Shown here: positions 1-63,564 of the stretch, piece by piece | Position numbering within the stretch: position 1 is the first letter of the stretch | Layout of the letters: each line of letters opens with the position of its first letter | NCBI GenBank assembly: GCA_902517505.1 | Contig: CABYCL010000005.1 | Coordinates: forward strand, 1 to 63,564 | Direction of reading: 5' to 3' | DNA from: an uncultured SAR86 cluster bacterium | Lineage (GTDB): Bacteria > Pseudomonadota > Gammaproteobacteria > Magnimaribacterales > D2472 | Length of the DNA stretch: 63,564 nucleotides | The notes under the pieces: generated by a model | Database searches by the model: none | Told to the model about the DNA's origin: nothing | What the model saw: the letters and a program-made list of their open reading frames with translations, nothing else | Made by a program: the position numbers and the translations under genes

Positions 1-231
1 GAGAGTAAATTATTAGGTATTATTCAATTAGGTATGAATTTTAAAAATACGATTAAAGCATCTAAGTTGATGGAATCAAAACATTTATTTATAACAGGTA
101 ATCAACCTGAAAAAACAGAAGGTTTTATTGCAAAATTTATTAAAACAAAAAAATATAATTTAGATGAGTTATCAAAATACTTTATTGTTTATGTAACTGA
201 GGGTGATTCGTATAGTTTTAATGGAGAGTAA
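1..231 (+). CDS. C-terminal end of an unidentified protein (partial)
   Basis: The frame is open from base 1, so this is the 3' end of a gene that starts outside the window; the ATG at 34 need not be the start. The visible 76 residues are Lys- and Phe-rich with no membrane segment, and end in SYSFNGE. I recognise no family. The stop codon lies inside the hairpin at 221-245 that separates it from the convergent lipoprotein gene. Confidence 0.5.
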   Translation, partial: ESKLLGIIQLGMNFKNTIKASKLMESKHLFITGNQPEKTEGFIAKFIKTKKYNLDELSKYFIVYVTEGDSYSFNGE

Positions 232-245
232 AAAATACTCTCCAT
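221..245. terminator. Hairpin between convergent genes
   Basis: Perfect inverted repeat: ATGGAGAGTA (221-230), five-base loop AAAAA, TACTCTCCAT (236-245). It includes the stop codon of the upstream partial gene and sits just beyond the end of the convergent lipoprotein gene. The flank is A/T-rich (TAATTAATTAATTT) but not a clean U-tract, so a bidirectional terminator is likely rather than certain. Confidence 0.6.
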
Positions 246-257
246 TAATTAATTAAT

Positions 258-1034
258 TTAAGAAGCTTCAGCTTGATAAAATTCTGCGCTGTTATACAAA
301 TCAGGTGTTTTACAGGTTGCTGTTTCATCAAACCCTGCTTGTACGTCCTGTCCTGTTTCAGCCCAATTATCATTTCCTGCTTTCATTGAATCAAAGCTAT
401 CATGCCAATTTAACCAAATAAATCCATCACCTGAACCATCTTCAGCAAAATATATACCATAGTAGTATGGATCATCAGATGCATTCTCATCAACCCAATT
501 ATTATATTCTTCAACATTAGCTTTTAAGTCTTCAGATGTTTTGCCATCATTAAATTCACACTCAAAGGTTTGAGTTGCGAATGAACTCCAATCTTCCATG
601 GTTGTAGTACCAGGTGTATAAAAATTCCATCCTGATAGGGAATCATTATCACATTCAAGAACATTATTTGTTCTTTCATCCCAGGCTTGAGCTTCTTCAT
701 CAGCCATCCATGTTTCCCAACCAGCATCTGCTGCTTCTTTTGATGTCCAATTTAATTCCCACCATCCATTTGTATATTGATTTTGACCTTCAACTGGTGC
801 ATATCCTCCAACCCAAACAAGATCATCAGAAAGATTTAAATTATTAAAGTCAGCAATCATGCTATCAAGGTTTTCTTGACTAAAATCTGGTCCAGCATTA
901 CATGCTAAAAATTGAGCATAAAATGGTCCAACATTTGTTTCTGTTTCATCAGTTGTTTGTGTTACTTCACTATCTGCACATGAGACCAAAAATAAAACAA
1001 AAACAAATGAAAATACTATATTAATTTTTTTCAT
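258..1034 (-). CDS. Lipoprotein with two internal repeats, function unknown
   Basis: 258 residues. A lipoprotein signal peptide is clear: MKK, a hydrophobic stretch, then lipobox LVSC with the lipidated Cys at 19. The start is fixed by AAGGAGGAG just upstream (about 1043-1051). The mature part is acidic and rich in Trp and Asn and looks like a tandem duplication. Residues about 40-145 (FLACNAG..., later WELNW...) resemble residues about 155-255 (FECEFND..., later IWLNW...), each with two Cys. No family recognised. The Gly after the lipidated Cys is not visible; residues 20-21 are Ala-Asp, so outer- or inner-membrane sorting is unclear. It is not obviously linked to its neighbours. Confidence 0.75.
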   Translation of the reverse strand: MKKINIVFSFVFVLFLVSCADSEVTQTTDETETNVGPFYAQFLACNAGPDFSQENLDSMIADFNNLNLSDDLVWVGGYAPVEGQNQYTNGWWELNWTSKEAADAGWETWMADEEAQAWDERTNNVLECDNDSLSGWNFYTPGTTTMEDWSSFATQTFECEFNDGKTSEDLKANVEEYNNWVDENASDDPYYYGIYFAEDGSGDGFIWLNWHDSFDSMKAGNDNWAETGQDVQAGFDETATCKTPDLYNSAEFYQAEAS

Positions 1035-1123
1035 AAAAATTCTCCTCCTTATAATACTAACACTTGATTTAGAATTATTTAAAATTATTTAATAATTATT
1101 AGTAGTAAAAAATAGATATATTT

Positions 1124-2239
1124 TTAAATAGCCTTTGATAATGAACTTAAACAATGCTCGATATTTATTTTATTTGAAGACTGACCCATTAAACCTATTC
1201 TCCATACCTTACCAGCAAGTACGCCTAAACCTGCACCAATTTCAAGATTAAAGTCATTCAATAGTTTCTGTCTTGTTTCTAAGTCATTAACACCTTCAGG
1301 AATATATATAGCATTAAGTTGAGGTAATCTATCCTCTTCATTAACTAGAAATCCAATATTTAATTTTTCAAGACCTTGTTTTAGCAAAAGATGATTATCT
1401 TTATGTCTTTTCCATGAATTTTCTAGTCCTTCTTCTTTTAAAATTAATAATGCTTCATGCAAACCATATAAAGCATTAATTGGAGCTGTATGATGATAAG
1501 ATCTACCCCCTTCTCCCTCCCAATATGACATTATTAAATTTAAATCCAAGAACCAGCTCTTAACTTTTGATTTTCTATTTTTTATTTTTTCTTTAGCTGC
1601 TTCACTAAAACTAATTGGAGACAAGCCTGGAGATGCAGATAAACATTTTTGAGTACCAGAATAAATTGCATCTATGTTCCAATCATCAACCATCAATGGC
1701 ACACCTGCTAATCCAGTAACAGTATCTACTATGGATAAACATCCATAATCATGTGCTAACTTAGTTATTGACTGTGGATCAGTCAATGCACCAGTAGAGG
1801 TTTCAGCATGAACCGATGCAATTATTTTTGTATCAGGGTGTTCTTTAAGAGCTTCTTCTATTTTATTTAAATCAACTTTATTACCCCAATCATCATCAAT
1901 TACAATTGGTATTCCTCCAAATCTTTCAACATTCTCTTTCATTCTTTCACCAAAGAAACCATTTTTTGCAATAATTACTTTGTCATCAGGTTCAACTAAA
2001 TTTGCAAAACAACACTCCATACCAGCCATTCCAGGAGCTGATACGGCAAATGTTAATTCGTTATTAGTCTGAAATGCATATTGTAATAATTTCTTTATTT
2101 CATCCATCATTTGAATAAAAATAGGGTCTAAATGACCTATTGTTGGACGAGCCATGGCTTTTAAAACTCTTTCTGAAACGTCAGATGGACCTGGACCCAT
2201 TAGAGTTCTATGAGGTGGTATAAATGATTTTTGATTCAT
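1124..2239 (-). CDS. Class V aminotransferase, alanine-glyoxylate/serine-pyruvate type
   Basis: 371 residues, normal for the AGXT/serine-glyoxylate group of PLP enzymes, which move an amino group from alanine or serine to glyoxylate or pyruvate. The PLP lysine is K198 in SGTQKCLS. Upstream are the family motifs LMGPGPSDVS (residues 13-22), SAPGMAGMECC (about 67-77) and HAETSTGAL (about 144-152). Cytoplasmic; no signal. It lies just downstream of the broken ggt gene on the same strand with about 30 bases between, so the two may be co-transcribed. The exact amino donor cannot be read from sequence. Confidence 0.85.
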   Translation of the reverse strand: MNQKSFIPPHRTLMGPGPSDVSERVLKAMARPTIGHLDPIFIQMMDEIKKLLQYAFQTNNELTFAVSAPGMAGMECCFANLVEPDDKVIIAKNGFFGERMKENVERFGGIPIVIDDDWGNKVDLNKIEEALKEHPDTKIIASVHAETSTGALTDPQSITKLAHDYGCLSIVDTVTGLAGVPLMVDDWNIDAIYSGTQKCLSASPGLSPISFSEAAKEKIKNRKSKVKSWFLDLNLIMSYWEGEGGRSYHHTAPINALYGLHEALLILKEEGLENSWKRHKDNHLLLKQGLEKLNIGFLVNEEDRLPQLNAIYIPEGVNDLETRQKLLNDFNLEIGAGLGVLAGKVWRIGLMGQSSNKINIEHCLSSLSKAI

Positions 2240-2269
2240 GTGCCTATAATACTCTATTATTAGAGAAGA

Positions 2270-3969
2270 TTAATACCCTGAAGCATGACCGTCTTTTCTG
2301 CTTTCTGAGGCTCCAATTAATACCTCATTTTTTTTCATAATTGCCTGATACCCACCAAAAGCACCTTTCATATATTCATCATCATTTTTATTTTTAATTT
2401 CATGGCCTATTTTTTCTAATTTTTTTAATTGGTCTATGTTAAAACCATTTTCAAATATCAGAAAACCTCCATCAGTCATAACCTCACCTGTTGGTTGTGA
2501 TGATCCAACATGTCTAAATCTTGGTGCATCACCGGCCTCCTGAAGATTCATATTAAAGTCTATTAAATTAATTACAATTTGGGCATGACCTTGAGGCTGC
2601 ATAGCGCCTCCCATAACTCCAAAACTCATAAATGGTTTATCATTTTTAGTAATAAAGGCAGGTATTATGGTATGAAAAGGTCGTTTTTCCTCCAACTAAA
2701 GAATTTCTATGAGCCTCATCAAGATTAAACATTTCACCTCTATCTTGAAGCATAAACCCTGTGTTATTTGGAACAACTCCTGACCCCATTCCTCTATAAT
2801 TACTTTGAATGAGAGAAATCATATTTCCATATTTATCAGCAACAGTTAAATAAATCGTATCTCCATTTTCAATTTCAACAGGATCAATAGATTTAAGAGT
2901 TGTATCTTTGTTTATGAGTGAATTTCTTTCATTCGCATATTCTTTTGAAATTAGTTTTTTAACTGGTACATCTGCAAATGATTCATCAGCATAATATTTA
3001 GCTCTGTCTTCATATGCTAGTTTTTTGGCTTCTGTAAATAAATGAAGATATTCAGAACTTCCAAATCCCAATTCTGAAATATTATAATTTTCAAGAATAT
3101 TTAAAATTTGAAGTGCGGCAATTCCTTGACCATTAGGTGGCAGTTCCCACACATCATATCCTCTATAATTTGAAGAAACTGGGTCTACCCATTCAGGTTC
3201 AAAACTTGAAAGATCATTAAGTGTAAAAAATCCACCGGATTCATTTATTGAATTAACAATTTCTTTAGCAATATTACCGTTGTAAAAATCATTTCCGTTA
3301 GTGTTTGCGATATCTCTATAGTTTTTTTGCAAGCAATGGATTTTTAAATATTTCACCTTTAACCGGTGTCATACCATTTTTCATCCATACATTTGAAAAA
3401 TTTTCATAATCTTTAAAAACTTCAGAAGATCGATTTAAATAATATGCTACTAATTCTGATACAGGGAATCCTTCTTCAGCATAATTAATAGCATCAACAA
3501 ATAATTCATCAAAATTTAATTTTCCAAATTTGTTATGTAAAGTTGTCCATCCAGCTACAGCTCCAGGAACAGTAACTGGTAAAGGTCCATAAGGAGGTAT
3601 TTTTTCTAATCCCATAGTCTTTAACTTTGAAATTGATATATTTTTTGGTGCAGGGCCTGATGAATTTAAACCATATAGTTTTTTATCTTCTTCAATCCAT
3701 ACTATTGCAAATAAATCACCACCTATTCCACATCCAGTTGGCTCAACTAAGCCAAGAACTGCATTTGCTGCGATGGCTGCGTCAATTGCGTTACCACCTC
3801 TTTTAAGAACTGAAATTGCTGTTTGAGTTGCCAGCGGATGGCTTGTAGCAGCCATACCATTTTTTGCAAAAACTTCAGATCTACTTGCAAATTCTAAACC
3901 AGTAATCCTGTCATAACCACTAGATTTAAATGGAAGTAAAAATAAAAATGATATTAGTATTAATCTCAT
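2270..3969 (-). pseudogene. ggt: Gamma-glutamyltranspeptidase, broken by two frameshifts
   Basis: Three consecutive frames on this strand encode one GGT (Ntn hydrolase; cleaves gamma-glutamyl bonds such as in glutathione, periplasmic). Piece 1 (3316-3969) has a signal peptide and the N-terminal large subunit (AATSHPLATQ, GGNAIDAA, GCGIGGD). Piece 2 (to about 2690) carries the autoprocessing nucleophile Thr in GDTIYLTVAD. Piece 3 (from about 2688 to 2270) starts in KRPFHTIIPAF and continues through GGAMQPQGH. The breaks are at an A7 run (plus strand T 3322-3328) and an A5 run (plus T 2684-2688). Removing one A from each restores a continuous protein of about 566 residues with all key motifs. 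It is either a recent pseudogene or an artefact of two one-base insertions. Confidence 0.85.
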
Positions 3970-3999
3970 ATTTTTTCATTATTAAATAAGCTATTAATA

Positions 4000-4005
4000 T
4001 ATACT
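4000..4005 (+). promoter_or_regulatory. Putative -10 element for the 4012 gene
   Basis: TATACT lies six bases before the ATG at 4012, and no ribosome-binding site is visible. A start point 6-7 bases after the hexamer would fall on or next to the ATG, which predicts a leaderless or almost leaderless mRNA. No good -35 element was seen. Confidence 0.35.
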
Positions 4006-4011
4006 CATTTA

Positions 4012-4344
4012 ATGCGTAAGTTAATAACCCTTATTATATTATTGAGCAGTTTCCCATTGTTAGCAGATTTTGATGATAAATGTTCGGTTTTAATTACGCT
4101 TAGATTCCAAAATAATGATGATGCTTATAAAGATGCTATAAATAAAATTAATCAATGTGAAAAATACGACATTCTATCTGTAACCAGTTTTCTAGAATTA
4201 TCTATAAGTAAAGTTTATATAACTGATTTAATTCAATCCTATTGTATGTTTAATCATGAAATTGTAACTTTATTAGACGAAAAAACATCAAACTTAAGTT
4301 GTGTACACAGAGGTAAAGCCAGGATTGAAAGAAAATTTAATTAG
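4012..4344 (+). CDS. Small exported protein, function unknown
   Basis: 110 residues with a clear signal peptide (MRK, hydrophobic 5-17, likely cleavage after LLA near residue 18). The mature part has four cysteines (CSV, QCEK, SYCMF, LSCV), which could form two disulfides in the periplasm. I recognise no family. It is a single gene facing the MAPEG gene, from which it is separated by a 153-base spacer with a GC-rich hairpin. Confidence 0.6.
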   Translation: MRKLITLIILLSSFPLLADFDDKCSVLITLRFQNNDDAYKDAINKINQCEKYDILSVTSFLELSISKVYITDLIQSYCMFNHEIVTLLDEKTSNLSCVHRGKARIERKFN

Positions 4345-4449
4345 TTAATTTTCTGTTTTGTAACAAAATTATTACAAACATTTTTCATCAACTTCATTAC
4401 AGTGTTTTATTAATTTGCTTAAATAAAATCTTTATATGTACTTGAAATA

Positions 4450-4485
4450 TGGCATGGTCGTCTCAATCCCCTGGACACCATGCCA
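4450..4485. other. GC-rich hairpin in a convergent spacer
   Basis: TGGCATGGT (4450-4458) pairs perfectly with ACCATGCCA (4477-4485) around an 18-base loop (4459-4476). It is strikingly GC-rich for this genome. It sits between two convergent genes, so termination is the simplest role. The large loop and the lack of a strong U-tract on either side leave room for a small structured RNA. Confidence 0.5.
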
Positions 4486-4497
4486 AACTTTATTTAA

Positions 4498-4881
4498 TTA
4501 AGACACGTACAAATTAAGTCCCATCATAATTAATACAACTATTGATGGTACCCAAATTATTGGCCTTATATATGGAATTTTATATAGATTTAGTAAATGA
4601 CCTAAAAAATAAACTATTCTTAAGCCAAACCATGTTTTGGCTAACATTAAGTTATCTACACCTAATACTGCAGACATTACTGCAAATGGTATAAATATAA
4701 AAAGAGATTGCCTAAGATTTTCACCTGCTAGGCCCATCCTTTCAGACAAATCAGTCATTCCAGACAAATCCCCATTGGCAACCGTAAAATTAATAAAAGG
4801 AACCTTATGTAATGAAAATGACATCTTTAAGAAGAGATGTGCAGCATAAAAGAATAAAACACAAATTATTAGATTAATCAT
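4498..4881 (-). CDS. MAPEG-family membrane protein
   Basis: 127 residues with about four transmembrane helices. The pattern fits MAPEG proteins (membrane-associated eicosanoid/glutathione metabolism family): an N-terminal helix, then the polar loop RMGLAGENLRQSL (residues about 48-60) with Glu, Asn and Arg typical of the glutathione-binding helix, then TWFGLRIVYFLGHLLN and a C-terminal hydrophobic pair. Length is normal for bacterial members. A strong site AGGAGGT precedes the ATG. Bacterial MAPEG substrates are mostly unknown, so no specific reaction is claimed. Confidence 0.75.
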   Translation of the reverse strand: MINLIICVLFFYAAHLFLKMSFSLHKVPFINFTVANGDLSGMTDLSERMGLAGENLRQSLFIFIPFAVMSAVLGVDNLMLAKTWFGLRIVYFLGHLLNLYKIPYIRPIIWVPSIVVLIMMGLNLYVS

Positions 4882-4918
4882 ATATACCTCCTGTATCTAT
4901 ATAGTAATCATAAAGAAT

Positions 4919-6923
4919 TTAATATTCAATCAAAGCCACATCTTCTGGTTTTAATAAATCTTTATTTAAAGTATTTAATAATGGTTTAAGATCTTTAGCA
5001 TAAGGCTTCCATCTTCCCATTCCGGATTTGTTGACCGGTTTCCTAACCTGTTCTGAACTTGGAGTTCGGACCAATCGATCTGTTTCATAAAACCTTACGC
5101 AAGATTCTTCAAAAGGAAGCTCTAAAAATTCTAATAGTCTTGCAACCTCTCCATCTAGATCATCAACAACATCTTCATTATTCACTCTTAGTACCTTATT
5201 AGGTAAAACTTTATCCCAGTGATCCATTAACTTTATATAACTATTATAGTAACTTGCTGCTTCTTCTAGTCCATATGTAAATTCTTGGCCTTGAGCAAAT
5301 AATTGTTTAAACATACTAAAACAACAATCAAGGGAGTATCTTCGAGCATCAATAATTTTTGCATTTGGCATTATTAAATGGATGAGTCCGATATGACGAA
5401 AATTATTAGGCATCTTATCTGTGAATCTTGGTGCATCTTTTCTATGTATTTTTGTATCACTTATGAAGCTATTACCTAGATCTAGTCTTTGGTCTAATGA
5501 CAAAGATTGCATAGACTTAGGATAATTTCCTTTTTTACCATAAATATCATCGCCTCTTAAATTTTGCGCAATTGATAAGATATTAGGTAGCTCTAGCGTC
5601 CCATCAATCATAGAATGTGATGCAAGAATTTGTTCTATTAAAGTTGAACCAGCTCTTGGTAGTCCAAGTATAAATATAGGAGCGTCAGTTTCGCATCCTC
5701 CAGATCCCATAGCATCAAAGAATGTTTCATTGCATATATCAATTTGTGCTTGAAGCTCATCATCCATTTGCTCAATTGAATAATTACTTTGTTTATTTTT
5801 AATTTCATTTCCTTTTTGTAAGTTTGTGAATGCTTCATCAAAATTACCAGCAACTTCGCACGCCTGTGCTAGTGCAAAATGAAAATAAACTTTATCTTTT
5901 AAAGTTAAATCAACTCTTTCTAATTGTTCACGCATTCTGATTGATTCATTTTCTGTAAAAGTATAGGTTTTTAGATTCGCTAAAGAATAAAATGCATCGC
6001 CATGGTCAGGTTTTTTCTTGTAAGCAGATTTATAACAATAGATTGCCTGATCTGTTTTACCAAGAGTCTTTAAAGCATGGCCTTTAGAGGTTAAAGCATT
6101 GTAATTGTGCGGACTTTTTTTGATTATAGAATTAAATAATTTTACTGCTTTTTCATGATCCCCCATTTTGCATAACCTCACTTGCTCTATGAGCTTGATA
6201 AGATAGATTGTCAGGGAACTTTTCACACAATATGTTTACTTGCTCCATCGTTTCTTTAAACTTTTGTTTTTTTCTTAAGATTAGTGCATATTTCATCCTA
6301 AGCTCACCATCCTCAGGCTTAAATTTAACCGCATTCTTCAGTAAAATTTCTGTGTCATCAAATTGTCCTAATCGATCTGCAATATCTGCAAGTAATGACA
6401 TGGCATAAGTATTAGTTGGATTTTTCTTTAAAAATTCTCGACATTTTTCTTCGGCAATAGCAAGCTTTCCTTCATTAAGAATCTGACTTATATATAGCAA
6501 TATATTTGGAATCGATTGTAGTTTTTTTATTTGTTCTTCAGCATGATCTGCCGCTTGTTTGTTCTTATTTTTTTTATAGTATTGGAATAAGTAATTCCAT
6601 GATGCTATTAGCGCAGGATTAAGCTCACATGCTTGTCTGTAATAAGCCATGGCACTTCGCATCTTTCCACTAATTCTATTAAGGTGGCCTAACTCTTGAT
6701 AAGCTCTTCCCATATCAGGATTAACTCTTAATAATCTATCTAGGTAATTCTGAGCATCTTTATAATTCTTTAAATAACGTGAGCAAACTGCAGCCAAATA
6801 TAAACATTCAAAGTGATTTGGTTGGCTTGCTAGATTAGACTCAAGTGAACTTAGAGCCTCAACAAACCTTTCCTCTTTCATAGAATATGTAACTTTTTCT
6901 ATATCAAATGTATTTTCTTTCAT
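4919..6923 (-). pseudogene. TPR-sulfotransferase A, split by one frameshift
   Basis: Two overlapping frames make one gene. Frame 1 (6153-6923, 256 residues) is tetratricopeptide repeats. Frame 2 (4919 to about 6166) continues the repeats and ends in a PAPS-dependent sulfotransferase domain: 5'-PSB loop LGLPRAGSTLIEQ (about 5630-5665), then DKMPNNF and NAKIIDARR, and C-terminal SSEQVR. The break is a G5 run (plus-strand C 6160-6164). Dropping one G joins QNG to DHEKAV inside a single TPR and gives about 668 residues. The intact paralogue at 13353-15317 has 654 residues and the same layout. Alternatively, frame 2 is translated separately from the ATG at 6166, overlapping the frame 1 stop. It lies upstream of a TonB receptor terminator and belongs to the first TPR-sulfotransferase/TonB/BCCT set. 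Confidence 0.8.
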
Positions 6924-6963
6924 CTGTTTAATATTTTAATTTAAATAAATTTATTTATCTCCC

Positions 6964-6993
6964 TATAAAAAAAGGGAGTCGAAACTCCCTTTT
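6964..6993 (-). terminator. Intrinsic terminator of the TonB receptor gene
   Basis: Read on the minus strand: stem of 10 pairs (AAAAGGGAGT at 6970-6979 with ACTCCCTTTT at 6984-6993, loop 6980-6983), followed by a run of seven T. It lies 20 bases after the stop of the receptor gene at 7014. Confidence 0.9.
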
Positions 6994-7013
6994 AATATTC
7001 TAGCTAATAGGAT

Positions 7014-9578
7014 TTAAAAGCTTTTCTTAACCCTAAGACCTATAGTAGTTGGTCTATTGACTGCTACACGCTGTCTGTCAAAAACAAAAGTGTTACTTAT
7101 TTCAGCTCTTTCGTCTGTAACGTTGTCAACATAAAGTTCTACCATATAATCTTCAGATGTAACTCCAGCTCGGATATTAAGCATGCTATAAGAGTCTTGA
7201 GTAGCTCTATTACGCTCCATAATATCGGAATCACTCTCATCTGACCAATTCAACTGAGCTTGTAAATGCCCAACATTACCACCAGACATTCCCCATTCTT
7301 GTCTTACTCTTATATTACCTTGCATTTTAGGAGCAAAAGCTAAAGAGTTGCCAACAACAATGTCATTCGTTGGAACTTTACTTTTTGTGATTTCAGTATC
7401 TAAGAATGAATACGCACCTGCAATTGATAGACCATCTATATTTGTGTAATACATAAAGTCACCTTCAATTCCAGATATTTCAGCATCAGCTGCGTTATCT
7501 GAGAAGAATAAGTTAACAACTGCTGGATCAAAGACTGTACTTTGTAAGCCACTAATATCAACCATAAAGGCACTACCATTAAATTTTAGTTGGCCATCCA
7601 TTAGGATTGTTTTCCAACCAAATTCAACGTTTGTTACTTCATCTGATTCAACAACTGGCTTAACTGTATATGTACCACTTGGGTTAGATCTTCCAACTGG
7701 TCTATTTAATAAACCCGGTCTAAAACCTTCAGACCAAGTTACATAGTACATAATGTCCTCACTTGGATTCCAAGAATAAGTTACTTTACCTATAACACCG
7801 TCAGTTGCTGCTTTGTCAGGATAGCCATTAGCATTTCCTGGAGCAAATTGTGCTGACAGATTAGTACCAAATCTTTGAACGTCACTACTACCATTGTAGA
7901 AGTTTGAGTTCGCACTACCTTCAAAGTCAACTTCAATGTCGTACCAACGAGCACCGATTGTTAATTCTGAAGTATCGGATAAAGCTATATTAGCTTCACC
8001 AAAAATACCTTTTTGGTTATCAGTTCTTTTAATATCATTAAAGAACACCACTGGAAGTACTTGTGGGCTGGATGAAAAATAACCAGGCGAAGCATCATTT
8101 ATATTTCCTGTAACAGATGTATCTGTTAATGCATAATTTGGTGCATAACTCACACCGTATGCAACTGAACTTGGATATGTAAATAAATTTAATTCAGTTA
8201 GCTCAAGATCACTCATAAAAGCACCTGCTGTAAGACTAACAGTATCACTAATCGGTGCATTAATTCGAACCTCATGTGTTTCTACTTCAGTGTTTGTAGT
8301 TGAATCAACATATAGATCTGGAGCACCACATGTTCCAACAGCACCTGTAGATGCTGGATATGAAACGCTGTAGTCACAAATATAATATGGTAAATACTGA
8401 GCTACAAAAAGGTAGTCTGTATAATCAACAACTTGATTAGATTCTCTATCTGTATATGCACCAGCATAAACAACATCGAGTTCACCAAGAGAACCTTCAA
8501 GAGTTAAACTCATATTTTCGTATTCATCAGAAATACTATCAGGGCTATATCTTCTAATTTCTAGATCATCTAAGGTTGGATCTACAAAAAACACACCCTC
8601 TGCTTCAATGGATTGTTCTGCAACTGTTAATAGTGCATTCCAGTTATCGCCAATTTCAGTGGCAAGAGAAGATCTGAAACCCTCATAAGTAACTGGGTTA
8701 GCATTTTCTCTTTCAATAGCAGGAGCTTCTATGAAGTTCACAGCGCTATTATCTTGACTAGCTCTTCTGCCGCCACTAATGTAATCATTTAATACAGTTG
8801 GTAGTCCGTTTGCTCTGACTGTACCAATAGGTCTCCATCTGCCTGACTCTTCTTGAGTTAAACCGCCAGCTATTTGATCTATGTATCCACCCTTTCTGTC
8901 TCTATAACCTACAAATCTCCATGCAGTCCTGTCACCAATAGGAACATTCGTCATAAATTCAATTTTTGATCCTGTATCTCCTTCAGGCATGAATCGTGAT
9001 TCAACTTCAACATTACTTTCACGAACACCCATTTTAGGCTTATTAGTGATCAATCTCACAACACCTGCTTGAGAGCTAGCTCCAAAAAGTGTTCCTTGAG
9101 GACCAGATAAGACCTCAATACGGGCAACGTCTGCTGCATATACATCTAAGTTTCTGCCTGGCTGACCAAGAGGTTGCTCATCAAGATAAAACGCAACGTT
9201 AGGCGCTAAACCTGCTACACCTGCAACTGTAAGGTTTGGTGTTGTTGACGCAAGACCTCTGATGTAGATAGTACTGGTACCTGGACCATTACCACCTGAA
9301 GTAACTCCCGGAAGTTGCATAAGGTAATCTTCAAATACATTGATACCTCTCTCTTCTAGAGTCTCTTCATTAAGAGCTGAAACTTGAAGCGGTACATCTT
9401 GCAAGCTTTCAGATTTCTTTCGAGCTGTAACAACAACTTCTTCAATTGCGTTTTGAGCTGCTATAAAACCACTAAATACAGATGCATTTATTACAGCAAA
9501 AGTAGATAGTGATGGCAATATTGCCGGTATTAGAGAAGGAGTAATACCCTTCCGTATTTTGTTTAACTTTTTTAACAT
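7014..9578 (-). CDS. TonB-dependent outer-membrane receptor 1
   Basis: 854 residues. A hydrophobic export segment spans about 14-42. It is followed by a TonB-box-like stretch EEVVVTARK (46-54), a plug domain with QDVPLQVSAL, IYIRGLAS and GPQGTLFGAS (to about 175), and a long beta-barrel with SEGFRPGLLNRP near the C-terminal third. It ends in Phe (VKKSF), as barrel proteins do. It imports a substrate across the outer membrane using TonB energy; the sequence does not tell which. It is a paralogue of the receptor at 17646-20060 with shared plug and barrel motifs. The leader has AGGGGAAC before the ATG. It diverges from a BCCT transporter and follows its own strong terminator. Confidence 0.9.
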   Translation of the reverse strand: MLKKLNKIRKGITPSLIPAILPSLSTFAVINASVFSGFIAAQNAIEEVVVTARKKSESLQDVPLQVSALNEETLEERGINVFEDYLMQLPGVTSGGNGPGTSTIYIRGLASTTPNLTVAGVAGLAPNVAFYLDEQPLGQPGRNLDVYAADVARIEVLSGPQGTLFGASSQAGVVRLITNKPKMGVRESNVEVESRFMPEGDTGSKIEFMTNVPIGDRTAWRFVGYRDRKGGYIDQIAGGLTQEESGRWRPIGTVRANGLPTVLNDYISGGRRASQDNSAVNFIEAPAIERENANPVTYEGFRSSLATEIGDNWNALLTVAEQSIEAEGVFFVDPTLDDLEIRRYSPDSISDEYENMSLTLEGSLGELDVVYAGAYTDRESNQVVDYTDYLFVAQYLPYYICDYSVSYPASTGAVGTCGAPDLYVDSTTNTEVETHEVRINAPISDTVSLTAGAFMSDLELTELNLFTYPSSVAYGVSYAPNYALTDTSVTGNINDASPGYFSSSPQVLPVVFFNDIKRTDNQKGIFGEANIALSDTSELTIGARWYDIEVDFEGSANSNFYNGSSDVQRFGTNLSAQFAPGNANGYPDKAATDGVIGKVTYSWNPSEDIMYYVTWSEGFRPGLLNRPVGRSNPSGTYTVKPVVESDEVTNVEFGWKTILMDGQLKFNGSAFMVDISGLQSTVFDPAVVNLFFSDNAADAEISGIEGDFMYYTNIDGLSIAGAYSFLDTEITKSKVPTNDIVVGNSLAFAPKMQGNIRVRQEWGMSGGNVGHLQAQLNWSDESDSDIMERNRATQDSYSMLNIRAGVTSEDYMVELYVDNVTDERAEISNTFVFDRQRVAVNRPTTIGLRVKKSF

Positions 9579-9737
9579 AGTTCCCCTAATTAAGTAATTA
9601 ACTATTTAAGGTTACTAAATTAGCTTAAACTATGCAAATTTGGTTAAGAAATATATATATTAATTAGTAATATAATTTCCCACAAGTGGATATTTGATTT
9701 GAATTATGTTTCACTGGATCAAATTTCTGTCTAAAGT

Positions 9738-11228
9738 ATGAAAAATATAAGTCAATCAAGATTCTTTCTATCAATAATACTAATTTCCATTATTACAACT
9801 ATAGTTTCATTGAATAGTGATATTTCTGAATCATTTTTTCTAGATTTACAAGCGTCATTATCTATGTATTTAGGGTGGATGATAATAATACTTGCTAATG
9901 GTTTCGTTGTATTTGCCATTTACCTAATCTTTACAAAATACAAAGATATTAGATTGGGTGGACCGAATGCAAAGCCTTCATATTCATATATTAATTGGAT
10001 TGCAATGTTGTTTAGTGCTGGTTTGGGTATTGGATTGTTATTTTATGGTGTTGCAGAACCAATCATGCATTTAAATTCATATCCCGGAATGATTGAAGGT
10101 AATTCATCATATAATGCTGGAAAAGCGATAGGTCTTGCAAATCTTCATTGGGGGCTTCATGGATGGGCAATATACTCTTTACTAGGGCTTTGCTTTGCGT
10201 TTGCTTCTTATAATAAAAATCTTCCTTTTAGAGTAAGCTCTCTTCTTGGACCAAAAGTTTCTGAAAATAGGCCTCTTGCAATTTCAATAGATATTATTGC
10301 AATTCTTACAACTGTTTTAGGTGTTACTACATCATTAGGACTTGGAACTATTCAAATAAGTTCTGGACTATCATATGTTTTTTCTATTCCTGAAACCTTT
10401 CTAAACAAAATTATAATAATTATATTAATTACTTTAATTGGTTTAACGAGTGTTTCTCTAGGACTAGACAAAGGAATTAAGAGGTTATCTCAAGTTAATA
10501 TGATCCTAGCAACATCTCTTATGGGGTTCATTTTTATATTTGGGCCAACTGTTTTTATTTTAAACGCATTAATCCAAAATTTTGGATCTTATATAAACAC
10601 CCTTATAGAGTCTGCTACTTGGACTGAGGTATATGACACAACGTCTTGGCAAGATGGTTGGACGTTATTCTTTTATACCTGGTGGTTTGCATGGGCGCCT
10701 TTTGTGTCATTATTCATAGCGAGAATTTCATACGGAAGATCAATTAAGGAATTTATTATTGGTGTCTTATTCGTTCCTTCATTGATTGTATTTTTATGGA
10801 TGGGTATTTTTGGTAATGCAGCAATTTATCAAGTCATAAATGAAACAAGTCAGCTTAACGAAATTGTAAGCAATAATTATACTGTTGCATTATTTGCATT
10901 ATTTGATGTTTATCCCATTGCAAAAGCTGTTTCAATTCTTGCATTAATCATAATTGTTACCTTCTTTGTAACTTCATCTGATTCAGGAGCTTTGGTAGCT
11001 TCAATGCTCTCATCAAAAAAACATGTTGGCATTCATGATGATTCGCCAATAATGTCCCGTGTTACTTGGGCAATACTTTTAGGAATAATAGCAGCGGTGC
11101 TTCTATATAAAGGTGGTTTGACTGCACTTCAAACTTCAGTAGTAATATGTGGGGTTCCATTTTCAATCATTGTTGTCTTTGCGTGTAGACAATTCTATAA
11201 GTCACTTGAAAGTGAATTAGAAAACTAG
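9738..11228 (+). CDS. BCCT-family transporter 1 (betaine/choline/carnitine type)
   Basis: 496 residues, about 12 transmembrane helices, normal for the family. Diagnostic pieces are the glycine-rich helix GLGIGLLFYGVAEP (95-108) and the signature FFYTWWFAWAPFVSLFIARIS (311-331) with Trp 315, 316 and 319 in the places that form the quaternary-ammonium binding box in BetP. It therefore probably takes up a betaine-like solute, driven by Na+ or H+. N- and C-terminal tails are short, so the long osmosensing tail of BetP is absent. It diverges from TonB receptor 1 and its stop overlaps that of the convergent small gene at 11225. Confidence 0.9.
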   Translation: MKNISQSRFFLSIILISIITTIVSLNSDISESFFLDLQASLSMYLGWMIIILANGFVVFAIYLIFTKYKDIRLGGPNAKPSYSYINWIAMLFSAGLGIGLLFYGVAEPIMHLNSYPGMIEGNSSYNAGKAIGLANLHWGLHGWAIYSLLGLCFAFASYNKNLPFRVSSLLGPKVSENRPLAISIDIIAILTTVLGVTTSLGLGTIQISSGLSYVFSIPETFLNKIIIIILITLIGLTSVSLGLDKGIKRLSQVNMILATSLMGFIFIFGPTVFILNALIQNFGSYINTLIESATWTEVYDTTSWQDGWTLFFYTWWFAWAPFVSLFIARISYGRSIKEFIIGVLFVPSLIVFLWMGIFGNAAIYQVINETSQLNEIVSNNYTVALFALFDVYPIAKAVSILALIIIVTFFVTSSDSGALVASMLSSKKHVGIHDDSPIMSRVTWAILLGIIAAVLLYKGGLTALQTSVVICGVPFSIIVVFACRQFYKSLESELEN

Positions 11229-11374
11229 TTTATTTCGTCATCAATTTTTTTTAACTCATCTTCATCCATTTCATCTTCATAGACTAAATTAGTATCCTTA
11301 CTATTTTTTAATCTTTTTGCTATTAACATAGCTGCAACAACGATGATTAATATAATTCCAAGTTGGTAAAGCAT
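11225..11374 (-). CDS. Small one-helix membrane protein with acidic tail
   Basis: 49 residues: a hydrophobic segment at about 5-19 (LGIILIIVVAAMLIA), a basic stop-transfer KRLK, then an acidic tail EDEMDEDELKKIDDEI. The stop codon shares four bases (CTAG, 11225-11228) with the BCCT stop, the same geometry as other convergent pairs here. No ribosome-binding site is visible. It fills an otherwise empty 205-base gap. Coding status rests on amphipathic composition and gap fit, so moderate certainty. Confidence 0.5.
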   Translation of the reverse strand: MLYQLGIILIIVVAAMLIAKRLKNSKDTNLVYEDEMDEDELKKIDDEIN

Positions 11375-11422
11375 TTATTCAATATATATAATTAACTTCA
11401 TCTATATTAACCTATTTAACAC

Positions 11423-11428
11423 TATAAA
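11423..11428 (+). promoter_or_regulatory. Putative -10 element for the nitroreductase gene
   Basis: TATAAA ends five bases before the ATG at 11434, and there is no ribosome-binding site between. This predicts a leaderless transcript. Confidence 0.35.
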
Positions 11429-11433
11429 AATAA

Positions 11434-11985
11434 ATGGAAGCGCTGAACAATATTCTGACTAGAGTTTCTGCTAGGGAGTTATCCTCTCCATATCCAAGCA
11501 AAGATGAAATGGAGCTTGTATATAAAGCAGCATTAAGAGCACCAGATCATGCTTGGCTAAGACCATCAACTTTTATTGAAGTCAAAGACGAGGCGCTTGA
11601 TAGGCTTTCAAAAATATTTGTTAAGTTTGGTAAGTCATTGCCAGATATATCTGATGAAGTATTAAATAAATATCAAAATGCTCCATATAGGGCTCCGATG
11701 ATCATAGTATTAGTTAATACGTTTAAAGATCATCCTAAGGTTCCTGCAATTGAACAAAAACTTTCAACAGCAACAGCTGCTCAAAATATTATGCTTGCAT
11801 TAAATTCAATGAACTACTCATCTATATGGAGAACTGGAAAATTAGCTTTTAATGAAATGGTACAAACTGAACTTGGCTTAAAATCGAATCAGGAAATTTT
11901 AGGTTACTTATATATAGGAACAGAGGTAGGAAAAAAGAAAAAAATACCGTCTTTAGATATTGATAAATTTGTGACCTATCTATAA
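11434..11985 (+). CDS. Nitroreductase-family flavoprotein, YdjA-like
   Basis: 183 residues, the short form typical of YdjA. Family landmarks in order: RVSARELSSPYPS (10-22), LRAPDHAWLRPSTFIEV (about 33-49), NAPYRAPMIIVLV (about 81-93), a helix AAQNIMLALNSMNYSSIWRTG and the C-terminal GYLYIGTE. Such proteins bind FMN as dimers and reduce nitro or quinone-like compounds with NAD(P)H; the physiological substrate is unknown. Cytoplasmic. Its stop overlaps that of the convergent peptidase gene by six bases. Confidence 0.85.
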   Translation: MEALNNILTRVSARELSSPYPSKDEMELVYKAALRAPDHAWLRPSTFIEVKDEALDRLSKIFVKFGKSLPDISDEVLNKYQNAPYRAPMIIVLVNTFKDHPKVPAIEQKLSTATAAQNIMLALNSMNYSSIWRTGKLAFNEMVQTELGLKSNQEILGYLYIGTEVGKKKKIPSLDIDKFVTYL

Positions 11986-12678
11986 TTTAATTCTTTCAGT
12001 ATTTAATATCTGCTCGTGAGAAATTTCATTATCTTTTAGACAAACGTTATGGCAGTTACTATCATTTCCAAAACTTACAACATATCTAGGTATATCATTC
12101 ACAACATGAAGAGCACAGAATCCTTCAATTGCTAGACAATCATCTATTTCATTTGACTTTAAAATTTTTGATACAAATGGAATTCTCTCAGGTTCTTCAT
12201 CGTAATGTGGGCAACATATACCATTAATAAAGCCTAGGCATGGTAAAACCGCTTGATATTCTTTCCATGAATCAGTTATACCTTGCTGAAACCAACAAAT
12301 TGCTCCAGCACTTACACCGCTCATGATAGTTCCATTGGAATATGCATTAAAAAGTATTTTATCCAAGCCCCATTCTCTCCATACCGCTAACATACTTTTA
12401 GTATTACCACCGCCAACAAAAATAATGTCTTGATTATTAATATGTTTCTCTAAATTAATTGTTCTTTTAAAGAAATCGATATGAGATGTTTTACAGTTTA
12501 AAGAATCAAATGCTTTATAAAAATTCTCAATATATCCTATATCGTCTCCAGTTGCTGTTGGTATAAAACAAATAGATGGTTTTTCTTTTTGGCATTGTTT
12601 AACTATGTATTGTTCAATTTTTAAATCTTTAATCTCTCTGCCAAAACCCCCACCACCTATTGCTATAATTTGTTTCAT
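11980..12678 (-). CDS. Peptidase S51 (peptidase E/cyanophycinase-like)
   Basis: 232 residues from the ATG at 12678; an upstream TTG at 12705 would overlap the nuclease gene, and the ATG gives a four-base gap, so I prefer it. Family signs: start KQIIAIGGGGFG, VGGGNT (about residues 88-93), the nucleophile elbow SGVSAGAICW with Ser near 123, and CCPHYDEEPER with His near 158. S51 enzymes cleave Asp-X dipeptides or act on modified peptides; this branch (YgaJ-like) has no firm substrate. Likely co-transcribed with the nuclease and TPR-sulfotransferase upstream. Confidence 0.8.
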   Translation of the reverse strand: MKQIIAIGGGGFGREIKDLKIEQYIVKQCQKEKPSICFIPTATGDDIGYIENFYKAFDSLNCKTSHIDFFKRTINLEKHINNQDIIFVGGGNTKSMLAVWREWGLDKILFNAYSNGTIMSGVSAGAICWFQQGITDSWKEYQAVLPCLGFINGICCPHYDEEPERIPFVSKILKSNEIDDCLAIEGFCALHVVNDIPRYVVSFGNDSNCHNVCLKDNEISHEQILNTERIKL

Positions 12679-12682
12679 AATT

Positions 12683-13360
12683 TTATTTATTATATTTCTT
12701 ATCAAAAGCTATTAATCTTTGTTTCCATTTTTCAGTTAAGTGATTAAATTCATTTTCCCTTACAACAAATTCTTTAAATATTAAGTCTCTATCAACCATT
12801 AGAATTACAATTTGTTTAATATTGGATTCAAACATAACATTATGCGCATTTGCATATGCACAACCTTGTAAAAAGTAATCTTCAATCCATTCTCTTTTTT
12901 TAATTTTTTTAGCGGTCTTAAAATCTATCAATGATGGTATGTCTGAATAATTACCTACACAATCAGCAGTACCAGCATATAATTTATCCAAAATAAGCCC
13001 AACTTCTAAACCCCAGACTTCAGTAATTTTATTTAAGCCATCTGAAATAAAACGTTTTGTTATCTGTTCAGAAATCTTTTCTTCATATGACGATCCAAAA
13101 TTACACCATTCGTCATTATTTAAATAGTTTTCAATGGCTAAATGAACTGCGGTGCCAATATCAGTACTTTGTTTAATGACTCGATCAGCTTCTTCATCAC
13201 CTACTCTCAATCTCCAGTCTGACAAACCACTGGTCTTTGAAGAGGTATTCGAAAGAACTGTTGTTACACTTGGTACAAGGCTATCATTAGAATCTTTATA
13301 AAATCTTCCAATTTCAGTATCTACCCTTTCAAGTTTTGGATAGTTGTATTTGCTATCCAT
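12683..13360 (-). CDS. PD-(D/E)XK nuclease, MGME1/phage exonuclease-like
   Basis: 225 residues. Conserved core of a single-strand DNA exonuclease fold: PSVTTVL (30-36), GTAVH with His 73, AGTADCV with Asp 133, IDFKTAKK with Asp 146 and Lys 148 (the D...DXK metal site), and the helix LQGCAYA with Gln 165 and Tyr 169. This arrangement resembles MGME1 and exonucleases of marine phages more than RecB or Cas4, as no cysteines for an Fe-S cluster are present. It overlaps the sulfotransferase gene upstream by eight bases, so it is probably part of that transcript. No phage genes are nearby. A role in DNA end processing is inferred. Confidence 0.7.
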   Translation of the reverse strand: MDSKYNYPKLERVDTEIGRFYKDSNDSLVPSVTTVLSNTSSKTSGLSDWRLRVGDEEADRVIKQSTDIGTAVHLAIENYLNNDEWCNFGSSYEEKISEQITKRFISDGLNKITEVWGLEVGLILDKLYAGTADCVGNYSDIPSLIDFKTAKKIKKREWIEDYFLQGCAYANAHNVMFESNIKQIVILMVDRDLIFKEFVVRENEFNHLTEKWKQRLIAFDKKYNK

Positions 13361-15317
13361 GTTCAGGAAAATGTTTAGTTAGTTCATTTAGATCATCTTC
13401 AAAATTCTTCCAGTAATTAAGAGCTGATTTATAAATAGGTTGCCTTACCTGTTCTGAACTTGCTGTTTTAACTGGTCTTGATGATTTATAAAAACTTAAG
13501 CATGATTCTTGAAAATCAAGATTTAGAAAATCTATCATTGATCTTACTTCCTTTTCTGGGTTTTCAATTACATCCTCATACATAACTGTATGAATTGAGC
13601 CAGGAAAATAAGAATTCCAAAATTCCATGATCTTTACATAATCTTTGTAATATCTAGCAATATCATCTAAGTCATAAGTGAAATGTTGCCCTTTTGCAAA
13701 ATATTGCTTGAAACAACTAAAACAAGCGTCCATGGGATTTCTTCTTGCATCAATAATCTTAGCATTAGGTAGAATCATTTTTATGAGACCTATATGAGGA
13801 AAATTGTTAGGCATTTTATCAATAAAAAAACAGTCTTCATTGCGAGCCCACTTAGTTTCATCAATGTAATTTTTGCCATAAGATCTAATGGATTTATCAT
13901 TTAATATTAATAAATTATTTAGGTAGTCCTCAGAATTATTTGATGTCCTTATTTGCCTTCCAATATGCATAATATTTCCAAGTTCTTGAGTACCTTCTAT
14001 TTCAGAATGAGCTGATAATATTTGCTCTAGTAAAGTTGATCCCGCCCTTGGAAGTCCTAAAACAAATATTGGCTCTTTTGATTTAAAGCCAGATTCAAAA
14101 TTAATATTTTTTTTATTTTCTTTAAAAAAATTAATAACTTTATCAATAGAATCAGAGTTATTTTGTGCATTGTAATTAATTGTTTTTCTATGAAGCCAAT
14201 TACCATCCTTATAGTAATGAATAGATTTTTTATAATCTTTTAAAGATTCGTATGCCTTTCCAAGCGCAAAAAGCATTTGAATTTTTTCGACTTCGTTCAT
14301 TTCTTCTTTTAATGCATCCTCCATAGATTTAATTTGGTCATCAGAAAATTCATAAGTTTTAAGATTTGCAAGGCTCCAATAACCCTCTCCGCATAATGGA
14401 AATTGTTCAATTGCCATATGATAAGCATTTTCACTATTTGACCTTTCGCCTATAGTTTTATAGGCATGCCCCATACTTAAATGGACTCTTGGATTATTAT
14501 TTTGAAATTTTAAAAGTTCTTTATATAGATGTATTCCTTCTTTATATTGACCTAGCCTAATAGACATTGTTGCTGAAGCGCCGATGGCTTCAAAGTTATT
14601 TGGATCTAATTTTAATAAATTAGTAAATGCTTTTTTAGCTTCGGTTAATTTGTTTTGAAATCTATAGCATTTTGCTAAGTTATCCCATAGAAGTTTGTAA
14701 TATGGTTGTAAATTGATTGCTCTTGTAAATAACTTTTCAGCGACAGAATATTTTCTATTTTTTGTAGCTAATAACCCTAATAACCTTAATGCATCCACAT
14801 TGTTTTTATCTTTTTTAAGAACGTTTTTATATGCTTTTTCAGCCTCTCTATCTCGATTAGCCTTTACATGACGAATACCTTTGTATAGTTCTGAATAAGT
14901 TTTGTCAGATTCTATAAAGTCTTGAATAGTTTGATCTGCTTTTTCGTGATCATCTAAATCCAGATAATGATTTGAAATTTCTCTAGCAGTGCTTACAGAC
15001 GGATATTTTTTATGAAGAAGTTTTAAACAATCAAGGGCGTTATTGTTGTCACCTCTATATATTAATAATTTATATTTCATATCTAGATATTTTTTAATAT
15101 CTTTATTAATTTCTATTGATTTGTTGATAACTTTGAGCGCTTTATCTGCCTTATTTTGCTTAATATAAATAATTCCCAAGAGATCAAGGGATTTATCATG
15201 ATTTGGATGGATTTTTAATATCTCATTAAGTTGTTCAATGGATTCATTTAGATTATTATCATTGTACAAATTTACTGCATTTTTAAATGCATATTGTGCG
15301 GTATTAAAATCTGTCAT
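13353..15317 (-). CDS. TPR-sulfotransferase B
   Basis: 654 residues, intact. Residues about 5-400 are consecutive tetratricopeptide repeats (protein-binding scaffold). The C-terminal third is a PAPS-dependent sulfotransferase: 5'-phosphosulfate loop LGLPRAGSTLLEQ (about 414-426), DKMPNNFPHIGLI, the 3'-phosphate region NAKIIDARRNPMDACF and SSEQVRQP. No signal peptide, so a cytoplasmic enzyme that would sulfate a protein or small molecule before export. It is a paralogue of the split gene at 4919-6923. Its ATG directly abuts the ATG of the divergent BCCT gene. The substrate is unknown; the neighbouring TonB receptors and BCCT carriers are the obvious partners to test. Confidence 0.85.
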   Translation of the reverse strand: MTDFNTAQYAFKNAVNLYNDNNLNESIEQLNEILKIHPNHDKSLDLLGIIYIKQNKADKALKVINKSIEINKDIKKYLDMKYKLLIYRGDNNNALDCLKLLHKKYPSVSTAREISNHYLDLDDHEKADQTIQDFIESDKTYSELYKGIRHVKANRDREAEKAYKNVLKKDKNNVDALRLLGLLATKNRKYSVAEKLFTRAINLQPYYKLLWDNLAKCYRFQNKLTEAKKAFTNLLKLDPNNFEAIGASATMSIRLGQYKEGIHLYKELLKFQNNNPRVHLSMGHAYKTIGERSNSENAYHMAIEQFPLCGEGYWSLANLKTYEFSDDQIKSMEDALKEEMNEVEKIQMLFALGKAYESLKDYKKSIHYYKDGNWLHRKTINYNAQNNSDSIDKVINFFKENKKNINFESGFKSKEPIFVLGLPRAGSTLLEQILSAHSEIEGTQELGNIMHIGRQIRTSNNSEDYLNNLLILNDKSIRSYGKNYIDETKWARNEDCFFIDKMPNNFPHIGLIKMILPNAKIIDARRNPMDACFSCFKQYFAKGQHFTYDLDDIARYYKDYVKIMEFWNSYFPGSIHTVMYEDVIENPEKEVRSMIDFLNLDFQESCLSFYKSSRPVKTASSEQVRQPIYKSALNYWKNFEDDLNELTKHFPEHG

Positions 15318-16799
15318 ATGTTAAAAAGTATAAATCCCAATTGGAACAAGTCGGTTATCAGTATAACTATTTTACTATCACTGGTGTTATCAATATTCGT
15401 ATTAATTAGTCCAGAATATTCTTCGCAAATACTAAAAAATATTTATAACTATTTATCGAATATGTTTGAAGGTTTCTTTATGTATGGTAGTTTCGCACTT
15501 CTGCTTTTTCTTTTAGTTTTAGCTTCATCAAAATTTGGTTCATTTAAAGTAAAACTTTCAAATAAACCTTCATATTCAATGTTTTCATGGAGTTCTATGT
15601 TATTCGCTGGCGGAATTGGAGCAACTCTTCTTTATTGGTCTACTGTAGAATGGATTGAATATTACAATATTCTTAAAAATAACTCTGCGTTATCTGATAA
15701 AGAGCTTATGCTCTATTCTAGAGCATATCCATTATTTCACTGGGGGTTTTCTGCATGGGCTATATATTGTTTACCTGCTGTTGCTTTTGGGATTGCCTTA
15801 ACACTAAAGCCTGATACAAATTTAACCTTTTCAGGAATTCTAGGTGCAAAAAATTCATTTAATAAATTTATACTGGATGTTTTATTTATTGGTGCCATTA
15901 TTTGCGGTGCTGGAGTTGGATTAGGGCTCTCATTCCCTCTTATCTCATCTGTAATATCAAAAATATTTGTAATTGAACGAACTGTAACTTTGGATATTTT
16001 TACAATAATTATTTGCGCATTTATTTTTGGAATGAGTGCATATGTTGGAGTTCAAAAAGGAATACGAAGATTAAGTAATATAAACGTAATAATGGTGATA
16101 ATTTTCTTATTAATTATTTTATTACTAGGTCCTTCTAAGTATATTTTATCAAATTCAGCAGATTCATTTGTCTTCTTATTAAAAGAATATATTCCAATGA
16201 GCATTTCAACAGGAACAGAAATAAGTATTAATTGGTCGGTATTTTATTGGGCATGGTGGCTAGCACTTGCTCCAATGATTGGTACATTTATCATTAATGT
16301 TTCTAATAACAAAAGCTTAAGACAAATTATATTTGGAACGATTTTTATTGGAAGTTTTGGATGTATTTTTAGTATGATGATTTTATCAAATTTATCTATT
16401 TCATTGTTTGAATCCGGTTACATAAATAGTCCTAATATTATTGAAAATAATCTTATGTCTAAAGAAGAATTAGTGGTTAAGACAATCTCCTCTTTAAATT
16501 ACAATTATTTATTGATAGCTTTTTCCATAATATTGATAATTTTTTTATGTACTACTTATGACTCTGCAACATATGTGTTAGCATCAGCGTCAATGAAAGA
16601 CTCAAGTATGGAAAGCTCTAAATCACTTCGTGTATTATTTGCAATTTTACTTGTTGTTCAGCCTACTCTTCTAATGTATTTAAATGGGGTGGATTCCTTT
16701 AAATGGATAATGGTTATATTTTCAATTCCCTTGCTATTTATATATCTAATGTTAATTTACTCAATATTAAAAAATGTTTATTCAATTAAAATCACATAA
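15318..16799 (+). CDS. BCCT-family transporter 2, divergent
   Basis: 493 residues from the ATG at 15318. The frame is open back to an ATG at 15294, but that would run 24 bases into the divergent gene, and the hydrophobic N-terminus fits the later start. About 12 helices. The family signature is present (VFYWAWWLALAPMIGTFI), but the glycine-rich helix reads FAGGIGATLLYWSTVEWIEYY rather than the GMGIG of Na+-coupled members, closer in style to CaiT. It probably moves a betaine-like or related compound; coupling cannot be predicted. It is followed by an alpha/beta hydrolase that overlaps its 3' end by 26 bases, so the two form an operon. Confidence 0.85.
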   Translation: MLKSINPNWNKSVISITILLSLVLSIFVLISPEYSSQILKNIYNYLSNMFEGFFMYGSFALLLFLLVLASSKFGSFKVKLSNKPSYSMFSWSSMLFAGGIGATLLYWSTVEWIEYYNILKNNSALSDKELMLYSRAYPLFHWGFSAWAIYCLPAVAFGIALTLKPDTNLTFSGILGAKNSFNKFILDVLFIGAIICGAGVGLGLSFPLISSVISKIFVIERTVTLDIFTIIICAFIFGMSAYVGVQKGIRRLSNINVIMVIIFLLIILLLGPSKYILSNSADSFVFLLKEYIPMSISTGTEISINWSVFYWAWWLALAPMIGTFIINVSNNKSLRQIIFGTIFIGSFGCIFSMMILSNLSISLFESGYINSPNIIENNLMSKEELVVKTISSLNYNYLLIAFSIILIIFLCTTYDSATYVLASASMKDSSMESSKSLRVLFAILLVVQPTLLMYLNGVDSFKWIMVIFSIPLLFIYLMLIYSILKNVYSIKIT

Positions 16800-17649
16800 A
16801 GCACACGTTTTTACAAAAAACGATATAGATCCCTCAAAAAGTACAATTGTTATGATTCCTGGAGCTGGAATGGACCACAGAACGCTATCAATGTTCAAAT
16901 TAGATAAAATTAAAGACGATTTTAATATAGTTGCTATTGACCTACCTGGTCATGGATATACAACTGGACCTCTTTTTAATGATGTTGCAAGTCATACAAA
17001 TTTTTGTGTTGATTTATTAGATGAGTTAAATCTTAAAAATCTTATTTTTACTGGTCATAGTTGGGGAGGATTAATTGCTTTGGATTTATCTACAAAATAT
17101 CAAAATGAAATGACTATTTGTATGAATATTGCTTATCCTTTTTTGGTAGGGGATATTTTATTGGATTATGCGAAAGGCAATTTAGATCAATCTGTCGAGT
17201 TTTTGATGAAGTATGGAATATATAAAATGCCTGAAACGGAAATTAAAACAACAGGTTTTGGCGTAAAAGGATCTGGTTTTTATGGAAGATCTAAGGGTGA
17301 AATCAAATCACCATATGGAACTAAAACTGTTGAAGCAGATCCAGAAAGAGAAATTAAATTATACCCATTAAAAAGATTATTTAACCAGACTGAAAAAGAA
17401 ATTAGCTCTATAGATCTTAATTCATGTAATAACTTCCGGATGGAAGATGAACAAATTAATAAACTTAAAAACGTAAAATATATTTTTTGTGACAAAGATA
17501 AATTAGCAAGGTACAACCCTGAAAATGAAATCTTAAAAAATGCTGACTTAGATAAAGATATCTTTATGCTAAACGAGACAGGACATTTTCCATATTTCGA
17601 AGATCCAGACCAACTAGAAGAGATTTTTCTAAGTATTCTTAAAAATTAA
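16774..17649 (+). CDS. Alpha/beta hydrolase
   Basis: 291 residues, cytoplasmic. Classic fold landmarks: VMIPGAGMDHRT (oxyanion strand, about 26-37), IDLPGHGYTTGP, nucleophile elbow GHSWGG with Ser 96, a late acid in FCDKDKLA, and His in NETGHFPYFEDP near the C-terminus. The spacing fits a serine hydrolase of the haloperoxidase/lipase-like group. Its start lies inside the BCCT 2 gene, implying translational coupling and possibly action on the imported compound (inference). Its TAA shares four bases with the stop of the convergent TonB receptor gene. Confidence 0.8.
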   Translation: MFIQLKSHKAHVFTKNDIDPSKSTIVMIPGAGMDHRTLSMFKLDKIKDDFNIVAIDLPGHGYTTGPLFNDVASHTNFCVDLLDELNLKNLIFTGHSWGGLIALDLSTKYQNEMTICMNIAYPFLVGDILLDYAKGNLDQSVEFLMKYGIYKMPETEIKTTGFGVKGSGFYGRSKGEIKSPYGTKTVEADPEREIKLYPLKRLFNQTEKEISSIDLNSCNNFRMEDEQINKLKNVKYIFCDKDKLARYNPENEILKNADLDKDIFMLNETGHFPYFEDPDQLEEIFLSILKN

Positions 17650-20060
17650 TATCTATATCTAAATCTAATTCCGATAACTCTTGGCTTACTGCCAGTTCTT
17701 CTGTAACCAAATCCTGGATAACCAGAAGTTCTGCCAGGAGGTGCAAGTCCTGCAAAATCATCATATATTGAGAGAAGTCCATCTTTATCAAATATATTAT
17801 TTACATATAATTCAATAGAAGTGTTATCAAAGTCTATACCTGTTCTAAAATTGGCTAAGCCATAGGAAGGTAAAATAATTGCGCCATCTGCGTAATCTTC
17901 AGCTCTGTCTCCAGTATAAGAATAATCTAAGTTCATATATCCAGATCTACCCATTAAGTTAAAATCCTTGTCAAGCGAAACATAAGCAGAAATTTCAGGT
18001 ATATATGCAAGTCTGTTACCTGATGATGCATATAATACTCCTTCTTGATAATAATCGTTTGCTAATGTTGAATCTACTCCATTAAAGTAATAAGTTAAAC
18101 TGGTGGTGTCATTTATAGCATAATCTAGACTCAATTCTATTCCAGTTACTTCTGCGTTTCCTACGTTATCAACAAATGCAATTGAAAGTAAGTTTATATC
18201 AAATGTAGTAGTTTGATAATCAGTCCAATCCATAGAATATATAGCTCCATTCATGACAAGTTTTCCATCATTTAATGTAGACTTAAATCCAAGCTCCATA
18301 CTTTCTAAATAATCAGCTTCATAAGTTCTAGGGGCTGTGTCAGAAGGACTCATTCTATTCACACCACCTGGTCTAAAGCCCTCTGTATAAGATCCATACA
18401 CCATAAAATCGTCATTAATATTATGTTTTAAATTAATCTTTGGAATTGTTCCAGACTCTGAAGATGTGAAATTCCCACCGATAAGACCATACTGTTTGTC
18501 ACCATAATAACCGTTACTTGCCAACAATTTCATATCTTGTTCATAATCTCTAAAACCCAAGGTTAATTGAGTTTTTTCTCCAATATCAATATAGGCCTCT
18601 CCAAACAAAGCTTCAATTTCACCGGTTCTATCTAAATCAGCTTCCCACCATGTGCCTGATAGACCATTACTATAAAAAGTTGCACCAGGCTGCAGATAAT
18701 CTACATCAGTAACTTTTTCATTAGTTTCTTGGAAAGCGCCAAGAACCCAATTAAATCCTGAATCATTATTTGAGGATACTCTTATTTCTGTTGCTGTTCT
18801 CTCAGCATTATTTCCTTGAGAGTATGTCATTCTAGGATCTCTACAATCATTGATATCTATGTAATAGTAACCATAATATTCATAATAATTACATACATAG
18901 TATGAATAAGCTGCAAAGTAATAATATTCAACATAACTAGAATAATCGTAAGTATATTCTGTGTCTCTTTCAAAAATAGAAGATGTTAAAACAACATCTA
19001 TGTCATCTGATATGCTTCCACTCAATGTAAATGACATTTGGTCAAATGTATCATCATATTTTTCAGGAGCATATCTTGTATTAGTTCTCTGTGGCATTCT
19101 TGCAGTTTGAAGATCATTTAAAATATCAGTTTCATATGAACCATTGTTAACTGAGTCTTGGGTTAGAAACGAGAGATCGAGATCAAAATTTTCAAACTCA
19201 CCTCTAATTCTTAATCGAGCACCTTCTTTTGAGGAATCATTATAATCTTTACCTGCAACATCATAGGGTTCTGTTGTATTATCAATTGTATAATTAATGC
19301 CATTATTTCTATATGTGAATGATGAGGGTTGATTGTCTATCCAACCACCATCTTGAACATCATATGCTGTTAATCTTGCTGCTATATTTGACCCAATAGG
19401 AAGATTAACAAATGCTTCTAATGAATTATCTTTTGAACCCATATTAATAGATCCATATTCAACATCAAAACCATAATCTATTCCTGAAGAGTCAGGTTTT
19501 TTAGTTATAATCTTTATATTTCCTGACGTTGAAGATGAACCATATAGAGTTCCTTGAGGACCCATTAAAACTTCAACTCTTTCAATATCATAAACATGCA
19601 GGTCTGGGGTTAAACTTTGTGCTGTTATTGGTTGGTCATCTAAATAAAGAGCTGTTGTGGCTTCTGTGCCAGCATAACTATTCATAATTGAGCCATCTGA
19701 AATGCCTCTAATATAAAAGTTAGATTTGCCTGGTCCAACATTATTAAATGTAACTGCAGGAGATATGTTAGCAATGTCTTCTAGACTTTTAATATTTTTT
19801 GCTTCTAGTTCATCTGATGATATGGCTTGAACGCTCATTGCAACATCTTGAATATTTTGTTCTTTTTTAGACGCTGTAACTATAACTTCTTCTACATCGT
19901 CCTGTGCATGGAGGTTATTTGATTGTGATACTCCAATACCAATAGAAAGTGCACCTAGAAATGATAAAGCATAATTATTATCTTTAAATACATCTCTTAA
20001 AATTTCTGTTAATGGATCAACTTTTTTTTCAAATAATGGTTTAAGTTGTATTGCTGGCAT
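17646..20060 (-). CDS. TonB-dependent outer-membrane receptor 2, with Tyr-rich insert
   Basis: 804 residues. An unusually long N-region (about 28 residues) precedes a hydrophobic export segment (30-45) and likely cleavage at LHAQ (50-53). TonB-box-like EEVIVTASK (57-65), plug with QDVAMSVQAI, FYIRGISDG and MGPQGTLYGSSS (to about 190), then barrel with TEGFRPGGVNRM; it ends in Tyr (RFRYRY). Paralogue of receptor 1. Residues 369-400 hold 17 tyrosines with acidic neighbours and two Cys around residues 390 and 406, probably an exposed loop. The leader carries TTAGGGGAAA before the ATG. The substrate is unknown. Confidence 0.9.
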   Translation of the reverse strand: MPAIQLKPLFEKKVDPLTEILRDVFKDNNYALSFLGALSIGIGVSQSNNLHAQDDVEEVIVTASKKEQNIQDVAMSVQAISSDELEAKNIKSLEDIANISPAVTFNNVGPGKSNFYIRGISDGSIMNSYAGTEATTALYLDDQPITAQSLTPDLHVYDIERVEVLMGPQGTLYGSSSTSGNIKIITKKPDSSGIDYGFDVEYGSINMGSKDNSLEAFVNLPIGSNIAARLTAYDVQDGGWIDNQPSSFTYRNNGINYTIDNTTEPYDVAGKDYNDSSKEGARLRIRGEFENFDLDLSFLTQDSVNNGSYETDILNDLQTARMPQRTNTRYAPEKYDDTFDQMSFTLSGSISDDIDVVLTSSIFERDTEYTYDYSSYVEYYYFAAYSYYVCNYYEYYGYYYIDINDCRDPRMTYSQGNNAERTATEIRVSSNNDSGFNWVLGAFQETNEKVTDVDYLQPGATFYSNGLSGTWWEADLDRTGEIEALFGEAYIDIGEKTQLTLGFRDYEQDMKLLASNGYYGDKQYGLIGGNFTSSESGTIPKINLKHNINDDFMVYGSYTEGFRPGGVNRMSPSDTAPRTYEADYLESMELGFKSTLNDGKLVMNGAIYSMDWTDYQTTTFDINLLSIAFVDNVGNAEVTGIELSLDYAINDTTSLTYYFNGVDSTLANDYYQEGVLYASSGNRLAYIPEISAYVSLDKDFNLMGRSGYMNLDYSYTGDRAEDYADGAIILPSYGLANFRTGIDFDNTSIELYVNNIFDKDGLLSIYDDFAGLAPPGRTSGYPGFGYRRTGSKPRVIGIRFRYRY

Positions 20061-20106
20061 AATTTCCCCTAAATTTATATTAGCTTTTACAATAATAATA
20101 CATTTG

Positions 20107-20122
20107 GCCTTGATTTCAAGGC
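20107..20122. promoter_or_regulatory. Short palindrome upstream of TonB receptor 2
   Basis: GCCTTGA (20107-20113), TT, TCAAGGC (20116-20122): a near-continuous 16-base palindrome in the 74-base spacer before the receptor gene. It has no U-tract on the minus strand, so it looks more like an operator or mRNA hairpin than a terminator for the upstream esterase. No regulator can be named. Confidence 0.35.
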
Positions 20123-20134
20123 AAAAAGAGTTGA

Positions 20135-21166
20135 TTAATTGTGATCAAATAATCTTTCAAGTAAAAAATCATTACCCCATTTATTAACAATTTGCTTACA
20201 TTCACTAAAGTTAATATCGTATTGAGTTGATGATCTGCAGTTTCCAGCTGAAGAATTATTGACGCCAGGCCAAGTATGACCTTGATTTATATTGAGTAAA
20301 TTTACAATTTTTACTCCGTTTTTACAGTCAAAATATATAGATTCATTAATTTCATCAAATTCATCATAACTTGAGGACTTTTTTTGCTTACATTCAAATA
20401 ATTCAGACCATCTATCAGTAATATCATTAATGGGCGTGTAATAATATTTATCCCAAGAGACAATATCAATTGGAGGAACGGTATCATCTTCTAGACCACC
20501 GTAAATAATATAATTAAAAGGATCCTTGGGTTCACAACTTAATCCAAGGGCTGGCGATCCTACTACATTTAAAACTCCACTTAACAAATCAGGATATTCA
20601 CAAGCAAAGGCATGCGCCACCATTCCCCCGTTACTCATGCCAACAATATATATTTTATTAAGATTATATTTTTCTTTAACGTCATCAATAATTTTTTTAA
20701 TAAATCCAATATCATTGCCACAGCTCGCCCATGCACATCTTCCTGCATCGGTACCTTCGCAATTAGAAAATTGAGGATAAGGTGTTGCATCTGCAGCACA
20801 AGTTTCACCGTCAGGTGTAATAGTTTTAGAACCTGTTAAGTCATTCCATGATGATACGTATGTATTATTTAGAAATCTTCCAAATGGCTTATTTTCGTAA
20901 AAATATGTACCTTGAGGATACACTGCAATGAAGTTATATTTATCTGCACTTAAATTAAAACCGCCTGTAGTTTCCTTTTCAAATCCAGATGCAGTTCCTG
21001 TATAACCATGAATACCAACAACCAGACTAGTTGTTTTTATATCGGTACTTGGTTTATAAATTAAATAATGTCTTGATTCACCTTCGAAATTTACATCAAC
21101 TCTTGTCATGTCCTCAGAAACAATATTTATTGATATTACTAAGAAAAATGTAAGTATAAATTTCAT
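20135..21166 (-). CDS. Secreted esterase, PHB depolymerase/feruloyl esterase-like (LpqC family)
   Basis: 343 residues with a signal peptide (hydrophobic 3-15). Alpha/beta fold: GIHGYTGTAS (51-60), VYPQGTYFY, nucleophile GMSNGGM with Ser 178, acid in YGGLEDDTVPP, His in QGHTWPG. Several cysteines in residues 120-150 suggest disulfides, as in secreted members. It hydrolyses ester bonds of a polymer or aryl ester outside the cytoplasm. It could be released by the type II system at 52-61 kb (inference). It lies three bases after a second hydrolase gene on the same strand, so they form an operon, possibly extending to TonB receptor 2. Confidence 0.8.
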   Translation of the reverse strand: MKFILTFFLVISINIVSEDMTRVDVNFEGESRHYLIYKPSTDIKTTSLVVGIHGYTGTASGFEKETTGGFNLSADKYNFIAVYPQGTYFYENKPFGRFLNNTYVSSWNDLTGSKTITPDGETCAADATPYPQFSNCEGTDAGRCAWASCGNDIGFIKKIIDDVKEKYNLNKIYIVGMSNGGMVAHAFACEYPDLLSGVLNVVGSPALGLSCEPKDPFNYIIYGGLEDDTVPPIDIVSWDKYYYTPINDITDRWSELFECKQKKSSSYDEFDEINESIYFDCKNGVKIVNLLNINQGHTWPGVNNSSAGNCRSSTQYDINFSECKQIVNKWGNDFLLERLFDHN

Positions 21167-21169
21167 ATT

Positions 21170-22063
21170 TTAATTATTGATAAATTTGACCAATGTATTG
21201 TAAGAGTTTTCCTTTGTGGTTTCACTAAAAACCTCATGCCTAGCTCCTTTAACGATTTCAATAGAAACATTTAAAAATAAGTCTGATAAAAAATTGAAGA
21301 GGCGCATAACTCCTTTCCCATTCTCTCCAACTGGATCATTTGAACCAGATATAACTAATATAGGAATAGATTTATTTGATAAAGAATAATTTTGATGTTT
21401 AAAAACATTTAAAATTCCGTTTGCAAGGTCATCCCATAATCCATTTGTAACAGGAAAACCACATAATGGGTCAGAAACATAATTATCTACATTGTCATTG
21501 TCAGATGAAATCCAATCTTTTTTAGTTCTATTAGGTTTAAAGAATTTATTATATGAGCCTAAAGTAATTCTATCTAAGAAATTGCTAACTGATTTTTTGC
21601 CGGATAATAATATCTGAATTTTTATAAGTATCTTCTGAACCCATATAATTACTCTTAATGGTTTACTTGATCCTGATAATACTAAACCGTCAATAATTAA
21701 ATTCTTCTGTAATGCGGATAGAGCAATCCATGAACCCATGCTATGAGCAAGTAAAAACTGCTTTAAATTTGGAAACTCTTGTTTAGATTGTTTTATTAAT
21801 TGTAATAATTCATCTACAACCAAACTCCAGCCATTTTGATCATTAAAAAACCCTTTTGGATTCATTCCTACTCTTTTTCCATGGCCTCTATGATCTATAG
21901 ATATTACATGGTAACCATCAATATTTAGTTTATTAATTATCCATTTATATCTTTTTATATGTTCTGCCATACCATGACTAATGTGGATAATTCCTTTTGG
22001 ATTTGGAGATTCTGATAAATACTTATAAATATGTTTTTTATCAATAGATATGCTATTACTCAT
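21170..22063 (-). CDS. Alpha/beta hydrolase, monoacylglycerol-lipase-like
   Basis: 297 residues, no signal peptide. Motifs of the serine aminopeptidase S33/lysophospholipase group: IIHISHGMAEHIKRY (about 25-39), IDHRGHGKR, nucleophile AHSMGS with Ser 108, acid in VISGSNDPVGE, and His in KGARHEVFSE. The HGMAEH oxyanion motif is typical of bacterial monoglyceride lipase relatives. It probably cleaves lipid esters. Three bases separate it from the secreted esterase gene downstream. Confidence 0.8.
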   Translation of the reverse strand: MSNSISIDKKHIYKYLSESPNPKGIIHISHGMAEHIKRYKWIINKLNIDGYHVISIDHRGHGKRVGMNPKGFFNDQNGWSLVVDELLQLIKQSKQEFPNLKQFLLAHSMGSWIALSALQKNLIIDGLVLSGSSKPLRVIIWVQKILIKIQILLSGKKSVSNFLDRITLGSYNKFFKPNRTKKDWISSDNDNVDNYVSDPLCGFPVTNGLWDDLANGILNVFKHQNYSLSNKSIPILVISGSNDPVGENGKGVMRLFNFLSDLFLNVSIEIVKGARHEVFSETTKENSYNTLVKFINN

Positions 22064-22102
22064 AATTTATAATAAACTTATAACCAAATTATTTAAATAA
22101 TT

Positions 22103-23218
22103 ATGCAAGAAATTCATATTGCTGGAACGGGTGTTTGGTATCCTGAGGATGTTATTACCAATGATGAAATTGTTTCTTCATATAATGCTTATGTAGATAA
22201 TTTTAATGAATCCAATAAAGACTCAATTGCAAGCGGTGATATTATTGCATTAGAACACTCTTCTGTAGAGTTCATAGAAAAAGCTTCTGGAATAAAGACA
22301 AGACATGTAGTTGATAAAAAAAATATTCTAGATGTAGAGAGAATGATGCCATCTTTAAAACATGAAGATGAATCAAGATTATCAATTCAAGCTGTCGCGG
22401 GTATTCATGCTGCAAAAAAAGCTATGACACAAGCTAATGTTACGCCAGATGATATTGATGCAGTTATTTTAGGGACGTCTCATAATGCAAGGTATTATCC
22501 AGCTGTTGCGATTGAGATACAAAATGAGCTTGGGATAGATGGATATGCCTACGATATGCTTGTAGGTTGCTCATCAACAACTTTTGCTATTAATAATGCA
22601 TACAGTGATATTGCATCTGGATTAGCTGAAACTATTCTTGTCGTAAATCCAGAAATCTCAACTCCGGCTGTAAATTTTGGCAAAAGAGATATCCATTTCA
22701 TATTTGGTGACGGTTGTGTGGCTTCAGTTATTAAGAAAAATAGCTCTTCAGAAAAAAGTTTCAAGATCTTAGACAGAAAATTAATGACTCAATTCTCAAA
22801 TAACATTCGAAGCGATTGGAGTTATTTAGCAAGAACTGCTTCAGATTATAAGACAGCTGAAGATTTAATTTTTAATCAAAATGGTGGCAGTGTCTTTAAA
22901 GAAGTTTGTCCTTTGGTAGCTAAATTTATTTCAACACAACTAGAGAAAAACAATATTAAGGTTGAGGATATATCTAAATTTTGGTTGCATCAGGCCAATG
23001 CTAGAATGATCAATCTTATAGTTTCAAAAATTATTGGATCAGATGATTTTGATACAAACTTAGCGCCTCTTCCAATTGAGTCATTTGGGAATTTAGCGAG
23101 TGCAGGCTCTATGTTTGCTTTTAACTTAAATAATGATCTTAAGTCTGGTGAAAAAGGTATTATATGTTCTTTTGGAGCAGGCTATTCAGTTTGTTCAATA
23201 ATAGTGGAGAAAGTCTAA
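22103..23218 (+). CDS. fabH: Beta-ketoacyl-ACP synthase III, long FabH form
   Basis: 371 residues, longer than E. coli FabH (317) but close to the Pseudomonas FabH2 type, whose N-terminus (NDE..SFNAYV) it also resembles (NDEIVSSYNAYV, residues 20-31). Thiolase-fold catalytic triad: Cys 156 in MLVGCSSTT, His 296 in LHQAN, Asn 330 in SFGNLASAG. It condenses a short or medium acyl-CoA with malonyl-ACP to start or bypass fatty-acid elongation in the cytoplasm. It leads a short operon with a small membrane gene and tspO. Confidence 0.85.
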   Translation: MQEIHIAGTGVWYPEDVITNDEIVSSYNAYVDNFNESNKDSIASGDIIALEHSSVEFIEKASGIKTRHVVDKKNILDVERMMPSLKHEDESRLSIQAVAGIHAAKKAMTQANVTPDDIDAVILGTSHNARYYPAVAIEIQNELGIDGYAYDMLVGCSSTTFAINNAYSDIASGLAETILVVNPEISTPAVNFGKRDIHFIFGDGCVASVIKKNSSSEKSFKILDRKLMTQFSNNIRSDWSYLARTASDYKTAEDLIFNQNGGSVFKEVCPLVAKFISTQLEKNNIKVEDISKFWLHQANARMINLIVSKIIGSDDFDTNLAPLPIESFGNLASAGSMFAFNLNNDLKSGEKGIICSFGAGYSVCSIIVEKV

Positions 23219-23219
23219 A

Positions 23220-23363
23220 ATGGGTGAGTATGACGCAGTTTGGGTATTTTTAATTTCTTTTGTCTTTGTAGGCTTCTATATTTTTATAGAAGCAAAACCT
23301 AAAGGCTCAAATCTCTTTGGTGGTATTTCTAAAACAATTAGTAGATTCTTTAGAAGCAGATAA
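23220..23363 (+). CDS. Small one-helix membrane protein
   Basis: 47 residues starting one base after the fabH stop. Hydrophobic helix at about 7-24 (VWVFLISFVFVGFYIFI), then a basic tail (KAISRFFRSR-like, ending SRFFRSR). The tight spacing to fabH and the fact that the next gene starts right after its stop suggest translation within the operon. No known family. Confidence 0.5.
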   Translation: MGEYDAVWVFLISFVFVGFYIFIEAKPKGSNLFGGISKTISRFFRSR

Positions 23364-23364
23364 G

Positions 23365-23805
23365 TTGTTTAATAAAAAATTAAATGTCTTTGTATTTGTA
23401 ATACTTGCATTAATTGTTGGCGGCCTTGCATCGTCTAACACATCTGATGATTTATGGTATCAGAGTCTTGTAAAGTCTGATCTAAACCCTCCAGGATATG
23501 TATTTGGAATTGTTTGGCCAATTTTATACTTGTTAATGTCAATATCTGCTTATAGGAATTTTGATTCAATTGCCAAAATATTTTTTATTCAATTATTTTT
23601 TAATACTATTTGGTCATGGCTGTTCTTTTTTTATCATTTACCTTTTATTGCTTTACTAGATATTTGGTTATTGATTTTCTTGAATATAAATATACTAATA
23701 GTTCTAGCTAAAAAAGATAAATTAGCAATGATTTTATACATACCGTATGTCATATGGCTTTTTTTTGCCTCTTATTTAAATATATTTATTGTTATAAATA
23801 ATTAG
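23365..23805 (+). CDS. tspO: TspO/MBR-family membrane protein
   Basis: About 146 residues with five hydrophobic helices. Signature: WYQSLVKSDLNPPGYVFG followed by IVWPILYLLMSISAY, and NTIWSWLFF later; these match the tryptophan-rich sensory protein family that binds porphyrins and related tetrapyrroles. No ATG is available. I chose TTG at 23365, directly behind the stop of the small upstream gene; TTG at 23317 would overlap it by 47 bases and add residues outside the family. Its stop shares four bases (TTAG) with the convergent nucleoside transporter gene. Confidence 0.8.
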   Translation: MFNKKLNVFVFVILALIVGGLASSNTSDDLWYQSLVKSDLNPPGYVFGIVWPILYLLMSISAYRNFDSIAKIFFIQLFFNTIWSWLFFFYHLPFIALLDIWLLIFLNINILIVLAKKDKLAMILYIPYVIWLFFASYLNIFIVINN

Positions 23806-25052
23806 ATAAAGATTCCTACAATCAATCCTGTCATACATGAAGCAAGTGTTGCTCCAATCAAAGCCTTAAATGAAACATTAATTAAATCATCTTTTCTTTC
23901 AGGCGCCATTGCAGTTATACCTGAAATTAAAATACCAACTGATGAAAGATTTGCAAAACCACAAAGACTATAAAAAGTTATAAGTTTTGATTTATCTGAA
24001 AGTTCGCCATTTTCAAGTGCCGCTAATCCTGGATAAGCAACAAACTCATTTAAGGTTGTTTTAATGCCAAGAAGTTCACCAGCGATGATTGCTTCACTCC
24101 ACGGTATTCCCATCAACCAAGCTATGGGTGCAAATAAATATCCAAGTATTATTTCAATTGATAGATCAAATCCAAACTGAAATGAAATTAATCCCAAGAA
24201 AGAATTAACTATATAAACAAGTGCTATCACCGCAATTAATATTGTTCCAACACTAACAGCAATACTAGTTCCGTCAGAGGTTCCCCTTGTTACAGCATCC
24301 ATTGTACTTTTATATACTTTTGGTACTTTGTTTTCATTGAAGTCTGTTATTTCGTTTGATGGGATCATGATATTTGCATACATAATAGCGGCTGGTACAG
24401 ATAAAATTGAAGCAGTTATGAAATGTTGTATTAAATTTTCATCACTAAATGAGGCCTCAAGAATACTTATTAATGCAACCATTACAGAGCCAGCAACAGT
24501 GGCCATGCCAGCAGTCATCAATATCAACAACTCTTTATTAGATAACTTACTAACATAGGGTCTTATAAGTAAAGGTGCCTCAACTTGACCTACAAAAATA
24601 TTTGCAGCTGCTCCCAAACCAACAGGACCACCAATATTAAATAGTTTTTGGCATGCTTTTGATATTAGATTAACTATAAAAGGAAGAATTCCCCAATACC
24701 ATAATATTGCAGAAATACACGCCATTACAATAATGTAAGGCAGAACACCAAAGGCAAATGTTTCCAGCAAAGATCTATAAGGCCCATCACTGTCTGATGG
24801 AGCATATCCAAAAACAAAGCTTGCTCCCTCAACAGTAGCCTCTTGAAGAACAACTACTCCATTTCCCATTACTTCAAAAACACTAATAATAAAAGGGATT
24901 TTTAACAAAACAATTGCTAAAACTATTTGAGCTAAAATTCCATAAGCAATAAATTTAAAGTTAATAATTTTATAATTGTCTGAAAATGGAACAGCTATTA
25001 TGATCAAACCAATGAAGCCAATAATTATTTGAAGTACATTGAAAATATCCAT
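23802..25052 (-). CDS. Concentrative nucleoside transporter (NupC/CNT family)
   Basis: 416 residues, about ten helices. CNT signature GAAANIFVGQVEAPLLIRPY (about 146-165) for nucleoside and cation binding, followed by MTAGMATVAGSVM, and later GEL, NEFVAYP and GFANLSSVGI in the second repeat. It imports nucleosides with Na+ or H+ across the inner membrane. One base separates it from the 2OG oxygenase gene upstream, so they are one transcript; in a streamlined marine cell this suits nucleoside scavenging. Confidence 0.9.
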   Translation of the reverse strand: MDIFNVLQIIIGFIGLIIIAVPFSDNYKIINFKFIAYGILAQIVLAIVLLKIPFIISVFEVMGNGVVVLQEATVEGASFVFGYAPSDSDGPYRSLLETFAFGVLPYIIVMACISAILWYWGILPFIVNLISKACQKLFNIGGPVGLGAAANIFVGQVEAPLLIRPYVSKLSNKELLILMTAGMATVAGSVMVALISILEASFSDENLIQHFITASILSVPAAIMYANIMIPSNEITDFNENKVPKVYKSTMDAVTRGTSDGTSIAVSVGTILIAVIALVYIVNSFLGLISFQFGFDLSIEIILGYLFAPIAWLMGIPWSEAIIAGELLGIKTTLNEFVAYPGLAALENGELSDKSKLITFYSLCGFANLSSVGILISGITAMAPERKDDLINVSFKALIGATLASCMTGLIVGIFI

Positions 25053-25053
25053 A

Positions 25054-25956
25054 TCAGTAAAGCTTTATTTCTTTTAATCTTTGGTTTAAAAAATCATTTG
25101 CGAGAATGCCCTCATCATTATCTCGAAAAATAGATTTCAGATTGATTGAAGGTGCTGGGTGAAGAAAAAATGGAATACTGTATCTAGGCTTTGATTCTTC
25201 TACTTCATCTTGAATGACTCTATGCGTAGTGCTTTTAAGTCGTTTATCTGTAACAAGCTGCATCATGTCTCCAATGTTGCAAACTATAGCATCGGTGCTA
25301 GGTTCAACTTTAATCCATGAGCCATCTTTGTTTAAGACTTCTAGCCCACCTTCTTCGGCTCCGATTAAGAGTGTTATCAGGTTTATATCTTCATGTGCTC
25401 TTGCTCTATGAGGGTTCGATTTAGTTTTAACTGGTGGATAATGAATTGATCTAAGTAATGAATTACCTTTCTCAATCCAGGAATTAAAATAATTCTGATC
25501 AAGGCTAAGAGAAAGAGCTATTACAGACAAAACTCTGGAACCAATATTATGAAGCTCTATATAAAGCTCATCAAAATGTTTATTGAATTCAGGTACTTGA
25601 GAGATGCTTAAATTTTCAGGAATATTTTTATCATACGTCTCATCTATAAGAGGTCCGTGATGCCAAAACTCTTTTTGGTCTGCTACCTTTTCACCAACAG
25701 CTGTTTCTATACCCTTTGGTGTATAACCTCTTGCACCTTTTGAACCAACAGAGCTATAGGTATTCTTAATTTTGTAATCTAAATCAAAAAAAGCTTTTGA
25801 TGATTTATAGCAACTATCTACAAGATCTTTTGATAAACCATGTTGAGTTATTGAAAAGAAACCATGATCAGACAAAGCCTGGCTTAGTAAATTAATTGAA
25901 TATGAGTCGCCCTTTTCAATTTCTTTAAAAGATAATTCAGGAATAAAATCTGTCAT
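25054..25956 (-). CDS. 2-oxoglutarate/Fe(II) oxygenase, isopenicillin-N-synthase-like
   Basis: 300 residues. N-terminal DIOX_N-like region (LSQALSDHGFFSITQHGL) and C-terminal jelly roll with the iron triad His 188, Asp 190 (RAHEDINLIT) and His 245 (STTHRV), and Arg 258 in PRYSIPFF for the 2-oxoglutarate carboxylate. It oxidises a small molecule with O2 and 2-oxoglutarate. Co-transcription with a nucleoside transporter suggests, but does not prove, a nucleobase or nucleoside substrate. It lies downstream of the Oar-like receptor terminator on the same strand. Confidence 0.85.
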   Translation of the reverse strand: MTDFIPELSFKEIEKGDSYSINLLSQALSDHGFFSITQHGLSKDLVDSCYKSSKAFFDLDYKIKNTYSSVGSKGARGYTPKGIETAVGEKVADQKEFWHHGPLIDETYDKNIPENLSISQVPEFNKHFDELYIELHNIGSRVLSVIALSLSLDQNYFNSWIEKGNSLLRSIHYPPVKTKSNPHRARAHEDINLITLLIGAEEGGLEVLNKDGSWIKVEPSTDAIVCNIGDMMQLVTDKRLKSTTHRVIQDEVEESKPRYSIPFFLHPAPSINLKSIFRDNDEGILANDFLNQRLKEIKLY

Positions 25957-25973
25957 AGTGAGATTATTTTAGC

Positions 25974-26005
25974 AAAAAAAAAGGCGGGTATACCGCCTTT
26001 TTTTT
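25974..26005. terminator. Intrinsic terminator, usable in both directions
   Basis: GC core GGCGG / CCGCC (25983-25987 and 25993-25997) around a five-base loop, extended by A-run before and T-run after, so both strands read stem plus U-tract. It lies ten bases past the stop of the receptor gene at 26015 and just ahead of the oxygenase start. Confidence 0.9.
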
Positions 26006-26014
26006 ATCGTTTGA

Positions 26015-29000
26015 TTAGAATTTATATTCAAAACCAATTTTAACTTGCCATAGCGACGCATTAGGTACAATCTCAGACTCAGGTGTTGTTAATAACCTTG
26101 TGTAGTTATATCTGCCCTCGTCATCTATGTCCATACGAACAGCTCTTTGTGTTCTAGGAAAGCCAGCTTCTTTAAAAATACCATTATCAGAATTAAGAAG
26201 GTTTGTAAGATTTTTTATTGTTGCGTATATTTCAAATCTATCTCCTTCTCTAAATGATGGAACTTCTTGGACAATCTTCATATCAATTTTGCTAAACCAG
26301 TCACTATACTGGCCATTTCTTTTGGTTATAGCTCCTCTTTCTAATCCTCTTGAGTCGGCCCAAGCAAAAAAAGCATCTACGTCAAATCCGCTAGCAAAAG
26401 TAACATTAGGATCATTTGGTCCAGTTGGTACATATAAAAGATAGTTATCAATCCATGCAGGTGTTCCGCCCCATGGACTACCATCAATAACATATGAATA
26501 TGCTCTTCCTTTGTTATGATTCCAATAAAAAGAAATTCTTGTATCAAGTCCTGCAAATACTGTTGGTGACCATCTTAATGTACCCGTAAATCTTTCAGGA
26601 ATATTATAATTTGATATAGCAAGGCCTGGATCATTCTTATCTGACGTAGCTATACCTACATAATTACTATATGCAACTGAAGATGTCATAGGCATAACAT
26701 CTTTTGTTTCAATGTTTGCATATCCTAAAGCTAAAAATAGATTTTGATCTTCAAAATAATTGCTTAAGGATATAGACCAAGATTCACTTTCACCTTCATC
26801 GTTTGCATTTCCTAATTCAAAGTCAAATGGCCCAAAACATGAAAAACCTCTGGCACCGTTTGAGCAATTATAATAAGGAACTCCAGCAAAATCATATTCA
26901 CCTGTTCTTGAAACAGCTATATCTCTCACGACTGCAGCGTCCTCACTCTTGGCTGAAATATAATCAACATTAATTGCGGCCCCTTCTAATGGTCCAAAAT
27001 CAATATACTTAATAAGTCCAATTGCAAACTTATTAACGGTTGGAACCTCAAAATCTTGTGCAATACTATTTGTATCTGAATCTGCTGATCCACTTTGAAC
27101 AGAAGCAACTAAACTACATGGAACTCCATATCCAGGACCTTCTGAAGTTGGGGATCCTGTTCTTCCATCACACATAGGATCAGTAAAAGCTGATATACCT
27201 CTCGTATTTAATTGGATGTTTGTAACGCCATCATTGGACCATATATTTGAATACCAAACATTTGGATTACCACCAGAAAAAGATCCATATCCGCCATAGA
27301 TTTCAGTACTATCATCAAGATTGTATGAAAAAGATATTCTAGGCATAAGGACGTCAAGACCATCATAAGTTCCATTATTTGGAAATCCATATGCATCTAC
27401 AAAACTTTGATTTAATGCGGGCTGACCAGAAACGCCATACTCCTCATATCTAAGACCAAAGGTAACTTCAAGCATATCAGAGAATTGATATTCGCTTTGG
27501 ACAAAAAAAGTTGTTACATCATAGGTCCATGAGGCACCAGCATCAGCTGGGTCTAGAGTATTTGCATTTCCATAATAAACTCTTGCATTACCAGCAATAA
27601 AATCTTCAATGCTATTGAAATCCCATTCGCCTCCAAGTGAATGTTGAACAAACATGTTAAACATGTCTTGTTCTTCATATTCAAAACCAAAAGTAATTAA
27701 TTGATTATCTAGTTGATAATCACCAATAAATGCAACAGTTAAATTTTCATAATATAATTTATTTGCTTGTCTTGAGTCATCCGTACCACCAAGATAGACA
27801 GTTCCATCTCTTCCAGTTTCAGGATTAAACACATCTATTTGAAAATCACCAAAGGGACCTCCTTGTCCTATCTGAGAATTATCAAGTTCACGGTAACCTA
27901 TCCTTAATTCAGTATTTAGATCTCCAAAAGTTGAATATAATTTAAACATATGAGCAGTTAACTCATTGCCTTTAGTATAAAAATGCTTATCAAACTCAAA
28001 CTCAGATGAAGATGCATCAGAAGCAGAATTTCTAAATCCATCACTATAGTTGAAGGTATAAACTGCTCTTGTGGTTTCGTTAATATAATAATCGAGCTTA
28101 ACTAAAAATTTGTCAGATTTACTATCCAATGCTGAAGCTAGTCCACCTGGATCAAACCCATATAAATTTATGGATGTTGCAACAATTTGATCATACATAT
28201 CTTTTGTTAAAAACTGTTGTTCAACAGGCAATCCAGAACCTATATAACCAAAGTCATTAGTATCCTGATCATCATACCTTTCATATGAAGCAAAAAAGTA
28301 AAGCTTATCTTGAATAACTGGGCCACCTAGAGTAAATCCATATTTAGCCTCATCATAAGGAACCAAAGTAACTGGCTCACCCTCTAATTCATCACCTTGC
28401 AGAGAATCGTTAGCAATTTCATAGAAAAAGTTTCCTTTAAAATTATTAGATCCAGATTTTGTAACTGCATTTACAACACATGATGAAAAACCACCATAAG
28501 TAACATCAAACGGTGCGAATTCGGCAGAAACTTGTTGTATGGCATCATAAGAGAAAGGCATTCTTTCTGAGGGATATCCGTTATTATTTAGACCAAATCC
28601 ATCATTTAGGGCAATACCATCAACGGTTAAACTATTGAATCTAGGGCTTTGGCCATTACATTGGAGACCTTTCTCATAACCATCATCAATGTACAATCTT
28701 GGGTGGGTTTGTAGAAGCTCTTTAATGTCTCTATCATATGCAGCAGCACCAGCTAACTCATCTTGACCAAAAGTGACTGATGGTCCTGTTGCAACAACAA
28801 CTTTAGACAATTTTTCAGCAGTAACAATAACTTCATCAACATCACTTATAGATACTAATGAAAGAACAACATTGGAAGTTTTTCCTAAATCAAGAAAAAC
28901 ACCATTAATTGAAGATTGACCAGCCGGTGATGATGCTGATATTGTGTAAGGTCCTCCAACTTGAAGATTTAAAAGTGCAAATTGTCCATCTTCATCAGAA

Positions 29001-29176
29001 TTAACAGATCTACTATTACCAGTGGGAGTATATGTGACAACAACAGATGCGCCTGAAACTGAAGATCCCGAGGAATCTAAAACTTTACCCTTGATTGTGG
29101 ATGTTGTATTGGCAGCTAGTGCAGTTGATATAATAAAAAGTGAAAATATAGTTAAACTTCGAAAAAATTTATTCAT
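26015..29176 (-). CDS. Oar-like TonB-dependent receptor with carboxypeptidase-regulatory domain
   Basis: 1053 residues. Signal peptide (to about residue 21), a carboxypeptidase-regulatory-like beta-sandwich (about 24-108; GKVLDSSGSSVSGASVVV and DEDGQFALLNL), TonB-box-like VDEVIVTAEK (about 113-122), plug with RFNSLTVDGIALNDGFG and NAVTKSGSNNFKG, then a large barrel with FTLGGPVIQDKLYFFASYER. It ends in Phe (FEYKF). This architecture is that of the Oar/OmpA-related group, larger than the other two receptors here and not their close paralogue. Ligand unknown; Oar relatives handle peptides or large ligands. The leader has TAGGGG before the ATG. It follows serS on the same strand. Confidence 0.9.
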   Translation of the reverse strand: MNKFFRSLTIFSLFIISTALAANTTSTIKGKVLDSSGSSVSGASVVVTYTPTGNSRSVNSDEDGQFALLNLQVGGPYTISASSPAGQSSINGVFLDLGKTSNVVLSLVSISDVDEVIVTAEKLSKVVVATGPSVTFGQDELAGAAAYDRDIKELLQTHPRLYIDDGYEKGLQCNGQSPRFNSLTVDGIALNDGFGLNNNGYPSERMPFSYDAIQQVSAEFAPFDVTYGGFSSCVVNAVTKSGSNNFKGNFFYEIANDSLQGDELEGEPVTLVPYDEAKYGFTLGGPVIQDKLYFFASYERYDDQDTNDFGYIGSGLPVEQQFLTKDMYDQIVATSINLYGFDPGGLASALDSKSDKFLVKLDYYINETTRAVYTFNYSDGFRNSASDASSSEFEFDKHFYTKGNELTAHMFKLYSTFGDLNTELRIGYRELDNSQIGQGGPFGDFQIDVFNPETGRDGTVYLGGTDDSRQANKLYYENLTVAFIGDYQLDNQLITFGFEYEEQDMFNMFVQHSLGGEWDFNSIEDFIAGNARVYYGNANTLDPADAGASWTYDVTTFFVQSEYQFSDMLEVTFGLRYEEYGVSGQPALNQSFVDAYGFPNNGTYDGLDVLMPRISFSYNLDDSTEIYGGYGSFSGGNPNVWYSNIWSNDGVTNIQLNTRGISAFTDPMCDGRTGSPTSEGPGYGVPCSLVASVQSGSADSDTNSIAQDFEVPTVNKFAIGLIKYIDFGPLEGAAINVDYISAKSEDAAVVRDIAVSRTGEYDFAGVPYYNCSNGARGFSCFGPFDFELGNANDEGESESWSISLSNYFEDQNLFLALGYANIETKDVMPMTSSVAYSNYVGIATSDKNDPGLAISNYNIPERFTGTLRWSPTVFAGLDTRISFYWNHNKGRAYSYVIDGSPWGGTPAWIDNYLLYVPTGPNDPNVTFASGFDVDAFFAWADSRGLERGAITKRNGQYSDWFSKIDMKIVQEVPSFREGDRFEIYATIKNLTNLLNSDNGIFKEAGFPRTQRAVRMDIDDEGRYNYTRLLTTPESEIVPNASLWQVKIGFEYKF

Positions 29177-29281
29177 AAAGGCCCCTATGACTTAAAAAAA
29201 TAATAATGTTAATAATATATATAAAAAATTCCTTCAGGACTATTACAATTTTGAAAATTTTTAGTGAATTTTTTTCTGGAA

Positions 29282-30529
29282 TTATTTTAATTTAACTTTT
29301 TTTGAACCGAAATACGAGACTAGACATTCTGGAAGATCGATTTCATCATTACCGTTAAACCTATTTTCCAATAATGCAATCAAAGTTCTGCCTACTGCCA
29401 AACCAGAACCATTGATGGTGTGGGCAAAAGTATTCCCTTTTTTATCTTTAAATTTTATATTCGATCTTCTTGCTTGAAAATCTGAAAAGTTTGAGCAAGA
29501 AGAAATTTCTCTATACTTATTTTGACTTGGCATCCAAACTTCAATATCAAAAGTCTTTGCAGACGAGAACCCTAAATCACCAGTGCATAGTTCAATAACT
29601 TGATATGGTAATTCAAGCTTGTCGAGAATTTGACATGCATTTTTTAATAAATCGTTAAGGCAATCCATAGAATTGGTGGGATGAGTAATTTGTACCAGTT
29701 CAATTTTTTCAAATTGATGCTGTCTTATTAGTCCTCTAGTATCTTTGCCGTAGCTTCCTGCTTCAGATCTAAAACATGAGGTGTGAGCAGTTACTTTAAT
29801 AGGTAACTCTATATCATCTAGAATTTTATCTCTAAACATATTTGTAAGTTGAACTTCAGCTGTGGGACTTAAATATAATCTATCAGATACTTTGAATTGA
29901 TCTTCTTCAAATTTTGGTAATTGTCCTGTACCTATTAAAGATTCCTTATTAACTATATAAGGGAGATAAAATTCCTGATAGCCATTATTTGATGCTTCAT
30001 CTAGCATAAATGTAATTAATGCCCTTTGTAATTTTGCTATATCTCCTTTTAGGACAGCAAATCGAGATCCGGCTAATTTTGCTGCAAGATCAGTATCAAT
30101 ATGAGTAGTTATTTCAAGATGATCTAAAGTATTCTTTGATTTAATTTCTCCATACTTTTTAATAACTACATTGTCATCTTCATTCTTGCCTTCTGGTACT
30201 GATTCATCAGGAACATTTGGAATGTCTAGCATTAAACTATTGACTTCATCTAATATATTTTGAAGTTCAACGTCTTTAGTCTCTAGGTCATGATTGTTTT
30301 TATCGATTACACTTTTTAAATCAGATGTATCTTTACCAGAAGCTTTCAATTTTCCAAAGTCGCTTGAAAGTGTCTTTCTTTCAGCCTGAAGACTTTCTAC
30401 ATCTATTTGTAATTCCTTCCTTTTTTTATCTAAAGATTTAAAAGATGATTTATCTATTTTATAACCACGTTTACTTAATGAAGATTCAATTCCTTCTAAA
30501 TTATCTCTTAGTTTTTTTATGTCTATCAT
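29282..30529 (-). CDS. serS: Seryl-tRNA synthetase
   Basis: 415 residues. N-terminal coiled-coil arm (about 25-105) that grips the tRNASer long variable arm, then the class II core: motif 2 FRSEAGSYGKDTRGLIRQHQFEK and motif 3 NGSGLAVGRTLIALLEN, with the serine-binding EISSCSNFSDFQARR. It charges tRNASer with serine. Its start overlaps the crcB stop by one base; the order ftsK-lolA-crcB-serS resembles Pseudomonas, though rarA is absent. Confidence 0.97.
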   Translation of the reverse strand: MIDIKKLRDNLEGIESSLSKRGYKIDKSSFKSLDKKRKELQIDVESLQAERKTLSSDFGKLKASGKDTSDLKSVIDKNNHDLETKDVELQNILDEVNSLMLDIPNVPDESVPEGKNEDDNVVIKKYGEIKSKNTLDHLEITTHIDTDLAAKLAGSRFAVLKGDIAKLQRALITFMLDEASNNGYQEFYLPYIVNKESLIGTGQLPKFEEDQFKVSDRLYLSPTAEVQLTNMFRDKILDDIELPIKVTAHTSCFRSEAGSYGKDTRGLIRQHQFEKIELVQITHPTNSMDCLNDLLKNACQILDKLELPYQVIELCTGDLGFSSAKTFDIEVWMPSQNKYREISSCSNFSDFQARRSNIKFKDKKGNTFAHTINGSGLAVGRTLIALLENRFNGNDEIDLPECLVSYFGSKKVKLK

Positions 30530-30888
30530 TATTTCGCTATCAATACTCCTAAATATGTTGCAAATAAAGTAAGCGTTATCGTGATTATTATATATGAAAG
30601 AGCTGAAATAAAATTTGTATTAGCCATCAATATTGTTTGGTAAGTTAATGCTGACATAGTTGTAAAAGAGCCTAAAAAGCCGATCACAAAAAAATAATAT
30701 GAAGTATCTTTACTTGGTAATGTAATACCAAGTATCAGTCCTATCAAAAAACATCCCATTACATTAATAAACAAGGTACCAATAGGAGAAGACAAAGATA
30801 AATAATTTTCAAATATTTCATTTATTCCAAACCTTGAGATAGCTCCAAGAGCTCCTCCAAAACCAACATATAAAATATTTATCAACAT
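30529..30888 (-). CDS. crcB: Fluoride channel FluC/CrcB
   Basis: 119 residues, four transmembrane helices. Family motifs: GGALGAISRFGI (about 10-21), GTLFINVMGCFLIGLILG (about 37-54, with the pore-lining Asn) and GFLGSFTTMSALTYQT (about 70-85, the Phe-box and central Thr region). Dual-topology channel that lets fluoride out of the cell. No fluoride riboswitch would be expected in mid-operon, and none is visible. Single-base overlaps with lolA and serS indicate tight coupling. Confidence 0.93.
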   Translation of the reverse strand: MLINILYVGFGGALGAISRFGINEIFENYLSLSSPIGTLFINVMGCFLIGLILGITLPSKDTSYYFFVIGFLGSFTTMSALTYQTILMANTNFISALSYIIITITLTLFATYLGVLIAK

Positions 30889-31379
30889 TATTTTTTAAAA
30901 AACTTTATTAAATTTTCAATGCCCATATTATCTTTGTATTTTATTTGAAGTGTGTTTTTATCTATAAATTTAAAATAATAAGAGCTTTCATTATCAACTA
31001 TTTTAAAATCTGAATTTTTAAGGTTTTCAATATTTAATTTTTCTTCAGAAAAGCCTTTATATATAAATTCTAAAATATTGTTATTAATGTCTTCTTTATC
31101 AATTATCCTAACTTGATCGAATTCTAAGTCATGAATTTTAATGCCTTGATTGTCTATTGAATATGTTTCCTTAAAAGGTTCATATACTTCAATCTTTATA
31201 GAATTATCTTTATCTCTATAGATATTTCCTGAAGAGGTATCAAAGTTATTGTTAATTGTGTTTAGACTTGTTTGAATAAAAGAGAGGTCATTTTTAAAAA
31301 AAATATTAAGAGACTCCGCAGAATTGGATGAAATTGTCACATTAAAAACTAAAAGTAAATTAATAAATATTAATTTCAA
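30888..31379 (-). CDS. lolA: Outer-membrane lipoprotein carrier LolA
   Basis: 163 residues, divergent and a little short (E. coli mature about 182). A signal peptide is at 1-20. The family pattern is visible in the succession of strands, including SGNIYRDKDNSIKIEVYEP followed by a Y-S-I-D-N-Q-G segment, which matches the LolA G.F...RP..fRW.Y..P..q..v.DG.. layout. It ferries lipoproteins across the periplasm to the outer membrane. Identification rests mainly on its position directly after ftsK, one base apart, as in most gammaproteobacteria. Confidence 0.8.
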   Translation of the reverse strand: MKLIFINLLLVFNVTISSNSAESLNIFFKNDLSFIQTSLNTINNNFDTSSGNIYRDKDNSIKIEVYEPFKETYSIDNQGIKIHDLEFDQVRIIDKEDINNNILEFIYKGFSEEKLNIENLKNSDFKIVDNESSYYFKFIDKNTLQIKYKDNMGIENLIKFFKK

Positions 31380-31380
31380 T

Positions 31381-33681
31381 TTAATCTCTTTTAGGAACTA
31401 AAACTTCTCTTGATCCATTTGAGCTCATTTCAGAGACAAGTCCTGCCTCTTCCATCGTTTCAATTAGTCGAGCTGCCCTGTTATATCCTATTCTTAGTTT
31501 TCGTTGTACAGCAGATATTGAAGCTCTTCTTGATTCAATAACAAAATTTACCGCTTCATCATATAACTCATCCTGTTCATCAGATGATCCTGTGTCTACT
31601 CCAGTCCAGCCAGGGATAGGACCAGTATCTTGAGTCGCTGAAATAATTTCTTCGACATAGTTTGGCTCTGCTCTTGATTTCCAATCATTTACAACTCTAT
31701 GCACTTCATCATCACCCACAAATGCACCATGAACTCTAACTGGAACCCCAACACCTGGAGGAAGATACAACATGTCGCCATATCCTAAAAGCTGCTCTGC
31801 CCCGCCTTGGTCAAGAATAGTTCTAGAATCAATTTTTGTAGAAACTTGAAAACCTATTCGAGTGGGTATATTTGCTTTTATTAAACCAGTAATAACATCA
31901 ACTGAAGGCCTTTGAGTTGCTAAAATAAGATGTATTCCAGCTGCTCTTGCTTTCTGTGCGATTCTCGCAATTAGATGCTCAACCTTCTTTCCAACCAACA
32001 TCATCATGTCAGCAAATTCGTCAACAACAACTACTATAGATGGAAGAGCTTCTAAATATTCTTCTTCATCTTCTTTTAAAGGATTTAATATTTGTTTTCC
32101 ATTTTTTTCTGCTTCTTGTATTTTTTTATTAAATCCAGCTAAATTTCTAACTCCCATCATAGACATTAATTTATATCTTCTATCCATTTCAGCAACACAC
32201 CACCTTAAGCCATTTGATGCATCAGTCATGTCTGTAATAACTGGCGTCAATAAATGAGGAATTCCATCATAAACTGCTAATTCAAGCATTTTTGGATCAA
32301 CCAAGATTAATCTCACTTCTTCAGGATCAGATTTAAATAATAAACTCAGTAACATTGCATTTAAACCAACTGATTTACCCGACCCAGTTGTACCAGCAAC
32401 AAGTAAATGTGGCATTTTTGATAAATCAACTACTACTGGATTACCTGAAATGTCTTGGCCAAGTGCAAGGCTTAGATTTGAAGGCGAGGATTTAAATGCT
32501 TTAGAAGAGAGTATCTCTGTTAATCTCACCATTTTTCTGTTGTTGTTTGGAATCTCAATCCCAACAAATGATTTTCCTTCAATAACCTCAACAACCCTAA
32601 CACTACTTACAGAAAGAGATCTTGCGATATCTTGGGCAATATTAGTTATTTTGCTTGCTTTAGTTCCTGGTGCTGGTTGAATTTCAAAACGTGTAACAAC
32701 TGGACCAGGAAGAACTGATTCAACAGTTGCTTCAATTCCAAATTCTTCTAATTTATTTTCTAATAATTCAGCAATTTGATTTAACTCTGATTCAGACAGA
32801 GAGCTTCCATCATCAAGCGCTCTATCTAACAATTGAGTACTTGGCATCACTGTTTTTTCTTTTTTTTCAGAATAGCTTTCTTCTATTTTTTCTTTTGGTA
32901 CCTCTTTAAGTGGGCTTTCATTTTTAATAGGCAAATCGGCTTGCTTTAAATCGTTTTTATTTTGGTCAATAGGTTTTTCTTTAATTTGAGGTTCGTTTGA
33001 TATTTTTGGTGAAGAGGTTTCTTTTATTTTTTTATCAGAATTAATTTGAAGAGTCGTTACAATTTTTCTAACCTTTTTAAAAAATAGGAATGTAGTATCA
33101 AATAAATTTTTTGATACTTTAGATATTAAATTGAAAATATATTTTCCTATAACTATTAATATCTTTCCAAGCTGATCAACTGTCTTCATCCATGAAAAAT
33201 TAAATGATAAAGAGGCAGCGGGTATTAACAATATTGTTAAAAAAATTAATGCTCCCATATTTCCAATTATTGAGGATAAAGAAACTAAAACCTGAAGACC
33301 TAGAATGCCTCCAAAATTATTTTGAAAATAAAATTCACCTATTGAACAAATACATGTTAAGAGAAAAATAGAACTGGCTGCTCTAACTAGAACTTTGTTT
33401 TTAGAGTTATAAGGATCCTCATAAAATAAAATTTGAACTGCCCATACGCAACCAATCAAGAGAATTAGATATGATCCATAACCAATAATTGTATATAAAA
33501 AATCTGAAATGGATGCGCCTAAAGGCCCTCCAAGATTATTTATAACCATAGAAGAGTTTTTATTAAAAAATCCAGAATCTGAAACGTCATAAGACACAAG
33601 CGATATAAAAATATATAAAGAAAATGCTATTAAGAAAAAACTAAAAAAATTTAGAAAAGTATTTTTTATATATGGAGGCAT
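31381..33681 (-). CDS. ftsK: DNA translocase FtsK
   Basis: 766 residues. Four N-terminal transmembrane helices (about 10-165), a charged linker (about 210-285, much shorter than in E. coli), the alpha/beta motor with Walker A GTTGSGKS (430-437) and Walker [25 protein letters not shown], and a C-terminal winged-helix gamma domain (about 700-766; [19 protein letters not shown]) that recognises KOPS. It pumps chromosome ends to dif at the division septum. It diverges from trxB; lrp, found between them in E. coli, is missing. Confidence 0.97.
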
Positions 33682-33720
33682 TTGATTGATAATTTTAATT
33701 ACAGTTAATTATAGGCATAA

Positions 33721-34701
<981 letters not shown>

Positions 34702-34702
34702 C

Positions 34703-35686
34703 ATGAAATATAAAGCATATTTAATTGAAGAAAATGATGGTAAATTTTCAGGCTCTATAAAAGAATTAGATATTCCTTCATTGGATGATGGAAGAGTACT
34801 CATTAAAGTTAAATATTCATCATTAAATTATAAAGATGCTTTAGCTGCATCTGGGGCAAAAGGAGTGGTAAGGTCATATCCCTTTGTTCCTGGGGTTGAT
34901 GTTGCTGGTGAAATTATTGAATCTTCATCTGAAAATTTTTCTGCTGGCGATAATGTAATAGCCACAGGTTATAAAATGGGAATGGCTGAATTTGGAGGTT
35001 TTGGTGAAATAGTTCATTTACCTGAAGAATGGATTGTTAAATCACCAAAAAATTTTTCAAGTTTTGAAGCAATGTGTTATGGAACAGCAGGTATAACTGC
35101 AGCAGAATGTGTAAAAAAGATTACTGATAAAAATGTTTCAAATAGCTTACCTGTTCTTGTCTCAGGATCAACTGGTGGAGTTGGATCGGTTGCAGTTGGT
35201 TTATTATCTAAACTTGGTTATGAAGTTCATGCTATTACAGGCAAACCTAATGAAAGTGATTTATTGAAAGAAATTGGAGCAACTGAAATTATTTCAAGAC
35301 ATGAATATATGTCTGAACCAACAAAACCACTTGATAAAGGTATTTATGCATCTGGTGTTGATACTGTTGGTGGAGATATATTAGCAAAAATGATTTCTAT
35401 GACCTCAAATCAGGGGGTTGTTTCATGTTGCGGTAATGTAGGTGGTGCTTCCTTTACTACATCTGTTTTTCCTTTTATCTTAAGAGGAGTTCAATTATCA
35501 GGAATTGATTCTGCTGAATCGCCCATAGAAATTAAAAAAGAATTATGGAATTTATTATCAAATTCGTGGGCGTTAGACCTTTCTAAACAAACAAAAACTG
35601 TTGGTATAGCTGATATAGGTTCAGAAATTGATAAAATTTTACAAGGCGGTCAAATTGGCAGAGTTGTTATAAAACATGGAGATTAA
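34703..35686 (+). CDS. acuI: Acryloyl-CoA reductase-like MDR oxidoreductase (AcuI/YhdH)
   Basis: 327 residues from the ATG at 34703; an earlier ATG in frame lies within trxB and adds an unrelated leader. Zinc-free medium-chain dehydrogenase: YSSLNYKDALA (typical of YhdH/AcuI), VPGVDVAGEI, the nucleotide loop VSGSTGGVGSVAVGLL, and VITGK-like AITGKPNESDLLKEIGATEII. AcuI reduces acryloyl-CoA to propionyl-CoA with NADPH and protects against acrylate from DMSP breakdown; the YhdH group is broader, so that role is likely but not certain. No other DMSP genes are nearby. A 43-residue gene follows at two bases. Confidence 0.8.
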   Translation: MKYKAYLIEENDGKFSGSIKELDIPSLDDGRVLIKVKYSSLNYKDALAASGAKGVVRSYPFVPGVDVAGEIIESSSENFSAGDNVIATGYKMGMAEFGGFGEIVHLPEEWIVKSPKNFSSFEAMCYGTAGITAAECVKKITDKNVSNSLPVLVSGSTGGVGSVAVGLLSKLGYEVHAITGKPNESDLLKEIGATEIISRHEYMSEPTKPLDKGIYASGVDTVGGDILAKMISMTSNQGVVSCCGNVGGASFTTSVFPFILRGVQLSGIDSAESPIEIKKELWNLLSNSWALDLSKQTKTVGIADIGSEIDKILQGGQIGRVVIKHGD

Positions 35687-35688
35687 TT

Positions 35689-35820
35689 ATGAAAGATGAT
35701 TACGAAGAATATTATGAATCAGAAGAAGAAAATCTTGATAGCAAAAGTGATGCAAGAGTAATACTATTTATGATCATTGTAGCTGTAATTGCTATGACTT
35801 ACTGGGTAGCTGTTCAGTAA
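35689..35820 (+). CDS. Small acidic one-helix membrane protein
   Basis: 43 residues, starting two bases after acuI. An acidic N-terminal half (DDYEEYYESEEENLDSKSD) is followed by a hydrophobic helix (about 23-41; RVILFMIIVAVIAMTYWVAV). The tail-anchor-like layout, tight linkage and exact fit to the convergent SDR gene (one base between stops) support a real gene. Function unknown. Confidence 0.55.
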   Translation: MKDDYEEYYESEEENLDSKSDARVILFMIIVAVIAMTYWVAVQ

Positions 35821-35821
35821 A

Positions 35822-36592
35822 TTATCTAGGTTTCATTCGCATTCCTGAATCAAGTCTTATCGTTTCTCCATTTAAATAAGTGTTCTCTACTATATGCACT
35901 GCTAAGTCTGCAAACTCGTGCGGTTTACCAAAACGATGCGGAAATTGAGTAGATTCAAGGAGAGGGTCTCTTACTTTATCAGGCGCAAGCTGCATTAGAG
36001 GAGTATCAAATATTCCAGGAGCAATCGTACAAACTCTAACCGCATGTCTAGCTAAATCTCTAGCAGCTGTTAACGTTAACCCAATAACACCAGCCTTTGA
36101 TGCGCTATAAGCTGATTGTCCAATTTGACCTTCAATACCTGCGATAGAAGCTGTATTGATGATTACACCCTTCTCACCTTTATCATCAGGTTCATTTTTA
36201 TCCATGAGCTCTGCAGCTATTCTCATTACGTTAAAGGTTCCTACAAGATTTAAGTTGATGATAAATTTAAAAGCGTCTAAAGGGTGAGGAGCTTCCTTTC
36301 CAAGGATTCTTCCAGGATATCCAGTTCCTGCGCAATTAACTGCTATATGAAGGCCTCCAAATTTTTTATTAATACTCTTTACAGCATTAACAACAGGATC
36401 TTCTTGCATAATGTCCGTTGAGATAAACATAACGTTATCTTCGCCGAGGTTATTAATTATTTCATTAGCTTTTTCTTCGTTTATGTCTAATATCACTACC
36501 TTTGCACCTTTTGAAACAAATGCCTCGACCGTAGCTTGACCTAAGCCTGATGCTCCACCTGTTATTAACGCTACTTTATCTTTAAGTTCCAT
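35822..36592 (-). CDS. SDR dehydrogenase, 3-hydroxyacyl-CoA dehydrogenase type II-like
   Basis: 256 residues. Classical short-chain dehydrogenase: cofactor loop TGGASGLGQA (11-20), Asp at the end of the next strand (ILDIN, NAD preference), NCAGTG, catalytic Ser in NTASIAGIEGQ, and YSASKAG with Tyr and Lys. The long loop after NCAG and the overall pattern (ARDLARHAVRVCTIAPGIFDTPL) match HSD17B10-like enzymes that oxidise 3-hydroxyacyl-CoA or 3-hydroxy-2-methylbutyryl-CoA in fatty-acid or isoleucine breakdown. AGGAGT precedes the ATG. A stand-alone gene. Confidence 0.85.
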   Translation of the reverse strand: MELKDKVALITGGASGLGQATVEAFVSKGAKVVILDINEEKANEIINNLGEDNVMFISTDIMQEDPVVNAVKSINKKFGGLHIAVNCAGTGYPGRILGKEAPHPLDAFKFIINLNLVGTFNVMRIAAELMDKNEPDDKGEKGVIINTASIAGIEGQIGQSAYSASKAGVIGLTLTAARDLARHAVRVCTIAPGIFDTPLMQLAPDKVRDPLLESTQFPHRFGKPHEFADLAVHIVENTYLNGETIRLDSGMRMKPR

Positions 36593-36656
36593 AAATACTC
36601 CTGTTAACTCATAAAAATTATAACTTCTTTTAAGAAAAAAATATGAATTTAATTAT

Positions 36657-36672
36657 TGGCACATCAATTGCA
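36657..36672 (+). promoter_or_regulatory. Sigma-54 promoter of torF-glnK-amt
   Basis: TGGCACATCAATTGCA matches the sigma-54 consensus TGGCAC-R-N4-TTGC-W at every defined position, with GG (36658-36659) and GC (36670-36671) ten bases apart. It lies 36 bases before the torF ATG, leaving room for the AAAGGAG ribosome-binding site. Together with glnK and amt downstream, this indicates nitrogen-limitation control through RpoN and NtrC, which are not in this window. Confidence 0.85.
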
Positions 36673-36707
36673 TATATAACTATGTAAGTATTTTAAAGGA
36701 GATATAA

Positions 36708-37654
<947 letters not shown>

Positions 37655-37668
37655 ATTAAGGAGATATT

Positions 37669-38901
37669 ATGGAAGAAATTAAATTTGCATTAGATACATT
37701 TTATGCCGTTATGGCAGGTGCATTAGTTATGTGGATGGCAGCTGGTTTTACCATGCTTGAAGCAGGACTAGTCCAAAAGAAAGATGTATCCGAAATTGTT
37801 ACTAAAAACCTAGGCCTATACTCTATTGCATGTATTATGTATTTAGTTTGTGGCTTTGTTCTAATGTACCCTGGTGGTTCATTAATTGAAGGTGTTATTC
37901 CAAGTATTGGTACATCTTTAGGATTATCAACTGGTTTACCAAATGAAGAAATTGGTATTCCGTATGGTATGGATTATTCACAACAAGCTGACTTCTTTTT
38001 CCAAGTTGTTTTTGTTGCCACTGCAATGTCTATTGTGTCAGGGGCTGTAGCTGGAAGAATGAAATTGTTACCATTTTTCATATTCGCTATTATCTTGACA
38101 GGATTTATATACCCTATCCAAGGTTATTGGAATTGGGGTGGTGGATTCTTAAACGCAATGGGATATTCTGACTATGCCGGTTCAGGAACTGTACATTTAT
38201 GTGGTGCAGCAGCGGCATTAGGTGTTGTAAGTATCTTAGGACCTAGAAAAGGTAAGTATGGTTATGATGGTTCAGTGAATCCTATGCCAGGATCTAATAT
38301 TCCAATGGCAGCATTAGGTGTATGGATTTTATGGTTAGGTTGGTTTGGATTTAATGGTGGTTCTGAGTTAGCAGTTGCTAGTGAAGGAAGTGCTATTGCT
38401 GTTAGCCAAGTATTCATGAATACAAACATGGCTGCTGCAGGTGGAGTAGTTGCTGCACTTTTAGTCAGCTTAATAATGACAGGAAAAATGGATGTAACAA
38501 TGGCTATGAACGGCGCAATTGCTGGTTTAGTGGCTATTACTGCTGATCCTTTAAGTCCATCAGGAGGCATGGCTATATTAGTTGGTGCTATTGGCGGTGT
38601 CATTGTTTATTTCTCAATCTTATATCTTGAGAAATCTGGAATTGATGATCCTGTTGGAGCTATTTCTGCACACGGTACCGTTGGTATTTTTGGTGTGCTA
38701 GCAGTTAGCTTTACTGGAGGAGCTAGTTTTGTTACTCAATTAATAGGTGTATGTGCGATTGCTGGATTTACATTCATAATGAGTTATTTAACAACATTAG
38801 CAATCAATACAGTAATGCCGATAAGAGCAACTGATGAAGAACAAGACATGGGTCTTGATGTCTCTGAAATAGGTATAGAGGCCTATCCAGAGTTTAAGTA
38901 A
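37669..38901 (+). CDS. amt: Ammonium transporter 1
   Basis: 410 residues, 11 helices. Pore histidines lie in HLCGAAAALG and HGTVGIFG; the sequences AAGFTMLEAGLVQKKDV and LGWFGFNGGSELA are family landmarks. No N-terminal signal peptide. The site AAGGAG precedes the ATG. It follows glnK at 14 bases, so it is regulated by GlnK and by the sigma-54 promoter. A strong terminator lies 60 bases downstream. The N-terminus differs clearly from the second transporter, so the two belong to different Amt branches. Confidence 0.95.
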   Translation: MEEIKFALDTFYAVMAGALVMWMAAGFTMLEAGLVQKKDVSEIVTKNLGLYSIACIMYLVCGFVLMYPGGSLIEGVIPSIGTSLGLSTGLPNEEIGIPYGMDYSQQADFFFQVVFVATAMSIVSGAVAGRMKLLPFFIFAIILTGFIYPIQGYWNWGGGFLNAMGYSDYAGSGTVHLCGAAAALGVVSILGPRKGKYGYDGSVNPMPGSNIPMAALGVWILWLGWFGFNGGSELAVASEGSAIAVSQVFMNTNMAAAGGVVAALLVSLIMTGKMDVTMAMNGAIAGLVAITADPLSPSGGMAILVGAIGGVIVYFSILYLEKSGIDDPVGAISAHGTVGIFGVLAVSFTGGASFVTQLIGVCAIAGFTFIMSYLTTLAINTVMPIRATDEEQDMGLDVSEIGIEAYPEFK

Positions 38902-38961
38902 TTTAATAAATATGGCTGGCATAGTGCTCCCCCTATTAGGTTAAGTCATAATATTAAATCT

Positions 38962-38999
38962 AGAGAAGAGCTATTGAATATAGCTCTTCTCTTTTTTTT
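38962..38999 (+). terminator. Intrinsic terminator of torF-glnK-amt
   Basis: Perfect 13-pair stem (38962-38974 with 38980-38992, loop TGAAT) followed by an eight-base T run ending at 38999. Confidence 0.95.
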
Positions 39000-39033
39000 G
39001 TCCTTTTTATTATACAAATCCGCTGTATTCTCA

Positions 39034-39049
39034 TGGCATAATATTTGAA
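39034..39049 (+). promoter_or_regulatory. Sigma-54-like promoter for the second amt
   Basis: TGGCATAATATTTGAA keeps the GG of the -24 element and exact sigma-54 spacing but has GA instead of GC at -12. It lies 35 bases before the GTG start, the same distance as the consensus promoter of the first operon. Likely a weaker nitrogen-controlled promoter. Confidence 0.4.
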
Positions 39050-39083
39050 TCTAATAATTATATATATTTTTTAGGAGCACTTT

Positions 39084-40364
39084 GTGAAAGCATTCATTTC
39101 AACCTTATTCATATTATTTATTTCTTTTAATATATCAGCAGAAGAACTTAGTTCTGGAGATACATCTTGGATATTAACCTCAACAGCATTAGTGTTGTTT
39201 ATGACTTTACCTGGCTTAGCTCTATTCTATGGTGGGTTGGTAAGATCAAAAAATGTTTTGTCTGTATTGATGCAATGTTTTTCTATAGCTTGTTTAATTT
39301 CAGTTTGCTGGGTTGTGTATGGCTACAGTCTTGCATTTAAAGGTGATGGTGCGTTCATAGGTGATTTAAGTGCTATTTTTCTAAATGGTGTTCAGAGAGA
39401 TTCTATGAGCGGAACCTTGCCTGAATCTGTATTTATAACTTTTCAAATGACTTTTGCAATTATAACGCCTGCCTTGGTTGTTGGTGCTTTTGCAGAGAGA
39501 ATGAAATTCTCCGCAATGTGTTTATTTTCAATAGCTTGGTTTACGTTTGTATATTTACCAGCATGTCATATGGTATGGGGTGGTGGTTACTTAGGAAGTA
39601 AAGGAGTAATTGATTTCGCTGGTGGTTTGGTTGTTCATGCCACATGTGGTCTTGGAGCTTTAGTTGCTGCAATATATTTAGGAAGTAGAAAAGGATTTAA
39701 TGTATCCCCTCTTCCTCCTCATAATAGAACAATGGTTATGATTGGAGCTTCAATGTTATGGGTGGGATGGTTTGGATTTAACGCAGGAAGTGCAGTCGCT
39801 GCAGATGGCTCTGCAGGCATGGCTATGTTGGTAACTCATATTAGTGCTGCTGTTGGTGCATTAACTTGGATGGCTGTTGAATGGATGAAATCTGGTAAAG
39901 CTACAATGGTTGGTATTGCTACTGGCATGGTTGCAGGTCTAGCTACTATAACACCTGCCTCAGGAACAGTAGGTCCTGCAGGAGCATTGTTAATTGGATT
40001 GCTTGCAGGATCAATATGTTTTTATGCAACACAACTTGTTAAATCATATTTTGAAATCGACGATTCGTTAGATGTATTTCCAGTTCATGGCGTTGGAGGT
40101 ATGTTAGGTATTATTATGCTAGCTTTCCTAGGAAATCCTGATGGATTTCTTGGATCTGGTGCTGCAGGAATATCAGATAAAGGTGTGATGGCTCAATTAA
40201 TGCTACAAATAGAAGGGATATTTGTAATTGGAATATGGACTATGGTAGCTACTTATATGATCTTGAAGATATTAAATATGTTTACTGAAATTAGAGTTTC
40301 AAATGAAGCTGAAGAAGAGGGTTTAGACATTCATGAACATAATGAACAAGGCTATAGTTTATAA
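39084..40364 (+). CDS. amtB: Ammonium transporter 2 (AmtB type, with signal peptide)
   Basis: 426 residues, starting at GTG with AGGAGC ahead. A cleavable signal peptide (to ISAEE, about residue 19) and then 11 helices as in E. coli AmtB. Landmarks: FYGGLVRSKNVLSV, GAFAERMKFS with the gating Phe, pore His in HATCGLGALVAA and HGVGGMLGI, and GWFGFNAGSAVAADG. It conducts ammonium into the cell. Separated from amt 1 by a terminator and its own putative promoter, so regulated independently. Its stop overlaps the convergent acyltransferase stop by six bases. Confidence 0.95.
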   Translation: MKAFISTLFILFISFNISAEELSSGDTSWILTSTALVLFMTLPGLALFYGGLVRSKNVLSVLMQCFSIACLISVCWVVYGYSLAFKGDGAFIGDLSAIFLNGVQRDSMSGTLPESVFITFQMTFAIITPALVVGAFAERMKFSAMCLFSIAWFTFVYLPACHMVWGGGYLGSKGVIDFAGGLVVHATCGLGALVAAIYLGSRKGFNVSPLPPHNRTMVMIGASMLWVGWFGFNAGSAVAADGSAGMAMLVTHISAAVGALTWMAVEWMKSGKATMVGIATGMVAGLATITPASGTVGPAGALLIGLLAGSICFYATQLVKSYFEIDDSLDVFPVHGVGGMLGIIMLAFLGNPDGFLGSGAAGISDKGVMAQLMLQIEGIFVIGIWTMVATYMILKILNMFTEIRVSNEAEEEGLDIHEHNEQGYSL

Positions 40365-41468
40365 AACTGGATTGCTATACTGATTTAATAGATATGAATG
40401 CATATCTTCAGGGATTAGTTTAATTCTATTTTCTAAGTAAAGAATAGCTTCATCAATTTTATCTAAATCATTTATGCTTTTTAAATCTTCTTTACCTTGA
40501 ATAATTGCAGCTGCATAATTTGTAGCATGCAGTTTATATGAATCTTTTATTGCTTTAGTAATGAGATCCGAACAAACATCATAGGAATCTGATTCGAAAT
40601 TAATTATATTGCCAATGCTTAAATGCACATCGCCCTTTTGACCGATAATTCCCTCAGAGATACTTTCCATGTCTTCTTTTCTATCTTTAATATATTCTTG
40701 ATTCAAATCTGTTAAATATAATTCTTTGGCTTTTAATAAATCATTGGGATCTTTTTCATAAGAAATTGATACTGGAACAACATTTAAACTATTTAGGTAT
40801 TCGTTAACTGACATCTTTTTTCTAGCATTTAAATGAATCATCTTAATTACTGATGGGTCGGTATAATCAATACCATCTTTCGACCTGCCCTGCTTTTGTG
40901 CAATCCAAACAGATTCATTTTTATTTTTAATTGAATTAAATATAAATTCAGACGCAAGATTTAAACTTTTATAAATATCTCTTTTTGATTTATCACTCCG
41001 ATCAATGATAAAACTTTTATTTAGTCTCATTAAATCTGAAGCCCATTTTTCGCTCAATAGATTATTACCAACTGCGTTATAAGTTGTTTTTAACTTATTT
41101 TGATGAAGCGCTAAATTTAAGAGTGCTGAATCGAGAGTGATGTCTCTATGGTTTGAAATAAATAGATAACCTTTTGATGCATCTAACTTCTCAATACCGT
41201 TAATAGTAAATTGATTTATGGATTGCTTAACAATACCTGAAACAATACCTTCAAATAAATTTTGATATGAATTTACATCATTTATATTTTTAATTCTTTT
41301 TTTAAGAACAAGACTTAGTAATTTTCTAGAGAATGGGAGGTATCTAATTTGATTAAACTTTCCTGTTGCGAACAACATTTTTAAAAATCTTCTATTACTA
41401 GATAACTGAGAAAGTACATCATTTACCTCGTTATCATTGTAGGGTCTTATAGAATCGAATTTATTCAC
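40359..41468 (-). CDS. Glycerolipid acyltransferase (PlsB/PlsC superfamily)
   Basis: 369 residues. Acyltransferase block 1 reads FISNHRDITLDS (104-114, His 107 catalytic), followed by KSFIIDRSD (block 2-like) and WIAQKQGRSKDG (block 3-like, with Gln in place of the usual Glu) and a block 4-like VVPVSISYE. No transmembrane helix stands out. It probably transfers an acyl group to glycerol-3-phosphate or lysophosphatidate at the inner membrane. The neighbouring GDPD gene, read divergently, also acts on glycerophospholipids. Confidence 0.75.
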   Translation of the reverse strand: MNKFDSIRPYNDNEVNDVLSQLSSNRRFLKMLFATGKFNQIRYLPFSRKLLSLVLKKRIKNINDVNSYQNLFEGIVSGIVKQSINQFTINGIEKLDASKGYLFISNHRDITLDSALLNLALHQNKLKTTYNAVGNNLLSEKWASDLMRLNKSFIIDRSDKSKRDIYKSLNLASEFIFNSIKNKNESVWIAQKQGRSKDGIDYTDPSVIKMIHLNARKKMSVNEYLNSLNVVPVSISYEKDPNDLLKAKELYLTDLNQEYIKDRKEDMESISEGIIGQKGDVHLSIGNIINFESDSYDVCSDLITKAIKDSYKLHATNYAAAIIQGKEDLKSINDLDKIDEAILYLENRIKLIPEDMHSYLLNQYSNPVL

Positions 41469-41518
41469 TATAGAACTGATCTTGTAATGTAATGCCTATA
41501 TTTTACATTAATAATGTA

Positions 41519-41524
41519 TACAAT
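41519..41524 (+). promoter_or_regulatory. Putative -10 element for the GDPD gene
   Basis: TACAAT preceded by TGTA (extended -10 style) ends eight bases before the ATG at 41533, with no ribosome-binding site between; a leaderless or nearly leaderless mRNA is predicted. Confidence 0.3.
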
Positions 41525-41532
41525 ATCGATGA

Positions 41533-42267
41533 ATGAAAGCTTATCTTCAATATGACGGACTTGAAGTTCTTGCCCATAGAGGTGGCGCAGAAGAGTCTTA
41601 TGAGAATACTTTAGAATCATTTGATTATTCGATGAACTTAGGTTGTAAATTTATAGAGACAGACGTTCAAGTTTCATCTGATGGTATCCCTTATATATTT
41701 CATGATAACGATCTAAAAAGAATATTAAATATAAATTCAAAATTTGATTCTTTGTCCAGCGATCAAATTGATAAGCTAAAAATATTCAATGATTATAAAA
41801 TACCTAGACTTGAAGAAGCGTTAAATGAATTTCCTGAACTCTCTTTTCAAATAGATTTCAAAACAGATGAGGTTGTTAATCCTGCTTTGGATGTAATTAA
41901 TAAAACTCGTTCATCTGAAAGAGTTTGTGTAGCAAGCTTCAACAGCAGTAGATTAGATAGAGTAAGAAAAAGCTTTCCTGATCTATGTATCTCTATGGGA
42001 CCAAATGAAGTTGCTAAAGCACTGATTTCAAGTTTTGGCTTATACAAACGAAATATAGATGGTGATTGTTTACAAATTCCAATGAAATACTACGGAATTA
42101 AAGTTGTGACAAAAAGGTTTGTTGATTACGTTAAATCAAGAGGACTTAAAATAATGGTATGGACCATAAATGATGTAGCGACATTTGAACATCTTATAGA
42201 ATTAAACGTAGATGGCATTATTACTGATAAACCTAAACTTTTATTCGAAACACTTCAAAAATCTTAA
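41533..42267 (+). CDS. Glycerophosphodiester phosphodiesterase
   Basis: 244 residues, cytoplasmic (no signal). TIM-barrel GDPD with the full active site: LAHRGG (His 15 region), YENTLESF, ETDVQVSSDG (metal ligands Glu and Asp) and FHDNDLKR (catalytic His), then FQIDFKTD and the C-terminal VWTINDVATFEHLIEL and DGIITDKP. It splits glycerophosphodiesters into glycerol-3-phosphate and an alcohol, recycling phospholipid head groups and phosphate. Its stop shares four bases (TTAA) with the convergent small membrane gene. Confidence 0.92.
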   Translation: MKAYLQYDGLEVLAHRGGAEESYENTLESFDYSMNLGCKFIETDVQVSSDGIPYIFHDNDLKRILNINSKFDSLSSDQIDKLKIFNDYKIPRLEEALNEFPELSFQIDFKTDEVVNPALDVINKTRSSERVCVASFNSSRLDRVRKSFPDLCISMGPNEVAKALISSFGLYKRNIDGDCLQIPMKYYGIKVVTKRFVDYVKSRGLKIMVWTINDVATFEHLIELNVDGIITDKPKLLFETLQKS

Positions 42268-42449
42268 AGATATTTTTTCAAAATTCTTGTAACTACGGCA
42301 TACATTGGAATTATTATAGCTGTCGTAATAAGTAACTCTATTCCAGTAGAAAAATCTATAAGACTTCTAATGAAAGGAGCGATTATAAAAGCAGTTATGG
42401 CTCCCAGAATACTATAAAAAATTATTGATTTTGTACTAAATAATTTCAT
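42264..42449 (-). CDS. Small membrane protein
   Basis: 61 residues with two hydrophobic helices (about 9-30 and 34-54) and a basic end (RILKKYL). It overlaps the end of the UMF1 transporter gene by 14 bases, so it is co-translated with it. No family recognised. Confidence 0.6.
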   Translation of the reverse strand: MKLFSTKSIIFYSILGAITAFIIAPFIRSLIDFSTGIELLITTAIIIPMYAVVTRILKKYL

Positions 42450-43683
42450 CAGTTTTTACGAAATATAAAACAATAATACCTAGTACAAATAAAACCAATA
42501 GAGGCAAAAGCATTAAAGACGTATCTTTAAATATTACTAGGAAAATGCCTATAAGTGCTGGGCCAATAAATGCTGCAGCCTTTCCAAAGGTATTAAATAA
42601 TCCAAAAAATGCACCTGCTTTGTCTGTTGGTATTAATTTAGCAAATAAACTTCGAGAGCTTCCTTGAATGCCACCTTGAATGAAGCCTATTAATCCTGCA
42701 AGAGTATAAAACTCAACTACATTAGATAAATTTAGTGAATATATAATTAATATTATATAAATGATAATGGTTATATTTATTACTATCTTATCTCCATATT
42801 TTTCAGCAACAAATGACCACATAAGCGTAGAAGGAAATGCTACAAATTGAACTAAGATTAAAGCAATAATAATTGAACTTGTATCAAGGCCTAAATTTAA
42901 GGCAAAAGTAGATGCAAGTGCAATTACAGTATGAACACCATCAATATATAGAAAAAAAGCAATTAAAAATACAAATGCATTCTTATATTTTGAAACAGAT
43001 TTAAGGGTATCTATGAAATTGTTCAAAGAATCTTTAATTACCTTTTCTGATGTATTTACAACTCTTTCTTTATAGGTAATTGATAAGGGTAGTAAGAATA
43101 TTGTCCACCATACAGATACTGTTATAAATGACCATCTAATTGCATCAGCCTGAGACTCTAATCCAAACATTTCTGGATAAAGACTCATCAAGGCATTAAC
43201 TAAGAAAAGTAATCCTCCTCCAAAATAACCCCAAGCATATCCATAACCTGAAATTTTTGAAAATAAATCAGGTGATGTGATTTGAACTAAAATCTTGTCA
43301 TATAAAACATTTGATGCAGAAAAAAAATAATTTGCTATACCAAAAAAAACTAGTGCATACATCCATGATCCAACTTGTAAAAAAAATAGTAATCCAACAC
43401 AAACAATCGATATTGAAACCATTGATACAAACATTAATTTAGTAGATTTACTTATATCGGTTATGGCGCCTATAAGGGGCGCAGTAAACAATAGAGTTAA
43501 ATTTGAAATTACTAACGTCCAACTTAAATATTCTGCTGATGATGCAGGATCTAATGTAGATGCCCAATATTGATTATAAAAAATAGGAAAGAATGCCGCT
43601 AAGACAGTTGTTGCAAATGCTGAATTTCCAAGGTCATAAGAAATCCAAGCTTTAACTTCTTTAGATAGTTTTGTTTTACTCAA
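42436..43683 (-). CDS. MFS transporter, UMF1/Atg22-like
   Basis: 415 residues, 12 helices. The N-terminal AWISYDLGNSAFATTVLAAFFPIFYNQYWA is the UMF1-family signature (D-G/W-A-N-S-A-F). Later GIANYFFSASNVLYDKIL, GYAWGYFGGGLLF and FIQGGIQGSSRSLFAKLIP also fit. Vacuolar Atg22 exports amino acids; bacterial members are uncharacterised, so only amino-acid or small-solute export is suggested. It forms a two-gene unit with the small membrane gene downstream. Confidence 0.85.
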   Translation of the reverse strand: MSKTKLSKEVKAWISYDLGNSAFATTVLAAFFPIFYNQYWASTLDPASSAEYLSWTLVISNLTLLFTAPLIGAITDISKSTKLMFVSMVSISIVCVGLLFFLQVGSWMYALVFFGIANYFFSASNVLYDKILVQITSPDLFSKISGYGYAWGYFGGGLLFLVNALMSLYPEMFGLESQADAIRWSFITVSVWWTIFLLPLSITYKERVVNTSEKVIKDSLNNFIDTLKSVSKYKNAFVFLIAFFLYIDGVHTVIALASTFALNLGLDTSSIIIALILVQFVAFPSTLMWSFVAEKYGDKIVINITIIIYIILIIYSLNLSNVVEFYTLAGLIGFIQGGIQGSSRSLFAKLIPTDKAGAFFGLFNTFGKAAAFIGPALIGIFLVIFKDTSLMLLPLLVLFVLGIIVLYFVKTDEII

Positions 43684-43776
43684 GATTAAATAGTAATGAA
43701 TTTATAGTCATTTTATAGTAGAAATAGTTTGAAAAAAAATTAATTTTTGATATATTTTTTTAAGAGGAGTTACAAC

Positions 43777-43875
43777 ATGGATGATGGTTCAACATTAAAA
43801 TATGGTTCCTATTTTGCAATAGGTATTGGTATTATTGTTTTCTTGCTAGGATTAGGCGCTTATTTGTATTTCTAA
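43777..43875 (+). CDS. 32-residue one-helix membrane protein
   Basis: Starts with a good ribosome-binding site (AGAGGAG, 43763-43769, seven bases before the ATG). A short polar N-terminus ([10 protein letters not shown]) precedes one helix (about 12-31) rich in Gly, Ile and Phe. The stop shares four bases (CTAA) with the convergent HIT gene. The strong ribosome site and stop geometry make it one of the more convincing small proteins here. Function unknown. Confidence 0.65.
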
Positions 43876-44213
43876 CCTGGAGGCCAGTTAAGAGGCCTTC
43901 CTGAAAGTAAGTGTAAATGCAGGTGAAAAACACTTTGTCCGGCTTTTGCACCATTATTAACTACCAATCTAAAAGTTTCATCTAAACCTAAATCATCAGC
44001 AATTTTTCCAGCAATCAACATTAAATGTCCTAAGATATTTTGATCTTCAGCGGTAGCATCTGATAGTTTAGGAATTACTTTCTTTGGAATAATTAGTAAG
44101 TGTGTTGGTGCTTGTGGACTAATATCTTTTATTACAATCGAAATATCATCCTCATATATTATGTCTGCAGGTATCTCTTTATTTATTATTTTTTCAAAAA
44201 GAGTTAATGACAT
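43872..44213 (-). CDS. HIT-family nucleotide hydrolase (HinT-like)
   Basis: 113 residues, standard for HinT. Histidine triad HLHLHLL near residues 98-104, with the conserved upstream [12 protein letters not shown] and N-terminal [18 protein letters not shown]. Hydrolyses purine nucleoside phosphoramidates (AMP-lysine and similar). Last gene of a dedA - small membrane protein - HIT unit with gaps of four and six bases. Confidence 0.93.
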
Positions 44214-44219
44214 AGTGAA

Positions 44220-44408
44220 TTAGAAAAAGGTTCTAAAAAATCTAAAACCGATATAAAAAATGGCAGCAGTCATTAGAATTGCTAACAAGATAATTAAAAG
44301 ATCCCGGAGAGTTTGAAGAAATCTTCCCTGCCTACCAGCTTTTATTAATTGAATAAGTAAATAAATTACTGCTATAGAACTTACAACTAAAATAAATACA
44401 CTTAACAT
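44220..44408 (-). CDS. Small membrane protein in the dedA operon
   Basis: 62 residues with two helices (about 3-21 and 38-58) separated by a basic loop (KAGRQGRFLQTLRD). It lies four bases after dedA and six before the HIT gene. No family recognised. Confidence 0.6.
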   Translation of the reverse strand: MLSVFILVVSSIAVIYLLIQLIKAGRQGRFLQTLRDLLIILLAILMTAAIFYIGFRFFRTFF

Positions 44409-44412
44409 AACA

Positions 44413-44916
44413 TTATCCTATCAATGAGCCGACTCCTGTTACTAAGAGTGCTAATGCAACACCCCAACATAAGCATGCAATAACATCGGCTACATAAAAT
44501 CTTACAGCTTTTAAATCAGAAATACCAAGTAAAAAAGGAACAATGGCTCTTATAGCAGGAATAAACCTTCCAAGAATTACTGTGTATGATCCAGTTTTAT
44601 CTAGAAATCTTTGTGCCCTCTTTATCGTTTTTTCTCTTTTAGAAATGAATTTAGTAGATAAAAGACTTGGTCCAATTGTTTTACCAAATAAAAATCCTGA
44701 CATATCACCTAAGTGAGAACCTAACATAGCCACTAGAACTATGATGTGGAGTGGCAATAAATCCATATTGAAAACAAAGATACAAACAGAGAATAGTATT
44801 GCACTTGATACTACTATTCCAGAAAGAATAAAGGATTCCATAAAAGCAAAAATAAATATAGCAATCCATGCCAATTCATTATTGTTATTTAAAAATGATT
44901 CTATATTTTCAAACAT
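44413..44916 (-). CDS. DedA-family membrane protein
   Basis: 167 residues, a little short for the family (about 200). Motifs: GSHLGDMSGFLFGKTIG (about 65-81) and the signature GSYTVILGRFIPAIRAIVPFLLGISDLKAVRFYVADVIAC-type segment starting near 109, containing F-IPA-R and the final GxxxW region. DedA proteins are inner-membrane lipid or proton-linked transporters (undecaprenyl phosphate or phospholipid scrambling in characterised members). Confidence 0.9.
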   Translation of the reverse strand: MFENIESFLNNNNELAWIAIFIFAFMESFILSGIVVSSAILFSVCIFVFNMDLLPLHIIVLVAMLGSHLGDMSGFLFGKTIGPSLLSTKFISKREKTIKRAQRFLDKTGSYTVILGRFIPAIRAIVPFLLGISDLKAVRFYVADVIACLCWGVALALLVTGVGSLIG

Positions 44917-44988
44917 TGTCTTAATAAAAAAAGATATTTTACTTCAATGTATTTAACTAATGATATAAATTAAACTAAATAAATTATT

Positions 44989-46113
44989 ATGGAAAACATC
45001 GAAAAATTCATGATTAATGTCCCCGAAAAGGATATTGATCTTTTACATCAAAAAATTGATCTAACTAGATGGCCTGATGAAATAAATAATAAATGGTCTC
45101 ATGGAACAGATCTTAATTTCTTAAAAGAACTGACTAGTTATTGGCGAAATGAATTTAATTGGCGAGATCATGAAAAAAAGATTAACGACATAGGTAGTTA
45201 CAGATATACAACAAAGTCAGGACTTAAGCTTCATTTCCTTCATTCTAAATCAGAAAAAGATAACGCCATTCCATTAGTAATGACTCATGGATGGCCGGGA
45301 AGCATTCAGGAATTTTTAAAAATAATACCAATTATTCAAAAAAACTCTGATGTGCCGGTTGATATTATTTGCCCTGCTCTTCCAGGATTTGGATTCTCTG
45401 ATAAACCAAAAGAAGTTGGTATGGATTCTAAGCAGATTGCTATTTTGCAACATGAGCTATTAATGGAACTTGGATATGATAAATATATCGTTCAAGGTGG
45501 CGACTGGGGAGCTGCTGTAAGTAAGTGGATGGCTGAACTTTATCCAGATCATTGTATTGGCATACACCTTAATATGATTATTGCATGGCCGCCTGCAGAT
45601 AAGGACCCATTAGATAATACCTCACAAGAAGAGCAAAAATTAATGGCAAATTATGAAAAATATAAAGAACAAGGGGTTGGATACTATGAGATACAAAAAA
45701 CAAAGCCGCAGACACTCGGCTATGGTTTAAATGACTCTCCTGTTGGATTAGCAGCTTGGATAGTAGAAAAGTTTTATGGTTGGTTTGATGGTGAAGAGAA
45801 TAAACTAGTTGTTTCTAATGATGAGGTTTTAGCAATAGTATCTTTGTATTGGTTTAGTGAATCAATTACTTCATCAACAAGGTTGTATAAAGAAAATGGA
45901 GACTTAGGATTTTCTTTCGAGAACATTAAACAACCTATGGCAGGCGCAGTTTTTGAAAGAGACTTGATTGCACCTCCAAGAGCATGGGCTGAAGAAATCT
46001 ATAACGTGGTTCAATGGAATTCTCACAAAGGTGGTCATTTTGCTGCATTAGAGGAACCAGAGACACTTGCAACAGATATTCTAGAATTTATCAAAAAACT
46101 AAATATTGATTAA
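44989..46113 (+). CDS. Epoxide hydrolase, microsomal (EPHX1) type
   Basis: 374 residues. An EHN domain at the N-terminus (about 5-110), then an alpha/beta core: oxyanion motif HGWPG (100-104), PALPGFGFSD, nucleophile Asp 172 in QGGDWGAA, lid Tyr 300 in TRLYKENG and His 350 in KGGHFAALEEP. Opens epoxides to diols via an ester intermediate. Cytoplasmic by sequence. Such enzymes are common in marine gammaproteobacteria with hydrocarbon or lipid diets. Its 3' end overlaps the convergent phytase gene by 23 bases. Confidence 0.9.
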   Translation: MENIEKFMINVPEKDIDLLHQKIDLTRWPDEINNKWSHGTDLNFLKELTSYWRNEFNWRDHEKKINDIGSYRYTTKSGLKLHFLHSKSEKDNAIPLVMTHGWPGSIQEFLKIIPIIQKNSDVPVDIICPALPGFGFSDKPKEVGMDSKQIAILQHELLMELGYDKYIVQGGDWGAAVSKWMAELYPDHCIGIHLNMIIAWPPADKDPLDNTSQEEQKLMANYEKYKEQGVGYYEIQKTKPQTLGYGLNDSPVGLAAWIVEKFYGWFDGEENKLVVSNDEVLAIVSLYWFSESITSSTRLYKENGDLGFSFENIKQPMAGAVFERDLIAPPRAWAEEIYNVVQWNSHKGGHFAALEEPETLATDILEFIKKLNID

Positions 46114-47149
46114 GATTATCTAAGGATATAAATTTAAAGTTTTCCTTAGATATTGTATTTTCACCAGTATTTTTTCCGTCCTGAACAACTATGAGTCCTT
46201 TTGGGAAATCCTTATTAAGATATGTATTAACAATTTCAATTCCATCCGTATCAGAGACACCATCAATATTAGAATTTTTTACTACTCTAAAAGAGTTAAT
46301 GAATTGATGAGGAAATTTTCTGTTGTATATATTAAATGTATTATTTCCCTGAGAGGATGCTATTAAATAACCATCAGTTTTGTTTGTTTTTAAAAGTGCA
46401 AGTCCCTCAGGATCTCCCACAACTCCTCCTTCTCTATCATCTATTTCAAATTTATCTGTTAAAAGAAGTTCATTTGAAAGTGAGTAAGATCTTATTATCC
46501 CTTTTTTATTCTCCTCTGATATAAAAAGCTTTTCATTCTCATCATCATATACACAACCTTCTGATTCATATGCATTACTATTATTAAAAGTATTAACTAA
46601 GCTAAGTTTGTTATCAGTAAATTTCCAAAGCTGAACTCCAGGGCCCATAGCCTCAGTTACAAAAATAATTAGGTCATTGTTTTTATAAATTCCTACACAT
46701 GTCCCATAAGCAAGAAAATTAACTTCTTTTTTGTAATGTGGGATTACATCAAGTATAAATTTACCTTCTTTAGATTTTTCTTGAAGTAGTGAATTTTTAT
46801 AAATCCATAGGTTGATAGTATTATTTGATGTGTCAGTAGCAAAAATATAAGTATTTTCTTTTAATGACCTCAAATCAACATTGTTCATGCGTCCTGATTT
46901 TGAGAAGCCGATTATTTCTCCTTTAAGATTGTAAGAGTAGATACCATTATATTTATCAGTACCAAATACGATTGAAAGACTTGGGTCTTCTTGATTAATC
47001 CATATTGCAGGATCATCTGCGTTTCCATTAATTGCAACTTGAGGTGTTTCAATTGTTGCTGAAATAGAAAATCCATCAGCAGCAAAAGAGTTATATGAAA
47101 AAGAAAATAGGAATATGGTAAATAGTCTTAAATAAATCAATTTAGCCAT
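46091..47149 (-). CDS. Secreted beta-propeller phytase (3-phytase)
   Basis: 352 residues with a signal peptide (cleavage near SFAA, residue 24). Propeller blades carry the BPP motifs: ADDPAIWIN, FGTDKYNGIYSYNLKG, RMNNVDLR, ESEGCVYDDENEKLFISEE, GDPEGLALL, SSQGNNTFNIYNR, DGVSDTDGIEIVN and FPKGLIVVQDGKN. The acidic residues bind the Ca2+ that positions phytate. It releases phosphate from inositol phosphates outside the cytoplasm. It follows tetR at four bases and lies beside porin, PiT, polyphosphate and T2SS genes, so it fits a phosphate-scavenging set and is a candidate T2SS cargo (inference). Confidence 0.9.
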   Translation of the reverse strand: MAKLIYLRLFTIFLFSFSYNSFAADGFSISATIETPQVAINGNADDPAIWINQEDPSLSIVFGTDKYNGIYSYNLKGEIIGFSKSGRMNNVDLRSLKENTYIFATDTSNNTINLWIYKNSLLQEKSKEGKFILDVIPHYKKEVNFLAYGTCVGIYKNNDLIIFVTEAMGPGVQLWKFTDNKLSLVNTFNNSNAYESEGCVYDDENEKLFISEENKKGIIRSYSLSNELLLTDKFEIDDREGGVVGDPEGLALLKTNKTDGYLIASSQGNNTFNIYNRKFPHQFINSFRVVKNSNIDGVSDTDGIEIVNTYLNKDFPKGLIVVQDGKNTGENTISKENFKFISLDNLNQYLVF

Positions 47150-47153
47150 TTCC

Positions 47154-47750
47154 TTAACTAGATTGATTAACCCAATTCAACATATACGCGAAGGCAGCTC
47201 TATTAGCTTCTATTTTGCCTACTTCATTTAGACTGCCACCTTCTCTAGTATTTAGAGAAAAAATTGAAATAATTATCTGAGTAAAAACTCTAAAGACTCC
47301 ATCTTTATTAAATATTTCCGGAAGTGCAATATTTTTTTCAATAAATTCTTGTACACATGACGCGAGCTCATTAAAAGGTTCTTTTGTAACAGGAAGAGAT
47401 GTTGTATTGGATAAAATTAAAGATTGCGCAGCAGCAGATGATGAAAAATAACTATGCATAATCTCAACCGATCTTAAAACAATTACAGATAATTCAGATG
47501 AATTAATATTTGAAGTACCTTCAGAAAATTCTTTTTTTAATTCAAGTAAATATCTGGTAGCTAATGCCACTTTAATTGATTCTGGAGTTTGAAAAAATTT
47601 ATAAGTAGAGGTTCTTTTTAAGCCAGAGACTTCTGAAATATTTGCAATTGTGACTGAATCAATTCCTTCATCTAGCAAAATATTTTCAGCAGTAGTTAAT
47701 ATAACTTCAATTCTTTTTCTGCTTCTTTCTTGTTTAGGGGCTTGATCCAT
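47154..47750 (-). CDS. TetR-family regulator
   Basis: 198 residues. N-terminal helix-turn-helix: RSRKRIEVILTTAENILLDEG (about 9-29), then DSVTIANISEVSGLKRTSTYKFF (about 31-53), standard for TetR. The C-terminal ligand domain has no recognisable specificity. It lies four bases upstream of the phytase gene on the same strand, so it probably shares its transcript and may control it. Confidence 0.88.
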   Translation of the reverse strand: MDQAPKQERSRKRIEVILTTAENILLDEGIDSVTIANISEVSGLKRTSTYKFFQTPESIKVALATRYLLELKKEFSEGTSNINSSELSVIVLRSVEIMHSYFSSSAAAQSLILSNTTSLPVTKEPFNELASCVQEFIEKNIALPEIFNKDGVFRVFTQIIISIFSLNTREGGSLNEVGKIEANRAAFAYMLNWVNQSS

Positions 47751-47796
47751 AAATTTATTATGGACAAATGTTGAGAAAAGTAAATCAGATTAAAGT

Positions 47797-47820
47797 AAAA
47801 AGGGGCTATAAACCCCTTTT
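47797..47820 (-). terminator. Intrinsic terminator of the PiT-porin operon
   Basis: Stem AAAAGGGG (47798-47805) with CCCCTTTT (47813-47820), loop of seven; on the minus strand it is followed by TTTTTACTTT. It lies six bases beyond the porin stop codon. Confidence 0.85.
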
Positions 47821-47825
47821 ACAAA

Positions 47826-48746
47826 TTAAAACTTATATTCAAATCCTACAGATACATATTCTGCATTCTTCGATGTTTTATTACTTTCTAAGTCTGAATA
47901 ATGAAGAAAGACTTTGGCAACTTTTGAAATCTTATACATATAACCTAAGGAGTTTTGTTTTCCTGATTCAAGTTTAATATCAGAGCTAGCTGCTTGAAGA
48001 TATGCACTACCCTTATCTGATACTTTCTTCTTAAGACTAATTAGATGCCCTTTCTCAGATACGCCCGTAGATAATTTTTTAGTGGATTGATAGAGAACTC
48101 CAACATCAATACCTAAAGATTCAATTGGGAACGTTGATGCAATTCTTTGATTGTCATAGCCTTTCCCATTTGAGTCTGATGCAAAAGCTAACTTCATAGA
48201 TCCTCTTGAGTAATTCAGTGAGTACGAATCAAACGAACCAGTTGATTGGCTTATGGAATTAAGGGTTACTTTAAGTCCTTTAACTATTTCTGGACTTGTA
48301 TAGCCAACAAAACTATTCATTCTGTTCTCACCTTGAAAAAGATATTTAATATCAGCTCTAGTGTCATTAAATAAATCTACTTTCAATTGAGCAATTTTTA
48401 GAGCTGTGTCATGAGTTCCTGTAAATATTTTTCCAAAATTTCCTTCAATTGCTATAAAAGTATTTCTTTCTTTAAATACTTGCTCTCCATCTGCCCTTCC
48501 TCTTCCATCAGTTGGATCAATTTCGTTTTCAAATTGATAGGATATTTTTAAATTTTCATTTAAATCAAATTTACCTTTTATGCCAAGCCTTGAGGCATTG
48601 TTTTTAAAATCTGTATCTGTTTTAGAGTTTTTATCAGTGCTTTCATAACTAGTATTTATCTTTCCGTAAAATGTAATATCAGAAAGTAGATCAGATGAAA
48701 AACATAAAATAGCTAAAGCAGTACTTAAAGACTTAAATATTTTCAT
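47826..48746 (-). CDS. Outer-membrane porin
   Basis: 306 residues: signal peptide (to about LLS, 22), then a general porin (OmpC/Omp-32-like) barrel starting ITFYGKINTSYE and containing NASRLGIKGKFDLNENLKISYQFENEID, followed by RNTFIAIEGNFGKIFTGTHDT; it ends in Phe (FEYKF). The barrel is Lys-rich, which would favour anions. It lies six bases after the PiT phosphate transporter, so phosphate passage is likely (inference from context). Confidence 0.88.
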   Translation of the reverse strand: MKIFKSLSTALAILCFSSDLLSDITFYGKINTSYESTDKNSKTDTDFKNNASRLGIKGKFDLNENLKISYQFENEIDPTDGRGRADGEQVFKERNTFIAIEGNFGKIFTGTHDTALKIAQLKVDLFNDTRADIKYLFQGENRMNSFVGYTSPEIVKGLKVTLNSISQSTGSFDSYSLNYSRGSMKLAFASDSNGKGYDNQRIASTFPIESLGIDVGVLYQSTKKLSTGVSEKGHLISLKKKVSDKGSAYLQAASSDIKLESGKQNSLGYMYKISKVAKVFLHYSDLESNKTSKNAEYVSVGFEYKF

Positions 48747-48752
48747 TTAGAA

Positions 48753-50006
48753 TTAAACCCCAAAAACTGTCTTTAATATGAAATAAAATAATATTGTTAA
48801 GCTTGCTCCAGCTGGGATTGTTACAACCCAGGAAAGAACAATTCTTCCAATAGAACCAAGATCCAAATGAGAGACACCTTTTGCCAACCCAACTCCTATA
48901 ACTGCACCTACTAATGTATGTGTTGTTGATATTGGAAATCCTATATAAGTTGCAGCTACAACTGTTGATGCTGCAGCCATTTCAGCAGAGAAACCAAGGC
49001 TAGGTGTTAAATGAGTAATCTTACTACCTACTGTCTTAATAACTCTTCCACCAAGCATTGCCAGACCGAAGACAATACCAATACCCCCAATTAAAAGAAC
49101 CCATGGGTTAACAGCTGCTTTTGCTCCTATCGCTCCTTCAGAAGCAACACTTATTATTGCTGACATTGGTCCTATAGCATTTGCAACATCATTTGATCCA
49201 TGAGCAAAGGCCATAGCTGACGCAGTTACGATCATCAAAATAGCAAAAGCTGATTCAACGCCATATTCTCTTATTTTATTTTTATTTAAATTTAATAGAA
49301 TTGCAGTAATAATTGTCACAACCACTCCAAAACCAATTGTCACTAGAACAACTTCATTGTCTGTTAGAGGCAGTCCCACATGCTTGAGTCCTTTTCTTGC
49401 GGTCACAAGACCGATAATCACTGCCACAAAAAATCCATAAAAAGGTATTAACGATACTGCAGCTTGTTCAGGATCTCTTCTGTCTAAAATTAATTTTTTA
49501 GCACTTAAAAAAATTAAAAATGCCATAGTTCCAGATACAGCGGGAGAAACAACCCAACTTGCAGCGATAGTTCCAACTTTACCCCAAGATACTGCTGTAA
49601 AACCCATAGAAATAATAACAAAACCTACTATCGAGCCCACAATTGAATGTGTTGTTGAAACTGGCCAACCCTTTGAGCTGGCTATTAGTAGCCAAGTAGC
49701 AGCAGCAAATAATGCTGACATCATACCGATTATAAAAATATTTTCTTGTCCAATATATAAATCTGGTGAGACTATTCCTTTTCTTATAGTAGAGGTAACC
49801 TCACCACCTGCTAGATAAGCTCCAAGAAACTCAAAAATAGCTGCTATAAATATTGCTTGCCTGAATGTAATAGCTTTGCTTCCTACAGAAGTTCCCATGG
49901 CATTAGCAACATCATTTGCTCCAATACCAAAAGCCATAAAGAAACCAGCAAAAGCTGCAATTAACAATATAATCGTCGGGTCTAAGAATAAATTTTCTAT
50001 AATCAT
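48753..50006 (-). CDS. pit: Inorganic phosphate transporter, PiT family
   Basis: 417 residues, about 11 helices. The twin PiT signatures are clear: GIGANDVANAMGTSVGSKAIT (about 26-46) and AHGSNDVANAIGP (about 267-279), plus STTHSIVGSIVG and STTHTLVGAVIG, one in each half. Brings phosphate (or metal-phosphate) into the cytoplasm with H+ or Na+. It lacks the usual PhoU-like partner gene; instead a porin gene follows. Confidence 0.95.
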   Translation of the reverse strand: MIIENLFLDPTIILLIAAFAGFFMAFGIGANDVANAMGTSVGSKAITFRQAIFIAAIFEFLGAYLAGGEVTSTIRKGIVSPDLYIGQENIFIIGMMSALFAAATWLLIASSKGWPVSTTHSIVGSIVGFVIISMGFTAVSWGKVGTIAASWVVSPAVSGTMAFLIFLSAKKLILDRRDPEQAAVSLIPFYGFFVAVIIGLVTARKGLKHVGLPLTDNEVVLVTIGFGVVVTIITAILLNLNKNKIREYGVESAFAILMIVTASAMAFAHGSNDVANAIGPMSAIISVASEGAIGAKAAVNPWVLLIGGIGIVFGLAMLGGRVIKTVGSKITHLTPSLGFSAEMAAASTVVAATYIGFPISTTHTLVGAVIGVGLAKGVSHLDLGSIGRIVLSWVVTIPAGASLTILFYFILKTVFGV

Positions 50007-50044
50007 TTTAAAAATTAAATTACAAGGACAATTTAACTATAGAA

Positions 50045-50062
50045 ATGTTACAAAAGTGTTAC
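50045..50062 (+). promoter_or_regulatory. Putative PhoB box before ppk2
   Basis: ATGTTAC (50045-50051), four bases, GTGTTAC (50056-50062): two seven-base direct half-sites 11 bases apart, the geometry of a Pho box, with T instead of C at one position in each half. Orientation favours ppk2-ppx; it is also only 39 bases from the divergent PiT start. No good -10 follows, so weaker than the site at 61421. Confidence 0.45.
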
Positions 50063-50143
50063 TAAATGATTAAAGTTTTGTTATTTATTTACGAAGTTTT
50101 TGATAAGGATAGTAAAATATAGAAATTAATAACCAAAATAATT

Positions 50144-50983
50144 ATGAGTCTTATTTCTTTAGATCAAAGTGAGTACAAGAGTTTAGATGCTAAATCGTAT
50201 GATCGAGAAAAAAGAAGATTAAGAATTGAATTATTAAAGCTTCAAGAAGATGTCATTAAGAATAATCGAAAGTTATGTATTATTTTTGAAGGAAGAGATA
50301 CTGCAGGAAAGAGTACTGCTATTAGATTTTTTTCTGAATATTTAAGGCCTCAACATTTTAATTATGTCCAACTTGGCATTCCAACCAAATGGGAATCTTC
50401 GCATTGGTTCCAAAGATGGGGGAAAGCATTACCACGTAAAGGTGAAATTTCATTCCTAGATCGTTCCTGGTATACACGTGCAATTACAGAACCAATTATG
50501 GGTTATTGCTCTGAAAATCAATATAGATCTTTTATGAAAAAGGTTAATAAATGGGAAGATGAACAAATGGATAATGGGGTTGAACTAACAAAATTTTATT
50601 TTTCTTTATCAAAAGATCAACAAGAGATAAGAATGAAAGCAAGAAAGAATTCAGAATTGAAATACTGGAAACTCTCAAAAAACGATGAAAAAATCATAAC
50701 TAAGTGGAATGCATTCACCTTATACAAAGAGCAAATGTTTAATCAAACAAGTACCGATAATAGTCCATGGGTCTCTATCAATTCAAATAACAAAATGATT
50801 GCAAGACTAACATCACTTAGATACCTCTTGATTAAAACAGAATATGAAGGCAAAAAAATACTTAAGCCAACAAAATGGTCTAAATCTCTTAATAATTATT
50901 CATCCAATTTAGAAGGTGTGCAATTCGATAATCTTTCATATGATCAATTCATTATTATCAGCAAGTACAGTGATAATTCATGA
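50144..50983 (+). CDS. ppk2: Polyphosphate kinase 2
   Basis: 279 residues, single-domain PPK2. Walker A GRDTAGKS (50-57), Walker B FLDRSWYTRA (Asp 106), a lid segment with RMKARKNSELKYWKLS, and LGIPTKWESSHWFQRW. It transfers phosphate between polyphosphate and nucleotides, mainly to make ATP or GTP from polyphosphate. Its stop and the ppx start overlap in ATGA, so the two are translationally coupled. Confidence 0.93.
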   Translation: MSLISLDQSEYKSLDAKSYDREKRRLRIELLKLQEDVIKNNRKLCIIFEGRDTAGKSTAIRFFSEYLRPQHFNYVQLGIPTKWESSHWFQRWGKALPRKGEISFLDRSWYTRAITEPIMGYCSENQYRSFMKKVNKWEDEQMDNGVELTKFYFSLSKDQQEIRMKARKNSELKYWKLSKNDEKIITKWNAFTLYKEQMFNQTSTDNSPWVSINSNNKMIARLTSLRYLLIKTEYEGKKILKPTKWSKSLNNYSSNLEGVQFDNLSYDQFIIISKYSDNS

Positions 50984-51843
50984 AAATTGCATCAGTCGAT
51001 ATAGGCACCAATGCTGTTAAGTCAAAGATTTTTAAAACAACCCCTACTTCTATAAAATATATTGATGGAATACGTTCACCAATTAGGCTTGGGTCAGATG
51101 TTTTTAAAAAAGGAAAAATATCTGAGAAAAAATTAGATGAATTGTCTAAAACATTACAAAAATATCAAAGAAAATTTAAGAAAGATAAAATAGATCAATA
51201 TGAAATAGTTGCAACAAGCGCTTTAAGAAATTCTTCAAACTCAGAAGATGTTAGAAGATCAATAGAAAATAAAATTGAACACCCTATTAGAATTATTTCT
51301 GGCCTTGAAGAAGCTAAATTAATTAGCTTTCATCCAGAAGCACAACAAGGAAAAAATAAAATGTTTATTGATGTTGGTGGTGGTAGTACTGAAATTTATA
51401 TATATAAATCAAATAAACACTTCGTCCAATCATTTCAGCTTGGTGGTGTTCGATTAATGCTTAAAAAAGATGAAATAAGTGAATGGAAAAGGATGGAAAA
51501 GTGGTTAAAAAATCATAAAGATATAAAAACCATCATCGGTCTTGGAGGCAATATAAGATCATTTTTAAATATTCATAATTCAAAGAAAATGAAAACAGAT
51601 AGCTTTCATGAAAATTTTAAAAAGTTAAATGAACTTAATATTAAAGAAAAAATTGAAAAGTATGGATTTGCATCAGATCGTGCTGATGTTATTGGCTTTG
51701 CAATGCAGATTTATGAAAAAATAATTAAGCAACTAGATATTAAGACTATTCAATCAACTAAATGGGGGGTTTCAGACTCTATTGCTGTAAAAACTTTTCA
51801 TGAGATTTACTCAGACAAAATATCAATTTATGAAGATAAGTAA
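50980..51843 (+). CDS. ppx: Exopolyphosphatase (Ppx/GppA family), short form
   Basis: 287 residues, only the two actin-like domains; the C-terminal HD-like half of E. coli Ppx is absent. Phosphate-binding motifs: DIGTNAVKSKIF (7-18), ATSALRNSSNS, GLEEAKLISF, DVGGGSTEIYIY and IIGLGGNIRSF. It removes terminal phosphates from polyphosphate or pppGpp. Coupled to ppk2 by a four-base overlap. The last 14 bases contain the ATG of the aquaporin relic. Confidence 0.9.
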   Translation: MKIASVDIGTNAVKSKIFKTTPTSIKYIDGIRSPIRLGSDVFKKGKISEKKLDELSKTLQKYQRKFKKDKIDQYEIVATSALRNSSNSEDVRRSIENKIEHPIRIISGLEEAKLISFHPEAQQGKNKMFIDVGGGSTEIYIYKSNKHFVQSFQLGGVRLMLKKDEISEWKRMEKWLKNHKDIKTIIGLGGNIRSFLNIHNSKKMKTDSFHENFKKLNELNIKEKIEKYGFASDRADVIGFAMQIYEKIIKQLDIKTIQSTKWGVSDSIAVKTFHEIYSDKISIYEDK

Positions 51844-51944
51844 ATACATATCAGAATTCTTGGGTACTGGATTTTTGTATTGCACAAATTTTTGGAAGTA
51901 TTTTAGCTTTCTTAGTTTATAGATATTTCTTCAAGACTAATTAA
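51830..51944 (+). pseudogene. Relic of an aquaporin (MIP-family) gene, interior deleted
   Basis: From the ATG at 51830 the frame reads MKISKYISEFLGTGFL, the N-terminus of a MIP channel (compare K-x-I-A-E-F-x-G-T-x-F-L). At about 51877 the frame changes and 51879-51944 reads IAQIFGSILAFLVYRYFFKTN then TAA, the final helix of a MIP channel (typically I-A-Q-x-x-G-x-I-L-A-x-L-x-x-R). Both parts are in order and on the same strand, with about 190 residues missing between, including both NPA motifs. The ATG overlaps ppx by 14 bases and the stop overlaps gspM by eight, as an original gene in this slot would. The remaining short frame is not functional. Confidence 0.7.
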
Positions 51945-52380
51945 AAACAAGTTTTGTTATAGAGTCTTGTTCATTCTTTGAATAAGATATGTTGTTAAGT
52001 GCCCTTCCTAATTTAAAAGCTATTTCATCTGAAATTGAAATTGATTCTTTTAAATTATTTGTTTTAAAAGAAACTATCAGGGAACTACCCTCTTCGACAA
52101 TTACAAGGTCGGATATAGATTCTGGAAGAAGATTGTCTATGAATGCCTCTATATCATCTATGTTTGATGATTGGCTTATCAAGGTATTACTCAAGAGTTC
52201 TGCCTTGGAAACAACATACTCATAGTCAGATTTAACCTTATCTAATTGTTTTGATGAAAAGTTTAAATTCCCAACAGTAGTATTTATTATAAAAAATAAT
52301 ACGGCAACAACAACTATAAAAAATGCTGCAAAAATTAAATTTTTTTCTCTTGTATTAAGACTATTTAAAAAACTATTCAT
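51937..52380 (-). CDS. gspM: Type II secretion inner-membrane protein GspM
   Basis: 147 residues. A short cytoplasmic start (NSLNTREKNLIF), one helix (about 16-33), then a periplasmic domain with a coiled-coil stretch and a ferredoxin-like C-terminal part (DLVIVEEGSSLIVSFKTN). The similarity is weak, as usual for GspM; identity comes from length, topology and its place after gspL. It anchors the assembly platform with GspL. Its start overlaps gspL by eight bases. Confidence 0.85.
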   Translation of the reverse strand: MNSFLNSLNTREKNLIFAAFFIVVVAVLFFIINTTVGNLNFSSKQLDKVKSDYEYVVSKAELLSNTLISQSSNIDDIEAFIDNLLPESISDLVIVEEGSSLIVSFKTNNLKESISISDEIAFKLGRALNNISYSKNEQDSITKLVFN

Positions 52381-53530
52381 CTTTTAATTCAATTTTGATT
52401 TCGCCTGAAATTTCATTGTTCTCAGTAATGATATTTTCATCAATAATATTTATATTAAAGGTATCAACACTATTTTTAACTACCGCATATTGTATTTGTG
52501 GTAATTTTTCTATATTTAAAGTCGCTTGATTAGAGCTAAAGTCTATTTTAATAGCTTCTATATACTTCTCTCCAAGCGAAATCATAAAACCAAAATTATC
52601 AAATTTTGATTCATTTCTTGATGATTGTAATTTTGATGATCCAGGTATTTGTTCAATTAACTGATCGATTTGAATTTTTGGAGTGATAACTCTTTTCGTA
52701 TTTTTATCAATCATTTTAAAAATATTGAATATTTCAGTTTCATAAATATTCATCTGTTTATTATTTTGAGCTGTAAAGATATATGGCAAAGCAATTATGG
52801 ATGTTATTAAGAATAAGCACGCATATATCTCAATTCTAGAAAAATTTAACTTGTTAAAGATATTTTGAAATGAAAATTCAAACTTAAATAGATTTGGGAG
52901 ATTGTCATTGATTGATGAAATAAATTTGGCAATAGAAATATTTTTATTTTGATTGTAACCGTCAAGCTCTTTAATAGATTTATTTATAAAAACGTTGGGT
53001 TCAAAATTTATATATATGGATTTAACCGTATCTAAGTATTGTGCTAATGAGTCTTGGTCTGTTGAAGAACCTGTTCCATCATTGAATGAAAATAAAAATC
53101 TATTATTAAATTCAGTAATAGTATTGGTATCAAATTTTTTATTTAAAAAATAATCAGGAATTAAAATAACTTTGCACTTCAATTGGTTAAGGGATCTGTT
53201 TAATTCGTTATAAAATCTCTTATCCATTACAAATCCAATATTTTCAAATAAAAAAAACTCATTTTCTGAAACATCATTGACGATGAATGAGTCAATATCA
53301 GATATAAAATTTGCTAAATTATTTTGAGTCGATAAATTATCATTTCTTTCAAAAGCATAGCTACCGATAGCGGATGAAGGCAATAAGTAAATTAATTTAT
53401 CTGTATGAGATAGAGTTAAAAAATCTTTAATATCAGAGAAATTAGATACTTTTTTGTAATTATCAGAACTTCTATGGAAACTTCCTTGGTTAAAATCTAA
53501 ATTATTTGGGTATGCTACAAAAGTATCCAT
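52373..53530 (-). CDS. gspL: Type II secretion protein GspL
   Basis: 385 residues. An actin-like cytoplasmic domain (about 1-225; poorly conserved), one transmembrane helix (about 236-252; IEIYACLFLITSIIALPYIF), then a periplasmic ferredoxin-like domain. GspL links the ATPase GspE to the inner-membrane platform. Placed between gspK (one-base overlap) and gspM (eight-base overlap). Confidence 0.88.
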   Translation of the reverse strand: MDTFVAYPNNLDFNQGSFHRSSDNYKKVSNFSDIKDFLTLSHTDKLIYLLPSSAIGSYAFERNDNLSTQNNLANFISDIDSFIVNDVSENEFFLFENIGFVMDKRFYNELNRSLNQLKCKVILIPDYFLNKKFDTNTITEFNNRFLFSFNDGTGSSTDQDSLAQYLDTVKSIYINFEPNVFINKSIKELDGYNQNKNISIAKFISSINDNLPNLFKFEFSFQNIFNKLNFSRIEIYACLFLITSIIALPYIFTAQNNKQMNIYETEIFNIFKMIDKNTKRVITPKIQIDQLIEQIPGSSKLQSSRNESKFDNFGFMISLGEKYIEAIKIDFSSNQATLNIEKLPQIQYAVVKNSVDTFNINIIDENIITENNEISGEIKIELKDE

Positions 53531-54498
53531 TAAATACCATTATAAATTCTTGAAATAATAAAACCATTATTATTATCTTCGTAAATTATGATGCTTTTTG
53601 AGGAGGATACAAATTTCTTAAAACTAACTTCAGAATTTAATTCAAAGATATTTGATGTAACTTTTATATTTCCATAAGCAAGATCAAAATCAAAATTTGG
53701 AAAACTTCTCATAAAGTGATTTAAATCATCAAAACCTGATTCAGGAATATTATCAATTATATATTCGGCATCTTTAATAGATAGATTAGGAAAGATAGAA
53801 CTCAATAAATATACATCCTTTAAGTCTAATGTATTAATGTTTAAAGAGATTTGCGATGCATTGGGTATTGTGCAGAAATAATTGTTAAAGATATTCCAAT
53901 CTATTTGTTTTACAGCAGGAATGCTCTTTAATTCATCAATAGATACCATTAATCTCATCCCAGTATATTCTCTTGGGCTATGTAAAGGACCTGAGTAGTA
54001 ATAGTCCTCAAGACCATAAGCCCTAGGATTTGAATCTTTATCAATCCAATCGATAGTTTGATCAATTAGCTCTTCAATGACGTTATTGTCTATTTCATTT
54101 AAAGTTAAGATTTTTCTGAATGCGGCTGATGAATTCTTATTTTCAACATAATTTCCATCTTTTAAAGTAACAATTGAATTAATATTAAAACAATTTCCAT
54201 AATCTGATATTTTCCCAACAATATTAGCCCCATTTAAATCAAATACCATTGGCTGGTTTATTATTGGGTTATTCTTTAATAACTTGTTTCGATTAAACTT
54301 CAGCTCTTTTTCTATCTTGTCTTTTGCTAAAGATTCAATATTACGAAAAATATTTAATGATAAAGTTTGAAACTCTATATATTGTGCCCTTTTCAGCGAT
54401 AAAAAATATTTATTACCAAATAAGACTGCAACAGACGACAATAGCAAAACTATTAATAGAATAGATATTAAAACGACGCCTTTATCTTTTGAATACAT
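53530..54498 (-). CDS. gspK: Type II secretion minor pseudopilin GspK
   Basis: 322 residues. The start at 54498 gives the leader MYSKDKG followed by VVLISILLIVLLLSSVAVLF, a normal seven-residue prepilin leader; an ATG six codons upstream would give an odd longer one. It lacks the usual Glu at +5, as expected of GspK, the pseudopilus tip. A large globular domain (Ca-binding and SAM-like region, PRAYGLEDYYYSGP) follows. It overlaps gspJ by 17 bases and gspL by one. Confidence 0.92.
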   Translation of the reverse strand: MYSKDKGVVLISILLIVLLLSSVAVLFGNKYFLSLKRAQYIEFQTLSLNIFRNIESLAKDKIEKELKFNRNKLLKNNPIINQPMVFDLNGANIVGKISDYGNCFNINSIVTLKDGNYVENKNSSAAFRKILTLNEIDNNVIEELIDQTIDWIDKDSNPRAYGLEDYYYSGPLHSPREYTGMRLMVSIDELKSIPAVKQIDWNIFNNYFCTIPNASQISLNINTLDLKDVYLLSSIFPNLSIKDAEYIIDNIPESGFDDLNHFMRSFPNFDFDLAYGNIKVTSNIFELNSEVSFKKFVSSSKSIIIYEDNNNGFIISRIYNGI

Positions 54499-55075
54499 AA
54501 TCAATATTCGGTTCAATTATCCATAAATACTCTTTACCACTTCTTTTAAATTCGAGTTTTATCAAAGTTGGTATTTTTGTTTCTGTTTCAGGATTTATGG
54601 GCCACTTTTCATGCCATTTTTTTTCATACATAAATCTTATATCTAGCTCAGATATATCTTCTAGAAAATTTGATTCAATATTTTCACCACTATTAAAAGG
54701 ATTGGAGGAAAAGAATTGTTTTCTTATAAGTTTGTCATTATTAAGTTCGTATTCAATCCTTTTAATAGGAGATGTTTCATTAGAAATGGATTTAATTTTG
54801 GAATTAAATGAAATCCTTTTATCAATATTGCTTCCCAAAAATGTCCCTTTGATGGGATTTCCATAATAATCGCGCAATGAAACATTTATTATTTGTCTTA
54901 AATCCCTTCTTAAAGTAATTGATGAAAAATTTAATACTCTTGCTGACTGTAACCTTTCAGATGATAGACGCTCCGTTTCTAATGAAGACTGAAGTATGTT
55001 TGATGAAATAATAGCTATCATTGAAAGAATGACTAATGACACCAAGACCTCTATTAATGTAAAACCTTTATTCAT
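54482..55075 (-). CDS. gspJ: Type II secretion minor pseudopilin GspJ
   Basis: 197 residues. Very short leader MNKG, then FTLIEVLVSLVILSMIAIIS with the pseudopilin Glu at +5. RRDLRQI at about 56-62 is typical of GspJ. Part of the tip complex with GspI and GspK. Four-base overlap with gspI (ATGA). Confidence 0.93.
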   Translation of the reverse strand: MNKGFTLIEVLVSLVILSMIAIISSNILQSSLETERLSSERLQSARVLNFSSITLRRDLRQIINVSLRDYYGNPIKGTFLGSNIDKRISFNSKIKSISNETSPIKRIEYELNNDKLIRKQFFSSNPFNSGENIESNFLEDISELDIRFMYEKKWHEKWPINPETETKIPTLIKLEFKRSGKEYLWIIEPNIDYVFKR

Positions 55076-55440
55076 TTACTGTATAAGCCTTTGGTCGTAT
55101 AAATATATGTTTCTTCATTTTTAAGCTTTACAAATATCTCATATTCAAAAAACTCATCGCTGGGTCCATTGCTTATAGTTTCATCCCATTGCCATTTCTG
55201 TCCTCCCATAACCATTTCACCACTTCTTTGTAATGGTTTTAATGATTTTTCTAGAGTATGTATTAATGAAATACGATTATTTGCTACCTCTTTAGCTAAA
55301 TATCTTTGTTCTAAGTCAAAGCTTGATGTTGCTGTTGATATTATTAAATTATAAATAGTTATTACAGACACGCTTAAGATAAATAATGAAACCACTACTT
55401 CAATTAAACTAAATCCTTTCTCAGTAGTTGATGAATTCAT
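55072..55440 (-). CDS. gspI: Type II secretion minor pseudopilin GspI
   Basis: 122 residues. Leader MNSSTTEKG, then FSLIEVVVSLFILSVSVIT with Glu +5. The AKEVANNRISL helix and the final short sheet match GspI; length is normal. Overlaps gspH by 20 bases. Confidence 0.92.
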   Translation of the reverse strand: MNSSTTEKGFSLIEVVVSLFILSVSVITIYNLIISTATSSFDLEQRYLAKEVANNRISLIHTLEKSLKPLQRSGEMVMGGQKWQWDETISNGPSDEFFEYEIFVKLKNEETYIYTTKGLYSK

Positions 55441-55927
55441 TTATTACTTTCCCATTATTTTTTATAACTATTCGTTGAATATAATCATTATGATAAATAT
55501 TAATATCTCCTCCTGAATTTTCACCAGAGGGATAAAAAATAACTAGAGGAGACTTGCTCTGTTTATCTTCTAATTCAATTAAAGTCCCATCTTCAAATTT
55601 AAATGTTTTCTTTAATGATGCTATTTCACTTAAAAAAGAATTATCGAAATCATAATCTATTTCTTGGTTTTTATTATCATATATATACTCAGCATACTGA
55701 TTAGTTGAATTTAAATACCATCCAATTATATTTCCAGTGACTATGCTTTCATATGTTAAGAAGCTAACTGTATTTTTAAATGAATTATTTTGAGAATCTA
55801 CTGATCTTAGAGTGCTAAAGTTGAGAGTAATAAGCGTGGTTGTAATACCAATAATAAATAAAACAACAAGAATTTCTATTAAGGTAAACCCTTTTTGATG
55901 TTTATTACTGCTGCATCCAGTTTCCAA
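55421..55927 (-). CDS. gspH: Type II secretion minor pseudopilin GspH
   Basis: About 168 residues. FTLIEILVVLFIIGITTTLI with Glu +5 follows KG. No ATG is close to the leader. I chose TTG at 55927, giving a 13-residue leader ending NKHQKG and a 23-base overlap with gspG. The longer frame up to 56068 translates the gspG antiphase and is implausible as a leader. The body is the GspH beta-sandwich. Start uncertain; gene certain. Confidence 0.88.
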   Translation of the reverse strand: METGCSSNKHQKGFTLIEILVVLFIIGITTTLITLNFSTLRSVDSQNNSFKNTVSFLTYESIVTGNIIGWYLNSTNQYAEYIYDNKNQEIDYDFDNSFLSEIASLKKTFKFEDGTLIELEDKQSKSPLVIFYPSGENSGGDINIYHNDYIQRIVIKNNGKVINEFINY

Positions 55928-56336
55928 TATCAGAATCCTCGCCTGATCCTCCTTCAACGCCATCGGCCCCGAGAGTATACAAGTCATATTTAAAAGACCT
56001 TCGTGAAGGATGTTCATATATATATTCTCTTCCCCATGGATCTTTTGGAATTGAAGAAATATAACCACCTTCAGGATACAAGAATGGATTTTTTAATTCG
56101 GAGTGAGGATTAACAAGAGCATCTAGACCTTGAGAGGTGGTAGGATAAGATAATTCATTAAATTTATATATTTCTAAGGCTTTATTTGTGTTTGCCATAT
56201 CAGCTCTAATCTTTTCTAGATTAGCTCTTTGGAATACTGGGTCAACACTAACCACAACGACGGTCGCTAATATACCCAAAATAACTAAGACAGCCATTAA
56301 CTCTATCAGCGTAAATCCTTTTTCTTTATTCTTCAT
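55905..56336 (-). CDS. gspG: Type II secretion major pseudopilin GspG
   Basis: 143 residues. Leader MKNKEKG, then FTLIELMAVLVILGILATVVV with Glu +5. Diagnostic GspG features: YKFNELSYPTTSQGLDALV, DPWGREY, and the Ca2+-binding end LGADGVEGGSGEDSDIGNW. It is the main subunit of the pseudopilus piston. Four-base overlap with gspF. Confidence 0.97.
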   Translation of the reverse strand: MKNKEKGFTLIELMAVLVILGILATVVVVSVDPVFQRANLEKIRADMANTNKALEIYKFNELSYPTTSQGLDALVNPHSELKNPFLYPEGGYISSIPKDPWGREYIYEHPSRRSFKYDLYTLGADGVEGGSGEDSDIGNWMQQ

Positions 56337-57523
56337 ATTGCGAGGGTATTCATTTGCATTATTGGTATTAGTATAGCTAGAACTATCAACATAATAAATC
56401 CACCCATAAATATTATTACAATAGGTTCAAGTAATGATAAAAAGATTGCTCTTTTATTTTCAATTTCAGATTTTAAAAAATGAGAGACTTTATTAAACAT
56501 TTTCACTAAATTACCAGACCTATAACCACTAGATACTAATTGAATAAATATATCAGGGAAGACTCCTTCATTCTTTAGAGAAACTATAAAGTCTTTACCT
56601 TCAACAACATCATTTTTTGCATTTAATATAATTTTTGAAAGGAACTTGTTGTTAAAAATTTTTGAGCACTCTTCAAGAGCAACATCAAGATTTGTTCCAG
56701 AAGCTAACAACAGTTCCATGGTACTTGAGAATCTTTCTAATTCTGAGTTCAATATAAAATTACCAAGTAAGGGTGTGTTAAGGAGCTTTCGATCAAATAT
56801 AATTTTATTCTCTATTTTACTAACATAATTTTTATAAAAATAAAAAATAATGCCAATAGAAATAACAATCACGATTAGTATTGGAATAATGTTATTTGAG
56901 ATTCCTATTAAAAACTTAGTTATAAATGGCAGCTCTGCTCCAGCCTTTATAAATTGACCAACTACTTGAGGTAATACAAATGCTAACAGCGAAATTATTA
57001 CTACAATTGAAAATCCTATTAAAATTAAAGGATATGTTAGAGCAGATATAACTTTTTGCTTAATAGATGCGCTCTCTTCTAAATAATCAGCAAGCTTATT
57101 AAAAACAATATCTAAATTACCAGATGAATCTCCAGCAGTAACCATTGAAATATATGTATCAGAAAAAACGCCAGGAAATTTTTTCATTGAACTGCCAAGT
57201 CTTTTACCCTGAACAATATCCTCTTTTAAACTATATAAAATATAAACTAAATTCTTATTTTGTAATTGATTAGCGGTTATATTTAATGCTTCTACAATTG
57301 GTGTGCTTGCTTCAAGTAACGTTGCCAATTGTCTTGTCATAATAACGATATCTTTATCTTTTATTTTTAAAGCTTTACCTAGATCTTTTGATTCAGAGAC
57401 TTTTAAAGGAGTCAACTTTAGATCTTTTACAAGTTTCCTTGCTTCACGCTCTGACTCTGCACTGAGTATGCCTTTTTTTTTCGCGCCATCCTGATTAATT
57501 GCTGTATAACTATAGGCTGGCAT
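56333..57523 (-). CDS. gspF: Type II secretion platform protein GspF
   Basis: 396 residues with three transmembrane helices and two copies of the T2SSF domain (about 65-190, motif GDSSGNLDIVFNKLADYLE, and about 265-390, motif SGYRSGNLVKMF). Inner-membrane platform that couples GspE to the pseudopilus. Overlaps gspE by 14 bases. Confidence 0.96.
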   Translation of the reverse strand: MPAYSYTAINQDGAKKKGILSAESEREARKLVKDLKLTPLKVSESKDLGKALKIKDKDIVIMTRQLATLLEASTPIVEALNITANQLQNKNLVYILYSLKEDIVQGKRLGSSMKKFPGVFSDTYISMVTAGDSSGNLDIVFNKLADYLEESASIKQKVISALTYPLILIGFSIVVIISLLAFVLPQVVGQFIKAGAELPFITKFLIGISNNIIPILIVIVISIGIIFYFYKNYVSKIENKIIFDRKLLNTPLLGNFILNSELERFSSTMELLLASGTNLDVALEECSKIFNNKFLSKIILNAKNDVVEGKDFIVSLKNEGVFPDIFIQLVSSGYRSGNLVKMFNKVSHFLKSEIENKRAIFLSLLEPIVIIFMGGFIMLIVLAILIPIMQMNTLAI

Positions 57524-58997
57524 CTTCTTTAATATTATTTACTCTTATAATTTCTTCACAAGATGTAACTCCATTAACAATCAAATCTATAGACGCTTGT
57601 TCAATTGATTGATTATCTTTAAAAACATGACCTGCTATCTCATTTTCAGAGGCGTTATTGTGAATGAGATCTTTTAATTTTTTATCTACTTGGATACATT
57701 CCGCAATAGCAATTCTTCCTTGATATCCAGTATGATTGCAATGATCACATCCATTCGGATTATAAACAGATTTATTCTTATCTAAATTAAAAATATCAAC
57801 ATGCTCAGAGGTTGGTTTACTTTCTGTTTTACATTTTGGACAGAGTCTTCTAACTAATCTTTGGGAAATAATTGTTCTTAAACTTGATGCCAGTAAAAAA
57901 GATTCAATACCCATATCCCTTAATCTTGTTATTGCTGCAACTGCGCTATTTGTGTGTACAGTCGATAGGACAAGATGTCCTGTGAGGCTTGACTGTATTC
58001 CTATTTGAGCTGTTTCAACATCCCTCATCTCACCAACCATTACTACATCAGGATCTTGTCTTAGTATTGCTCTTAAACCTTTTGCAAAGGTATATCCAGT
58101 TTTAGTATTTACTTGTGTTTGTCCTATTCCATTCAATGTGTATTCAATAGGATCTTCAACTGTAAGAATGTTTTGAGAAGAATCGCTCAAAAATCGTAAG
58201 CCAGCATATAGAGTAGTTGTTTTTCCTGATCCGGTTGGTCCAGTAAAAAGAATAATTCCCTCAGGATTTTTAAGTGAATTTTTGTAATTAGACAGAATCT
58301 TATCTGGAAGACCAAGATCATCTATGTTTATTTGAGCTGCTTGTTTATCTAGAATTCTTAGAACTATTCTTTCACCATAAGATGATGGAAGAGTTGATAC
58401 TCTTACATCAACATTTTTATCTCCAAGGGATAATGAAACTCTTCCATCCTGAGGAAGTCTTCTTTCTGAAATATCAAGACCAGAAATAATTTTTATTCTA
58501 GATATTAGTACTGATGCAATTTTGCTATCTTGTTTAAGAATTTCTTTTAATATTCCATCAATTCTAAATCGAACAATAATATGATCCTCGTATGGTTCAA
58601 AATGAATATCAGATGCTCTGTTTTTAATAGCCTGACTGATAACACCATTAATTAATTTAATGATGGGAGTATCGTTATTACCGCTAAGCAGATCTTCGGT
58701 GGCATTAATACTTCCAGCAAAGTCTTGTAAATCAAATTCATCAGAGAGTTCTTCAGATATATCATTATCATGATCAGTGATTGAAAAAGAGTTAGTAAGA
58801 ATGTCATTGAATTTTTCTGGTTCACATAATTCAAACTTAAAACTTGAATTTAAATATCTTTGGATTTCGTTATAAATTTCTTTCGATAGTAGATTTGGTG
58901 AGGATACAACTACACCATCTTTGGTATTAAGTGCTATTACATTATTTTCTTTTACAAAATCATATGGCAGAACATCTGATTTGATATTTTCACTCAT
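57510..58997 (-). CDS. gspE: Type II secretion ATPase GspE
   Basis: 495 residues. Walker A GPTGSGKTT (253-261), Asp box EDPIEY, Walker B DPDVVMVGEMRD, His box STVHTNSA, and a four-cysteine zinc site (CPKCK ... CDHC) near 395-425. A hexameric ATPase on the cytoplasmic face that powers pseudopilus assembly. Starts three bases after gspD. Confidence 0.97.
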   Translation of the reverse strand: MSENIKSDVLPYDFVKENNVIALNTKDGVVVSSPNLLSKEIYNEIQRYLNSSFKFELCEPEKFNDILTNSFSITDHDNDISEELSDEFDLQDFAGSINATEDLLSGNNDTPIIKLINGVISQAIKNRASDIHFEPYEDHIIVRFRIDGILKEILKQDSKIASVLISRIKIISGLDISERRLPQDGRVSLSLGDKNVDVRVSTLPSSYGERIVLRILDKQAAQINIDDLGLPDKILSNYKNSLKNPEGIILFTGPTGSGKTTTLYAGLRFLSDSSQNILTVEDPIEYTLNGIGQTQVNTKTGYTFAKGLRAILRQDPDVVMVGEMRDVETAQIGIQSSLTGHLVLSTVHTNSAVAAITRLRDMGIESFLLASSLRTIISQRLVRRLCPKCKTESKPTSEHVDIFNLDKNKSVYNPNGCDHCNHTGYQGRIAIAECIQVDKKLKDLIHNNASENEIAGHVFKDNQSIEQASIDLIVNGVTSCEEIIRVNNIKEDASL

Positions 58998-59000
58998 TGC

Positions 59001-60845
59001 TTATTCTTTTGGTTTAGTAAGATCAATAATAGATTTTTTATTTTTGATTTCTTGTTCAGCTTTGAAGTAGTTATATTTTTCTAAAGATATTTGATTTGTA
59101 ATATCGGAATCATTAAGAATTGTCGGTTTTAAAAAAACCATTAAATTTTTAGTGCTAGTGCTTGTAGATGATGATTGAAAAAGCCTACCTAAAAGAGGTA
59201 TGGATCCTAATACTGGTACCTTAGATATAACCTCTTGATTATCCTCATCTATAAGGCCACCCAATACAATTATTTGGTTGTTGTCTACAAGTACCGTTGT
59301 TTCTATCTCTCTTTTATTTGTAATAACATCTAATCCTGATTGAGCGACGCCAGCGATACCAGATACACCTTGTTTAATATTCAATATAACAGAGGCTCCT
59401 TCATTAATTTGAGGAGTGATTTCTAACTCTATACCAACTTCCTGTCTAGATGTCGTTCTGAATGGGTTAGAGTTATTTGTACCAAGGCTCTCACCAGTAG
59501 TGATTGGAATTTCTTGACCTATGAAGAGTCGTGCAGGCTCATTATCCATTGCAAGAATTGAAGGAGTAGAAAGAATATTTGAATCTGTATCATCTGCTAT
59601 TGCATTTAATATGCCTACAAAATTATCCTTTCCTTTTGTTAAGTCACCAAATCCAGCAACAAGTCCCTGTGTATTTAAAAGAGATGATATTGCAGTAGTT
59701 GTTAATGTAACATCCTGTTCATCATCGGCAGCACCTGCGATTGCAAGTAAATCTGCACCAGTGCCTGAAAATCTTGTAATTCCAACAGGAATACTATCCT
59801 CATCATTGCCAGAGTAAATAGCCTCAACACCTAGCCTTCTTGCTGCATTCTCTGAGAGATCAACGACAATTGCTTCAACAAGAACTTGAGCTCTTCTAAT
59901 ATCTAGTTTTGAGATAATATTTCTAATCGAATTAAGATTATCTTCAGCTGAGGAAATAATTAGTGAATTTGTTTTTTCGTGATAAGTAATTGCAGTCTGC
60001 TGTCCTTCAGCATCACTGATAAAACTTCCTGAGATAGAATTTAAAATTGCTGCTATATCTGCAGCTTGAGCATATTTTAAATAAATTACATCTAATGAAT
60101 CATTCGACGTTATATCATTATCAAGGGATCTTAAAGTTGATTCAATATTTTGAGTAATCAAATCATTTGCTGATAATATTATTGAGTTTGATGGAGTAAA
60201 AGGTATAGCTACAAATTGGTTAATTGTAGGATTATTTTGAGATTTTAATCTATCCAAAATCCTTACTCCTTCTATTGAAGAAAGATTATTAAGTTTAATT
60301 ATTGAAATTTTAGCAGTATTATTTTTATCTAAATCATTAAGCAAATTTCTAATTCTCTTAACATTACTAGCTCTATCAACAAGTAATATAGAATTTATAG
60401 AAGAAATGTTAGATAAATGAGACTGTCTTCCTGTAATAGGCTTAATCATAGGAAGAATTTCCTCAGTAGATCTATTTATTAATGGGATAACTGCTGTTTC
60501 AAATCCTCCATCTGAATAATCTTCTGTTTTATCTCTTGTAGCTTCGTTTTCTGGAACTACTCTTAAAAATCCATCTTCAGATATAGTGCTAAATCCATTG
60601 ACTTGAATAGTTCTTAAATAAACATCCCAAACTTGTTTTCTATCAAGGTTTGCATTTGAATAAATTGTAATCTTTCCTTTAACTCTTGGATCCAAGATAA
60701 TTGTCTTCTTTGAAAATTGAGCAATATCTTGCGTAACTTTTTTAATATCTACATCTTCATAATTCAATATAAAAGAATCTTGTGCAGTAACATTGCTAAT
60801 TAATATTAGTGTAAGAGCAAGAATTTTGAATCTGTTATTAATCAT
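59001..60845 (-). CDS. gspD: Type II secretion outer-membrane secretin GspD
   Basis: 614 residues. Signal peptide (to TAQ, about 22), N0 domain (FILNYEDVDIKKVTQDI...), N1-N3 repeats with ATVEAIVVDL-like VLVEAIVVDLSENAARRLGVE, then the secretin barrel with RQEVGIELEITPQINEGASV and VPVLGSIPLLGRLFQSS. The mature end has a short S-domain-like tail, and no gspS pilotin is seen here. Four-base overlap with gspC (ATGA). Confidence 0.97.
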   Translation of the reverse strand: MINNRFKILALTLILISNVTAQDSFILNYEDVDIKKVTQDIAQFSKKTIILDPRVKGKITIYSNANLDRKQVWDVYLRTIQVNGFSTISEDGFLRVVPENEATRDKTEDYSDGGFETAVIPLINRSTEEILPMIKPITGRQSHLSNISSINSILLVDRASNVKRIRNLLNDLDKNNTAKISIIKLNNLSSIEGVRILDRLKSQNNPTINQFVAIPFTPSNSIILSANDLITQNIESTLRSLDNDITSNDSLDVIYLKYAQAADIAAILNSISGSFISDAEGQQTAITYHEKTNSLIISSAEDNLNSIRNIISKLDIRRAQVLVEAIVVDLSENAARRLGVEAIYSGNDEDSIPVGITRFSGTGADLLAIAGAADDEQDVTLTTTAISSLLNTQGLVAGFGDLTKGKDNFVGILNAIADDTDSNILSTPSILAMDNEPARLFIGQEIPITTGESLGTNNSNPFRTTSRQEVGIELEITPQINEGASVILNIKQGVSGIAGVAQSGLDVITNKREIETTVLVDNNQIIVLGGLIDEDNQEVISKVPVLGSIPLLGRLFQSSSTSTSTKNLMVFLKPTILNDSDITNQISLEKYNYFKAEQEIKNKKSIIDLTKPKE

Positions 60846-61264
60846 AAGTTATTTCCAACAAGATTCTCAATTTTATATAATTTTTCTTGGTTACGAAATA
60901 TAACTTCATCTTTATTTACTTCAACTAATTCGTAAATACCCTCAAGTTTTTCACCTTTAGCAACAACAAATTCTTTATTTCCCTTTTTAAGAATAACTGA
61001 CGAGTCTGTGTCTCCTGATCTATATCCAATGAGTTTATATTCAAAAGAAGCGATACTCTTAATGTTATTTGAATTATTATTTATTTGGTTTTCATTAGGA
61101 TTAAATGAAAAAGCAGTCATGTTAGGTATAGTTATTTTTTTGATATCAGGTTGATTGATAAAAGTATTTATATTTGAGACAGAAAAAAACAAAACAGGCA
61201 GGGCTAGAGCCAAGATAATAATCTTTTTAATCTTTATAAAGTCCATAATTGAATGAGCAATCAT
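60842..61264 (-). CDS. gspC: Type II secretion protein GspC, no PDZ domain
   Basis: 140 residues: short cytoplasmic start, one helix (about 13-30), a linker, and the homology region (about 70-135; FEYKLIGYRSGDTDSSVILKKGNKEFVVAKGEKL) that contacts GspD. The chain ends there, so the PDZ or coiled-coil domain found in longer GspC proteins is missing. Start at 61264 or the ATG at 61246; no clear ribosome-binding site for either. First gene of the operon, downstream of the PhoB box at 61421. Confidence 0.88.
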   Translation of the reverse strand: MIAHSIMDFIKIKKIIILALALPVLFFSVSNINTFINQPDIKKITIPNMTAFSFNPNENQINNNSNNIKSIASFEYKLIGYRSGDTDSSVILKKGNKEFVVAKGEKLEGIYELVEVNKDEVIFRNQEKLYKIENLVGNNL

Positions 61265-61293
61265 TTTAGCTCATTTTTTAGGACAACAGATAT

Positions 61294-61383
61294 TTATTGG
61301 TTAATACCAGATAACTTTATAACTTTAGTAAGTCTTCCGGATTTCATAAAGATATGAAATTTATTCCAAAAAGATGTAATCAT
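61294..61383 (-). CDS. Possible 29-residue leader peptide before gspC
   Basis: ATG with GGAGAAAC just upstream, a better ribosome-binding site than gspC itself has. The 29 residues (ITSFWNKFHIFMKSGRLTK...) are basic and amphipathic. It lies between the PhoB box and gspC, so it would be the first reading frame on the gsp mRNA. The evidence is only the ribosome site and position. Confidence 0.35.
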   Translation of the reverse strand: MITSFWNKFHIFMKSGRLTKVIKLSGINQ

Positions 61384-61420
61384 AAGTTTCTCCAAATTAA
61401 AACATTTATGCAACATAAAT

Positions 61421-61438
61421 GTGACATTTGTGTGACAT
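61421..61438 (-). promoter_or_regulatory. PhoB box of the type II secretion operon
   Basis: Read on the minus strand: ATGTCAC ACAA ATGTCAC, two identical seven-base half-sites 11 bases apart, close to the consensus CTGTCAT-N4-CTGTCAC. After ten bases a -10-like CATAAA follows (about 61405-61410), the usual Pho promoter spacing. It sits between the phoR stop and gspC, pointing to gspC. Confidence 0.8.
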
Positions 61439-61476
61439 TCTATTATGAAAACCTTTTAAAGTAAAGCTTTAAGGCT

Positions 61477-62823
61477 TTATACACCAGGGACTGTAAACCA
61501 AAAAGTTGAGCCTTCTTGTGGTTTAGATTCAATTCCTACCTCTCCATTCAAACTATTTACAAGATGTTTTACTATTGCTAGCCCTAATCCACTGCCTTGA
61601 TTTTCAGTAGCTCTGGCAGATGCTGTTCTGTAAAATCTACTAAAAATATGATTTATATCTTCATCTGCAATTCCTTCGCCCTTATCTTTGATCATTACTT
61701 TAATATAACCATTAGAGTCATTTACAGTTGATATAGTTATATCTGATCCTTTTTCAGAATACTTAATAGCATTATCTATTAAATTATCCATAATTCTTTC
61801 AATAGCTTGGAGGTCAGCGTTAATAGTTCCTTTATGATTTGATTTAAAAATTATTTTAATTCCTTTCTTTTTTGAAAGATTACTAATGGATTGAACATAT
61901 CTATTAATAAATGAATTTAAATCAATTTCTTCAAAGTTTAACTTTAATTCTCCATATTCTATTCTTGATAAGTCAAGTAATGATGAAACCATGTCTGTTA
62001 ATCTTTCAGCATTATGCAATATTGCATTTGCAAAAATTCTTCCTTGTATCTTATCTTCTAAAGCTCCATCAATTAGAGTTTCTGAATTTGCTCTAATGAC
62101 ACTAATTGGGGTCCTTAACTCATGTGATAAATTTGAAATAAAGTCCCTTCGCATTGAATCCAAGCTTCTTAATTGAGTAATATCATGAACTACTAAAATA
62201 TTTTCTCTTGTATTCTTGCTTTGATTTATAGTTGCTAAGACCCACCTTGTAGAATTATCATTCAATTCAATTTCAAATTCTATATCTGCTTTTTTTTTCT
62301 TTTTTGATCTTCTGTACAGATACTCAATAGATTTAATCCCTAGATCTTTTATATTATCTTCATGTTTGCTTTTGAGATTAAGGATTTGTGAGAATTGATC
62401 ATTTTCAAATGTTATATCTCCATTACTATCTGTTACAACAATACCCTCCCCTAGATCATCAAGAACAGAACCAAATTGATCTCTTTGTTTACCAATTAAA
62501 TTAATATTATTCTTTAAATTTTCTGATATTTCTGAAATGCCTTTAGCTACATTACCAAATTCGCCTGTATCTTTTCTTAAGGCCTTAATAAATTTCTTTT
62601 TTGTGCTTCCTTGTGCGATTTGAGATGTTAAAGCCTCTAAAGTTGATATATTTTTATATGTAAAATTACTAAAAATCATAGAGATAATTAATGTTGTTAT
62701 TAATATCGCAGGGACTAGTAATAAAATTGAGAGATCTGGGTTTTTAATTATTTGGTATGAAAGAAGAACACCAATCACTATTGATATAAATATTACTATA
62801 AATATTCTAAGTCTAAATAGCAT
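61477..62823 (-). CDS. phoR: Phosphate-sensing histidine kinase PhoR
   Basis: 448 residues. Two N-terminal helices (about 5-52), HAMP-like linker, PAS domain (about 115-215), dimerisation/phosphoacceptor with His 234 in SHELRTPISVI, and an ATPase domain with NLIDNAIKYS (N box), DKGEGIAD (G1) and GSGLGLAIVKH (G2). Phosphorylates PhoB under phosphate limitation. It starts eight bases after phoB; this layout (2 TM, PAS, no large periplasmic domain) is that of PhoR. Confidence 0.93.
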   Translation of the reverse strand: MLFRLRIFIVIFISIVIGVLLSYQIIKNPDLSILLLVPAILITTLIISMIFSNFTYKNISTLEALTSQIAQGSTKKKFIKALRKDTGEFGNVAKGISEISENLKNNINLIGKQRDQFGSVLDDLGEGIVVTDSNGDITFENDQFSQILNLKSKHEDNIKDLGIKSIEYLYRRSKKKKKADIEFEIELNDNSTRWVLATINQSKNTRENILVVHDITQLRSLDSMRRDFISNLSHELRTPISVIRANSETLIDGALEDKIQGRIFANAILHNAERLTDMVSSLLDLSRIEYGELKLNFEEIDLNSFINRYVQSISNLSKKKGIKIIFKSNHKGTINADLQAIERIMDNLIDNAIKYSEKGSDITISTVNDSNGYIKVMIKDKGEGIADEDINHIFSRFYRTASARATENQGSGLGLAIVKHLVNSLNGEVGIESKPQEGSTFWFTVPGV

Positions 62824-62831
62824 TTATTATC

Positions 62832-63524
62832 TTAGTCTGGAGTTCTAGAAAATTTATATCCAACACCTCTTATGGTTTGGACATATTTACCCATTGAGCC
62901 AAGCTTCTCTCTTAATCTTTTAATATGAGTATCAACTGTTCTAGTTGTAACCTCTGAATTATATCCCCACACTTCAGATAATAATTGATCTCTTGATTGT
63001 ACTCTTCCTCGTTTATCTACAAGCTCTCTTAATAGACGAAATTCAAGAGCCGTAAGTATTATTTGTTCAGAGTCTACGTGAACCTCATGTGAATCGACAT
63101 CAATTACTAAATCACCAAACTGCCTTTCTACCTCAACGAGATCTTTCTTTTTATCACGTCTTTTAAGTACAGCTTTAACCCTTAAGATTAACTCTTTTAC
63201 ACTAAAAGGCTTAGTGACATAATCATCAGCACCCAGCTCAAAGCCTACAAGTTTGTCAACTTCATCATCTTTTGCGGTTAATATAATAACTGGAATCGCT
63301 TCTGTCTGAATATTGTTTTTTATCTGTTTACATAGATCTAATCCAGATCCATCAGGCAACATTAAATCTAAAATTATTAATGCAAAGTTATTGTTATTTA
63401 TTTTTTGATTAGCGTCATTTAAAGAACCAACAGCTGACACTTTAAATCCTTCACGACCTAAATTATATTCTAGGTTCTTACGAATATCTGGTTCGTCTTC
63501 AATAACTAGTATATTCTCATTCAT
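62832..63524 (-). CDS. phoB: Response regulator PhoB
   Basis: 230 residues. Receiver domain with acidic pocket EDEPD (9-13), phosphoacceptor Asp 53 in LDLMLPDGSG, Thr in ILTAKD and Lys in VTKPF; OmpR-type winged helix (about 130-225; TALEFRLLREL, VDTHIKRLREKLG, TIRGVGYKF). Binds Pho boxes such as the one at 61421. phoB-phoR-gspC-M lie on one strand in that order. Upstream DNA is cut off at the window edge. Confidence 0.95.
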   Translation of the reverse strand: MNENILVIEDEPDIRKNLEYNLGREGFKVSAVGSLNDANQKINNNNFALIILDLMLPDGSGLDLCKQIKNNIQTEAIPVIILTAKDDEVDKLVGFELGADDYVTKPFSVKELILRVKAVLKRRDKKKDLVEVERQFGDLVIDVDSHEVHVDSEQIILTALEFRLLRELVDKRGRVQSRDQLLSEVWGYNSEVTTRTVDTHIKRLREKLGSMGKYVQTIRGVGYKFSRTPD

Positions 63525-63564
63525 AAATAAAGCACCGGATTATCATTTTCACTCTTTTTTAATG

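Follow-up and report, generated by a model that had tools for sequence, protein, structure and literature searches.

The window analysed here is a 63,564-nucleotide stretch, contig C5 of a SAR86 genome (D2472; 1.06 Mb in 28 contigs, 82.85% complete). SAR86 belongs to the uncultured bacteria that are common in surface seawater, and the best named matches of the window's GspD protein are mostly SAR86 cluster bacteria, at identities of no more than 91%. On the minus strand the window carries, in order, phoB, phoR, a PhoB-type box and the type II secretion genes gspC to gspM; beyond these lie ppk2 and ppx (50144-51843), convergent with the gsp genes and part of a phosphate neighbourhood, followed by a pit-type transporter and a porin. 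The genes are as follows:

62832-63524, minus strand: phoB (open reading frame; TIGR02154, 242.4 bits against a cut-off of 296.2)
61477-62823, minus strand: phoR, short form, 448 aa (TIGR02966, 257.8 bits against a cut-off of 334.2)
60842-61246, minus strand: gspC (weak GspC/T2SSC matches, under curated cut-offs)
51937-60845, minus strand: gspD to gspM, the remaining type II secretion gene cluster (open reading frames, profiles, order and resemblance)
50980-51843, plus strand: ppx (best profile matches under curated cut-offs)
50144-50983, plus strand: ppk2 (best profile matches under curated cut-offs)
48753-50006, minus strand: pit-type transporter (open reading frame and profile matches)
47826-48746, minus strand: porin (open reading frame and profile matches)

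Among the gsp genes, gspK scores above its profile cut-off, gspM scores under it and gspL has no match, the others being named by order and resemblance. Comparison with relatives makes 61246 the likely start of gspC, although the longest open reading frame begins at 61264. The gap between phoR and gspC holds a further set of features, all on the minus strand:

61460-61465: -35 element TTTACT of a sigma-70-type promoter (blind scan and row comparison)
61437-61442: -10 element TAGAAT behind a 17-bp spacer, overlapping half-site 1 (blind scan and row comparison)
61421-61438: half-sites 1 and 2, forming the reported PhoB-type box, ATGTCAC ACAA ATGTCAC (pattern scans and relatives)
61410-61416: half-site 3, ATGTTGC, in the same 11-bp register
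61399-61405: half-site 4, weaker, ATGTTTT, in the same register by eye
61390-61393: ribosome-binding site GGAG of the microprotein gene (by position and relatives)
61294-61383: unannotated microprotein gene, 29 aa, MITSFWNKFHIFMKSGRLTKVIKLSGINQ (open reading frame, relatives and selection)
61252-61275: hairpin AATGAGC-N10-GCTCATT just before gspC, with a U-tract that is weak in the window and stronger in many relatives
61263-61268: -10-like TAAAAT in the hairpin loop (sequence)

A preliminary description of this DNA had reported two identical ATGTCAC half-sites with an 11-base period on the gsp strand between phoR and gspC, and both are present, at 61432-61438 and 61421-61427. It had overlooked half-sites 3 and 4 and the 29-aa open reading frame that follows them with its GGAG site, as well as the sigma-70-like promoter (61437-61465) that ends on half-site 1. 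Direct repeats of 7 bases separated by 4 bases are the described form of the PHO box (PMC4415409), and the SAR86 repeats share its TGTCA core and 11-bp period. The exact pattern MTGTCAYNNNNMTGTCAY occurs once in the window (0.009 expected under a dinucleotide model) and once in the whole 1.06-Mb source genome (0.15 expected under the same model). At up to two mismatches the window holds seven matches against 4.99 expected from the shuffled window, so that solely the exact match stands out. Two further boxes of the source genome, each with one mismatch, were rejected as regulon members because both lie within coding open reading frames, and no exact box precedes pit, ppk2 or the porin within the window. 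Across 100 genomes including the source, the exact pattern gave 31 rows in 28 genomes, compared with one row for the reversed control; three of the 27 loci inspected (L199, L200 and L206) lie clearly within long coding frames. The three-half-site pattern gave 23 rows, representing 16 distinct sites in 16 of the 100 genomes, and none for the reversed control. Searching 60800-61560 against Rfam returned no matches at E values up to 1.

We next compared the 600 bp upstream of gspC between loci sorted by the length of the phoR-gspC gap. Rows with identical upstream stretches were counted once, which reduced the long-gap group from 28 rows to 20, while near-identical ones were kept apart, and four loci were left out of the counts, either because gspC was cut by a contig end (L019 and L048) or because gspC was missing (L031 and L078). 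Where the gap measures 203-325 bp, the box is present at one mismatch or fewer in 19 of 20 distinct loci, including that of the window, and is exact in 13; the sole exception (L026) has it at three mismatches. A chance match without function, for which one could cite the roughly five matches expected per shuffled window at up to two mismatches, is refuted by this conservation: the box was kept while the neighbouring spacer diverged, and the exact-match expectation for a whole genome is far below one. We regard that explanation as practically excluded. In contrast, the box was found at up to two mismatches in none of nine distinct loci whose gap is 34-52 bp, which have no space for the microprotein either, and in none of the 20 distinct loci with no PhoR in reach. 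Its proposed conservation in relatives with phoR-gspC adjacency thus holds for the long-gap loci and fails for the short-gap loci, and the box is not a feature of that adjacency. The array accompanies the microprotein rather than gsp or the phoR-gspC junction.

The first gene behind the box is not gspC, which we rejected as the first target since the microprotein frame lies between, but an unannotated gene for a 28-29-aa microprotein. Its open reading frame looks intact in 19 of the 20 distinct long-gap loci (all except L080), with the consensus MVKxIWNKFHxFMKSGRLNKVIKISGIx and 11 residues invariant in 13 sequences. Over 22 codons in 17 distinct coding sequences, excluding L080 and L192, in which no intact frame was found, and L041, which contains N letters, pN/pS was 0.23, and pN was lower than pS in all 136 pairs; the other two frames of the same stretch gave 0.95 and 2.25. 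By this measure the microprotein is under purifying selection. No Pfam or NCBIfam match was found (in Pfam, for two sequences at E values up to 1), and membership in DUF1127 or another known family was rejected for want of any profile match. An amphipathic helix is likewise unconvincing, as the hydrophobic moments of three sequences were equalled by 43%, 9% and 13% of shuffles. Two order-wide searches recovered the microprotein in 25 and 26 of 203 genomes, source genome included; outside the window's family there were two weak matches, in G179 (E 0.004-0.008) and G103 (E 0.036). At one intact-looking microprotein locus (G056:C2:56427-57117), the adjoining phoB was matched as two overlapping pieces, one with internal stops.

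The arrangement of promoter and array bears on what a bound protein would do. A blind promoter scan found one site against 2.0 expected, which is not significant alone, and conservation of the promoter is what counts. Of 22 rows compared, 20 have TTTAC at a distance of 27 or 29 bp ahead of the box, with a TANNNT hexamer 17 bp past that element, ending on or just before half-site 1 (three of these -10 elements were assigned by eye). Of the two remaining rows, one (L162) has TTTAC at -34, as part of a TTTACA-18-TATAAT promoter further up, and L070 lacks TTTAC at the usual place. In 12 rows picked because TTTAC lay at offset -27 and identity was below 90%, the -35 had a conservation of 0.96, the spacer 0.52 and the -10 element 0.76, while half-sites 1 to 3 reached 0.94, 0.96 and 0.86. 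A protein bound to the array would thus be predicted to cover the start site, a blocking geometry that suggests repression. Some relatives share this placement by eye: in f4 relatives, TTGACA or TTGACT-17-TATATT (L219 and L223) or TTGACA-17-TAGTAT (L224) is followed, after the -10, by GTGACAT repeats and then by a secreted-looking gene of about 101-103 aa (123 aa in L224), with the array reversed relative to the gene. In f2 relatives (L213, L215 and L218, by eye), the repeats lie between TTTACA or TTTACT and TATAAA.

Activation is the best-known role of PhoB boxes, and in a class II PhoB-activated promoter the box replaces the -35, with a -10 about 10 bp downstream. The preliminary description had placed a -10-like element at this Pho spacing. 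The closest sequence there, CATAAA (61405-61410), is without the final T, and the upstream TAGAAT is both better and conserved. Counting against repression, CATAAA could nonetheless act as a weak activated -10, and in f3 relatives a TTTACT element follows the box ahead of a porin gene (L201 and L171), an activator-like layout.

These observations leave room for the alternative that phosphorylated PhoB activates from the box and that the transcript runs through the microprotein gene into gspC-M, making secretion inducible by phosphate starvation. The box does lie on the gsp strand as 11-bp repeats that fit the pattern without mismatch, only about 137 bp separate the start of the microprotein from that of gspC, the hairpin before gspC has a weak U-tract in the window, and the f3 porin offers a precedent for the layout. 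Yet the array is overlapped by the sigma-70-like promoter, no good -10 was seen by eye at Pho spacing, and gsp is kept without the box in the nine short-gap and 20 other distinct loci. In Caulobacter, moreover, one report (PMC2996285) gives a rise in gspE and gspL mRNA of just 1.7-fold in a poor medium, diluted rather than defined for phosphate starvation, with GspL protein similar in both media.

The sequence next to gspC also argues against activation from the box. A hairpin of at least five pairs stands just before gspC in 24 of 34 rows, with and without the box (L065 uses another stem), typically as AAAATGAGCTACACTANGTAGCTCATTTT with a T-rich tail. It is absent from ten rows, which include three with the box (L032, L034 and L064) and every one of the seven from short-gap loci. 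By eye the stem varies on both sides between groups (GAGCTAC/GTAGCTC, GGGCTAC/GTAGCCC and GGGCTC/GAGCCC). Of the 34 rows, 33 have a -10-like pattern before gspC, a loose one that was scored without a control. A hairpin and/or -10-like element is seen in the boxed form as well as in the short-gap and large-pair forms (described below), and gspC therefore appears to keep its own hairpin and/or -10-like element irrespective of the box, as a candidate terminator, promoter or both. Weighing both sides, we consider activation of gspC-M from the box unlikely. The proposal that the gsp operon is switched on by phosphate starvation is not supported as it stands, given an array that goes with the microprotein, a blocking geometry and an element belonging to gspC itself.

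The phoR-gspC gap is also an exchange site, occupied either by the box and microprotein or by a secreted-looking protein and a TonB receptor (the large pair), with repeated switching between them. A TonB-dependent receptor lies directly before gspC in 19 of the 20 loci with no PhoR in reach; in the twentieth (L028) gsp follows an acyl-CoA ligase and is itself followed by phoBR (L160). Reading the large-pair loci further revealed a protein of about 955-995 aa ahead of the receptor and behind phoR (L154 3609-9249 and equivalents), internally repetitive, secreted-looking and with no Pfam match; no homologue of it was found in the source genome. Among 60 genomes of the window's family, 20 had a microprotein match, 21 the large protein, 20 neither and one both (hypergeometric P 3.6e-4 for exclusion, ignoring kinship and genome incompleteness). 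In the single genome with both (G047), the microprotein frame looks broken at its start and no box was seen. Mapped onto a tree of 48 GspD proteins, the box form requires eight changes (seven forced by starred branches) and the large-pair form seven (six forced), and L008 (box) and L011 (large pair) are sisters on short branches. Some large-pair labels on this tree were first assigned by the absence of PhoR; the loci so labelled have the TonB receptor in 19 of 19 cases and the other large protein in eight of eight with enough upstream sequence. One locus (L162 in G035) is an exception in carrying the box at one mismatch, followed by a secreted-looking protein of 101 aa and, after it, the large pair. 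Separately, TGTAAC/TGTCAC-like repeats about 11 or 22 bp apart were seen by eye in several of ten large-pair gaps, which, if real, would weaken the statement that large-pair loci are without such sites.

Exchange of the cassette appears to extend into phoR. Within the genus of the window, loci of the box form have a short PhoR (448-456 aa in uncut frames) and those of the large-pair form a long PhoR (587-589 aa), and the sensor part of PhoR seems to have been swapped together with the cassette (61477-62823 compared with L154-L166). Two other genera of the family differ, with long open frames for PhoR (586-614 aa) at their box-form loci.

Which protein binds the array is less direct to read, as the half-site TGTCACA is nearly palindromic and its orientation is thus no identifier of the binder. 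A survey of the Trans_reg_C family (PF00486, OmpR/PhoB-type; control positive in 10 of 14 genomes) found PhoB as the only such protein in the source genome, in which another regulator may be missing given its incompleteness. PhoB was found in 73 of 100 SAR86-order genomes, and the recognition-helix residues known from E. coli PhoB appear to be kept in RTVDTHIKRLREKL. The claimed PhoB-type box behind phoBR is in this sense borne out, as an operator kept in relatives beside the only Trans_reg_C protein detected: a phosphate link of the box is likely, and we infer PhoB as its binder. The array could instead be the operator of another regulator, for instance a TGTNACA-recognising repressor of small secreted-protein genes. 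The near-palindromic half-sites would suit such a protein, as would arrays before small secreted-looking genes in f2, f4 and G035 and before a divergent copy of the microprotein elsewhere in four genomes. Against it stand the 11-bp direct repeats in the 7+4 form described for the PHO box (PMC4415409), the adjacency of the array to phoBR, the lack of a second Trans_reg_C protein in the source genome survey, and the f3 box, which precedes the porin of a phoBR-ppx-ppk2 cluster (L171, one mismatch; L201). The L171 porin matches that of the window at 33%, and the L201 porin looks the same by eye. We judge a different regulator to be unlikely.

The displaced microprotein genes just mentioned (G001, G012, G014 and G025) are divergent, with TGTCAC/TGTAAC repeats before them, partly spaced at 11 bp, and a terminator-like hairpin behind, by eye. 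At L194-L197, a divergent microprotein copy is accompanied by TTGACA, TGTCAC/TGTAAC repeats and its own terminator-like hairpin; the neighbouring gene at L195 is presumably related to photolyases or cryptochromes, judged by eye. TGTCAC arrays were also noted at the promoters of genes for small proteins (about 100-170 aa) that look secreted, in f4 (L219 and L222-L225), f2 (L213-L216 and L218) and L212, and at L213 a calcineurin-like phosphoesterase (by eye) lies one gene further on from the box.

Our best explanation, to which we give an even chance, is that phosphorylated PhoB represses the microprotein promoter and that gsp is probably largely independent. Three to four half-sites would overlie the region where transcription starts from a conserved sigma-70 promoter, which would give a short transcript, whose first and main product would be the positively charged 28-29-aa microprotein. 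Phosphorylated PhoB, encoded just upstream, would bind the array and block the promoter in phosphate shortage, so that the microprotein would be made mainly at sufficient phosphate. The gsp operon, with its own hairpin and/or -10-like element, would probably be expressed largely independently, with at most some read-through. Of this picture, the sequence itself shows the array, the promoter-like elements, the selected microprotein, the conservation of these parts and the element next to gspC; binding by PhoB, repression and the uncoupling of gsp are deduced.

Using pstA as a marker, we found a match in five of 100 SAR86-order genomes and none in the other 95, including the source genome (control positive in 13 of 14 well-known genomes), which bears on how PhoBR senses phosphate in SAR86. 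A highly speculative proposal, to which we attach little probability, is a minimal switch for a bacterium without Pst: the microprotein, produced at sufficient phosphate from the promoter next to phoR, would damp PhoR, and phosphorylated PhoB would in turn shut the microprotein gene, forming a double-negative loop with all-or-none behaviour, and the cassette (in the window's genus together with short versus long PhoR) would be an alternative phosphate-sensing module in SAR86. The main result is an operator of the Pho type, kept in relatives and placed on the promoter of a new microprotein, at a site where cassettes are exchanged. Tied to this operator beside phoR, the microprotein offers a handle on phosphate sensing by SAR86 PhoBR, and the locus is a warning that a box upstream of a large operon need not control that operon.

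Searching the literature on SAR86 type II secretion, PhoB or the small protein found no paper on the phoR-gspC locus, judged by titles and abstract openings. The Hxc type II secretion system of Pseudomonas aeruginosa has secretion genes linked to phosphate control. The SAR86 locus is alike in joining phosphate to secretion, and differs in that its box belongs to a microprotein promoter. SAR86 carries plcP, and Pho boxes have been predicted in plcP clusters of marine bacteria (PMC4796936). Small DUF1127 proteins bind PhoR (PMC12501420); they resemble the SAR86 microprotein in being very small, and the latter is tied to PhoR and PhoB by position while two of its sequences had no DUF1127 match at E values up to 1. 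Caulobacter crescentus has elpS (cc0170), whose product is made in phosphate starvation, and a TonB receptor (cc0171) directly before gspC (PMC2996285). Other SAR86 loci, with a secreted-looking protein and a TonB receptor before gspC, are similar in gene order, whereas the phoR-gspC gap of the window has neither. Finally, the array and the E. coli-type Pho system (PMC4415409) are alike in the 7+4 repeats, the TGTCA core and adjacency to phoBR, and extra tandem units make the array resemble complex Pho operators; unlike the E. coli type, the source genome has no pstA match and its array, which precedes a microprotein gene, sits on the -10 and start of a complete sigma-70-like promoter.
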